From a virus: a stretch of 38,450 nucleotides of DNA. The notes beneath the pieces were generated by a model, which had not been told where the DNA came from, made no database searches, and saw only the letters and a program-made list of their open reading frames with translations. Below, in pieces: positions 1 through 38,450 of this stretch. Position 1 is the first letter of the stretch. Every line of letters starts with the position of its first letter. Location of the stretch: positions 1 through 38,450 of IMG/VR virus record IMGVR_UViG_3300025872_000134. One strand, written 5' to 3'. A program made the position numbers and the translations under genes.

Positions 1-134
1 CGCACTTTCACATCGTTGCGGAGATGCTCTATCTCGTCAATAGCCCTACCAAGCGCGCCCGCAACAGAATCCGCATGGTTATCGCTGAACACCAAATACA
101 GTTCATTCAACTCCTTCACAATGTCGTCAGACAT
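1..134 (-). CDS. Partial small phage protein, C-terminus outside window
   Basis: The ATG lies at 134 and 44 complete codons are visible before the window edge. The product begins MSDDIV and has DEIEHLRND near the visible end. This resembles the start of the gene at 38124-38438 (MPTDDIV...DEIERLR), so the two may be paralogues of a common small phage helical family. It overlaps the upstream gene by 8 bases. If the window is a closed circle, the frame would continue into the right end and stop at 38417, about 22 bases inside the next gene. I do not recognise a function. Confidence 0.6.
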   Translation of the reverse strand, partial: MSDDIVKELNELYLVFSDNHADSVAGALGRAIDEIEHLRNDVKV

Positions 135-363
135 TACGCACCGCCTCGTCGTAAATACGCCACGCCTCAAGCCAATACTCATTGGTAATAAGGCTGTCAT
201 CCCCATGACGAAGGTCGTCAATCTGATTTTCAGCACCGAAACACAAACGATTAGCGATGTCTCGCCACTTATCCCGTTCGTTCAGCGCCCTGCACGTCAT
301 ACAGTTCTTAGCCCAAGAAGCATCATGCATCTGACCACAGTCAACGTTCTTCACCGCCACCAC
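127..363 (-). CDS. Small conserved phage protein of unknown function
   Basis: This is a 78-residue protein. The start is a GTG; three in-frame GTG codons (363, 360, 354) lie close together, so the exact start is uncertain. The protein contains two CxxC-like cysteine pairs in the N-terminal third (CGQM...CMTC) and then RALNERDKWRDIANRLC, a motif I associate with small actinophage proteins. It overlaps its upstream neighbour by 13 bases. A metal-binding role is possible from the cysteines but is not demonstrated. Confidence 0.65.
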   Translation of the reverse strand: MVAVKNVDCGQMHDASWAKNCMTCRALNERDKWRDIANRLCFGAENQIDDLRHGDDSLITNEYWLEAWRIYDEAVRNV

Positions 364-464
364 CTGTCCAAACCAATAAACACAGTCAACGCCAAGAACG
401 TGCCAACAATAATCCCATAAGAAAACGCATCCTCAAACGGTGTTGTCGTCATTGTTGCGAGCAT
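351..464 (-). CDS. Single-pass membrane miniprotein
   Basis: This is a 37-residue product with one hydrophobic segment (about residues 14-31) flanked by an acidic N-side and an RWWR C-terminus. The start at 464 was chosen because a GAGGAG ribosome-binding site sits just upstream. A longer reading from 545 would lack that site and would run deeper into the neighbouring gene. It overlaps the end of the upstream gene by about 32 bases, as in other tightly packed phage operons. Function unknown. Confidence 0.5.
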   Translation of the reverse strand: MLATMTTTPFEDAFSYGIIVGTFLALTVFIGLDRWWR

Positions 465-621
465 CCAACTCTCCTCTCGTTTCCAGCCATGCATCCACGG
501 CTGTCCTTTCCCTACTAGACATACCACCCAACCGGACGAAATCATTAGCGTTATAGATACGGTTCATCAAACACTCAAAAAGTTCCCGACTTACCGTCTC
601 CATCTGAATCATGCTAGGCAT
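433..621 (-). CDS. Hypothetical phage protein, 62 aa
   Basis: The ATG at 621 overlaps the stop of the resolvase-like gene as TGATG, which implies translational coupling and supports this start over the internal Met at residue 4. The product is probably helical (SRELFECLMNRIYNANDFVRL) and ends in an acidic Asn/Asp-rich tail. I recognise no domain. Confidence 0.6.
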   Translation of the reverse strand: MPSMIQMETVSRELFECLMNRIYNANDFVRLGGMSSRERTAVDAWLETRGELDARNNDDNTV

Positions 622-956
622 CAGTAACCAGCCTGCTTCAACAGCCGAGCCATGTCTTCCATGCGCATAATGGCGTACTGCTCAGCACCAGTGCCGTGAC
701 CCTGACGTTTCACAACAAGCACACCAAAGTCGGCGTTAGCGTTCACACGTTCCTGTTCTGTTTCTGCCAGCCATGCCGACAGTTCATGCCGTTTTGCAGC
801 CTTACACTCAAACACGAGCGGACCGCAACCAGTCACATCACCCTTATCTAGATTGCCGTGAAGCGCACGACGTTCCGCATAAGGGAAACCAGCGTCACGT
901 AAAAACCTAACGATAAGTGTTTCAAACGATGTTCCTTTAGAACGGTTCTTCGACAT
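621..956 (-). CDS. Holliday-junction-resolvase-like PD-(D/E)XK nuclease
   Basis: This is a 111-residue protein with the arrangement of archaeal-type Hjc and related phage resolvases: E12 in the first helix, D40 in DKGDV, and E50-C-K52 in VFECK, which together form a PD-(D/E)XK active site. Such enzymes cleave four-way DNA junctions left by recombination or replication so that DNA can be packaged. The start at 956 is preceded by a perfect AGGAGG nine bases upstream; a longer reading from 992 has no such site. It overlaps the RHH gene by 20 bases and lies downstream of the exonuclease and annealing genes, which completes a recombination module. It could instead be a general endonuclease. Confidence 0.75.
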   Translation of the reverse strand: MSKNRSKGTSFETLIVRFLRDAGFPYAERRALHGNLDKGDVTGCGPLVFECKAAKRHELSAWLAETEQERVNANADFGVLVVKRQGHGTGAEQYAIMRMEDMARLLKQAGY

Positions 957-1122
957 GACTCCACGCCTCCTGAATAAGTTCACGCATGACACCGGACTTA
1001 GTGGTGTTTTTCAGTGTGGCGAGAAGTTCAAGAATGTCAAACTGTTTAGAGGTGAGACGCAACCCAACGAAACGGGTTGACGCCAGTTCACCTGTCGGGT
1101 CTACTGTCCGCTTAGCGCTCAT
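937..1122 (-). CDS. Putative ribbon-helix-helix DNA-binding protein
   Basis: This is a 61-residue protein whose core (FVGLRLTSKQFDILELLA, then TTKSGVMRELIQEAW) fits a ribbon-helix-helix pattern: a short beta strand, then two helices with the second starting near the TTKS turn. RHH proteins bind DNA as dimers and often repress transcription. It overlaps the annealing-protein stop as ATGA, so it is co-translated with the recombination genes. Its target is unknown; the palindromic elements in the divergent region (for example 30004-30018) are possible targets. The fold call is from pattern only. Confidence 0.5.
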   Translation of the reverse strand: MSAKRTVDPTGELASTRFVGLRLTSKQFDILELLATLKNTTKSGVMRELIQEAWSHVEEPF

Positions 1123-1751
1123 GCCTGCTCCTCATCGTTCTTCTTGTTCTTCAGGTCAGCGAAAGCCTTACGCAACTTCGGCAGGTCAGACTGCTTACCG
1201 CCACCGAACTTGACACCAGCCTCTTTATAGATGGCAATAGGTGAAATGCCTGCGTCAATTGCTGCCTTGTTCATGGCAGATACCTGCTCCTCTGTCAATG
1301 GCGAATCAACTGCGGGCTGTTCCGCCTGTGTTGGGGCTTTCGTAGCCTTGGCAGGGGTGTGGTCGAGGTCTGCCCACTGGTTCTTAGTCCACAGGTTCAG
1401 TGCGATGCCGTAACGCATGGCTGAGTTCCTCAAGAAATCTCCGATGAGTTCCTTCTCGTAGTCAATCTTGTCTGCTTTGGCTGAGCCGACGCCAAGAAGT
1501 TCCTTGCCGTGGATGGTGAGCCATCCCCACATGGTTGCGTTGCCGTTCTCAACATGGATGGCGGGGCGTCCGTCCTTCCATCCGCACGGCTCCCAAGACC
1601 AGTACGGGTCAATCTCGATGAGGATGCGGGTGATGTCTGCGTGACCAACAAAATCAAGTTTCGTTCCTCCCTTGGGGAGTTGTTGAACGATGCTCGGGTC
1701 AGGCTTTGCGTAGTTAGTCAGGATGTCTTTGAGTTCCTGATGCTTGTCCAT
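1119..1751 (-). CDS. Putative single-strand DNA annealing protein (recombinase)
   Basis: This is a 210-residue protein directly downstream of a YqaJ-type exonuclease, the position of an annealing partner (as in lambda Red, Sak and Erf pairs). The N-terminal 120 residues (VGHADITRILIEIDPYWSWEP, then MWGWLTIHGK, then GDFLRNSAMRYGIALNLW) look like a Rad52/Sak-type annealing fold. A Thr/Ala/Pro-rich linker follows, then a small basic C-terminal helical domain. The start at 1751 was chosen because it follows a purine-rich AGAGAAATAACA leader like those of the plus-strand genes and lies downstream of a TTGACA-N17-TACGTT promoter; the upstream codons of the longer frame would run through that promoter. 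The family assignment comes from context and pattern, not from a search. Confidence 0.5.
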   Translation of the reverse strand: MDKHQELKDILTNYAKPDPSIVQQLPKGGTKLDFVGHADITRILIEIDPYWSWEPCGWKDGRPAIHVENGNATMWGWLTIHGKELLGVGSAKADKIDYEKELIGDFLRNSAMRYGIALNLWTKNQWADLDHTPAKATKAPTQAEQPAVDSPLTEEQVSAMNKAAIDAGISPIAIYKEAGVKFGGGKQSDLPKLRKAFADLKNKKNDEEQA

Positions 1752-1794
1752 TGTTATTTCTCTCTTTCTCTGCGGCGTTGTTGCCGACGTGTAG

Positions 1795-1860
1795 AACGTA
1801 TCGGAGTGTGTTGCGGTTGTCAAGAAATTTCTTTGAGGCTGAGGTGTGACGTTCATCACT
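1795..1860 (-). promoter_or_regulatory. Promoter with CRP-like box before the annealing gene
   Basis: Read on the minus strand, the -35 is TTGACA (1823-1818), followed by a 17-base spacer and the -10 TACGTT (1800-1795). The -10 is identical to that of the plus-strand promoter at 33522. A TGTGA-N6-TCACA-type box, AGTGATGAACGTCACA (1860-1845), lies 21 bases upstream of the -35 and overlaps the exonuclease stop codon. It would let the annealing protein, RHH and resolvase genes be expressed with the same regulation as the rightward genes. Confidence 0.6.
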
Positions 1861-2803
1861 CCCCCTTCAAACGCAAGGTCCGGGACTTAGTGGTCTTGAC
1901 ATACTGGTTGTACAGGTCGGGGTTCTCTGACTGGAACTTCTTAGCGTCAAACCAGTCACGTGCGTAGCCACGCCATGTCGCAACAACCTGACCGTTGATA
2001 GCAGCGGATTCGTTCTCGCCAATCAGTTCACAAAGTTCAGCCTTCAGCCTATCTTCCATCTGTTTGTACGATGCAAGTTCTGATTTTACGTGGCGTAGTT
2101 GAGCGACAAGGTCGGACACGGACGGGTCAAGACTGGCGACCGATGGCTTCGTGTTCTGAAAACGAGTAGAGATGGTTTCGTATGAGTACGTCACACCAGG
2201 CGGGTCCATACCCAACTCGATGTGATTCAGCCAAACAGCAGCACCCTCAATGTGTTCAGCCATTTCTTCAGCAGTGATGTTTTGCTCGACCAGATAAAGG
2301 CGGAGGGTGTTGTCAAACACAGCCCAGGTGACACGCTTGGCGTCGGAGCAGATTGCCTGCTGGATTCCTTGGATACGCCAGTAGTCGGGGAGTGTGCCGG
2401 AGAATTCACGGCTAGTTGTCTTGACCTCCAGGATGTGACGGTTCTCCTCGTTCCATCCGTCAAGGGTGGAGATGAGTCGTGCGCCGTTGTCGTTCTTGTA
2501 GCAGAACAATTCTTCGGGGGTGGTGAACGTGGTTCCCATACGGTCACCTGCCCATTCGATGATGGTGGCTTCCAAACGGTTGCCTGTTTCCATAGCGGCG
2601 TTTGGTGGGATGGGTGTGGGCGCTACGCCTGACAGAAGTTCTGCTGCGTATTGGTCCTGCTTTACGAACGGGTGTAGACCGTAGATTGCTGCTGCCGCTG
2701 ATGCGGAGATTTGCCTACAGTGGTCCTCGTCCCAGTAGCGTTGGTTCAACCATTCCTGTGAACCGTGGGGTTCCTTGGGTATGCGGTATCGTTTGAAGTT
2801 CAT
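1856..2803 (-). CDS. YqaJ-family (lambda exonuclease-like) recombination nuclease
   Basis: This is a 315-residue protein. Family motifs in order are ISASAAAAIYG (32-42), METGNRLEATIIEWA (71-85), the catalytic STLDGW with D115, ILEVKTTS with E126 and K128, and YWRIQGIQQAI (141-151). These make a PD-(D/E)XK 5'-3' double-strand exonuclease of the YqaJ/lambda-exo type that resects ends to give single strands for the annealing protein. The C-terminal 100 residues include a coiled-coil-like stretch (VSDLVAQLRHVKSELASYKQMEDRLKAEL is its span, about 230-260), as in many phage members. The start at 2803 has a GGAGGG site upstream. With no replicase in view, this module may drive recombination-dependent replication or concatemer formation. 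Confidence 0.85.
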   Translation of the reverse strand: MNFKRYRIPKEPHGSQEWLNQRYWDEDHCRQISASAAAAIYGLHPFVKQDQYAAELLSGVAPTPIPPNAAMETGNRLEATIIEWAGDRMGTTFTTPEELFCYKNDNGARLISTLDGWNEENRHILEVKTTSREFSGTLPDYWRIQGIQQAICSDAKRVTWAVFDNTLRLYLVEQNITAEEMAEHIEGAAVWLNHIELGMDPPGVTYSYETISTRFQNTKPSVASLDPSVSDLVAQLRHVKSELASYKQMEDRLKAELCELIGENESAAINGQVVATWRGYARDWFDAKKFQSENPDLYNQYVKTTKSRTLRLKGE

Positions 2804-2857
2804 GGGGTGTCCCTCCTTCTCTTATGTGGTACAGCGTCACCATAACAGGTGCCTGTG

Positions 2858-3121
2858 TCAATTACAAGGATTTACCATAATTGTTTGACGGACCATTCCT
2901 ACGGGTATACGGAATACATGGATTACGTCGCCGTCATGGTATGACTGGACAATTGTCACATGGTCTTTCTTGCCGCCTGGTTCGTCAGCAGGGACGAGGA
3001 AACCTACGGTGTGGACAAGGGTTTCCCCTTCGTCTTCAAGGCTGTCAAGGGTGAGCCAGCCTGGTTCTTCACCTGTTGCGTCAGCCCAGACAATGAGCGC
3101 GATGGGGTATTCAGTCTTCAT
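2858..3121 (-). CDS. Hypothetical phage protein, 87 aa
   Basis: The product reads MKTEYPIALIVWADATGEEPGW and continues as a beta-rich protein (LVHTVGFLVP, HVTIVQSYH, VIHVFRIPVGMV). I chose the ATG at 3121 because it overlaps the stop of the zinc-ribbon gene (ATGAAGACTGA); an in-frame GTG at 3145 would add eight residues and cannot be excluded. It resembles small beta-rich phage proteins that accompany recombination genes, but I cannot name a family. Confidence 0.6.
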   Translation of the reverse strand: MKTEYPIALIVWADATGEEPGWLTLDSLEDEGETLVHTVGFLVPADEPGGKKDHVTIVQSYHDGDVIHVFRIPVGMVRQTIMVNPCN

Positions 3122-3230
3122 TGTCCGCGAGTTCGCCTTCTTCACGACATTCGGGGCAGTAGCGACCGTCCGACTTGTGCCATGCTGACCCGCACTGCGG
3201 GCAGACGTAGAGGTGGGCGAGTGGGGTCAT
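3111..3230 (-). CDS. Zinc-ribbon miniprotein, 39 aa
   Basis: This short reading frame contains VCPQCGSAWHK followed 12 residues later by YCPECREEGE, so it has two CPxC knuckles as in a rubredoxin-like zinc ribbon, then an acidic tail. It starts 12 bases after the stop of the 43-residue gene and ends overlapping the next start, so it fits the operon without gaps. Zinc ribbons of this size usually bind nucleic acid or protein partners; the role here is unknown. Confidence 0.65.
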   Translation of the reverse strand: MTPLAHLYVCPQCGSAWHKSDGRYCPECREEGELADNED

Positions 3231-3242
3231 GTGGTTAGCCTA

Positions 3243-3374
3243 CTATGCGGCTGTTGCTCTGTGGATTAGCGCATCTAAAGCACTAATAACGTGGAACAGT
3301 TCGTCTTCTTCGGGTCCCCTCACCACCACTCTCTCTAGATACTTACGAATAATCAGGAGTTGAGCGAGCGTCAT
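3243..3374 (-). CDS. Small helical phage protein, 43 aa
   Basis: This short frame runs from ATG 3374 to TAG 3243 and fits exactly between the 82-residue membrane gene and the zinc-ribbon gene. The product (MTLAQLLIIRKYLERVV..., FHVISALDALIHRATAA) is predicted to be two amphipathic helices. No strong ribosome-binding site is visible, so it may be translated by coupling to the upstream gene. I do not recognise it. Confidence 0.5.
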   Translation of the reverse strand: MTLAQLLIIRKYLERVVVRGPEEDELFHVISALDALIHRATAA

Positions 3375-3390
3375 AGGACGGCTCAGTCTA

Positions 3391-3639
3391 CTACCGAGGG
3401 TTTGTGATGTACGTTTCCACAAGCGTCAAACGTTCTTCAATTCTGTCCACCGAATCACGAAGCGATGTCCCACTATTCGGACGCATCTGATACTCGACAA
3501 AAGACATTGTCTTCTCTAGTCTCTGCGCCCACCTAAACACAGGTCGCACAACCCCACGATAAATAATACCGAGAGAAACAATGCACCCAGAAACGGTAGC
3601 GAGAACACCTACAAGACTCACTTCGGAATAGATTTCCAC
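3391..3639 (-). CDS. Single-pass membrane protein, possible holin-like
   Basis: This is an 82-residue protein with a transmembrane segment at about residues 8-31 (VSLVGVLATVSGCIVSLGII), a short basic stretch, and a predicted coiled coil in the last 35 residues (SLRDSVDRIEERLTLVET). This shape (TM plus coiled coil, next to an endolysin gene) matches small actinophage membrane proteins that are often proposed as holins or antiholins. It overlaps the endopeptidase gene by 22 bases. Holin function is inferred from position and topology only. Confidence 0.6.
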   Translation of the reverse strand: MEIYSEVSLVGVLATVSGCIVSLGIIYRGVVRPVFRWAQRLEKTMSFVEYQMRPNSGTSLRDSVDRIEERLTLVETYITNPR

Positions 3640-4142
3640 AGCGCAATAAACGCTTCCTTGTCCAAGTCGGCAACCTTCGGACCAAGTTCAACATGAATCC
3701 ACTTGCCCATCGGCGTACCACCATTGTCGGTAGCCGACCATTCCTTCCAGCCCCGTCCACGACGCCAGCCACGTCCCCACTTCTTAGCAGTCGGATGCTT
3801 CGGATTAGACACAGCGCTGTAATCGTGAACTTCCTGAACATCAAGAGCCTTCACAACATCATCACGAGTCAACCAGGCAATAGCCTCATTAGTGGCAGCA
3901 ATACCAGCGGGCGTCGGATGGTAGCCAAGGTCGCAAGCCCTGCCCGTAGCGTGAACAGACATCCACTTCTCTGCACCCTCATCACCAATCTTCATCCCCT
4001 TCGGGGCGGAACGCATGAGACGCACATTCAGGGTACCAAGATTGCGGAACTTCCAGCGCTTTCCACAAAGAACAACAAACATCTCGAGACCAGGCTTCTT
4101 AGCCTTAGCAACCTTGTCGAATCCAATGTACTTGTCAGCCAT
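3618..4142 (-). CDS. Endolysin, M15-type zinc peptidase (D-Ala-D-Ala carboxypeptidase/endopeptidase-like)
   Basis: This is a 174-residue protein with the metal site of M15/VanY-like peptidases: H64 and D71 in SVHATGRACDLG and H150 in KWIHVEL, with VQEVHDYS between. Such enzymes cleave peptide bonds in the peptidoglycan stem or cross-bridge. There is no signal peptide, so release would need a holin, and candidates lie on both sides. The insert GRGWRRGRGWKEW is strongly basic and aromatic and may bind the wall. Length is typical of single-domain phage M15 lysins. Confidence 0.8.
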   Translation of the reverse strand: MADKYIGFDKVAKAKKPGLEMFVVLCGKRWKFRNLGTLNVRLMRSAPKGMKIGDEGAEKWMSVHATGRACDLGYHPTPAGIAATNEAIAWLTRDDVVKALDVQEVHDYSAVSNPKHPTAKKWGRGWRRGRGWKEWSATDNGGTPMGKWIHVELGPKVADLDKEAFIALWKSIPK

Positions 4143-4151
4143 GATGTCTCC

Positions 4152-4565
4152 TTATGGGCGTTTGAACGCGAGTTGAAATAGGTCTGTGATAAGGGCAAGG
4201 AAGCACAGGACAACAGCGAGCATCTGCGCTGTTCCTGTGAGGGTAATGCATACGATAATCATGCCGACAATCGTCCAGGCTCCGGCGAACAGGTGGCGCT
4301 TGACTGTGGTGAGGATGCGTCTGCGGATAGCAAGTGGACCGTTACCGACGTAGCCGATGAGGTCGGGCGACATGGTCGGTTCTTCCCCTGCCACAACAAA
4401 CCCATAGGTGTTGCCAACAAACACTTCATCTCTAGGTTCAACCCCAACAAGGGTCATCTGAAGTTCTGTCAAAGCAACGGTCTTGGCGGGGAGATGCTTG
4501 TTCTCCTCAAATGTGGACAAAATGTAGGGTGCTTTGAGCAAGCGGCGAAGAAACTTCTCAATCAT
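4152..4565 (-). CDS. Two-TM membrane protein in lysis region
   Basis: This is a 137-residue protein with a soluble N-terminal 85 residues, then two adjacent hydrophobic segments (about 94-110 and 114-132: WTIVGMIIVCITL, MLAVVLCFLALITDLF) and a basic tail FKRP. It overlaps the PA14 gene by 4 bases and precedes the endolysin by 9 bases. A two-TM hairpin beside an endolysin suggests a holin or spanin-like accessory, but the long soluble domain is unusual for a holin. Confidence 0.6.
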   Translation of the reverse strand: MIEKFLRRLLKAPYILSTFEENKHLPAKTVALTELQMTLVGVEPRDEVFVGNTYGFVVAGEEPTMSPDLIGYVGNGPLAIRRRILTTVKRHLFAGAWTIVGMIIVCITLTGTAQMLAVVLCFLALITDLFQLAFKRP

Positions 4566-5569
4566 TTACGTCTCCTTCCGCCTGTCTGTGTTGCTGCTAG
4601 TCCGCCTATAGTAGCAACTTGTACGACCGCTATGGCGGTTACTGTTCGCTTCTGCGCCCCTGTCACTGTAATCGTGAAACTAATCGGACCAAAATGTACA
4701 CGCGACTTGTAAATACGCTTCAGAGGTGATACAGTTTCTTCTGCCACTGGCGGTGTCGTTCCCCCTTTCTCCGCCGCCAGTGGCACTGTCGTCTCTGGGG
4801 GCATGGAGGAAGTGGATGTATCAGGAACGGTCTCTACTGGAAGACTTGATGTGGAAGTTGTTGGCACCGCTTGAGTTGAGGTGGTGGCGGGCAAGACGAT
4901 GGGCGGCACGGATGAAGGCACGACACTTGTGGTGGTCGCTGGTTCCACCGTTGTCGGCTCTGGCTGTTGTGTTGTTGTCGGCGCTGGCAGCGTCGTTGTG
5001 GTTGTCGTCGTAGTTGTTGTAGTTGTAGCAACAACAGGTTCAGAGACAAACACGCTGCCCGGTATCTGCTCTAACTGTCCGTTGTAATCCCAGAACGAAT
5101 CAAACCACGCACCACCGCCGTTCTCATAGAACCAGACAGTGAATGTTTGCGATACGTCAGCAGTGAAGTGGACAGGTTCGGAGAATGAACCACCGCCGCC
5201 TTTGTCATACCAGTCGTCAATGACACGTACTCCGTCAAGGTCAAGTGTTACGCCGTCGTCGCCAGGTAGATAGAACCTAATGTCTGCATCTGTCGGAACA
5301 ACAATGTTCCCAGTAAGTTTCACAACGAAATCGTCGTATAGGTTGAACATCGGTTCGTTATCAAAGTTCCAACGCAGCCCGCTAATGTCCAATTCCCCCG
5401 CCATAGAACTGGACGGAGGAACAGGAGGGGACGAGTTGTACTGGTTCCATGGGCTGTAGTTATCCCATACAGTCACATGAATCGGTGGCAGCGGTTCTGC
5501 TTTCGCTGTTGCTGCTATGAATAGGAACAGTGCTGACGTTCCTAAAAGGATGACGCGACTAGGACGCAT
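4562..5569 (-). CDS. Secreted, membrane-anchored PA14-domain protein
   Basis: The 335-residue product begins with a signal peptide (MRPSRVILLGTSALFLFIAATAKA) cleaved before EPLPP. A PA14-type beta-sandwich follows (about residues 30-175) with the hallmark DDGVTLDLDGVRVIDDW. Next is a run of twelve Thr and a long Thr/Pro/Ser/Val linker, and finally a hydrophobic C-terminal segment ending in GGRRRK. PA14 domains bind carbohydrate. This architecture is that of a host cell-surface protein, not a virion part, although a fibre role is possible. I chose ATG 5569 because it gives a compact signal peptide; a start at 5617 would add 16 basic residues and overlap the holin gene by 59 bases. The Thr run is coded by a near-repetitive tract at 4989-5030. 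Confidence 0.7.
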   Translation of the reverse strand: MRPSRVILLGTSALFLFIAATAKAEPLPPIHVTVWDNYSPWNQYNSSPPVPPSSSMAGELDISGLRWNFDNEPMFNLYDDFVVKLTGNIVVPTDADIRFYLPGDDGVTLDLDGVRVIDDWYDKGGGGSFSEPVHFTADVSQTFTVWFYENGGGAWFDSFWDYNGQLEQIPGSVFVSEPVVATTTTTTTTTTTTLPAPTTTQQPEPTTVEPATTTSVVPSSVPPIVLPATTSTQAVPTTSTSSLPVETVPDTSTSSMPPETTVPLAAEKGGTTPPVAEETVSPLKRIYKSRVHFGPISFTITVTGAQKRTVTAIAVVQVATIGGLAATQTGGRRRK

Positions 5570-5792
5570 CCTTCTTGCCGAACGCCGCAGCGACCTCGTC
5601 CTTTGTGAGAACACCATCGTCTGCCCATGACTGGAGAAGCGACTGAGTTACCTTTCCTGCAGCAACGAAACCTGCAACAGCAGCAGCCTTCCACAGTTCA
5701 ATGCCGACAACGGCACCGCCTGCAAGCGCGGCAAAAGCAGATGCTCCGAATACTGCAAAAACTCGACCGATGAGGGTGGGCAACTTGACCAT
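5559..5792 (-). CDS. Holin-like membrane protein
   Basis: This is a 77-residue protein with a hydrophobic Ala/Gly/Val-rich N-terminal half (RVFAVFGASAFAALAGGAVVGIELWKAAAVAGFVAA, two segments) and a hydrophilic C-terminal SWADDGVLTKDEVAAAFGKKDA. The DDG-LT-DE-AF ending is a pattern of actinophage holins and related small membrane proteins. It sits at the junction of the tail and lysis genes. Confidence in membrane location is high; holin function is inferred from family resemblance and position. Confidence 0.7.
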   Translation of the reverse strand: MVKLPTLIGRVFAVFGASAFAALAGGAVVGIELWKAAAVAGFVAAGKVTQSLLQSWADDGVLTKDEVAAAFGKKDAS

Positions 5793-5834
5793 GATAACTC
5801 CTTGTGTTGAACGATTATCTTACACTATGCAGAA

Positions 5835-6269
5835 TCAACGCGACCCAGTAATGGAATACAGCGTTGTCCCCGCTGAATTGGTGGCTTCTATCCATATCTG
5901 GGTAGTAGGGTGAGGGAAAGTAGCCGACCCGCTCACCGTGCTTTCAACCGTTGAACTGCTAATACTTGACGGGGTCACGGTCCAGTTATGGGTACCATAC
6001 GTATCGACATATTTCCCAGTGACGGTTGTAGTCAAGTTGTGCGTTTCAACGTTTCCTTCAAATGTTGCGCTCAACAGACCACCCTCAGCAATAACAATCT
6101 GAGAGAAGGTTGGCTTGTTATCCGTCACCTGGACCCAGGAACCAGCGTTCTTTACCCATGTTTCCTTTGCAGAAACCCATGAGCCTCCGTTCTTCATGCG
6201 AACAGAGCCAGTCAAAGTCCAGGTGCCGTCAATCTTGACCCAGACTTCCTTATCGGAAACAAGAGCCAT
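5835..6269 (-). CDS. Small tail-fibre / receptor-binding-type protein
   Basis: The ATG at 6269 overlaps the stop of the 221-residue gene (TGATG). The 144-residue product opens with three imperfect repeats of a W-V-K-x-x-G-T/S-W unit (VWVKIDGTW, VRMKNGGSW, ETWVKNAGSW). This pattern is found in phage fibre tips and minor tail proteins. An immunoglobulin-like beta domain follows (about residues 50-144, ending WIEATNSAGTTLYSITGS). It probably contacts the host envelope together with the 221-residue fibre protein. Confidence 0.65.
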   Translation of the reverse strand: MALVSDKEVWVKIDGTWTLTGSVRMKNGGSWVSAKETWVKNAGSWVQVTDNKPTFSQIVIAEGGLLSATFEGNVETHNLTTTVTGKYVDTYGTHNWTVTPSSISSSTVESTVSGSATFPHPTTQIWIEATNSAGTTLYSITGSR

Positions 6270-6934
6270 CAGACAACAATCCAAACGTCGCCGTTCTTAC
6301 CGCCGCTCGGAGCGCTCGTAGACACAGTGATAAGGGGAACGTCACCAGAGGAACCAGTGTTCAACTTCGCAGCAGTAACAGCCGCCGAAGCAATCTTTGC
6401 TGTGGTGACGGAATCAGAAGCCAACTTGTCAGCAGTAACATTGGCATCAGTAATCTTTGCTGTAGTCACAGCAGAGTCGGCAATACCAGCAGTCGGAACC
6501 TGACCCCATTCAGGAGCAGAAGCGCCGGAGTTTACCTTCAACACTTGACCAGCAGTGCCAATCGTACGCTCAGTAAATGTGGATGCGCCCTGGTACACGA
6601 TGCTTCCAGTAGCGGCGTACTTTGAAGTGAGTTCGTTCGCCTCATCAAAGTCGACAGCAGCAGCAACAGGGTAAATGACAGCGCCCGTAGCGTGAGACTT
6701 GGCGGTCGTGCCGTCAACACCGCGAGTGGTAATCGTCAGAGTTGTACCAGACCTGGACCCAACAAGAATCTTCTCCTCGGAAGAAGTACCAGGGTCAATA
6801 ACTGCGTAGAACACACCTGTCGCCCATCCTGTTGATGCGGCAAGAACTACCGTTGCGTCAGTCGAGTTGATGCCAGCAGTGATAGTTGTTTCTACTGCTG
6901 CTCCTGCGTATGTGCGACGTGTCTTTGCTGCCAT
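6269..6934 (-). CDS. Tail-fibre protein with AVTTAKI/VTADKL repeats
   Basis: This is a 221-residue protein. The N-terminal 90 residues are beta-rich (TTITAGINSTDATVVLAAST). The central part holds the repeated short units ADSAVTTAKITDANVTADKL and SDSVTTAKIASAAVTAAKL, typical of trimeric phage fibres. The end, SGGKNGDVWIVV, is a common fibre C-terminal pattern. It directly follows the 620-residue tail gene and is translationally coupled to the next fibre-type gene. Confidence 0.7.
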   Translation of the reverse strand: MAAKTRRTYAGAAVETTITAGINSTDATVVLAASTGWATGVFYAVIDPGTSSEEKILVGSRSGTTLTITTRGVDGTTAKSHATGAVIYPVAAAVDFDEANELTSKYAATGSIVYQGASTFTERTIGTAGQVLKVNSGASAPEWGQVPTAGIADSAVTTAKITDANVTADKLASDSVTTAKIASAAVTAAKLNTGSSGDVPLITVSTSAPSGGKNGDVWIVV

Positions 6935-6938
6935 TGTA

Positions 6939-8801
6939 TTACTCCGTAATTGTTCTGAGTGTCATTACCATTGTGCCTTCCCAAAGCCAGTCGTTACCAG
7001 CAGTGAAGAATGGAATCCATTTTGCGTCCTCAACAATAACGGAGAACGTGTCATCTTTTTCTTGGTATGTGACAATGCTCGGGTCAAGCGCCAGTTCTTC
7101 AAGAAGGTCACGTTCCAGGGCTACGTCAAAGTAGTAATCCCTACCCCTAATGCTGTGCCTTTCCTGAATAACCAAAGGAAGTGTGATGATTCGTGACCGC
7201 TTCGGTGCAGCAAAAGCAGACGCCATCCACCGCAGGAATGTAGGTCCGGTCGTGGCATCTCCACGGTTCAACGTAATCTTGTATTGAACTTGAATGAACT
7301 TTGTTTCAGGGGTAAAGAATTCATGTTCTGTCTGCCCCTCATTATCATGGGTTCCAGCATCAACATACGCCTGGTTTTCGATAGATACGGCAAGGGAGAC
7401 TGAACCATCCAGCGGTTCGACACGTGTCTCAAAGCGAGGGGCAAACTTCCGGTCTGGAATTCCCCACTGGTACACGCCTGTTTCGATGTGACCGCTTGCT
7501 ACAAGGTTTGAAGAATCTTCTACAACAAGACCGATACCCTTGACGGTGAACAGACGCTTGCTGTTGAACGATGCACAAGACAATACGTCTTCTGTTCCTG
7601 TGCGCATAAGGTCTGTTGCGTAGGCGGGGGTGTTAGCGACGGTGAAGTTAGACAGGTCAAGCCTGCCAAGCCCTGTTGATTCGCCGTCATAGTTCGACCA
7701 TGTGAACCAAACAAACCTGTCGTCTGAAGTGAACCAGTTCACCGAACCTGATGTTGGGATAAGTGCGCCTGCTACAAGGTTGAACGCTGAATCTGCTGTG
7801 CAGAAACGTACGCCCTTGTTTGTTCCAACAATGATGTATCCAAGATACCCATGGATAGCGGAAACAATTTCTCCGTTTGGAAGTTCCAACGCGGCAACAA
7901 GTTTGTCAAGAACACCAGAAGAAGTAATAGTAATTTTATAGATGACCGACTTAGAACCAGAGTGACCAGCAGCGTAAATTGCGCCCTGACCACTAGCAAA
8001 ACCGACCCACTGCCACGGGGTAATTTTCACTTCATCTGAATCAGTGGTGACGTTACCTGCGGGGTCGTAGTAGATGTCTTCGCCATAGACAGGGCTGGCT
8101 GAATAGTTAGCGCCAACAATGAGGCGTCCTTTGGCGTAGCCAACCTTGCCAAATTCATGTCCGTATGCGACGTTAGACGCCGTGTATGAGGCGTCAATTT
8201 TCCACAAACCGTATGACGAGGTAAGACCTGCGTATGTGAGATACACATTAGAGCCATCTGTTGCGATGTCACGCGCCTGCAAAGAAGGGAGACCGGACAC
8301 GGTTGTCCATGTAGGAGATGACGCGAACGGGTCAGTGCTGTACTTCACAGCAGTACCATCAGTAATGAACACTGCGTTCTGAGTGGAGATAACACGAACG
8401 TTCGCCGTACTAGATGTCTGGGAATATGATGTCTTCACATCATTCAGCAAAGTCAACCTGCCTTTAGTCCATGGGTTGACGCCCTTAGACTTATAGAACC
8501 TATAGTCAGTGGAGGCAGCAACGTCTGAGTATTGCTGACCCGCGCCAAGGTGCCACGAGTTTTGACCACGACGCCAGAAACCTTGCGGGTTGATAGCGGA
8601 CTCTCCAGGAGCGGTAGAGATGTCCTGCGAATCACGAACACGTGCATCCAACTGGCGGTTGAAATACCCTGACTTGAGGTCCACCATGTAAGGGCGTCCA
8701 TTCAACGCAACAGGGAATACGTCCGGTACAAGTTCAGATGTTCCTGTGCCGGAGTAAAGAGACGGTGTACCCGTGAACGGGAAAGAAACAGGAAGTGTCA
8801 C
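6939..8801 (-). CDS. Large tail protein, beta-propeller-like
   Basis: This is a 620-residue protein with many repeated short beta motifs (AVFITDGTAVKYST, GYIIVGTNKGVRFCT, RFVWFTWSNYDGESTGLGRLDL), as in beta-propeller tail proteins. The N-terminus (PSLYSGTGTSELVPDVFPVALNG) and the place right after the adaptor gene match the tail tubular/nozzle position of podoviruses. It starts one base after the adaptor stop. Nozzle or tail-hub identity is inferred from order and size; I cannot assign a named family. Confidence 0.6.
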   Translation of the reverse strand: MTLPVSFPFTGTPSLYSGTGTSELVPDVFPVALNGRPYMVDLKSGYFNRQLDARVRDSQDISTAPGESAINPQGFWRRGQNSWHLGAGQQYSDVAASTDYRFYKSKGVNPWTKGRLTLLNDVKTSYSQTSSTANVRVISTQNAVFITDGTAVKYSTDPFASSPTWTTVSGLPSLQARDIATDGSNVYLTYAGLTSSYGLWKIDASYTASNVAYGHEFGKVGYAKGRLIVGANYSASPVYGEDIYYDPAGNVTTDSDEVKITPWQWVGFASGQGAIYAAGHSGSKSVIYKITITSSGVLDKLVAALELPNGEIVSAIHGYLGYIIVGTNKGVRFCTADSAFNLVAGALIPTSGSVNWFTSDDRFVWFTWSNYDGESTGLGRLDLSNFTVANTPAYATDLMRTGTEDVLSCASFNSKRLFTVKGIGLVVEDSSNLVASGHIETGVYQWGIPDRKFAPRFETRVEPLDGSVSLAVSIENQAYVDAGTHDNEGQTEHEFFTPETKFIQVQYKITLNRGDATTGPTFLRWMASAFAAPKRSRIITLPLVIQERHSIRGRDYYFDVALERDLLEELALDPSIVTYQEKDDTFSVIVEDAKWIPFFTAGNDWLWEGTMVMTLRTITE

Positions 8802-8802
8802 G

Positions 8803-9690
8803 TCACACCTTCGACAGCATTACTGGGTACTGTCGCACCAGTTTCGCTGCTTCAGCAGTGATTCGGTCACGGCGCATACGAAGAAGGTTTGTGATGCTGT
8901 TACCTACAGAACCAGCAGCCACCTCATCAGCACGGCGAGACTCAGGTTGCGCTTCTGTGAAGTTGCGCTTGATTTCACGGGGAGAGATAAGGCGAATTTG
9001 TGCGCCAATAACAAGGATGTCTTCTGCTGACAGAGGAAACCCGCAGATGCTTTGGATGTCGTCTGTCTCGGCAACGATACGACCGAAACCTGTTTTGTAG
9101 GAGATACGAAGGTCTCCTGCTTTTGTTCCTTGGTTCACTGCGAGAGCCATACCTGAACCAAAGTCTGATGTTGGCAGGTCACGGATGATGCTGGTGCGAG
9201 GAACCTTGATGTAGTCAGTCTTCAGGTATTTGATGCGTACTTCTACAAGGTCAATAATGTTTTCTGTAACAGGGAAATTGACCATACGGTCGGACCCGTT
9301 GTATCGTGTAGTCACAGCCTTGACCCTGAACAAACCGTTCATGGGGCTGGACAGGTCGGCAAGTTCATCGTTGATTGCTTCGATGATTTGATGGCGGGGG
9401 AAACGTGGATTGACGGTGACAATGGAGTTGCTCGCGTGTGCTGCGGCAGTTGTACCATTGAAGGCACGTTCCACGGTAACTGTTTTGGTTCCTTGGTTAG
9501 CGTCCCACACATAAAGAAGTTCAGAGTCAATCTGGATGATTGCCCCGTCACGGATGCCCTTCAGTTCGTACTGGAACGTGATTGTGTCAGCCGTCGCTGT
9601 GACAGCGGTCGACACCTTGTTCCTTTCCTCAACAACACCAGAAAGAACTTGGCGTTGGATTCGGTTGACGAGTTGGGCTGCAGTGGACAT
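8803..9690 (-). CDS. Head-tail adaptor-like protein
   Basis: This is a 295-residue protein. The first 95 residues form a beta-rich insert (TITFQYELKGIRDGAIIQIDSELLYVW) similar to the fibre-type repeats of the 221-residue protein. The rest is alpha/beta with RHQIIEAINDELADL and a helical C-terminus (LRMRRDRITAEAAKLVRQYP), as in podovirus tail-tube/adaptor proteins (gp11/gp4-like). It lies directly upstream of the large tail gene. The function is a contextual call. Confidence 0.55.
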   Translation of the reverse strand: MSTAAQLVNRIQRQVLSGVVEERNKVSTAVTATADTITFQYELKGIRDGAIIQIDSELLYVWDANQGTKTVTVERAFNGTTAAAHASNSIVTVNPRFPRHQIIEAINDELADLSSPMNGLFRVKAVTTRYNGSDRMVNFPVTENIIDLVEVRIKYLKTDYIKVPRTSIIRDLPTSDFGSGMALAVNQGTKAGDLRISYKTGFGRIVAETDDIQSICGFPLSAEDILVIGAQIRLISPREIKRNFTEAQPESRRADEVAAGSVGNSITNLLRMRRDRITAEAAKLVRQYPVMLSKV

Positions 9691-9870
9691 TTACTTCTTC
9701 TTCTTGCCCTTCATCTTCATACCAGCCTCGGACATGGCAATAGCCACAGCCTGCTTACGGGACTTGACAACAGGTCCGCCCTTGCCGCCAGAGTGAAGCG
9801 TTCCGGTCTTGAATTCGTGCATGACCTTCTGTACCTTTGCCGCTTTCTTAGCGGGCTTCTTCGCGGGCAT
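9691..9870 (-). CDS. Lysine-rich DUF6496-like protein, 59 aa
   Basis: This short frame encodes a very basic protein: N-terminal MPAKKPAKKAAK, a core HEFKTGTLHSGGKGG...VKSRKQAVAIAMSEAG, and a KGKKKK tail. The core matches small proteins I know as DUF6496 (HEFKxGxLxSG...VKxRKQAIAIALSEAG), common in environmental phages and bacteria. The ATG overlaps the previous stop as TAATG. It may bind virion DNA or a capsid partner; no activity is established. Confidence 0.7.
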   Translation of the reverse strand: MPAKKPAKKAAKVQKVMHEFKTGTLHSGGKGGPVVKSRKQAVAIAMSEAGMKMKGKKKK

Positions 9871-10022
9871 TACTTCTTCTTCTTTGCTGCTGTCTTCTTG
9901 GCGACAGCCTTCTTGGAGCCAGCCTTCTTGCCGTACTCCATCATGCGCTCCTTGGCACCCTCGCCCTTTTCATGCTTCATCATGGCGGACTTGGACTTGT
10001 ACTTCTCGCCCTTTGCGGACAT
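9870..10022 (-). CDS. Lysine-rich small protein, 50 aa
   Basis: The ATG at 10022 follows AGGAGC; the longer frame from 10097 lacks a ribosome-binding site and overlaps the glycosyltransferase gene more. The product alternates Lys with Met/Glu (KYKSKSAMMKHEKGEGAKERMMEYGKKA) and ends AKKTAAKKKK. It is coupled to the DUF6496-like gene by TAATG. Such proteins may be DNA-compacting or head-associated; this is inference from composition. Confidence 0.6.
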   Translation of the reverse strand: MSAKGEKYKSKSAMMKHEKGEGAKERMMEYGKKAGSKKAVAKKTAAKKKK

Positions 10023-10053
10023 ATGTTGCTCCTGTCGTGAGACGTTGGTCACA

Positions 10054-11094
10054 TCATAGCCGATAGTGGTCGAGGTTCGCCCGAAGCCTTTCATCATTAG
10101 GGTTTAGCGCTACAGCCTCAACTCCGTATTCCCAGGCTGTTTCCATATTCCCGAGGTGATAGGCGGACACAGCAGCCATGTCGTATGGGTCTGGACCCCA
10201 GGCGTATGTTTCGCACAGATAGTCAAGTGGTTTTGTTTTGATTGCGAACGCCATCTGGCAGGCTGCAAGACAACGTTCCCAGTCTTGACGGTGGTAGTAC
10301 ACAGCGGCGAGGTCTGCCCATGATTCTCGTCTTGTGGGGTCTTCGGAGATGGCTTTGTAAAGGATTGTTTCTGCTGCGTATGGGCGCATCTTGGCTACGA
10401 AGCGATGGTTCGCTGCTCGTTCTGCTGCCCAGTTGGAACGCATAAGGTGTTGGCTGAAATGGTATTGGGCTAACCCGTGTTCGCCTTTGTAGAAGTATTC
10501 GCGGGCTAGATAGAACTGGTTGCGGTCGTCATGAGGTTTTTCTTCTACTGCCAGTTTTAGGAGGTCAAGATATTGGGCGCGGGATTTTGTGGGGTCTGGG
10601 TGATGGTGTATTTCTAGACCGTCGGTCCAGTGTTGCTGTTCTAAGATGTCCTTTGGTTTCAATACTTCATGAACTGGGTGTTCCCAGTAGTAGCCGTGAC
10701 GGGCGTGTATTTTGTCTCCGCCGTACACCAGTCCTTCGGTACCGTCTTCATTCCATGACCAGACGTATTTGTAGCGGGGACGGGTGACGCCAGGGGGCAT
10801 GGTTTCTAGTGCTTGTCGCCAGCCTGGTTGGAGTACCTCGTCCATGTCGAGGGCGATGCAGAGGTCTATGTCGTCGGGGATGATGGAGAGGGCGTGGTTT
10901 CTGGCATAGTCAAATCGCCACGGGTCAAATACGCGCTGCGAGAAAGCGACATTATGCTTATGTGCTTCAACCCATGTGTTGTCAGTAGAGCCTGTATCAA
11001 GGATGAGTCGGTAGTCAGCCTCGGCGCAGGACTCAGCCCAACGCCGAACAAACTGTTCCTCGTTCTTAGCGATTGTGTAGACAGCAATCTTCAT
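10054..11094 (-). CDS. GT2-type glycosyltransferase with C-terminal TPR-like region
   Basis: This is a 346-residue protein. The N-terminal 110 residues form a GT-A nucleotide-sugar domain (VYTIAKNEEQFVRRW, LILDTGSTDNT at 30-40, DMDE at 83-86 as the DxD metal site). The C-terminal half (about 190-346) has degenerate helical repeats (FYLAREYFYKGEHGLAQYHF, SWADLAAVYYHRQDWERCLAAC, AVSAYHLGNMETAWEYGVEAV) resembling TPRs. It has a GGAGAAGGGG site before the ATG. It lies right after the collagen-like fibre and its 40-residue companion, so fibre glycosylation is a plausible job; host surface modification is the alternative. Confidence 0.8.
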   Translation of the reverse strand: MKIAVYTIAKNEEQFVRRWAESCAEADYRLILDTGSTDNTWVEAHKHNVAFSQRVFDPWRFDYARNHALSIIPDDIDLCIALDMDEVLQPGWRQALETMPPGVTRPRYKYVWSWNEDGTEGLVYGGDKIHARHGYYWEHPVHEVLKPKDILEQQHWTDGLEIHHHPDPTKSRAQYLDLLKLAVEEKPHDDRNQFYLAREYFYKGEHGLAQYHFSQHLMRSNWAAERAANHRFVAKMRPYAAETILYKAISEDPTRRESWADLAAVYYHRQDWERCLAACQMAFAIKTKPLDYLCETYAWGPDPYDMAAVSAYHLGNMETAWEYGVEAVALNPNDERLRANLDHYRL

Positions 11095-11113
11095 GCCCCT
11101 TCTCCTTTATTTA

Positions 11114-12983
<1,870 letters not shown>

Positions 12984-12987
12984 ATGT

Positions 12988-13263
12988 CTACCACTTTACC
13001 TTATTTGCCCAGTATGCGGCGGACATCTTGCCCTTCTTGATGTTTGCTGCGTGACGAGCCTGGAAGGATTCGCGGCGCTTGCGGTATGCCTCGGATTCCC
13101 CTGCTTTCTTTGGGGAGCCTGAGACGCCTTGCTGTCCGAACCTAATCAGTTTGACTTGGTCGCCTTCTTTGGCGAGAACAGCGTGAGACTTTTTGTCGTG
13201 TCCTGGGGTGCGCTTCGGTTTGTTGTATCCGGCGAACTTTTCGCCACGGTATTCAATGGTCAT
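12988..13263 (-). CDS. Basic DUF6321-like phage protein
   Basis: This is a 91-residue basic protein with KPKRTPGHDKKSHAVLAKEGDQVKLIRFGQQGVSGS and a C-terminal RHAANIKKGKMSAAYWANKVKW. I associate this signature with DUF6321 proteins in environmental phages. The ATG overlaps the glycosyltransferase stop as ATGA. Function is unknown; such proteins are usually encoded among structural genes. Confidence 0.7.
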   Translation of the reverse strand: MTIEYRGEKFAGYNKPKRTPGHDKKSHAVLAKEGDQVKLIRFGQQGVSGSPKKAGESEAYRKRRESFQARHAANIKKGKMSAAYWANKVKW

Positions 13264-14369
13264 GGTGATGTGATACTACCTGATTCGAGTAGGACGTTTT
13301 TGGCGTTCACTGGTATACGGGATTGTTGACCTTTGGTTAGGACGATGTGGTGTCGTCCGATGTCGGCGGTGATGTTTTTGAGGGCTGTGACGGGTACGGT
13401 GGCAACGTCTGATTGTTCCCATTGGGTGTCTTGGAGTTGGTGTCCTTGGGGGATTGTGTCGGCAAGGATGCGGGCTGCGTTAGCCCAGGAGTATTCCCGC
13501 GCCTCCTTATGTTTTGCTGTTGGGGTGTCAGAAATAATAGACCGCATATTTTGAATCAAGGCATTTACGTCTGGTTCGTCCCAGTTCCCTGCGTCGTAAA
13601 TGCTTGGCTCTGTGCAGGGTGTTGAGGTTGTCGGCACGACTGCGTTTGCTAGGTGTGAAAACATTCGGTGACCGCTTGTGTCGCTGATGATGGTGGGTAG
13701 CCCTGCTGCTATTGCTTGCAGTGGCATGAGTCCCCATCCTTCTCCTCTGGACATGGAGATGAAGCAGTCGGAATCCCAGTAAAGGTTTCTTTCTTCTTCC
13801 TCTGTCATCAGTTCCCTATGTAACACAATACGGTTATTGTTTATCTTGGGGACCCCGCCGATAATGTCCATCCGGCATTTGAGATGCAACTCAGCATCCA
13901 TGTCAAGACGGTTGAACGCCTCCACGACAACGTCTAACCCTTTGCGCCTCCAGTGCGACCCGCCAGCCAAGAACCTAAATGGACCTTCGCGTCGTTTCTT
14001 GTTGAGTTGTGGTTTCCAAAGTTGCGTGTCGATACCGAGCGGAACAACAGCAACATTACTGTGGTACTTATCAAAGATTTCTTTATTGTGGTCACACGGC
14101 ACAACAATCATGTCGAACTGAGGAAACAACTCGTGCATCGTCTGGGGAAGAACATCCGCTTCCCACATCGTAAATAAGACACGATACTGTCCGGCATACC
14201 AGCCCTTCACCATCGTCGGCTGAAGAACAAAAACAGCGGTACTTGCCGTATCAGACAACGTCACTATTTTGTCAAGTTCATCCCGTAACGAATTGTGCAA
14301 TCTCCCATAACCGTAATGAGTATGGGCGGGACCAAAGATTGCTAAATGATTCCCGTCTCCACTTGCCAT
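13260..14369 (-). CDS. GT4-like (GT-B fold) glycosyltransferase
   Basis: This is a 369-residue protein. The N-terminal Rossmann half carries FGPAHTHYGYGRL and LFTMWEADVLP. The C-terminal half has VVPLGIDTQLWKP (109-120), FRFLAGGSHWRRKGLDVVVEAF (131-152) and MSRGEGWGLMPLQAIAAGLP (206-225), typical of GT4 nucleotide-sugar binding. The second Glu of the usual E-x7-E pair is Gln here (E210...Q218), which deserves notice. The last 60 residues form an extra small beta domain. It probably uses an activated sugar to modify a virion protein or host glycan. Confidence 0.8.
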   Translation of the reverse strand: MASGDGNHLAIFGPAHTHYGYGRLHNSLRDELDKIVTLSDTASTAVFVLQPTMVKGWYAGQYRVLFTMWEADVLPQTMHELFPQFDMIVVPCDHNKEIFDKYHSNVAVVPLGIDTQLWKPQLNKKRREGPFRFLAGGSHWRRKGLDVVVEAFNRLDMDAELHLKCRMDIIGGVPKINNNRIVLHRELMTEEEERNLYWDSDCFISMSRGEGWGLMPLQAIAAGLPTIISDTSGHRMFSHLANAVVPTTSTPCTEPSIYDAGNWDEPDVNALIQNMRSIISDTPTAKHKEAREYSWANAARILADTIPQGHQLQDTQWEQSDVATVPVTALKNITADIGRHHIVLTKGQQSRIPVNAKNVLLESGSITSP

Positions 14370-14620
14370 TCGTGCTTCGCCTTCTTCTCCAATTCGGCAG
14401 ACCCGTCAATAGACTTAGGCTGCAACCCGTTCTGACGGAGACGCTTATACGCAGGCATATCCTTATTCCATCCCTTCTCCGTCTTGTTGATTTCCTCAAC
14501 CCTAGAACCACGCGATGTGGTTGAGTTGGCACCAGTACGAACGTGCGCGATGCGGCAACCAAAGCAGCCCTCTACGTCAAGGTTCGGATGCGTTTCACGA
14601 TGCTTCAATGTAATCCCCAT
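14342..14620 (-). CDS. Conserved actinophage protein with CFGCR motif
   Basis: This is a 92-residue protein. Its N-terminus HPNLDVEGCFGCRIAHVRTG has a CxxC pair. It then has a basic Ser/Thr-rich stretch and RLRQNGLQPKSIDGSAELEKKAKHEWQVETGI. I have seen this arrangement (EGCFGCK/R...VR near the start and QP..I.G...LE near the end) in proteins next to capsid or portal genes of actinophages. It overlaps the glycosyltransferase gene by 28 bases. Function unknown. Confidence 0.6.
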   Translation of the reverse strand: MGITLKHRETHPNLDVEGCFGCRIAHVRTGANSTTSRGSRVEEINKTEKGWNKDMPAYKRLRQNGLQPKSIDGSAELEKKAKHEWQVETGII

Positions 14621-14867
14621 ACCCTGCTTCTATAAGGTCCGCTTCCTCGGCAGCAGTCAACACATTGTCATGACCGCCGTAGTAGGTAATTGCTACTTCA
14701 TCAAGGTATGCAGGCTGCGTCTCCGTGTAAGTACCGTCAAGCAACTTATAAACGTTACGCCCACGATTACCAGATTCAACCCTGCCAAACAAGCGTGATT
14801 CAGGGCTGTTATTCCAAAGGTCATCCCAATACACAAACGGGTCAGTAGGAGGACGGAACACAGCCAT
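14595..14867 (-). CDS. Conserved phage structural-region protein, 90 aa
   Basis: This product begins MAVFRPPTDPFVYWD and contains RGRNVYKLLDGTYTETQP and ITYYGGHDNVLTAAEEADLIEAGYGDYI, a pattern common in actinophage proteins near the capsid gene. The start has GAGGGG directly upstream. It is the first gene after the capsid terminator. It may be a minor virion or neck protein; no function is known to me. Confidence 0.6.
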   Translation of the reverse strand: MAVFRPPTDPFVYWDDLWNNSPESRLFGRVESGNRGRNVYKLLDGTYTETQPAYLDEVAITYYGGHDNVLTAAEEADLIEAGYGDYIEAS

Positions 14868-14881
14868 CCCCTCATAATAGC

Positions 14882-14910
14882 AAAACCCCCCACCCCGAAG
14901 GGCAGGGGGT
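14882..14910 (-). terminator. Rho-independent terminator after the capsid gene
   Basis: On the minus strand an ACCCCC..CCC / GGG..GGGGGT hairpin of 11 pairs (two of them G-U) is closed by a TTCG tetraloop and followed by TTTT. A second small hairpin (GACCTAA-CTT-TTAGGTC, 14934-14918) overlaps the capsid stop codon. Together they would give high capsid mRNA and reduced read-through to the genes beyond. Confidence 0.8.
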
Positions 14911-14932
14911 CTTACTTGACCTAAAAGTTAGG

Positions 14933-15901
14933 TCAGGAGTTTGCGCCGATGCTGGACGCCGACTCGATACGACGGAGGCTTGCCTCACGGAAGCGACCGT
15001 ATCCACCGAGCCAGTACCAACCGAGCGGCTGGAGACGCATGAGAAGGTCGGTCACGTTTCCGCGAACAATCTTCGGCATAGCGCCGTTGCCATCGGTGAC
15101 GCTGTGCGCCTTAGCGAGCGCCTGACGACCCATGATGAGGGTTGCGTAGACGTCAATGGTTCCTGTCGAACCCGAACCGTTCGAGGCGTTCTCGAACAGC
15201 GGGGCGCGGGGCGTCTCAATGAAACGCACCGACTCGAAGGTACCAATCTCGCCGTTGTAGATTCCGGCGGGGTTGACGTAGTTGGCGGGTGTGCGCCAGC
15301 CAGCAGCGTCAGTTGCCGAGCGGAAGTCAAACGACACGTCCGGGTGGATGTAGCCCATGTACGAACCACCGAAGGTGGCGACGTTGGCTGCGCGCAACTT
15401 GGCGACCTGCTTACGCACGTCATCAGCGGCGAGGATGTCCTCCGTCTGGACCGTGGTACGGCTCGACGGGTCGGTTGTGCCGCCTGTTGCGTAAGCAACG
15501 TTGGAGCCAGCAGCGAGAACGTCGCGGACGACGCGGTCGATGGAGTCACCAGCGTTGTAACCAACGATGTTCGCAGCCGAGTTGTCGACATCGAGGAACG
15601 ACGTGCCACGCAACTTAGCGGTGGTGACGACGGCGTTACCGTACTCAGCAAGAGTAACGGTGACCTGGCTGTCAGCAAGGGCTGTGGGGGTAACGTCTGT
15701 CACTTCGTTCAGCGTCGAGGTCGCCGGGGCGAGGTCGCTGAAGATGGTGAATGTGACGGCAGAACCAGGCATCGACTGTGCTGTCGGCATAACGTCGGCA
15801 GCCTGGTCGAACAGCAACTCCGAACGCAGCGCGAAATAGGCGATGCGGTCAAAGGCTGTCTGGTCTACGGAGAGGGAGGAGGTGGTTGTTTCACCAGCCA
15901 T
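14933..15901 (-). CDS. Major capsid protein, N4-gp56-like HK97 fold
   Basis: This is a 322-residue protein with the signatures of the N4-gp56 family: LRSELLFDQAADV near the N-terminus, TLAEYGNAVVTTAKL (about 82-96), GYIHPDVSFDFR, YNGEIGTFESVRFIETPRAP, ATLIMGRQALAKA, and LGWYWLGGYGRFREASLRRIES at the C-terminus. The ATG follows AAAGGA. It lies after the scaffold gene and before a strong terminator, the usual setting for the most abundant virion protein. Confidence 0.9.
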   Translation of the reverse strand: MAGETTTSSLSVDQTAFDRIAYFALRSELLFDQAADVMPTAQSMPGSAVTFTIFSDLAPATSTLNEVTDVTPTALADSQVTVTLAEYGNAVVTTAKLRGTSFLDVDNSAANIVGYNAGDSIDRVVRDVLAAGSNVAYATGGTTDPSSRTTVQTEDILAADDVRKQVAKLRAANVATFGGSYMGYIHPDVSFDFRSATDAAGWRTPANYVNPAGIYNGEIGTFESVRFIETPRAPLFENASNGSGSTGTIDVYATLIMGRQALAKAHSVTDGNGAMPKIVRGNVTDLLMRLQPLGWYWLGGYGRFREASLRRIESASSIGANS

Positions 15902-15927
15902 TTTGGTTTTCCTTTAGGGTTGAGGGT

Positions 15928-16374
15928 TTAGATTGCGTTTCGCGCCTCAGCCAGAATTGCCAATACTTCTTCCTCAGACGATGCCTCTGCGATTCGCTTG
16001 TTCCAGTCGATAGGGGCGCTCGCTGTTCCTGCTCCTTGGGCGACCTTTTCGGTGCGCTTCCAGGCGTCGGCTTCGCTTGTGTCCTGTTCGGGGGTGTGAA
16101 TCAAATTGGCTTCCATAGCAGCCTGCTTGATGGACTCTGGGGTCATGTCTCCGTCGTATGCCTTCATGAAATACTGCGTCATCTTGTTGCCGGGGTCTAG
16201 CCCTGCTTCAAGAAACGCTGCCTTTCGTGCGGCTGTTTCGGCGGATGCGGCTCGCTTTTCGGCGTCCGCAAGACGCTTCTCCAGTTCCTTCATCCGTGCG
16301 CGAACTGGGTTCTTGCTTTCGGTTTCAGGCTGGTAATCGTCGTCCTCGTACTGGTCGTACTCGTACTCTGACAT
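15928..16374 (-). CDS. Scaffold protein
   Basis: This is a 148-residue, highly charged helical protein: an acidic Tyr/Asp/Glu N-terminus (SEYEYDQYEDDDYQ), a coiled coil (RMKELEKRLADAEKRAASAETAARKAAFLEAG, about 27-58), then a second helical region ending SSEEEVLAILAEARNAI. This composition, and its place just before the capsid gene, identify it as the capsid assembly scaffold, which is lost or cleaved before packaging. The ATG has AAGGAG upstream. Confidence 0.85.
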   Translation of the reverse strand: MSEYEYDQYEDDDYQPETESKNPVRARMKELEKRLADAEKRAASAETAARKAAFLEAGLDPGNKMTQYFMKAYDGDMTPESIKQAAMEANLIHTPEQDTSEADAWKRTEKVAQGAGTASAPIDWNKRIAEASSEEEVLAILAEARNAI

Positions 16375-16396
16375 ATGGCACTCTCCTTAGTGTCCA

Positions 16397-16419
16397 CGTC
16401 GTAGCGGAGGACTACGACG
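16397..16419 (-). promoter_or_regulatory. Hairpin in the scaffold-capsid leader
   Basis: A perfect 8-bp stem (CGTCGTAG/CTACGACG) with a 7-base loop lies about 23 bases before the scaffold start and just upstream of its AAGGAG site. It may stabilise the 5' end of the capsid message or control initiation. No convincing promoter hexamers were found between it and the terminator-like hairpin at 16494-16522. Confidence 0.5.
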
Positions 16420-16493
16420 GCTACTTTGATTTACACCCCTGTTGTACGCCACGTTGTCGGGGGATATCCCGTGGGTTTCGGTCTGCGACCTAT

Positions 16494-16522
16494 GAAATAA
16501 ATATACACCTTTTATTTGGTGT
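16494..16522 (-). terminator. Weak terminator after the ejection-protein block
   Basis: On the minus strand ACACC-AAATAAAA-GGTGT is followed by the T-rich ATATTTATTTC. The stem is only 5-6 pairs, so termination is probably partial. It separates the internal-protein genes from scaffold and capsid. Confidence 0.45.
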
Positions 16523-16533
16523 GTGCAAGCATC

Positions 16534-17373
16534 CTATTGGTTGGCGCTTGTAAGCCCGATGATTCCCTTGGATGTTTCTGCGAGCGACCCGCCTGCTTCA
16601 AATGCTGCTTTGCGTTGACGTGCGCGTGTTGCTACTCGTTGGGCTGCTGCTGCGTTTGTTCCGAACGCCGCACCAATTTGCTCAGCCTGGGTGATTGCTT
16701 CCTCTCCAGCCAGCGGCTTGTAGAGTTCTTGGGTGGCTGCGATGTCTGCAAATCCTTGCTGCGCTTGGGTTTGGGTGATTCCACGGTTGACCAGTTCTTC
16801 TGCTTGGGCGGCTGTGATTTGCTGCTGTTGTTCGCGGGCGGCATTTGCTCGTCTTGCTGCTTCTGCACGGCGAACTACGTCTGTTTGTTGGAGGCGTGTT
16901 GGGTCAATCATGTAGGCGGCGATGTCGCCGTCTTGAAGACCGTAGAGGCGCTTGAGTTCTTCGCGTGTTCCTGGTTCTGTTTCTGTTACTGCGCGGTAGC
17001 CTTGACGGATGCGGGCGTCCAGTTCGTCTGCGCGAACGTCATTAGCGATGAAGTTGGCAAAGTCATCCTGAGTATCGTAAAACCCTTTTGGCATACCGTT
17101 GGCGCGAAGAACATTTCTGTACTCTCCTTCCAACTGGATGTACGCTAGTTCTCCACCCTGAAGCGGAGCAAGACCTTTCTTCTGTCGTTCGATAAGACCC
17201 TTGAACCGCTGCTTGTACTGGTCTGTGCTACGAATCGCTCGCCAGATATTTGTCGAAGCATCAGCACCAGTGAACTGCGTCGGGTCATCCTTGATGGCGT
17301 TGTCAATAGCGCCAATCAAACCCTCCAAGCCGTACTCGCGGAGAATATCTAGTGCGTCGTCACGTGCTGCCAT
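16534..17373 (-). CDS. Internal virion / DNA-ejection protein, 279 aa
   Basis: This is a 279-residue, largely helical protein with a Gln/Ala-rich coiled region (RRAEAARRANAAREQQQQITAAQAEEL, about 167-195) and an N-terminal YGLEGLIGAIDNAI...FTGADASTNIWRAIRSTDQYKQRF segment. It is the last of four genes linked by TAATG overlaps, which suggests fixed stoichiometry. Its composition resembles inner-core proteins ejected ahead of the genome in podoviruses. No enzymatic motif is seen. Confidence 0.6.
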   Translation of the reverse strand: MAARDDALDILREYGLEGLIGAIDNAIKDDPTQFTGADASTNIWRAIRSTDQYKQRFKGLIERQKKGLAPLQGGELAYIQLEGEYRNVLRANGMPKGFYDTQDDFANFIANDVRADELDARIRQGYRAVTETEPGTREELKRLYGLQDGDIAAYMIDPTRLQQTDVVRRAEAARRANAAREQQQQITAAQAEELVNRGITQTQAQQGFADIAATQELYKPLAGEEAITQAEQIGAAFGTNAAAAQRVATRARQRKAAFEAGGSLAETSKGIIGLTSANQ

Positions 17374-18599
17374 TATGCCATCTTTCCAAATCCCTGAGCC
17401 AAAGCATACGCCACATTACGGTACGTATTCTTTGCGTCGTCAGTGTTCTGCCATTCAGGAAGGGTGCGGAGATACTTGTTCCATTCCCATAGGTCCATCT
17501 GGCGGTACTCGCCAGTCTTGGGGTCCTGATAATTCAACGCTCTGTTCCACTTGTCCTGGGTCCAGTCAATGTTGTTCGGGTCAACAGAAGTTCCTAGGAC
17601 GTTCGCTGTCTGCTGTTTGTAGGCGTACATGGCTGTTTCCACATCCTGCCCCTTGTCCAGAGCGGGTTGAAGGCTGCGGAACTGAGTACGGGCAGATGAA
17701 CGCATGAGGTCTTCCCACTGTGTAGCGCTCTTTGTCCCAGTCATAATTTCTTGGGTCCAGGTGTCAATCTGAGACTGCGAGGGCTTCTGGAAATACGCTG
17801 CTGCTTTGGCGTAAAGGTCACGTGCTACGGAGCCTTGGCGCAGGTCGGCAATACCAGTAGCACCACGCAACTGCGCATCTGCTACCGCTTCCGAGCCAAT
17901 GGCATTTACCAACTGAACATCAGAGTAGTTGAACTTGATGCTGTCTTCAGCCAACTTACGCAGAGTTGCATCAGACAACGCATACCCGTTGGCAAGAGTC
18001 TGTGCCTTGATTGTATCCACCTTTGATGTCACGTTTGTTTCATACGTGGCAGGGTCGGTTGACTGGAGAATCTTAGACTGACGGACGCTCTGCTGAGTGG
18101 TGCGGAACCATCCTGTGTTCTGAAGCGAGGCAGTCAACTTTGCAGAATCGTTGTACCACCCCTCTTTCACAGATTGGTCGATTACTTTCTTGACATCAGG
18201 GTTGTCGTTGTACACATCCCAAAGCGAGCCGAATTCCTTCTGAATAGTTTCTTTCCACTTAGCGGTGTTCGTTTTATCGGCTGTCTTCTTAGGCGCAACC
18301 TTTTTCTTGGCAATCGTCTTCTTTGTGTTCTTCTGCTCTTGACCGACAATGTACTTCAAGCGTGTCTTCAGGTCCCCAAGTTCTTGCTCGGTGTATTCAC
18401 CGTAACCAGGAACAACCCACTTCTTTGTCTTGGTGTTCCACGTTGCTTTATCTGTTGCTGCGAGTTGCTTCTTGGCAGCACCAGGACCTTCCATGTCGGC
18501 AGTTTTCGGGGCGGAGGGCGCAGCGGGCGCATTGGGAACTGTCGTCGTTGTTGTCCCAGGAGTGGGGCTTTGCCCGCCAGTGTTCGTCGGTTCAGCCAT
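17373..18599 (-). CDS. Internal virion / DNA-ejection protein, 408 aa
   Basis: This 408-residue protein has a disordered, Thr/Pro/Ala- then Lys-rich N-terminal 115 residues. A helical body follows, containing FGSLWDVYNDNPDVKKVIDQSVKEGW, NTGWFRTTQQSVRQ, DPATYE and FNYSDVQLVNAIGSEAV. I know that body from internal or minor structural proteins of many environmental actinophages. It is coupled upstream and downstream by TAATG. A role in the inner core or genome-delivery conduit is inferred. Confidence 0.6.
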   Translation of the reverse strand: MAEPTNTGGQSPTPGTTTTTVPNAPAAPSAPKTADMEGPGAAKKQLAATDKATWNTKTKKWVVPGYGEYTEQELGDLKTRLKYIVGQEQKNTKKTIAKKKVAPKKTADKTNTAKWKETIQKEFGSLWDVYNDNPDVKKVIDQSVKEGWYNDSAKLTASLQNTGWFRTTQQSVRQSKILQSTDPATYETNVTSKVDTIKAQTLANGYALSDATLRKLAEDSIKFNYSDVQLVNAIGSEAVADAQLRGATGIADLRQGSVARDLYAKAAAYFQKPSQSQIDTWTQEIMTGTKSATQWEDLMRSSARTQFRSLQPALDKGQDVETAMYAYKQQTANVLGTSVDPNNIDWTQDKWNRALNYQDPKTGEYRQMDLWEWNKYLRTLPEWQNTDDAKNTYRNVAYALAQGFGKMA

Positions 18600-19327
18600 T
18601 ACAAACTTCCCATCAACTGTGAAACATTACTGATTGCGTTCAAATACTTATATGCCTCTGTATCCGCTCCATACTGTTGCTCGATACGGCTCTGGAAGAA
18701 AGTATCTGCACCAGGAGCAGCCATCCCCCCGCCAGTGGCTGCGCTACGTTGCGCACCCTGATACGCAGAAGCAAAACGGTTTGCCTCATCCTCAGACAAC
18801 TTACGCCCAATAGTAGAAAGGGCTGTCTTCTGTGCGATTGAAACAAGGTCCTTTGTGTTGGCAACGTATTGGCTGGCGCTGCTGCTTACACCATTCGAGA
18901 TTGGTGCCTTGGCAATAGTGTTGAGAACAGTTTTCCAATCTACGCCTTTGAGGTTTGCAACATAAAGAAGGCTGCTCATAGCCGTACGGTCAGCATCTCC
19001 TAAACCGCCTTCGCGCTCTTTACCTGCGTACCATCCACGAGAATAAAGAATCTTTGTAATCTTCTCTCTGTCGATATCGTTATACCCTGCAAGGATTTGA
19101 CCAGGTTCATTATTTAGGTCATAAAAATCTCTTACAGTTCCATCAACATCAACAATGCCAAAAGACGTCGCACCTTTATCAGCGGCGGCACGTTGGTTGG
19201 GTGGAATGTAATCAAGTGATACTCCGGTGCTTCCACTAGAAGACGACCCTCCCCACGGGATGCCATGCTTCTTCATGTATTCCTCAGGAGTAAGTTCACT
19301 ATCTGGTTTTGGATTTTGTTCAGCCAT
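18599..19327 (-). CDS. Internal virion protein, 242 aa
   Basis: This 242-residue product has an N-terminal low-complexity segment (GGSSSSGSTG). Its core contains KITKILYSRGWYAGKEREGGLGDADRTAMSSLLYVANLKG and later KLSEDEANRFASAYQGAQRSAA. That core resembles the helical repeats found in minor capsid or internal proteins of related phages. Both ends overlap neighbours by TAATG. No catalytic motif is visible. Confidence 0.55.
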   Translation of the reverse strand: MAEQNPKPDSELTPEEYMKKHGIPWGGSSSSGSTGVSLDYIPPNQRAAADKGATSFGIVDVDGTVRDFYDLNNEPGQILAGYNDIDREKITKILYSRGWYAGKEREGGLGDADRTAMSSLLYVANLKGVDWKTVLNTIAKAPISNGVSSSASQYVANTKDLVSIAQKTALSTIGRKLSEDEANRFASAYQGAQRSAATGGGMAAPGADTFFQSRIEQQYGADTEAYKYLNAISNVSQLMGSL

Positions 19328-22300
19328 TAGTCAATCTCCAGTGAAAGAAGCCTGTCAAACACCCTAGCAAATTCAGGGTATTTAGTTGAAATAGCATCTG
19401 CATACGAGTTTAGATACTCATGCAAATCAGAAAGTTTGTCTGACTTCAGCGAGGCATATCCTCGACGGTTTGCCTCCATCAGCGCAGCATTACGAATTTG
19501 TTCGTAATACCTCACCCCCTTAGCAACAGGGTTATTTTCAAGGTCGGTACGCTGCGCCGCCTCAAACAACTTGCTGATAGCACGGTCCGTCTTATTGGGG
19601 TCGTACGCCATTTCCTTGAAACCAGGGTACTTGTCCTCAATCTTAGTGCGGTACTGCTGCAGATAGGCGCGTTCCTGCTGGTTGATATTTGGACCCAAAT
19701 GCTCCCGCATATCCTTGTAATAAGCCATACCAATAGAACGCTCAGATGCAGCCAGCAACTCCTCTGCCGTCAACTTCTTACGTAGACCAGTCTGAACTTG
19801 GCGGGAGAACACCTCAAAGTCCATGCTTGTTCCGACAGGTCCGAAATATCCAGCAACGTCCTTATATTGGCGGAACAGACTTTGATTCGTTCGTTCAAAC
19901 TTGCCGAACTCTGCTGATGTTTCTAGCCCGCCAGCCTCGGACACGGTCTTGTTGCCAAGATATGTAAAAGCGTCTTCACCGAAAATCTCGATAAACCTCA
20001 GAGCGGCAGTGTCGTAGTTTATTTCCTGAAGGGAACGCAACGCTTTTGCCAGGTTGTCTACGTGGACATCTCCTGCTTTTGTGCTTACTTTCAGGTCAAT
20101 GGTTCCAGAAGCAGGTCCGGTGAACTGTGAAACACCACGCAGAACAACAAGATACCTAGCCTTATCTTTAGCGTCTTGAAGCATTTTGTCGCGCTGGTCA
20201 GGAATAGAAAGGTCATAGTCGCCTGTGGCGGCAAGAGCCTGCATTACTTCAGCATACGTTGTAGCAAAATACTTTCCGTTAGTGTTTCCAGTGACGCCAT
20301 CATAAATTTTACGTACCCATGACGGTGCAAGCGCGTCAGTGAGGTTTGTGCGTTCTCCGTACGGCATTGTCATTTTGCGTACAAAGTCAAAGTTGGGGGA
20401 GTCTGGGGTGATTGCCGACATAGCCATCGTTGCGAATGGTCCAAGTCCGGGACGGACATCAAGACCCATGGCGATGCCTTTGACGGAGGCGACAATCCCT
20501 GCGTTCATCCCAGTGAACATCTTTGCCAGCGGTCCAGTCAGCGGGATAGCAAACGACCATTGCCCTGTGCCTTGGTCCTTGAAGATGAAGCCGCGACCAT
20601 CACCATCAGGGTCAAAGTCTTTTCCACCTTCCCAAAGCAACTGCATCTTCCGCAGGTTCTTTGCGTTTGGAAGGTATCCAAGTTCTCCACCAGCAACCGG
20701 GGCGGTTGCGAAACGTGCCATACGTCCAATGAATTCAGCCCACTGTTGACCGAACGGGCTGATAGCCCTCATCACATCTGTACCGTTGCGACGCTCAACA
20801 GCGTTGTACACAATCTTTTGGTATTCGTCAAGCGCTGCGCCAGCAGCATGAGAAGACACTTCCTCTGGCGTCAAAGTTCCATAAAGTTTTTGTGGGTTTG
20901 CCTGAAGGTCTTTCAGTTTTGCCCATAGTTCTTCACCAAGATATTTTGCTGGTTCAGCGTGGCTGTTTTCAATGTTACGAATAATTGTGTTGAGACCAGC
21001 CTCATCCATTGACGGAGCCAATTTGCCAACCCAGTCGTAGTATTGGCTGCGGAACATAGGTGAACGTTCAAGGGTGGAAATGGGTTTGTTGTACAAGTAT
21101 GTGTAGAACTTGTTCATCAACGTGTCCATCGAGTTTCTCAGCAGGTCCGCTGCAGGGCTGCGCGGGTCGCGGATTTCACCAACCTGATAACGCGGCATAC
21201 GGGGGTCCATGTATATACGCTCGTCATGTAGTAGGCGTTCAAGCGCAACAGAGTTATCTCCATAACCATCAAATGCGTAAGGGCTAATAACAGCCTTTAC
21301 AGCGCCACTGTCGGTCTCAATGATTTCTTCGACACGACCCAGGTATGTGGTTCTAATCTTCTTACCGTCGACGTTACGAATGTCGCGCACTTCTACACGC
21401 CCGCCAACTTCGATATTCCCACGAAGGTTGCGCACGTTGATTTCTTCTGTTGAGTTCTTCAACATACCCAAGCCAACAACATCAAGAAGTTCTGGGTGGT
21501 CGCCAGTTACAGTAGAAAGGCGCTGCTGATTTGTTTCCAACAAATTGCGCAAGTTTTGGTCTACCGACAAGTCAATAGATTCATACGAAGTGGTTCGTGC
21601 TACACGATTATAAACAGGTTGTCCGTTGTCCCACGATGTTTTCATCGTTCTATACCAACGCATAGCGTCAGGGTCGCCATCTTTTATCATCTGCATGATT
21701 TCGTCGATGGTCTTTCCTTGAGCCATCATGCGTGTATCCCACGATGCGTTCAATTTTCCTAGTTCGTCACCATGCGCACGTGCTACGTCTGTTGACACTT
21801 CGTCAGCGTGGCGTTCATACTGCTTGAATATGTTGAGCCTTGCGGCTCGGCGTTGTGTGGCAAGAGGGTCCTTGTACACAGCGGAAACCATGTCACTAGT
21901 AGCAATACGGTGAGCCTGCTGTGCATCATCGAGAACACCTGCTGCTCCTAGAACGTTCCAATCCTGATTGAGAAGGTCCCCCTTCCCCGATTTCGATGTA
22001 GCAAATTCCCACCACTGAAATGGGTGGAAGAAAGGATTAGCGGATTCCGCCTTACCGGACATCCAAATTGAAAGTTGGGAGTCAATGGTGTTTCGTACAA
22101 AGTTGCCGAGTGTTGCAACAATAAGTTTGCGCCACACGTTTTCTTGTACAAATTCGACAGCCCTAAACGGCAGGCGCAGTTGACCAGCATTACGAAGTGC
22201 GTCAATATTGGGGTCTTTCTTTACCCACAACCAGTTATATTGGTTGGTGAGTCTGCGGAATTGGCGCACATCAGGAACGTGAAATTCCCTTGTTGCAAGT

Positions 22301-23856
22301 TCGGATGCAAGCGTTCCACTAACAAAGTTTTCTCCTGCGGCATCATCAGGAAGACCCTTTACTTTGTTGTACAAACCATAGTCGGTTGCGTTGCCAAGTT
22401 CATCGGCGGCGAACATACTGACTTTTTCTTTGTAGTATTTCATGCCATCATGTACAGCATCGACTATTGCTCGGTGTGAACCGCCTCTTACCAGAGCGTC
22501 TTTAGCCTCTAGTTCAAGGTCGTCGTAGAACGAAGTAATCTTTGCATCGTTTGGGTTGACAAGAAGTTCACCAGCGCGGTTGATAAAATTACGACGAACT
22601 TCAGGGTCGCTCTTGAACAACTTCAATGTTCTGTCAAGTGTGTCGATTTGTTGAATTTGTTCGCGTGGAGTTTCAGCCTGTGACAAGTTGATTGACTTAC
22701 GCGGAATCTTTGACCATGCTCGGGAAACTTGCTTACCGCCAGGGATGTTCCTAAGAAGTTCATCACGTTGCGCAAGCGATGTGTAATACCTACGCCCGCC
22801 AATAATGTTTGATGTATCTGTTATTTCTGTTCCAAGAACATCAAGCAGTTCACCCATTACTTTTTCTGGGGTGTCAGCCTTGGTGAGACGCATTACTGTG
22901 GCAGGGTCAAGTTTCTTTCCCCACAAGTCCCATGTTTCAGCAAAGTCTGTTGTTTGCGCAGTACGGTCAACAATGCGTCGACCGAATCCTGTTGTGAAGA
23001 AGCGATTTGCTTTACCGAAATCAACAGAGTTGTGAACAAGACCTGCTTCAGCCTTTAGTGCTTCACGTTCTGCTTTAGTGAGTTTGGTAATCCCAATTTC
23101 TTTGGAACCGCGACCTACATATCTAGATGCATTAGCGAACTTTGATAGGACTGTTCCTGCTTCTCCTGCTTCATCAAGTGCGCGGGCTACTTTCCCTGCT
23201 CTGCCGATAATGGAGAATGGGTCTGCACCGATTGTTACTCCAGCGTCAATAGCGCCAGAAAGAACACGATATGGGATTGTGTCTTCTTTCAAGAACGTTG
23301 TTGCAAGACCACGTCCAATAGTGAAGGCATGACCGTCAATCTCTCCTCGATAGCGGCGAGCGCGTTCTTCTTGAAGTGACTTAGCCCTTCCACCCATGAA
23401 CAAACCAGTTCCAGATTCATCGCCATTGGCAATCATTGAACCAAGGTCGGTAGAAATAAACCATCCGCCAACGTCGTCGTTCTTGTCGAACATCTGAGCG
23501 ACGCCGCCTTGAACAAACTGTGGTATGAAGTTGAGACCAGCAAAGGAATAGCGTGAACCAGTCTTCAACGCGCTACGAAATTTATCTCCAAGTGTTTGGT
23601 GTTTCTTGGCTTGCTGACCGCGTGTATCAACAGATGGGACAACCCCTGTTTTAGCGATGGCAGCAATTTGTTCATCAGAAAGTTCACCCTTGGCGGCGGC
23701 AAGTTTCACACCAGGCTGGAGAAATGGGTATTGCCTGTGGATGTCACCAACTCTTTTAGCGAGTTGTTCTGTGGCGGATGCGCGATACTGTTCACGCATA
23801 CGTTCTTCCTGGGCAATAGTTGTCCAGATTGCGTCATACAACTGTGGGTTTGTCAT
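19327..23856 (-). CDS. Giant internal virion (ejection) protein, 1509 aa
   Basis: At 1509 residues this is the largest product in the window. It is rich in charged helices and holds short hydrophobic patches (SFAIPLTGPLAKMFTGMNAGIVASVKGIAMGL, about 1100-1135). The region FGQQWAEFIGRMARFATAPVAGGELGYLPN resembles parts of large phage internal proteins and polyvalent proteins. I see no lytic transglycosylase, protease or nuclease signature. Its place between portal and scaffold, with no tape-measure gene elsewhere, supports a podovirus-type ejection protein. The TAATG overlaps at both ends mean it is translated together with its partners. Confidence 0.65.
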   Translation of the reverse strand: MTNPQLYDAIWTTIAQEERMREQYRASATEQLAKRVGDIHRQYPFLQPGVKLAAAKGELSDEQIAAIAKTGVVPSVDTRGQQAKKHQTLGDKFRSALKTGSRYSFAGLNFIPQFVQGGVAQMFDKNDDVGGWFISTDLGSMIANGDESGTGLFMGGRAKSLQEERARRYRGEIDGHAFTIGRGLATTFLKEDTIPYRVLSGAIDAGVTIGADPFSIIGRAGKVARALDEAGEAGTVLSKFANASRYVGRGSKEIGITKLTKAEREALKAEAGLVHNSVDFGKANRFFTTGFGRRIVDRTAQTTDFAETWDLWGKKLDPATVMRLTKADTPEKVMGELLDVLGTEITDTSNIIGGRRYYTSLAQRDELLRNIPGGKQVSRAWSKIPRKSINLSQAETPREQIQQIDTLDRTLKLFKSDPEVRRNFINRAGELLVNPNDAKITSFYDDLELEAKDALVRGGSHRAIVDAVHDGMKYYKEKVSMFAADELGNATDYGLYNKVKGLPDDAAGENFVSGTLASELATREFHVPDVRQFRRLTNQYNWLWVKKDPNIDALRNAGQLRLPFRAVEFVQENVWRKLIVATLGNFVRNTIDSQLSIWMSGKAESANPFFHPFQWWEFATSKSGKGDLLNQDWNVLGAAGVLDDAQQAHRIATSDMVSAVYKDPLATQRRAARLNIFKQYERHADEVSTDVARAHGDELGKLNASWDTRMMAQGKTIDEIMQMIKDGDPDAMRWYRTMKTSWDNGQPVYNRVARTTSYESIDLSVDQNLRNLLETNQQRLSTVTGDHPELLDVVGLGMLKNSTEEINVRNLRGNIEVGGRVEVRDIRNVDGKKIRTTYLGRVEEIIETDSGAVKAVISPYAFDGYGDNSVALERLLHDERIYMDPRMPRYQVGEIRDPRSPAADLLRNSMDTLMNKFYTYLYNKPISTLERSPMFRSQYYDWVGKLAPSMDEAGLNTIIRNIENSHAEPAKYLGEELWAKLKDLQANPQKLYGTLTPEEVSSHAAGAALDEYQKIVYNAVERRNGTDVMRAISPFGQQWAEFIGRMARFATAPVAGGELGYLPNAKNLRKMQLLWEGGKDFDPDGDGRGFIFKDQGTGQWSFAIPLTGPLAKMFTGMNAGIVASVKGIAMGLDVRPGLGPFATMAMSAITPDSPNFDFVRKMTMPYGERTNLTDALAPSWVRKIYDGVTGNTNGKYFATTYAEVMQALAATGDYDLSIPDQRDKMLQDAKDKARYLVVLRGVSQFTGPASGTIDLKVSTKAGDVHVDNLAKALRSLQEINYDTAALRFIEIFGEDAFTYLGNKTVSEAGGLETSAEFGKFERTNQSLFRQYKDVAGYFGPVGTSMDFEVFSRQVQTGLRKKLTAEELLAASERSIGMAYYKDMREHLGPNINQQERAYLQQYRTKIEDKYPGFKEMAYDPNKTDRAISKLFEAAQRTDLENNPVAKGVRYYEQIRNAALMEANRRGYASLKSDKLSDLHEYLNSYADAISTKYPEFARVFDRLLSLEID

Positions 23857-24224
23857 TACTGCCCGTCGTACTTGATGGCGGAAAGAAGCGAGGCAAGGTC
23901 GTCGTTGGGAAACATCTGGTATAGGGCGTTCAGTTCCTCAATAACAGGATTTGCCATATCGAGAATCATCGGGGAGTTGTTCATCATTGGCATCAAAGTG
24001 TCTTGGGGGCGTTGCGTTGGTGCGGCAAGGTCAACAACCTGACCAGGGGTGGGGCGTTGAACGGGCTGCTGAGGCGCTGCTGCAGTAGGAGGTGGACCCA
24101 TCGGCACGGCACGTTGAGCATCCATCTGCTGTTTTGCTGCGCCGTAGGTTTGCCCTTTAGCGGTTGTTGCAGCCATCTTCGCGGCAGGGTTTTGAAGGTC
24201 GGTGCGGTTGGCGTAATCAGCCAT
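23856..24224 (-). CDS. Pro/Gln/Ala-rich protein next to portal
   Basis: This is a 122-residue, mostly disordered protein (VPMGPPPTAAAPQQPVQRPTPG) with a C-terminal helix VIEELNALYQMFPNDDLASLLSAI. It starts 2 bases after the portal stop with CGGAGG upstream and ends overlapping the giant protein start. Such linkers may join the portal to the inner core. No family is recognised. Confidence 0.55.
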   Translation of the reverse strand: MADYANRTDLQNPAAKMAATTAKGQTYGAAKQQMDAQRAVPMGPPPTAAAPQQPVQRPTPGQVVDLAAPTQRPQDTLMPMMNNSPMILDMANPVIEELNALYQMFPNDDLASLLSAIKYDGQ

Positions 24225-24226
24225 TG

Positions 24227-26053
24227 TTATCCTCCGAGACGACTAGCGAGACTCAATACGGAACCAGGGGATGATGGTGCTGCCATAGCCCCAGGCTGAG
24301 GACCACCTCCACCCAATCCGGCAAGCATCGAGTTCAGGTCTTGCGGTGCTGCGGGCTGCTGTTCTGCACCCATTCCGGGGGTGGCAAGACCAGGCATTGT
24401 TTCGGGTGCGCCTGCGGGAGCCTGTGCAGCCTGACGTGCTTGCGCTCGTTTCTGTGCTGATTGGATAGCGGCAGGGAGACTCATCTTGTTTGATGCGACA
24501 AGTTCTGCGATGTATGCCAAATCATCTGGCTGGTACGGTCCGTTCGGGTCTGCAGCCTGCGCCTGGATGGAGGACAGAAGTGCTGCTTCAATTCCTTCTG
24601 CGACGATACGGTCGCGCTCCAGTTCGGGGTCGGCAATCAGCGGGTCTGCTTCACGGGCTGATTCCTTCGACATGAGACCTGTACCGAGGCGCTGTCCAAG
24701 TCCGACGATGAGGCTGTTGACATCTGAACCTGATGCGGGGTACGAAACAAAGTGGGTGTCTGTTTCCCACAGTTTATTCGGGGTGTAGTCCTTCTTTCCA
24801 CCACCGAATCCTGTGATGAAATACGACTTGGGGGTGTTACCCCAGTATGCACGTTCTGTTGCGATAGCAACCTTGTTCTCCTCTTTCAGTGAGGATTCAA
24901 AGATTGCTTGTGCTTCTTGTACGCGGAAGTCAATTGTTGCGGAAAGGATGGATTCTCCACGGCGTCCTGTGCGGATGTTGCTTGCGGATTCTCCGCCGAA
25001 TTCTGCGGGGATTGCACCTTCAAGACGTTCCTGTCGTTCAAGTCTGTCCAGTGCGACATCTGTCTTGTATCCGGGTGCAAGTTGGAACTGCTGGATATCT
25101 CCACCCTTGACAACACCCAACTGACCCAACTTGCCGTCGGCTACCTGGATTACTTCGGGGTTTTCTCCGGGTCGGGCGATGAGGTATTCGTCGGGGAAGA
25201 TGCCTCGTTCGATAGCGATTTCGGTGAGAGCCTGGAGACGGGCGCGAGTGAAGTAGGTGTTGAGCATTCCGTCGAACTGACCCTTGGGTCGGTCAAGGGT
25301 GATGCGCTGCGGAACGATTGCGAGCGGCATACCTGTACGGTTGATGATGCGTTCCAGTTCAACAATTTCTTTGCCCTGGTATTCGGCACCAGACTGCCAG
25401 TCCTTCTTGTCCTGTCCGATGACGGCGACAACAAGTTCGTCGGCTGAGGCGTATTCGATAAGGGTGAAGACGGTGTCGGCGGAAATTTTGCCCATGCGGA
25501 GTTGACCGATGACGGCGTGTCCGTAGTTACGGATAAGCCAGTCTGCGGACTTGGTGTAGGTGAAGATGCAGTCGTCGGGGATGGGGTCGTCTGGGTCGTC
25601 ACGGAATGATGGGAATGTGTCCAGCGGGTTGCGGATGTGCCACTTAGGGGTGAGGTTTTTGAAATCAGGTTTGATGATGACTGGGCTGTTTGAGTATGCG
25701 AGCAGGTGACGTGCGCGGCGGCGCATCTTCATGTTCATCCTGTTCTCATCCCATATGTTGAGTAGCGCCCGCTTGCGGTCACGTGCCAACCCCATTGAAC
25801 GTTCCTGTCCGTCTTTCATTGGGGGGAAGTACGGCATTGGCATGGTTGACGCAACACGTGTAGACATCTGGTCTAGACCTTGAGTCAGCAGTGATGCGAC
25901 GCTGGAAACAGAGTTACGGTCCAGTTCGTTGAGTGGGACGATGATGTCGCCGTTGGCGTGGTCGCGGACGCGACGCATTTGGGCAAGCACAGGACCTTGT
26001 CCAACTACTCGTTCAAGATACAGTGCGTGAATTTCCTCGACGGTGATTGCCAT
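24227..26053 (-). CDS. Portal protein
   Basis: This protein is 608 residues long, counted from ATG 26053; a GTG four codons earlier (26065) is the alternative and neither has a clear ribosome-binding site. It has the helical wing and clip pattern of portals: NSVSSVASLLTQGLDQMSTRVASTMPMPYFPP, RRRARHLLAYSNSPVIIKP, PLDTFPSFRDDPDDPIPDDCIFTYTKSADWL. A Pro/Ala/Gln-rich C-terminal tail ends at about 608. It follows the terminase at 21 bases and would form the dodecameric DNA channel at the capsid vertex. Confidence 0.8.
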   Translation of the reverse strand: MAITVEEIHALYLERVVGQGPVLAQMRRVRDHANGDIIVPLNELDRNSVSSVASLLTQGLDQMSTRVASTMPMPYFPPMKDGQERSMGLARDRKRALLNIWDENRMNMKMRRRARHLLAYSNSPVIIKPDFKNLTPKWHIRNPLDTFPSFRDDPDDPIPDDCIFTYTKSADWLIRNYGHAVIGQLRMGKISADTVFTLIEYASADELVVAVIGQDKKDWQSGAEYQGKEIVELERIINRTGMPLAIVPQRITLDRPKGQFDGMLNTYFTRARLQALTEIAIERGIFPDEYLIARPGENPEVIQVADGKLGQLGVVKGGDIQQFQLAPGYKTDVALDRLERQERLEGAIPAEFGGESASNIRTGRRGESILSATIDFRVQEAQAIFESSLKEENKVAIATERAYWGNTPKSYFITGFGGGKKDYTPNKLWETDTHFVSYPASGSDVNSLIVGLGQRLGTGLMSKESAREADPLIADPELERDRIVAEGIEAALLSSIQAQAADPNGPYQPDDLAYIAELVASNKMSLPAAIQSAQKRAQARQAAQAPAGAPETMPGLATPGMGAEQQPAAPQDLNSMLAGLGGGGPQPGAMAAPSSPGSVLSLASRLGG

Positions 26054-26074
26054 GATGTGTGACACTCTACACTA

Positions 26075-28045
26075 TTAGAGCCATGTGGGTCGCCACTGGC
26101 GGGGTGGTAGTCGGAACCTGGATAGGTTGGGGATGTTGAGGACAGCCATCCAGAGCGACATGACGATGTCGGTTCCGCTTTTCTTTTCACGATGCCATTT
26201 GGTTAGTTCATCTACTGCGGCGAGCGTCTTCCAGTTTCCGCGCATATGGGGGAGACGGATTGCGCCTGTGCGGAAGATGGGTGGGAGTAGGGCTTCAACA
26301 CCTAGTTTTTCGTCTAGTTTGTTTTTAGTGGTGGTGTGAGGTATCACGTTGACACCACGCTTGGATTGCCACTTTCGTACAAAGTCGTGTGCGAGGAGGA
26401 ATCTTTGGGCGGCGTTGATTTCTACGACGTAGTGGGTGATGGGGTATCCGAGTCGTTCGGAGCGGTCTTGCCATTCGTCCATGATGCCTGAGTATTCACC
26501 TGTGCTGGTGTTGTATCCGAGGAGGTCTTCGGCGGTGAGTTTGGTGCGTTCGATGTCGATGACGTGGTACAGGTTGTGTTCGGGTTGGTAGAGAATCCAG
26601 GTGAGCGCCCAGAACATTGTGGGGGATGGGTCGATTGAGACGATGGAGAGGATGGGTTGGGATAGCCCTGGGGGTATTTCTCCGTGGGCGCGTTCATGGT
26701 CAATACATCCGTTGTACAAAACACCGTCCATGCCTTTCCCACCATGAATCCACGTCTTGTCAATCAGATACTTGTCTAGTTCCAAGTCACCTTGCTGATA
26801 CACAACCTCAAAAACATCGGGTTTGTTCTGCTTGATAAACGACAGGTCTTTCCATGATAGGCGTTTCGGGTCTAGGAGAGGTCCGTCTGGATATGGTGGG
26901 GCGTCGAACCTGCGGGATTCTTTCCCTGTGTCCAGTTCTGGGTAGTACGCCTGATAGATGATGTGCTTGTACTTGTAGGATTTGAGGGGTTCAAGCGCGG
27001 CTTGCTGCTCAGGAGTTGAGATATCTGAGCCGTCGTACTCGTCATCATCCATGTCATAAGTGACTTTTGCCAAGCAGTGAGCGTATAGGTCTCCTGGTCC
27101 CAGTCTTTGACCAACCACGGCGAGAAGACCGCCTGGGTCGCATCGTGCTTCTGCCACGTTGTCCCATCGTTCCAGTAACTTGTCACGGGCAACGGAATCA
27201 CGTGAGTTGTCCGGTGATGACACGTCGTCAAATAGGCAGAGGTCAGCGCGGTGACCGATGAATTCCGCTTCAATACCGTACGCACGAACTGTCGGCTCTT
27301 TGTTATCCAGCCCGTTCCCGTCCAACTGTTCCACAACGAATTCATCTGCCCTCCACAAAGCACCCTTATCTGATGGTTTGAACCTGCCGTAGTCAATAGA
27401 CAAACACCCCTTTGCATTTTGCGCCAATCCCTTTGCTACAAGTGCGGGGTCGGGTTCGATAGGCATGGGTCGTTCGAGTGTTTCACGGATGCGGCGGGAG
27501 TACAACTTCGCCATGTTCTGCGAAACAGAACCAATCATGATACGAACACGACGGTCACGAACAATCGCCCATACTGCTACGTCGTGTAGCAAGGTGGACT
27601 TACCAGCACCAGGGGGGACGTTGATGACAACGAATTCTTTTTCTTCTGATTCGAGGAGTTGCACCAGTTGAAGTGCTGCTTCTACCTGCCAGGGTGACGG
27701 TACACGCCCAAGATAGTATTCGCGGAAGAACGCAAAGTCTTCTAATCCGCGTTTTGCTTCCTCACAGAGACGGTCGTGCGCCAAGGCTGAAGGTAGGTCG
27801 ATGGTTTCCATGAAAGCGTTGTACTGGTCACGCTGAACACCACCTTCTTTGGCGCGTTGTTTATGGGCTGTAGCGTCTGCTAGTTCCGCTTTTGCTTGTG
27901 CAGCCTTCGCTTTGGCAAGCCACTTTGAACCAGTGTTCACGTGGATGCCTGCGGTGGCGGACGCTTGTTTGATGGATTGTCCTGCTGCGATGGCAGCGAA
28001 GAACCGCGCTTTGTCTTGTGGCGCTACTTGTCGTGCTGTTCCCAT
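26075..28045 (-). CDS. Terminase large subunit with N-terminal HTH domain
   Basis: This is a 656-residue protein. The ATPase domain has Walker A VPPGAGKS (143-150) and Walker B DLCLFDD (268-274). The C-terminal RNase H-like nuclease has SIVSIDPSP, HYVVEINAAQ and the late Asp of GTDIVMSLWMAVL. The first 50 residues (FFAAIAAGQSIKQASATAGIHVNTGSKWLAKAKA) form a helix-turn-helix resembling small-terminase DNA-binding domains, and no separate small terminase is visible nearby. The protein recognises, cuts and pumps genome concatemers into the head. Gene order terminase-portal is standard. Confidence 0.9.
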   Translation of the reverse strand: MGTARQVAPQDKARFFAAIAAGQSIKQASATAGIHVNTGSKWLAKAKAAQAKAELADATAHKQRAKEGGVQRDQYNAFMETIDLPSALAHDRLCEEAKRGLEDFAFFREYYLGRVPSPWQVEAALQLVQLLESEEKEFVVINVPPGAGKSTLLHDVAVWAIVRDRRVRIMIGSVSQNMAKLYSRRIRETLERPMPIEPDPALVAKGLAQNAKGCLSIDYGRFKPSDKGALWRADEFVVEQLDGNGLDNKEPTVRAYGIEAEFIGHRADLCLFDDVSSPDNSRDSVARDKLLERWDNVAEARCDPGGLLAVVGQRLGPGDLYAHCLAKVTYDMDDDEYDGSDISTPEQQAALEPLKSYKYKHIIYQAYYPELDTGKESRRFDAPPYPDGPLLDPKRLSWKDLSFIKQNKPDVFEVVYQQGDLELDKYLIDKTWIHGGKGMDGVLYNGCIDHERAHGEIPPGLSQPILSIVSIDPSPTMFWALTWILYQPEHNLYHVIDIERTKLTAEDLLGYNTSTGEYSGIMDEWQDRSERLGYPITHYVVEINAAQRFLLAHDFVRKWQSKRGVNVIPHTTTKNKLDEKLGVEALLPPIFRTGAIRLPHMRGNWKTLAAVDELTKWHREKKSGTDIVMSLWMAVLNIPNLSRFRLPPRQWRPTWL

Positions 28046-28061
28046 GACTGGGAGAAGTGTA

Positions 28062-28448
28062 CTACTTCTTCTTCTTGCCCTTATTGTTTGGCATCAAACC
28101 GTACTTGATGGGTGTGACAGTGTTACGGGCTGCTGAAACAACAGACTCTTTCACTGCATCCAATCCTTTACCGATGCCATGAGCAATTTCACCGTAGGTG
28201 ATTTCAGGCATTTTCCCTGTCTTGGGGTCCTTGACGTAGTTGCCACCTTTGAGCCACTTGTCAAGGTTTGACGCCTTGTTACGGTTTGTTGGGTTTTCGT
28301 ACAGGGTGCGCTTGATTGCACCACCTGCGACCATGGCGGCGTGTCCTGCGGTACCAATGGCATGGGTAACGTCGTGGACAATTCCGTCGTTCTTCTTTTT
28401 CTTTGGGCTGACTGACCCGTTGGAACGGGTGTTGCTTTCAGCAGCCAT
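28062..28448 (-). CDS. Lysine-rich head-region protein, 128 aa
   Basis: This product is basic with SPKKKKNDG near the N-terminus, a hydrophobic-helical middle (VTHAIGTAGHAAMVAGGAIKRTLYEN) and an NNKGKKKK end. It is two bases downstream of a second Lys-rich gene and just upstream of the terminase. A DNA-binding or capsid-associated role is suggested by charge only. Confidence 0.6.
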   Translation of the reverse strand: MAAESNTRSNGSVSPKKKKNDGIVHDVTHAIGTAGHAAMVAGGAIKRTLYENPTNRNKASNLDKWLKGGNYVKDPKTGKMPEITYGEIAHGIGKGLDAVKESVVSAARNTVTPIKYGLMPNNKGKKKK

Positions 28449-28450
28449 TA

Positions 28451-28849
28451 CTACTTCTTCTTCTTTTTCATCGGGACAACAGTGACCTGGTCGGTGCGCT
28501 TGCCCTTCGGGGAGGACGACACAATTCCGCGACGTGTCTGTGCGGGGGCGGCGCTACGAGCGCCACTTGCCAACTGACGGTTGTTTTGAGGTCCCACAAT
28601 GTTTGATGTGACCTGGTTGCGGCGGCTCTTAGGCTGTGTGGGGTACATTTCCAGTCCCTTGGCGTTACCAGCAACAACAGACTTTCCGTATGCCTTCGTT
28701 GTTGCTCCCATGCGTGTCTCACCGAAACCGGACTGACCAGCCTTGTCGGTGCGCTTCGGTCCCTTCTTGCTGCTGTTGCTGCTGTCGTCGCCCTGCTTCA
28801 TCGCGGGCTTTGATGCTGCCTTCTTTGCGGTCTTCTTCGCTGCTGCCAT
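28451..28849 (-). CDS. Lysine-rich head-region protein, 132 aa; first leftward gene
   Basis: I chose ATG 28849 (AAGGATTGAAA upstream) over 28903, whose extra 18 residues would run through an inverted repeat. The protein begins MAAAKKTAKKAASK, histone H1-like. The middle holds KGLEMYPTQPKSRRNQVTSNIVGPQNNRQLASGARS, and the end is VVPMKKKKK. It is the first gene of the leftward unit. Its histone-like head and Lys tail suggest DNA compaction or packaging, without proof. Confidence 0.6.
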   Translation of the reverse strand: MAAAKKTAKKAASKPAMKQGDDSSNSSKKGPKRTDKAGQSGFGETRMGATTKAYGKSVVAGNAKGLEMYPTQPKSRRNQVTSNIVGPQNNRQLASGARSAAPAQTRRGIVSSSPKGKRTDQVTVVPMKKKKK

Positions 28850-28861
28850 TTTCAATCCTTG

Positions 28862-28896
28862 TGTCGCACAACTTTTTGTTGTATGTGGTTGCGACA
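28862..28896. promoter_or_regulatory. Nested inverted repeat before the leftward unit
   Basis: Arms TGTCGCA and TGCGACA (7 bp) enclose a second inverted repeat ACAAC-TTTTT-GTTGT. It lies 13 bases upstream of the first leftward start codon, so it is either an operator or a structured 5' leader. No clear -35/-10 pair for the leftward unit was found around it. Confidence 0.5.
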
Positions 28897-28925
28897 ATAA
28901 CATAAATGGGGTTAGGATGTGGGGG

Positions 28926-29114
28926 TTACATAGACGAAGCGGTATGGGCGGGACCGTAAGAACCAGCGACTAAGGCGCAATACATTCAAGCCTCCAAGTA
29001 ACTCCCCGCGTGGGTAACACAGTCTCGACAACTGTGGGTTATGAGGGGGAGAAGTTGCATTACGGCGCAGTTCTTCCTTGTCGGGGCATGGGTTCAACTC
29101 CCATATCTATGCAA
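28926..29114 (+). ncRNA. tRNA-like structure apparently interrupted by a folded insertion
   Basis: The 3' part has a perfect T arm (ATGGG-TTCAACT-CCCAT, 29088-29104) followed directly by ATCTATG. Its partner CATAGAC (six of seven pairs) lies at 28929-28935, at exactly the geometry of an acceptor stem. Next come a possible D stem (GCGG/CCGT), an AAGAAC/GTTCTT helix in the anticodon-stem position and a variable arm TTCC-TTGTC-GGGG. About 100 bases sit where the anticodon loop should be, and they fold: GTAAC-TCCCC/GGGGA-GAA-GTTGC outside, CACAGT-CTCGACA-ACTGTG inside. It is followed 5 bases later by tRNA-Thr. A local alternative is TTGCAT (29055)/ATGCAA (29109). No usable anticodon can be named. 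It may be an intron-bearing tRNA, a decayed tRNA, or a domain of a larger RNA. Confidence 0.4.
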
Positions 29115-29119
29115 CATTT

Positions 29120-29191
29120 GCCGCATTAGCACAACGGTTAGTGCAGTTGCCTTGTAAGCATCTGATGGGGGTTCAATTCCTCCATGCGGCT
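29120..29191 (+). tRNA. tRNA-Thr, anticodon TGT
   Basis: The acceptor stem is perfect (GCCGCAT/ATGCGGC). The D arm is GCAC-AACGGTTA-GTGC. The anticodon arm is GTTGC-CTTGTAA-GCATC with one T-T mismatch and TGT at 29153-29155, which reads ACA codons. The variable loop has four bases. The T arm is GGGGG-TTCAATT-CCTCC. The discriminator is T and CCA is not encoded, as usual in Actinobacteria and their phages. It is 72 bases long and lies in the same direction as the rightward genes. Confidence 0.9.
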
Positions 29192-29199
29192 CAAACATC

Positions 29200-29208
29200 T
29201 GCTATAGT
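29200..29208 (+). promoter_or_regulatory. Extended -10 element after tRNA-Thr
   Basis: TGCTATAGT is an extended -10. It lies within ATCTGCTATAGTG, 13 bases that are nearly repeated at the first rightward promoter (TCTGCTATAGTG, 30018-30030). No -35 is visible. If active it would start a transcript at about 29215, at the edge of the hairpin-rich region. Confidence 0.4.
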
Positions 29209-29211
29209 GCG

Positions 29212-29645
29212 GGTCGCAACAGAGTGAAGCATGGCTGTACCCCAGTTGCACGGGGCGGGGCGTTGAATACACGGGAACGTGGGTTGACCACTCCTGCAAC
29301 CAAGTAACAACTGAGAGATGTTGTTACCCCTGTTGTGTAAGCGGGTGGAGCAGCGTACAGAACGTCATATCTGTGAAAGAAGAATCTTCTCGGTTGTCGG
29401 CTTGAAATATTGGCTACGGCGCGTCCGAACCCTAAACGGGTGAAACGTGTGGGGGGTGCTAACAAGACTTTAGGTTTGAGCGGGTGAAAGATTCTGCTAC
29501 TGGCGCCCTTGTCCTTCGGACTGCGGTTGCCTGCATAGAAGGCATGAGCAAGCAGCACCGTGAACATCCAAGCATGATGTGCTTCTTCTTTCTTTCTTTG
29601 CCAGTTCTTTCTTTCTTCTAGAGCATTGAGACCGCCTACGCGGTC
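29212..29645 (+). ncRNA. Hairpin-rich gene-free region, candidate structured RNA
   Basis: There is no credible gene on either strand. Visible pairings in order: GGTCGCA/TGCAACC (29212/29295, one mismatch) enclosing CCCC-AGTTGCAC-GGGG (29240-29255); GTAACAAC-TGAGAGAT-GTTGTTAC (29304-29327); ACAGA/TCTGT (29357-29374); AGAAG-AAT-CTTCT (29378-29390); ACCC-TAAAC-GGGT (29429-29441); CGGT/ACCG enclosing TGCCT-GCATAGA-AGGCA (29524-29560); GACCGC-CTAC-GCGGTC (29630-29645). The density of stems next to tRNAs recalls the setting of large phage RNAs such as GOLLD, but I cannot match a consensus by eye. The orientation is taken from the tRNAs. Confidence 0.4.
29582..29619 (+). repeat. Polypyrimidine tract with TTCT repeats
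   Basis: Two blocks of C/T-only sequence, built of TTCT units, are separated by GCCAG. The minus strand is therefore a purine tract. It sits between the last TGCCT/AGGCA hairpin and the GACCGC hairpin. It could form a triplex-prone or unwound element; no function is known. Confidence 0.6.
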
Positions 29646-29768
29646 CCCCCAACACCAACCGTAACACAACCGAGACCCACCCAAACAACCACACACCCCC
29701 AAAAGCCAACACACCCACCACCCACAACAACCAAAACCACCACCAACACCAACCACAAACAAGAGTGA
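29646..29768. repeat. A/C-only (strand-asymmetric) tract
   Basis: About 120 bases are almost entirely A and C on the plus strand, with only a few G or T. Motifs such as CCACC, CAACA and ACACC recur irregularly. The plus strand should have no secondary structure and the minus strand is G/T-rich. Such asymmetry can mark an origin, a packaging signal or an unstructured RNA spacer. It contains no real gene; the minus-strand frame through it is a composition artefact. Confidence 0.65.
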
Positions 29769-29837
29769 AACCATCAAAAACCACTAATACATACATACCT
29801 AGAGGGGTGTCAAGGCACATCCCCAGTCACGCTCCGG

Positions 29838-29851
29838 CGAACAAACGTTCG
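29838..29851. promoter_or_regulatory. SOS (LexA) box 1
   Basis: CGAACAAACGTTCG matches the Gram-positive SOS box consensus CGAACRNRYGTTCG at every position. It lies in the gene-free region upstream of the rightward promoters. No LexA-like gene is in the window, so host LexA would be the binder. Confidence 0.65.
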
Positions 29852-29950
29852 TATCCTTGTAACAGCAAACTAACTGGACAATTAGTTGCCACCAACAACC
29901 AAATAGTAAGATGACCCTACTAACGCCTAAGTAGGTTCTGTTTTTTGGGG

Positions 29951-29964
29951 CGAACGGGTGTTCG
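29951..29964. promoter_or_regulatory. SOS (LexA) box 2
   Basis: CGAACGGGTGTTCG fits CGAACRNRYGTTCG. It ends 9 bases upstream of the CRP-like box of the first rightward promoter (29974), so LexA and a CRP-type protein would lie on neighbouring DNA. Confidence 0.6.
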
Positions 29965-29973
29965 GTTTGGTGG

Positions 29974-30029
29974 TGTGACGAATGTCACATGGTGTGAATT
30001 TGCGTTAGGTATGCCTAATCTGCTATAGT
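29974..30029 (+). promoter_or_regulatory. Rightward promoter 1 with CRP-like box and spacer palindrome
   Basis: The box TGTGACGAATGTCACA (29974-29989) is followed after 10 bases by TTGCGT (30000-30005), an 18-base spacer and the extended -10 TGCTATAGT (TATAGT 30024-30029). The palindrome GTTAGGTATGCCTAA (30004-30018) occupies the spacer, where a bound repressor would block polymerase. The -35 is weak, which fits activator dependence. The 23 bases around the box are repeated exactly 99 bp downstream at promoter 2. Confidence 0.6.
30004..30018. promoter_or_regulatory. Palindromic repeat element, copy 1 (operator candidate)
   Basis: GTTAGGTATGCCTAA has TTAGG/CCTAA arms. Its reverse complement TTAGGCATACCTAAC matches copies 2 and 3 at 14 and 12 of 15 positions. 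It lies in the spacer of promoter 1. Confidence 0.55.
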
Positions 30030-30035
30030 GTCGGA

Positions 30036-30069
30036 GTGCTTGCTGTAGTTAGCGGGGTGCTTGCTGTGG
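30036..30069 (+). repeat. Tandem 13-bp direct repeat, 21-bp period
   Basis: GTGCTTGCTGTAG (30036) and GTGCTTGCTGTGG (30057) differ at one base and are two helical turns apart, between promoters 1 and 2. They could be regulator half-sites. Confidence 0.5.
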
Positions 30070-30072
30070 TGG

Positions 30073-30127
30073 TGTGACGAATGTCACATAGGAAAGGCTT
30101 GACATGGTGGGGGGTGTCTGGTAGAGT
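30073..30127 (+). promoter_or_regulatory. Rightward promoter 2 with CRP-like box
   Basis: The box TGTGACGAATGTCACA (30073-30088) is followed after 10 bases by a consensus TTGACA (30099-30104), then 17 bases, then TAGAGT (30122-30127). A transcript would start at about 30134, on or next to an ATG (30135) that opens a 19-codon frame. Confidence 0.7.
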
Positions 30128-30164
30128 GGTACACATGAAGGAACGGGGAGACCCGAACCGACAG

Positions 30165-30219
30165 AGTGACAAAGGTCACACGAAAAGGACTTGACATAGA
30201 GTCTGAACCGTGCTACATT
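30165..30219 (+). promoter_or_regulatory. Rightward promoter 3 with CRP-like box
   Basis: The box AGTGACAAAGGTCACA (30165-30180) is followed after 10 bases by TTGACA (30191-30196), 17 bases, then TACATT (30214-30219). It is the promoter nearest to the first rightward gene. Its leader of about 115 bases contains the parS sequence. Confidence 0.7.
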
Positions 30220-30308
30220 GTCACTACATAGAGAGAGGGACTAGACAGGAACTAGCGAGGAGGGAGAATAGCCCTCCACCCTCTCTACATAGAGAACGGG
30301 AAACAGAC

Positions 30309-30324
30309 TGTTTCACGTGAAACA
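30309..30324. other. parS site (ParB-binding sequence)
   Basis: TGTTTCACGTGAAACA is a perfect 16-bp palindrome and is identical to the widely conserved bacterial chromosomal parS consensus. It lies 19 bases before the first rightward start codon, in the leader of promoter 3. There is no parA or parB gene in the window, so host ParB would be the ligand. I saw no second exact copy when scanning the CACGTG occurrences. Confidence 0.85.
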
Positions 30325-30343
30325 ATAGAGAAAGGAACAGAGA

Positions 30344-30580
30344 GTGTCAGAAAAGACAAGGCGGATTACCAAAGAAGATTGGTACCTAATCGGGTGCGCA
30401 CTTCGGGAACAGTCCGAACTACTGATGAAGTGGGCGAGCAACCATGACTACTCAGAGGCAATGCGCCAAGGGTTCATGGATACGATGGATGCGAACCTTG
30501 ACCTACTCGCCTACGTGGTGAATACGAAAATGTCAGACAAGGACAGATACGGATTCTTCACCGAATTCGTGGATTGGTGA
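30344..30580 (+). CDS. First rightward gene, hypothetical helical protein, 78 aa
   Basis: The start is GTG with AGAAAGGA upstream. The product is all-helical by pattern (KEDWYLIGCALREQSELLMKWASN, then SEAMRQGFMDTMDANLDLLAYVV). It lies directly downstream of parS and three stacked promoters, so it should be among the earliest and strongest expressed genes. I recognise no family. Confidence 0.65.
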   Translation: MSEKTRRITKEDWYLIGCALREQSELLMKWASNHDYSEAMRQGFMDTMDANLDLLAYVVNTKMSDKDRYGFFTEFVDW

Positions 30581-30589
30581 ACAGCCGAA

Positions 30590-30628
30590 ACCGCGCGAGC
30601 GGTCACACGGGAACTAGCCGTCCCGTGT
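30590..30628 (+). promoter_or_regulatory. Tandem hairpins between the first two rightward genes
   Basis: ACCGC-GCGA-GCGGT (GNRA tetraloop, 30590-30603) is followed at once by ACACGGGA-ACTAGCCG-TCCCGTGT (8 perfect pairs, 30605-30628). There is no T tract, so they look more like mRNA processing or stability elements than a terminator, and would allow different levels of the two proteins. Confidence 0.6.
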
Positions 30629-30665
30629 CTGATGAGGCAGGCTAACTAGAAAGGGAATACAACTA

Positions 30666-30866
30666 ATGACACGTAAAGACTATGAGGCTATTGCCTCAGT
30701 AATCCGAAAGCACGTGGAAGGCTACGCCGACATGGGTAGCACAAAGGAGGCGGGGGACAAGCGTCGCGCGCTGGTCATGTTGGCTAGCGAACTGTCGCGG
30801 GAGTTCACGGCAGATAACCCACGGTTTCAGTCCGCCCGATTCATGAAGGCGTGCGGGGCTCTGTAA
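30666..30866 (+). CDS. Small conserved actinophage protein, 66 aa
   Basis: The product MTRKDYEAIASVIRKHVEGYADMG...LVMLASELSREFTADNPRFQSARFMKACG has the helical DYxxIAxVI...F..DNPRF...RF..AC pattern of a small protein frequent in early regions of actinophages and other phages. The ATG follows AGAAAGGGAATACAACTA. Function unknown. Its TAA stop forms the first bases of a repeated palindromic element. Confidence 0.75.
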   Translation: MTRKDYEAIASVIRKHVEGYADMGSTKEAGDKRRALVMLASELSREFTADNPRFQSARFMKACGAL

Positions 30867-30878
30867 GGCATACCTAAC
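30864..30878. promoter_or_regulatory. Palindromic repeat element, copy 2
   Basis: TAAGGCATACCTAAC begins with the stop codon of the 66-residue gene and precedes the next ribosome-binding site. It matches the reverse of copy 1 at 14 of 15 positions. Confidence 0.5.
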
Positions 30879-30898
30879 AAAAAAGAAAGGAAAACATA

Positions 30899-31093
30899 AT
30901 GACTACTTACTACAGAAAAACGTGGGACATAATTGGGTACACATTCCACGCCGACATCTACTGTGAACCGTGTGGGGACACGTTCCCCGACACCGACCCC
31001 GAAGGCAACGCTAAGCACCCTGTGTTCGCGGATGCGGAATTGGACGAAGACACCTATTGCGGAAAATGCGGGGAGCATTGGCAAGGCTGGTAA
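30899..31093 (+). CDS. Two-CxxC zinc-binding small protein, 64 aa
   Basis: MTTYYRKTWDIIGYTFHADIYCEPCGDTFPDTDPEGN...PVFADAELDEDTYCGKCGEHWQGW has CEPCG and CGKCG knuckles, a zinc-ribbon-type protein. WDIIGYTFxADIYC is an N-terminus I know from small phage proteins. The start has AAGAAAGGAAAACATA upstream. A nucleic-acid or host-protein partner is likely but unknown. Confidence 0.75.
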   Translation: MTTYYRKTWDIIGYTFHADIYCEPCGDTFPDTDPEGNAKHPVFADAELDEDTYCGKCGEHWQGW

Positions 31094-31105
31094 GGCGCAC
31101 CTAAC
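31091..31105. promoter_or_regulatory. Palindromic repeat element, copy 3
   Basis: TAAGGCGCACCTAAC again begins with the stop codon of the preceding gene and differs from copy 2 at two positions. It lies 6 bases before the CRP-like box of promoter 4. Confidence 0.5.
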
Positions 31106-31111
31106 AGAGAG

Positions 31112-31156
31112 TGTGACGCAGGTCACATTGACAAACAGTATCAACTGTGATACGGT
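31112..31156 (+). promoter_or_regulatory. Rightward promoter 4 with abutting CRP-like box
   Basis: The box TGTGACGCAGGTCACA (31112-31127) touches the TTGACA -35 (31128-31133). A 17-base spacer and TACGGT (31151-31156) follow. The box is one helical turn closer than in the other cassettes. It drives the 70-residue gene and probably the ArdA-like gene. Confidence 0.65.
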
Positions 31157-31184
31157 ACAAGTACCAACAAGAAAGGGAAAGACA

Positions 31185-31397
31185 ATGGACATACAGACAG
31201 CAGAGGATGTGACGCCAGAGTGCCTGACCGAAGCAGAACAAATCTTCTGCGACTGGTTTGACAACGGTGACGAACCGATTGACTGGGAACGATTCTGGGA
31301 CAGACTGGAAACCGTGGGGTACACCGTGACCGACATGGACTCACCCGCTTGTCGCAAGATTCAGAGGCACGTCCGTAAGTTCAGGTCAGAGTCCTGA
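31185..31397 (+). CDS. Acidic small protein, 70 aa
   Basis: The ATG at 31185 follows AGAAAGGGAAAGACA, which decides it over a longer frame opening at 30933. The product (TEAEQIFCDWFDNGDEPIDWERFWDRLETVGYTVTDMDSPACRKIQRHVRKF) is acidic in the first two thirds and basic at the end, probably helical. I recognise no function. Confidence 0.7.
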   Translation: MDIQTAEDVTPECLTEAEQIFCDWFDNGDEPIDWERFWDRLETVGYTVTDMDSPACRKIQRHVRKFRSES

Positions 31398-31430
31398 CAC
31401 AGAAACAGGGTGACAAGCAGACAGACAGGT
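31382..31430 (+). repeat. Imperfect 15-bp repeats forming small hairpins
   Basis: CAGGTCAGAGTCCTG (31382 on) and CAGGTGCGAGTCCTG (about 31426 on) match at 13 of 15 positions, and each has CAGG/CCTG arms. The first contains part of the upstream stop codon. The second resembles a tRNA T arm followed by CCACCCACCA, but no matching 5' acceptor strand exists, so it is not called a tRNA. Confidence 0.4.
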
Positions 31431-31502
31431 GCGAGTCCTGTCCACCCACCATGCCGACCAGAACGGGAGGCAGTAGCAAACTCCGAAGGGGAGAAACAAA
31501 CA

Positions 31503-31817
31503 ATGGAAACAGTAACAGTACAAGAATGGGCGGACGAAAATGTCTACGACACGGATGCCTTCCTAATCTACCTAGAAAACGGACACGTCAAAGCGACGGA
31601 CGAAATGACAGAGAGCGACCTAGAAGATAAGAAGACAGAATTTGAGGACGCATACCAAGGATGCCACGACACGTTCGCAGAATTCGTAGAAGAAATGGTG
31701 CGAGAAATTGAGGTAATCCCCGACTGGGTATCTAATCACATTGACTGGGAATCGGTAGCACGTGACTGGAGTCATGACTACTGGGAACAGGATGGTCACG
31801 TATTCCGGAACCTCTAA
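31503..31817 (+). CDS. Short ArdA-like antirestriction protein
   Basis: This 104-residue acidic protein starts at 31503 after GAAGGGGAGAAACAAACA. Its second half (DTFAEFVEEMVREIEVIPDWVSNHIDWESVARDWSHDYWEQDGHVFRNL by position, about 56-104) has the FAEE...IP..........IDWE..ARDW..DY....GHVF pattern of the ArdA C-terminal domain. ArdA mimics B-form DNA and blocks type I restriction enzymes. Full ArdA is about 165 residues, so this is a reduced form with a short N-terminal domain. Its early position fits protection of incoming DNA. Confidence 0.7.
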   Translation: METVTVQEWADENVYDTDAFLIYLENGHVKATDEMTESDLEDKKTEFEDAYQGCHDTFAEFVEEMVREIEVIPDWVSNHIDWESVARDWSHDYWEQDGHVFRNL

Positions 31818-31824
31818 GAAATAC

Positions 31825-31852
31825 TTGTAAGACACAACTAAATAACTAGACA
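31825..31852 (+). promoter_or_regulatory. Possible weak promoter after the ArdA-like gene
   Basis: TTGTAA (31825-31830), 16 bases and TAGACA (31847-31852) resemble promoter hexamers. No CRP-like box precedes them. An AGAAAGGGAAA leader follows as in the other cassettes. Confidence 0.3.
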
Positions 31853-31878
31853 GACAGTCCAATAGAAAGGGAAATAAA

Positions 31879-32094
31879 ATGGACACTATCTACACAGTAG
31901 AAATGACAGCACGACAGGCGGAACTAATCCTCCAATGCCTTAGCGAAGGAGTACGAGAGTACCGCGAGAGGGGAAAGAAAGTAGAGGGGACAGGGTTTGA
32001 CGTACTTGCCTACCAGTATTCACAGCAAGCGTTCAGTTACGAACTAATCCGTAGGTCTCTGTTCACAAACGCACAAGTTAGAAAGGTGGCGTAA
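31879..32094 (+). CDS. Hypothetical helical protein, 71 aa
   Basis: The ATG has AGAAAGGGAAATAAA upstream. The product (MDTIYTVEMTARQAELILQCLSEGVREYRERGKKVEG...YSQQAFSYELIRRSLFTNAQ) opens with a short strand and is then helical, resembling small phage early proteins that modulate host enzymes. No domain is recognised. Confidence 0.7.
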   Translation: MDTIYTVEMTARQAELILQCLSEGVREYRERGKKVEGTGFDVLAYQYSQQAFSYELIRRSLFTNAQVRKVA

Positions 32095-32098
32095 CAAA

Positions 32099-32284
32099 AT
32101 GGATAAGAAAATGGAACGTATTATTCAGAACGCATTAGTCACATCGGCGGAATACTGGCAGGAACGAGGGGACGATAACCTTCCCGACAGGGGAGAGACA
32201 CGGGACGATTGCTACACACGCTCGCGTGAGTACCGTCAGACATGGCAGGCACGAGTGGACGAGTACGGAGACTGGGCGGACTGA
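32099..32284 (+). CDS. Hypothetical protein, 61 aa
   Basis: It begins 4 bases after the previous stop; GAAAGG inside the preceding coding end can serve as ribosome-binding site. The product is polar and charged (SAEYWQERGDDNLPDRGETRDDCYTRSREYRQTWQARVDEYGDWAD). Function unknown. Its stop is followed directly by SOS box 3. Confidence 0.65.
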   Translation: MDKKMERIIQNALVTSAEYWQERGDDNLPDRGETRDDCYTRSREYRQTWQARVDEYGDWAD

Positions 32285-32285
32285 A

Positions 32286-32299
32286 CGAACATACGTTCG
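32286..32299. promoter_or_regulatory. SOS (LexA) box 3
   Basis: CGAACATACGTTCG fits CGAACRNRYGTTCG perfectly and differs from box 1 at one position. It abuts the CRP-like box of promoter 5 (32300), so binding by the two regulators could interfere. Confidence 0.65.
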
Positions 32300-32354
32300 T
32301 ATGACAAATGTCACAGAAAAAGGTCTTGACAGATAACTACAAGTGTGTTACTGT
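32300..32354 (+). promoter_or_regulatory. Rightward promoter 5 with CRP-like box
   Basis: The box TATGACAAATGTCACA (32300-32315) is followed after 10 bases by TTGACA (32326-32331), a 17-base spacer and TACTGT (32349-32354). The leader GCCAAGAGAAAGGGAAACA is shared with promoter 6. Confidence 0.7.
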
Positions 32355-32386
32355 TGGGAATGTAGCCAAGAGAAAGGGAAACACAA

Positions 32387-32545
32387 ATGGCAACAGCAAC
32401 TAAGAGGTCTGTCTACATAGACGGACAGTACGAGTGGAACGTCACCTACCAGAGAGATGGGGAACTTATCGCTAACAGTACGTGGGTATCCACAGAGCAG
32501 GAAGCGGACGCTCTCATCGCACAAATCACAGAGGGAAAGGACTAA
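32387..32545 (+). CDS. Small beta-type protein, 52 aa
   Basis: This short frame follows promoter 5 and AGAGAAAGGGAAACACAA. The product (MATATKRSVYIDGQYEWNVTYQRDGELIANSTWVSTEQEADALIAQITEG) fits a small three-stranded sheet plus a helix. It ends 4 bases before the next start. Unknown function. Confidence 0.65.
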   Translation: MATATKRSVYIDGQYEWNVTYQRDGELIANSTWVSTEQEADALIAQITEGKD

Positions 32546-32549
32546 GGGA

Positions 32550-33083
32550 ATGAACAGGCAAGAAGTAACAGAAGAATGGAACAAGAATCCCAACAGGGTA
32601 TTCATGTGGCAGAAAGAACCGTGGCGTACCACTAGCAGACCGTGTGTCATCCGTGAATTCGTGACTATCAAAGTGAAGCACGGAACAACTGGATACGGAC
32701 GGCAAACCAAGACTAACTACCGTGAACAATTGGGCGCACGTATCCAATACTGGGAACCGAACGCATGGAAGGAAAATCACCCTGACTATCGGTTCACAGC
32801 ACGAACAGCGGTTGTACCGTTCCGTTCGCTCTCATACTACGGGAGCGCCAGTATCCACGAATTCGTGAGGTCACAACGGGAATGGGAAGCACGTTGCGAA
32901 ACGCAACAAGTGGAGCGCCAGAACGCACGTGACGCTATCAACCAGGCTCTCACGGAATTGGGTATGCGAGCCATGTCTGACTATGACAGCAGTCTCCTCC
33001 TGTCTGTGACACAGGAAACTGTGGAACTGTTGCGGGACGCTATCGCCTACCGTGCGACTATGAAGCAGGAGGACGTGGCATGA
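32550..33083 (+). CDS. Hypothetical protein, 177 aa
   Basis: The ATG at 32550 follows AAGGACTAAGGGA. The first half is rich in basic and aromatic residues (RVFMWQKEPWRTTSRPCVIREFVTIKVKHGTTGYGRQTKTNYREQL); the second half is helical (REWEARCETQQVERQNARDAINQALTELG). It is the largest product of the rightward unit. It ends with a CAGGAGGACGTGGCATGA overlap into the next gene. No family is recognised; nucleic-acid binding is possible from its charge. Confidence 0.7.
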   Translation: MNRQEVTEEWNKNPNRVFMWQKEPWRTTSRPCVIREFVTIKVKHGTTGYGRQTKTNYREQLGARIQYWEPNAWKENHPDYRFTARTAVVPFRSLSYYGSASIHEFVRSQREWEARCETQQVERQNARDAINQALTELGMRAMSDYDSSLLLSVTQETVELLRDAIAYRATMKQEDVA

Positions 33084-33250
33084 GTGACGTTTCTAGGTGG
33101 AAGAACAGGAGCGTGGTAGTTATCAACGGTAGTACCGTGACGCTTACGAGCAAGCCGAAACGAGCAATAGATGGGACGTGGCTTGTGTTCTACGAGGACA
33201 AAGACGGAAAAGTACGAAGCACTTATGTGGGACAGGAGGACGTGGCATGA
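33080..33250 (+). CDS. Small basic beta-rich protein, 56 aa
   Basis: The ATG at 33080 overlaps the previous stop as ATGA, with AGGAGG upstream. The product (MSDVSRWKNRSVVVINGSTVTLTSKPKRAIDGTWLVFYEDKDGKVRSTYVGQEDVA) looks like a small SH3-like barrel. Its end repeats the QEDVA and CAGGAGGACGTGGCATGA junction of the gene before it. Confidence 0.65.
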   Translation: MSDVSRWKNRSVVVINGSTVTLTSKPKRAIDGTWLVFYEDKDGKVRSTYVGQEDVA

Positions 33251-33477
33251 CAACGACAGCAGAATGGACGACTGTCTATCTAGGAACGAAAGACAACCCA
33301 ACCAATTACCGTGTGGAATACATGGACGGGTGCGCGATGGTGAAGTGGGACATGATTAGGAGCGCGTTCTACCGTTCTTGCGATGGACTGTGGGTTGGGG
33401 ATGCTCTCTCAAAGCGCGTCATGGCAAGTGTGGAACACCTTGTATCGGGACAGTACAAAACGAATTGGCAGGTGTGA
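33247..33477 (+). CDS. Hypothetical protein, 76 aa
   Basis: The start at 33247 is fixed by the ATGA overlap and the AGGAGG upstream. The product (MTTTAEWTTVYLGTKDNPTNYRVEYMDGCAMVKWDMIRSAFYRSCDGLWVGDALSKRVMASVEHL) is alpha/beta. Unknown function; last gene before promoter 6. Confidence 0.65.
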   Translation: MTTTAEWTTVYLGTKDNPTNYRVEYMDGCAMVKWDMIRSAFYRSCDGLWVGDALSKRVMASVEHLVSGQYKTNWQV

Positions 33478-33527
33478 CGGACGACACAGAATAAATACTT
33501 GACAACCAAACCAAACAGTTATACGTT
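33473..33527 (+). promoter_or_regulatory. Rightward promoter 6 with degenerate CRP-like box
   Basis: TGTGACGGACGACACA (33473-33488) keeps the left half-site and two outer right bases. After 10 bases come TTGACA (33499-33504), 17 bases and TACGTT (33522-33527). The conserved 10-bp distance supports calling the weak box real. The box overlaps the stop of the previous gene. Confidence 0.6.
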
Positions 33528-33555
33528 ATAGATGCCAAGAGAAAGGGAAACAACA

Positions 33556-33807
33556 ATGGCAACAATGACAGAAACAGAAATGCGAGAGTACGCAGAGAGG
33601 TGCGCCTTAGGGTATCTCCTAGCAGACTACGACGAGACACTCCCATACGAGGAAGTATTGGGACTTATTGAGGAAGGGGACAACACGGTGGTCGTGTGGG
33701 AACCATTCGCAGACCATGATGGTGCGTTTGTCGTAGAGCAAATTGAGACGATGGCAAGGCTCCTCTTTAGTGACTTCCAATTTGTAACAGGACAGGGGAA
33801 GAAGTAA
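33556..33807 (+). CDS. Acidic hypothetical protein, 83 aa
   Basis: The ATG at 33556 follows AGAGAAAGGGAAACAACA. The product is strongly acidic (TETEMREYAERCALGYLLADYDETLPYEEVLGLIEEGDNTVVVWEPFADHDG) with a helical end, so DNA mimicry or binding to a basic host protein is possible. No family is recognised. Confidence 0.7.
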   Translation: MATMTETEMREYAERCALGYLLADYDETLPYEEVLGLIEEGDNTVVVWEPFADHDGAFVVEQIETMARLLFSDFQFVTGQGKK

Positions 33808-34127
33808 TGGAAACAGTAGAAACACAAGACGTGTGGACGTACATGGAGAACGCTCCAGCACATTTGGAAGCAACAGCAAATCTGTTCCACTGGTCTACAA
33901 ACTACGACTGGGGACAACGACCGTCGCAACTATTCCTAGACCTAATCGGATGGAGTGGTGAGAACATCGGCAGACCACAAGCAAGCAACGACTACTCACG
34001 ATACTTAGGGTATTTGGAATTGGATTACCTTGCCGACGCTCTGAAAGAGTACGCAACACGTCCCCAAGAAGTAGAGCAGTGGATAGAAGGACTGTTCGCT
34101 ACCGAGCAGGAGGACGACAATGCCTAA
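33807..34127 (+). CDS. Conserved actinophage early protein, 106 aa
   Basis: Start overlaps the previous stop as TAATG. The body SQLFLDLIGWSGENIG...SRYLGYLELDYLADALKEYATRPQEVEQWIEGL matches a small protein pattern (FLDLIG.S.E..G....LGYLE.DYLADAL..YA..P..V..W) that I know from actinophage and streptomycete sequences. The N-terminal part resembles an Asn/Trp-rich adaptor. Biochemical role unknown. Confidence 0.75.
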   Translation: METVETQDVWTYMENAPAHLEATANLFHWSTNYDWGQRPSQLFLDLIGWSGENIGRPQASNDYSRYLGYLELDYLADALKEYATRPQEVEQWIEGLFATEQEDDNA

Positions 34128-34329
34128 CTACAACGTGGTAATGCGTGTGCCTGTCCGCTATGTGGAATACACATACAAGGTATGGGCAGAGAACGAGACA
34201 GAGGTTCGGCGCATCGTGGATGAGCAGGACGAGAACTGGTACGACGCTGACATGAGCCTGACTCATGTGGAGACGGACTGTTGGAACGACCCCGAGGTTG
34301 TGGAAATTGAGGAGGACGACAATGAGTGA
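34120..34329 (+). CDS. Acidic hypothetical protein, 69 aa
   Basis: The ATG overlaps the previous gene by 8 bases after GAGGACGACA. The product (VVMRVPVRYVEYTYKVWAENETEVRRIVDEQDENWYDADMSLTHVETDCWNDPEVVEIEEDDNE) is beta-alpha with a very acidic C-terminus. Its GAGGAGGACGACAATG end repeats the junction at its own start. Unknown function. Confidence 0.65.
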   Translation: MPNYNVVMRVPVRYVEYTYKVWAENETEVRRIVDEQDENWYDADMSLTHVETDCWNDPEVVEIEEDDNE

Positions 34330-34624
34330 ACACTTGATTTACTTTGACATGGAAGACAACCTTATGGATGGAAACGGATGGAATGTGATTAGCAAATCAG
34401 ACACGCTTGTAGCCATGAGGTTCCCTACCGAACAGAGCGCATACGAGTGGTGCGAACTCAATGGGCATACTGTCCGCGCACGTGACTGGTACAACGCTTG
34501 TGACTGGTGTGGAGACCTGACAGATAATGGAGCAGGTTATTACTTGGAAGAATTGGGGACAGAGGACAGACTGTGTGCCGACTGTTTCAGTAGGGCAACC
34601 GAGAAAGGAAACAACAATGAGTAA
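34322..34624 (+). CDS. Zinc-finger-like protein, 100 aa
   Basis: The ATG at 34322 overlaps the previous stop by 8 bases; a longer frame from 34265 lacks this coupling. The N-terminal 60 residues are alpha/beta (VISKSDTLVAMRFPTEQSAYEWCELNG). The C-terminal part has CDWCG and CADC, about 25 residues apart, a likely zinc site. Partner unknown. Confidence 0.7.
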   Translation: MSEHLIYFDMEDNLMDGNGWNVISKSDTLVAMRFPTEQSAYEWCELNGHTVRARDWYNACDWCGDLTDNGAGYYLEELGTEDRLCADCFSRATEKGNNNE

Positions 34625-34859
34625 TCGGTTCATGGTGACAGCCAAAGTGACGTTCGTTATTGACGACATTGAGAGCGACGACGTGGCAGAGATGTTCCAC
34701 TATCTGATGGGACGTGCGCCACAAGACATGGACGGCATCGTCTACGCCGACACACACTATCTCTACTGGGATGAAGTGGACGAGGACGGACGGCTCATGG
34801 ACGACGGAGAATCTGGTGACCAGATACTTGACCCGACCTGTATCGGAGAGGTGCGATGA
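34617..34859 (+). CDS. Acidic alpha/beta protein, 80 aa
   Basis: ATG 34617 follows GAGAAAGGAAACAACA. The product (FMVTAKVTFVIDDIESDDVAEMFHYLMGRAPQDMDGIVYADTHYLYWDEVDEDGRLMDDGESGDQI) is very acidic. It overlaps the next gene by 4 bases. Unknown function. Confidence 0.65.
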   Translation: MSNRFMVTAKVTFVIDDIESDDVAEMFHYLMGRAPQDMDGIVYADTHYLYWDEVDEDGRLMDDGESGDQILDPTCIGEVR

Positions 34860-35041
34860 TGTACGCATACCAACAACTGTCAGAATTCTGGGGAGAAATA
34901 ACAGGGAACCTCATGCTGGTAGTCCTCCTGTTCTGTATCCTCCCTATCCTTGTGGGTATCCGTGAGGAACGACGACGAGGATGCCGACGCAGGCACCCTG
35001 CCACCAAGTCTCATTACTACAAAACAAGAAAGGGAAACTAA
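34856..35041 (+). CDS. Single-pass membrane protein with basic tail, 61 aa
   Basis: A short N-terminus is followed by one TM helix (NLMLVVLLFCILPILVGI, about 18-35) and a strongly basic cytoplasmic tail (REERRRGCRRRHPATKSHYYKTRKGN). Two in-frame ATGs (34856, 34859) overlap the previous stop. An early membrane protein of this kind could act in superinfection exclusion or host membrane control, which is only inference. Confidence 0.65.
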   Translation: MMYAYQQLSEFWGEITGNLMLVVLLFCILPILVGIREERRRGCRRRHPATKSHYYKTRKGN

Positions 35042-35199
35042 TGAGAAATGAAAACTGTTCATGCCCGACCGAGGTATGGCACAACGAACTATGCCCAACC
35101 TGTATACGCAGTATGTACCACGACGATGGCTACACACCTGCCGACGGATGGTTCACAGCAGAACAACTTGCTGATGCCTTGACGGAAGTGATGGCATGA
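35041..35199 (+). CDS. Cys-rich small protein, 52 aa
   Basis: The start at 35041 follows AAGAAAGGGAAACTA and overlaps the previous TAA as TAATG. CSCP and CPTC give a likely zinc-binding site in the first 22 residues; the rest is helical (TAEQLADALTEVMA). Unknown function. Confidence 0.6.
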   Translation: MRNENCSCPTEVWHNELCPTCIRSMYHDDGYTPADGWFTAEQLADALTEVMA

Positions 35200-35408
35200 T
35201 GGACACTACATACTTCACCCGTGATGGTGACGTTCTCTGTGAAACGCAAGGACACCGACGATGGGATTGCTCCCATTGGGACAAGCAAGACTGGGAAGAA
35301 TTCTGGGATAGAGACTTTGGTGGTCAATGCTCATACATTGAGGGACTTGGTGGTATCAACGATGGGTTGCCGGAGATTATCTATGACCCGTGGGATGGTG
35401 CGCTATGA
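35196..35408 (+). CDS. Hypothetical protein, 70 aa
   Basis: The ATG overlaps the previous stop as ATGATGG. The product is rich in Asp, Gly and Trp (TRDGDVLCETQGHRRWDCSHWDKQDWEEFWDRDFGGQCSYIEGLGG). DWEEFWDR resembles DWERFWDR in the 70-residue protein at 31185, so the two may share a motif. Unknown function. Confidence 0.6.
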   Translation: MMDTTYFTRDGDVLCETQGHRRWDCSHWDKQDWEEFWDRDFGGQCSYIEGLGGINDGLPEIIYDPWDGAL

Positions 35409-35701
35409 ACAAGACTTACGAGATTGCTTTGTACGACGCAGGGATTGAGGACAGAATTACTGTCACGGTAGATGGCAGGACAGCACGTCAGAACCGTTTG
35501 CCTCTTTCTCTTGTAGAGTACGCACGAGCGCAGGCACGGGCTGGTGAATACCATCGCTACACAATTTCACAGATTAGATTGCCTCACATTATGGGAGACA
35601 AGGTTGTACCTGCCGTCGCCCGTCTTGTGTTTGAGGAGGTGAACTGTGACGGTACCTACGCCACGTCTGCTATGGACACGGATTCATTCGCCACGACGTA
35701 G
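35405..35701 (+). CDS. Hypothetical protein, 98 aa
   Basis: The start at 35405 is fixed by the ATGA overlap with the previous stop. The product (KTYEIALYDAGIEDRITVTVDGRTARQNRLPLSLVEYARAQARAG, then ISQIRLPHIMGDKVVPAVARLVFEEV) is alpha/beta. Its end overlaps the next gene by 56 bases. Unknown function. Confidence 0.6.
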   Translation: MNKTYEIALYDAGIEDRITVTVDGRTARQNRLPLSLVEYARAQARAGEYHRYTISQIRLPHIMGDKVVPAVARLVFEEVNCDGTYATSAMDTDSFATT

Positions 35702-35903
35702 CACACGGCTGCTTGTCATACGAAAGACAAACACCCCGAAACAACGATGGTATGTGATGGGTATGTATGGATACCGTTGGACTGGTTCACTTACAAAAGC
35801 AACAAAGTTCCCTGACGAGGTTGCTGTGGAACGTGAACTGTATTCCACCCGTGTTCACTATGAAGCCACTTATGTAGTGGAAGAAATACAAGTCGCCAGA
35901 TAA
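35646..35903 (+). CDS. Last rightward gene, hypothetical basic protein, 85 aa
   Basis: A GTG start at 35646 is supported by GAGGAGG six bases upstream, despite a 56-base overlap with the previous gene. The second half (QRWYVMGMYGYRWTGSLTKATKFPDEVAVERELYSTRVHYEATYVVEEI) resembles small phage proteins with a GYRWTGSLT-ATKF pattern. A later start at an internal ATG cannot be excluded. The terminator begins 19 bases after its stop. Confidence 0.6.
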   Translation: MTVPTPRLLWTRIHSPRRSTRLLVIRKTNTPKQRWYVMGMYGYRWTGSLTKATKFPDEVAVERELYSTRVHYEATYVVEEIQVAR

Positions 35904-35922
35904 TCCTCCCTTTCTCTGGCTG

Positions 35923-35966
35923 AGAGCCACCACGGTTTCTAGTTCCGTGGTGGCTCTCTTTATTTG
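35923..35966 (+). terminator. Strong terminator at the convergence point
   Basis: GAGAGCCACCACGG and CCGTGGTGGCTCTC form a perfect 14-bp stem with an 8-base loop, followed by TTTATTT on the plus strand. It ends the rightward unit. On the minus strand the hairpin is not followed by a T tract, but it could still stop or process the opposing transcript that ends at 35960. Confidence 0.9.
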
Positions 35967-36232
35967 TATGTCAAAGGTGTAGGTGTATGCGTCATGGCAG
36001 AGCGTTCACGTGGAGTCTTGCCACCATACACACCAAACCGATACCGCTGACCGGATTCATGTTCTAATGCGAACGCTAAACAATGGTCTATCACTTCGCA
36101 TTTCTTACAGAACTCCAAGCCTTTACGGTACACAGACTCTTGTCCGCCGGGGTTATCAGGGAACATAATGTCTAGCGAGATACCTTTACAAGCAGCACGG
36201 TCTTGCCAGTTGAGGCTCACTCTTTCCTCCAC
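35960..36232 (-). CDS. WhiB-family iron-sulfur transcription regulator
   Basis: This 90-residue protein has the four cluster-binding cysteines C15, C42, C45 and C51 (C-x26-C-x2-C-x5-C) and the family turn GVYGGKTPRER after them, then a basic tail. WhiB proteins are found only in Actinobacteria and their phages, bind a 4Fe-4S cluster and act with the primary sigma factor. Phage copies (as in mycobacteriophage TM4) can block host WhiB2 and exclude superinfection. It is the last gene of the right-hand leftward block, next to the convergent terminator. Confidence 0.9.
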   Translation of the reverse strand: MEERVSLNWQDRAACKGISLDIMFPDNPGGQESVYRKGLEFCKKCEVIDHCLAFALEHESGQRYRFGVYGGKTPRERSAMTHTPTPLTYK

Positions 36233-36429
36233 GGCACGACAGTAGGCATCGCCTCATCATGCTCGGCAGGTGTGGACACAACACGGATGACATGAACACA
36301 AGGGTCGTCCCCATCTTCCCATGCCATCTCCTCTGCCACAGTGAACGGAACTCCATCGTGGGTTTGGCACACCACAGGGCAACACCACTTCTGGTCAATG
36401 CCGTACTGAACCCATTCGTCAAACGTCAT
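36217..36429 (-). CDS. Conserved actinophage protein, 70 aa
   Basis: MTFDEWVQYGIDQKWCCPVVCQTHDGVPFTVAEEMAWEDGDDPCVHVIRV is an N-terminus I know from many small actinophage proteins; it has a CC/C/C set of cysteines that could bind metal. The ATG overlaps the previous stop as ATGA and its end overlaps whiB by 16 bases. Function unknown. Confidence 0.75.
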   Translation of the reverse strand: MTFDEWVQYGIDQKWCCPVVCQTHDGVPFTVAEEMAWEDGDDPCVHVIRVVSTPAEHDEAMPTVVPWRKE

Positions 36430-36521
36430 CGGTTCCTACCTTCACGCAAATACTGGATGGTGACAGGGGCGAAGATACCGATGATGAAGAACAGCAGGGC
36501 TACGAGTGTGCTGTCGTACAT
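36426..36521 (-). CDS. Single-pass membrane miniprotein, 31 aa
   Basis: This short frame starts at 36521, overlapping the SSB stop as TGATG, and ends overlapping the next start as ATGA. The product (MYDSTLVALLFFIIGIFAPVTIQYLREGRNR) is one TM helix with a basic tail. The precise overlaps on both sides support it despite its size. Confidence 0.55.
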   Translation of the reverse strand: MYDSTLVALLFFIIGIFAPVTIQYLREGRNR

Positions 36522-36928
36522 CAGAACGGCTCCTCATCACCGAGCATCGGACTGTTCATGTTGCGTCCAACCATTCCGGTGCGGGCAACAACCTTGTCGC
36601 TCTGGTCTTTCACCCATGCCGACCAACGGCATGATGCGCCAACTTCTTCTGCGATTACCTTGCGGGCGTAACCTTTGGTGCCGTCCTTCTTGGTGAATTC
36701 TTCTTCCTCAATACGTCCGACAATAAGAACGCTGTCGCCCTTGTTGAGCGTGTTAGCAACGTTGTCCGCAAGGTTTCCGAAGACAAGGATGTTGTGCCAT
36801 GTTGTCTTCTTCTTGTCGTCCTTGCCGTAGTTGTCGGCAACAGAGAAGGTAAGCATGGATGTTCCGCCGTTGCTGACCTTCATCTCTGGTTCTTTGCCCA
36901 CGGTTCCGTGGATTGTGACTGTGTTCAC
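36521..36928 (-). CDS. ssb: Single-stranded DNA-binding protein
   Basis: This 135-residue protein with an OB fold (VTIHGTVGKEPEMKVSNGGTSMLTFSVADNY, then TTWHNILVFGNLADNVANTLNKGDSVLIVGRIEEEEF) has the acidic tip LGDEEPF typical of SSB proteins, which recruits partners. The start is GTG 36928 with AAAAAGGAAACC upstream and a GTGA overlap with the previous stop. It protects single strands for the exonuclease/annealing system and for replication by host enzymes. Confidence 0.9.
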   Translation of the reverse strand: MNTVTIHGTVGKEPEMKVSNGGTSMLTFSVADNYGKDDKKKTTWHNILVFGNLADNVANTLNKGDSVLIVGRIEEEEFTKKDGTKGYARKVIAEEVGASCRWSAWVKDQSDKVVARTGMVGRNMNSPMLGDEEPF

Positions 36929-37071
36929 TTGGTTTCCTTTTTGGTTAGGGGTGTTATTCTCTCTGCCTTTTTCTGGCAGCGATGTTGGGGTACGCCGACA
37001 AGGGGGACGTACGTGGTGAGGCTTTTACCGCAGTATCGGCAGTGCCATTCGACCCTTTCGTTCTTGGTCAT
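36925..37071 (-). CDS. Small zinc-finger-like basic protein, 48 aa
   Basis: This short frame encodes EWHCRYCGKSLTTYVPLVGVPQHRCQKKAERITP with a CRYC pair and a later HRC, so a CCHC- or CCC-type zinc site, then a Lys-rich tail. It ends in a GTGA overlap with ssb. Probably nucleic-acid binding; unproven. Confidence 0.6.
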   Translation of the reverse strand: MTKNERVEWHCRYCGKSLTTYVPLVGVPQHRCQKKAERITPLTKKETK

Positions 37072-37080
37072 TTCGTTAGT

Positions 37081-37488
37081 CTACTTCTTGGATGCTTTGC
37101 TGGCAAGCCCTGACGTGGGTCGCCAGTGGGCTAATCCTCCGTGGGTGTAGAGGTAGTGGGCGACGGCGAGATTACAGTTCACGTTGGTGAGGGCGAGGAT
37201 GTGGTCTTGGTTGGGACGCAAACGACAAACGGTATGGGTGACTGTTTTCCACGCCCCTGAAATCTGAACCAACCCTACGTCGGGTCTGCCTGTGGTGCGT
37301 CTGATGGGGGACACGGACTTGGGTTGGCATCTGGACTCACGCCAAGAAATGTAGGAGAACGCCTTGACGGGCAGGTGATACTGGCGGAACAGCGCTTCGT
37401 ATTGCGGGCAGGAACCTTTCGCTGCTGACGCTGGTGCGGCTGTCGCAAGTGGTGCGAGTAGACAAATGGTGAGTATGAGTTTGCGCAT
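37081..37488 (-). CDS. Secreted lysozyme-like (transglycosylase) protein
   Basis: The 135-residue product starts with a signal peptide (MRKLILTICLLAPLATAAPASA, cut at about 22) and then has a lysozyme-like core: FSYISWRESRC with E51 as likely catalytic acid, VGLVQISGAWK, and NLAVAHYLYTHGGLAHW. This is the SLT/lysozyme superfamily pattern. AAGGAGG precedes the ATG. Being secreted, it can act without a holin. It is far from the M15 endolysin gene, so it may have a separate timing or role. Confidence 0.75.
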   Translation of the reverse strand: MRKLILTICLLAPLATAAPASAAKGSCPQYEALFRQYHLPVKAFSYISWRESRCQPKSVSPIRRTTGRPDVGLVQISGAWKTVTHTVCRLRPNQDHILALTNVNCNLAVAHYLYTHGGLAHWRPTSGLASKASKK

Positions 37489-37544
37489 AGAGCCTCCTTG
37501 TGGTTGGCTTGCCCCGTTTCTCTGTCTGAAACGTAGTCTAGCAG

Positions 37545-37958
37545 TTAGTCGTATTGTTCGTTGGTGAGCAGGTCTTGGACGTGCTGTGGGAATAAAAGGA
37601 ATCCTCTGGCTGGGTTGTCGCTGTCTGGTGCGAAATCACGCTTGTCTAATAGTGAATAGTTGATGCGAAGATAACGCTTCAATCGTTCTACGTTGATGAG
37701 AACAAACGCATCCGGTGCGAACCTATACGCCCACCATGTAGCAGCAGTGACGTTGATACCAGAGTCTTTCCATTCACCATTACGAGGACGCTGCTGTGTC
37801 TCAACAGCCATCCTGCCGTTACGGTAACGGTCAGCCTTCACCTCGACCGACTGATTATTTACAGCCTGAAAAAAGTCAATGAGGTTTTGTTCACCTTCAT
37901 GTCCGTATTCAAGGTCGGTAGTAAAATCAAACTTGGGGTTGTATCCACCTATTTCCAT
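37545..37958 (-). CDS. PD-(D/E)XK-type nuclease
   Basis: This 137-residue protein has FTTDLEYGHEGEQNLIDFF (E21/E23 region), then SVEVKADRYRNGRMAVET with E39-V-K41, the core of a PD-(D/E)XK nuclease, then SGINVTAATWWAYRF, a pattern of phage nucleases that check for a Trp/Tyr wall. It is about the size of a minimal nuclease domain. It could act in host DNA breakdown or recombination; substrate unknown. Confidence 0.7.
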   Translation of the reverse strand: MEIGGYNPKFDFTTDLEYGHEGEQNLIDFFQAVNNQSVEVKADRYRNGRMAVETQQRPRNGEWKDSGINVTAATWWAYRFAPDAFVLINVERLKRYLRINYSLLDKRDFAPDSDNPARGFLLFPQHVQDLLTNEQYD

Positions 37959-38137
37959 TTGTCACCTTGCTTGTAGTACGGATTGTCTTTGTGGTGGATA
38001 AGAGTTGCGTATCCATCCATGAGGTAGTTGCCCCAGTTGGTGCGCATCCATGTCCACCATTCTTCCCAGTCTTCTATGGTGTAGTCACGGCAGGTCTTGA
38101 ACGTCGCCCCTATTTCTGGGTTACTACCTATTGCCAC
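37949..38137 (-). CDS. Trp-rich hypothetical protein, 62 aa
   Basis: MAIGSNPEIGATFKTCRDYTIEDWEEWWTWMRTNWGNYLMDGYATLIHHKDNPYYKQGDKWK overlaps both neighbours. Helical by pattern, with IEDWEEWW; unusually rich in aromatic residues. Function unknown. Confidence 0.6.
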   Translation of the reverse strand: MAIGSNPEIGATFKTCRDYTIEDWEEWWTWMRTNWGNYLMDGYATLIHHKDNPYYKQGDKWK

Positions 38138-38438
38138 TAGTAAGCCATTCGTAGTTCTGTTGCTTGAACTTCATGCACTGACATTTCTTCTTCGTACATT
38201 TGCTCGCGTGGTACAGGTCATCTGCCATGTATCTCCACTGCTTTAGTTCTTCCCATAGGCGTGTAGCGTCGTCGTTGTTTTCCAGTTCGGTGATGCGGGA
38301 TTGTGCGACGGACAGAACAGCCCGTAGACGCTCTATCTCGTCAGCGGCATCAGTACACATTGGTTCCAAGAGCCACCAATCTTCAATGGTGTTTTCTCTG
38401 TCTTCCCGTAGTCGGGTCACAATGTCGTCAGTCGGCAT
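38124..38438 (-). CDS. Hypothetical coiled-coil protein, 104 aa
   Basis: MPTDDIVTRLREDRENTIEDWW opens the protein; DAADEIERLRAVLSVAQSRITELENNDD is a coiled coil, and SKCTKKKCQCMKF gives a Cys/Lys cluster near the end. The start and coiled coil resemble the cut gene at the left edge (MSDDIV...DEIEHLRND), so they may be paralogues. No ribosome-binding site is visible before the ATG within the window. Confidence 0.65.
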   Translation of the reverse strand: MPTDDIVTRLREDRENTIEDWWLLEPMCTDAADEIERLRAVLSVAQSRITELENNDDATRLWEELKQWRYMADDLYHASKCTKKKCQCMKFKQQNYEWLTSGNR

Positions 38439-38450
38439 CGCCGTACAACT

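Follow-up and report, generated by a model that had tools for sequence, protein, structure and literature searches.

An exact chromosomal parS palindrome in the early leader of a virus without parAB: possible recruitment of host ParB

Almost all bacteria have ParB, a protein known chiefly for its part in chromosome segregation. The chromosomal ParB of P. aeruginosa can also repress genes lying behind the intergenic sites parS3 and parS4; however, in most of the bacteria examined, loss of ParB alters only a few genes close to parS (PMC7022226). KorB represses transcription as a sliding clamp (PMC11790492), and VirB removes H-NS silencing (PMC10770331). We found no report, in the open-access literature, of phages exploiting host chromosomal ParB through a parS of their own, which is not proof of novelty. 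Here we describe such a site in the early leader of a virus and trace it across related viral records.

The parS site and its leader

The window analysed here is the entire IMG/VR record IMGVR_UViG_3300025872_000134, 38,450 bp long. It has a podovirus-like gene set (terminase, portal, major head protein, glycosyltransferases, RecE, single-strand annealing protein, SSB and WhiB) and several small genes without known function. The WhiB gene suggests an actinobacterium as host. Among cultured phages the nearest relatives are Streptomyces Beephvirinae by capsid (about 45% identity) and the lake phage DSL-LC01 by glycosyltransferase; parS is missing in the latter and in three Streptomyces Beephvirinae genomes. 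Megablast against cultured phages gave no match for the right arm of the window, nor for the contigs L086 and L373 considered below.

At 30309-30324 lies the palindrome TGTTTCACGTGAAACA, for which no strand can be given. All 16 of its bases agree with the parS consensus TGTTNCACGTGNAACA, and TGTTTCACGTGAAACA itself has been used as the consensus parS (PMC7383237). It occurs once in the window, with no second match even when 3 mismatches are allowed, and base composition predicts 7.7e-6 exact matches per window by chance. The site is not beside a chromosomal oriC, the record being viral with head, terminase and portal genes.

In 5' to 3' order the leader consists of a TTGACA box (30191-30196), a 17-bp spacer, TACATT (30214-30219), a structured stretch, parS, AGAAAGGA and a GTG codon. 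The two boxes (30191-30219, plus strand) form, by consensus reading only, a good predicted promoter of the sigma70 type. The structured stretch (30232-30286, plus strand) has a predicted multi-branch fold, and the folding z-score of the leader at 30222-30345 is -4.3. The GTG, at 30344, follows parS after 19 bases and opens the first early gene (30344-30580, plus strand, 78 aa), which has no family match. The sequence-only reading had named this palindrome a chromosomal parS, placed it 19 bases before the first rightward gene and noted that parAB is lacking; all three statements held, and parS lies 3' of a predicted promoter as well.

A close relative, L133, shares the structured leader but not the site. 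The window reads ATAGAGAA-CGGGAAACAGACTGTTTCACGTGAAACA-ATAGAGAAAGG, where L133 has ATAGAGAAAGG alone. The unit CGGGAAACAGACTGTTTCACGTGAAACA, which contains parS and is flanked by two copies of ATAGAGAA, occupies 30297-30324 with approximate boundaries, and parS in the window thus looks like a modular insert. The leader RNA keeps its loop AGAATAG in both viruses, and its stem differs (GGAGGG/CCCTCC in the window, TCGGG/CCCGA in L133).

Other features were observed nearby. Just 3' of the first early gene, 30583-30646 matches a hammerhead type II ribozyme barely above threshold (37.6 bits); a stronger one is found in the relative L134 (8419-8480, 57.6 bits). The early rightward operon encodes an ArdA-like antirestriction protein (31503-31817, 39.4 bits). 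In the divergent region a tRNA-Thr(TGT) at 29120-29192 is preceded by a second tRNA-like stretch, for which ARAGORN made no call (both within 29060-29192).

Could the virus supply the partition proteins itself? Profile searches of the record for ParB_N (PF02195), HTH_ParB (PF17762) and ParA/AAA_31 (PF13614) were empty, with positive controls in known genomes, so that neither the ParA nor the ParB gene of a ParABS phage-plasmid is present on the element. Tyrosine (PF00589) and serine (PF00239) integrases were likewise not found in the record, and the relatives tested gave no ParB_N, HTH_ParB, ParA or integrase either. A pattern-based scan of 84,980 bacterial and archaeal genomes returned no close terminase relative; the prophage candidates in that collection were weak, distant terminases of Acinetobacter and Rickettsiales and were set aside. 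The record thus has neither the integrase nor the family prophages in host genomes that mark a temperate phage. Since partition and integration genes are lacking and the pattern-based scan found no close terminase, a lytic life appears to be the simplest reading.

Recurrence in relatives and in other viral contigs

Terminase relatives amounted to 441 stretches in viral contigs, the records compared being fragments of unknown completeness. In those with terminases 74-85% identical, parS recurs in the early region. Exact or variant sites lie 5' of the terminase in L121, L122, L124, L126-L130, L134, L139, L142, L154, L192, L193, L196 and L197, and L215 and L252 likewise carry a variant. Counting sites within one mismatch among relatives with at least 2.5 kb of upstream sequence, parS is present in 16 of 45, spread over about four positions in the terminase tree; genomes of this family carry 1-3 sites each. 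The early regions hold 12 distinct parS sites in 320 kb against none in 543 kb of late regions, shuffled-palindrome controls giving none in either; sites were counted as distinct by sequence context, and those of related phages are only partly independent. Variation is chiefly T/C at position 5, paired with the matching change at position 12, which gives TGTTCCACGTGGAACA (L193, L196, L215, L252), a form listed for Pseudomonas parS and used by Pseudomonas ParB (PMC7022226). A few second sites in relatives differ by one other change.

The gene behind the site changes from virus to virus. A homologue of the first gene of the window occurs only in L121, a record of the same species, and in other relatives parS precedes different, non-homologous genes. 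It is therefore the element that appears to be conserved, not the gene behind it. This recurrence before unrelated genes suggests that a host segregation protein has been borrowed to control or organise early genes. Conservation across relatives, which the sequence-only reading had proposed as support for function, was thus found in diverged genomes but is incomplete. The refuting condition of that reading, absence in close relatives, gave a mixed outcome: L133 and roughly two of every three relatives that could be evaluated lack the site, as does most of the wider terminase family. From this absence parS would be a modular add-on and not a core feature of the family.

In most relatives parS has a TTGACA/-10 promoter on its 5' side and the ribosome-binding site on its 3' side, and behind the TTGACA promoter the distance from parS to the start codon is 18-24 nt in most leaders. 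Several leaders have in addition a half-site, GTGRAACA. In L193, L196, L197, L215 and L252 it precedes the full parS by 20-23 bp and stands at the expected transcription start; in L129 it precedes parS by 41 bp. Half-sites are present in 6 of 17 leaders, about four of them independent, where 0.33 would be expected; some ParBs are known to bind half-sites, but such binding was not seen with those of S. coelicolor or C. glutamicum (PMC7022226). The exceptions to this arrangement are a further parS upstream of a promoter in L127-L130, parS at mid-operon gene junctions in L122 and L126, and another context in L139 and L142. In many relatives the site stands in a leader, as would be expected of a KorB- or VirB-like operator, yet other intergenic positions occur too, and because the position relative to the promoter varies, a general loading site would fit better than a classical operator.

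The site is not confined to this family. Exact parS gave at least 120 matches in viral contigs, and a control palindrome of the same composition, CTTGYTACGTARCAAG, was found in 27 viral contigs in total; parS is strongly over-represented. Judging from the 70 matches of a control with reversed hexamer, parS sites in viral contigs would number a few thousand. By crude gene calling 40 of 113 parS sites (one per contig) are intergenic, against 1 of 26 control palindromes and 11% of random positions. A rule that parS always lies downstream of the promoter was dropped, sites just upstream of promoters being common in viral contigs as well. Where a viral parS does lie 3' of TTGACA, a -10 box stands at the correct spacing in 51 of 128 cases, compared with 3 of 70 for the reversed hexamer. 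The contigs span 27-72% GC, and ParB_N was detected in 2 of 50, 2 of 15 and 0 of 26 of those tested, one match in each of the first two sets exceeding the curated cut-off.

Some of these contigs carry arrays: five sites each in L216 and L510, nine in L373 and twelve in L086. L216 and L373 have WhiB and a lysozyme-like gene in common with the window; in these two contigs the sites come after a stop codon and, for the most part, ahead of an extended -10 box, which places them over the -35 region. Those of L086 lie at gene junctions, near start codons. L237, L219 and L331 are also among the contigs with consensus parS arrays at gene junctions or promoters. No ParB_N match above the cut-off was found in L373, L510, L216, L237, L086, L219 or L331, the record of L331 giving one below threshold.

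Host ParB and early transcription: the alternatives weighed

What would a lone parS do in such a leader? If the host has a canonical ParB, it is close to certain that this protein would bind TGTTTCACGTGAAACA. The reading that we favour, with roughly even confidence, is that parS serves as a loading site for host ParB, used in trans and placed to act on early transcription. The virus, lacking segregation genes, would rely on the chromosomal ParB of its host. From ParB biochemistry, this protein would load at the phage parS as a CTP clamp soon after entry and slide over the adjacent early operon. Sitting between the promoter and the first gene, it could alter early transcription in either direction: by attenuation or as a roadblock, like P. 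aeruginosa ParB at parS3/parS4 or KorB, or by anti-silencing of DNA coated with nucleoid proteins, like the ParB homologue VirB. A copy-number timer is also conceivable, in which the growing number of phage DNA copies spreads ParB ever more thinly over its sites and so releases the early genes. An AT-rich early region was considered as a ground for anti-silencing but was not seen (50.3% GC early, 52.0% late), and adds no support.

Early transcription is favoured because parS is confined to early regions (12 sites against none), mostly in leaders, and shares them with operator-like palindromes. It is also supported by the absence of viral ParB, HTH_ParB, ParA and integrase, the ParB-tolerated main variation, the half-sites, the L133 leader without the insert, the promoter-placed sites of the ParB-less, WhiB-sharing contigs L216 and L373 and the -10 spacing in the survey. 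It is weakened by the variable position relative to promoters, by the lack of parS in Beephvirinae and in most family members, by the small effect that loss of ParB usually has on genes near parS and by the failure of S. coelicolor and C. glutamicum ParB to show half-site binding. With so variable a position, parS could also act more generally by loading ParB, as in positioning or anti-silencing.

Three palindromes share the early regions with parS. GTGAC-N4-GTCAC has 63 distinct early copies in the family, CGAAC-N4-GTTCG 43 and TTAGG-N4-CCTAA 32; none of the three has a late copy, and shuffled controls gave none in either region. The first, which we take to resemble a CRP/GlxR box, stands exactly 11 bp upstream of the -35 in 37 of the 42 boxes with TTGACA nearby in family early regions; 53 of 78 early promoters have the box with at most 1 mismatch. 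In the window it occurs at 29974-29989, 30073-30088, 30166-30179, 31112-31127 and 32300-32315; the copy at 30166-30179, GTGACAAAGGTCAC (no strand), lies 11 bp upstream of the -35 box of the parS leader. The second, presumably a LexA/SOS-like box, is at 29838-29851, 29951-29964 and 32286-32299, and the third, presumably similar to part of a DtxR/IdeR operator, is at 30004-30019 with degenerate copies at 30863-30878 and 31090-31105. Domain searches found no viral CRP-type HTH or LexA DNA-binding domain. Since CRP-, LexA- and DtxR-like palindromes occupy the same early regions, parS looks like one of several host-regulator inputs. More tentatively, the early control regions may form an array of docking sites for host ParB and for CRP-, LexA- and DtxR-type regulators, so that early promoters would directly read the segregation, energy, DNA-damage and metal status of the host, with parS as the ParB input; ParB-less phages with 5-12 parS sites would then use host ParB as a genome-wide regulator.

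Positioning is the alternative that survives best, although we regard it as unlikely. Here host ParB on the phage parS would tie the phage genome to the ori/pole complex of the host (ParA, SMC, polar anchors), which would help to place its replication or to maintain it in a carrier state. ParB should be recruited by any parS, and this reading agrees with the variable, often intergenic position with respect to promoters and with the arrays of several sites that other phages have at gene junctions; the parS mimics by which SGI1 exploits the parABS of IncC plasmids provide a precedent (PMC10954446). Restriction to early regions and half-sites at the expected transcription start would be left unexplained, however, and long-term carriage looks unlikely for a virus that lacks ParA/ParB and an integrase and whose terminase has no close relative among the genomes scanned. 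For the same reasons plasmid-like maintenance, one of three roles proposed in the sequence-only reading, found little support; titration of ParB by 1-3 sites is weak alone, and early-gene control through host ParB fits the anatomy best.

Another reading, which we consider rather unlikely, is that the palindrome shares its sequence with parS by coincidence and serves as operator for some other protein, either a small regulator of the virus or a further factor of the host. Several unknown small genes are encoded, and some phages (L216, L373) have sites placed like operators. But the palindrome agrees with the ParB consensus throughout its 16 positions, most of the variation is of a kind that ParB tolerates, and contigs of such different GC content would be hard to serve with one viral regulator.

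The leader position and its precise spacing would be needless for a decoy, by which amplified phage DNA titrates host ParB and disturbs chromosome segregation. Sites do multiply with phage copies, and some contigs have 5-12 of them; with just 1-3 per genome in this family we consider this role improbable. Still less probable is a function of the sequence in RNA, as a short hairpin beside the ribosome-binding site. The site does lie within a structured leader and could form a 6-bp stem with an ACGU loop, but variation is essentially limited to one stem pair, with the loop bases conserved, several sites stand 5' of a promoter, and the predicted fold pairs the left arm with a different element; the hairpin was set aside on the conservation of the loop. 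Chance, for which nothing speaks beyond the size of sequence collections and which the sequence-only reading had also thought improbable, has a negligible claim given the expectation per window, the recurrence in diverged relatives (which had already refuted it), the early restriction and the rarity of the control palindrome.

Comparison with known systems

If lytic phages recruit ParB by cis sites alone, then ParB would be a host factor for infection and, for the phage, a ready-made device for transcription or positioning. Pipelines that use parS as a marker of chromosomal origins in metagenomes would also have to reckon with viral contigs that carry many such sites.

In mycobacteriophage L5, stoperators are regulatory sites repeated at gene junctions, like the parS arrays described here, but they are asymmetric 13-bp sites bound by the repressor of the phage itself. 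The phage-plasmid partition systems (P1, N15, parABS mycobacteriophages) also include a phage-borne ParB site, and these phages encode ParA/ParB whereas the virus of the window encodes neither. The site itself is the same as bacterial chromosomal parS of ParABS, with an identical 16-bp consensus and the Pseudomonas-type TGTTCCACGTGGAACA in relatives; it differs in lying in an early leader and not near oriC, without parAB on the element. SGI1 is similar in that a mobile element bears only the site and exploits the ParB of another replicon; however, the site in SGI1 imitates that of a plasmid and serves the stability of SGI1 itself, while the phage has the chromosomal consensus in early leaders and is apparently lytic (PMC10954446). 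Similar in proposed action are the RK2 KorB operators (PMC11790492) and virS/VirB (PMC10770331), where a ParB-family CTP clamp at a near-promoter site controls transcription, as we propose for the phage parS. KorB and VirB are dedicated regulators, whereas the clamp predicted to act on the phage would be the chromosomal segregation protein of its host.
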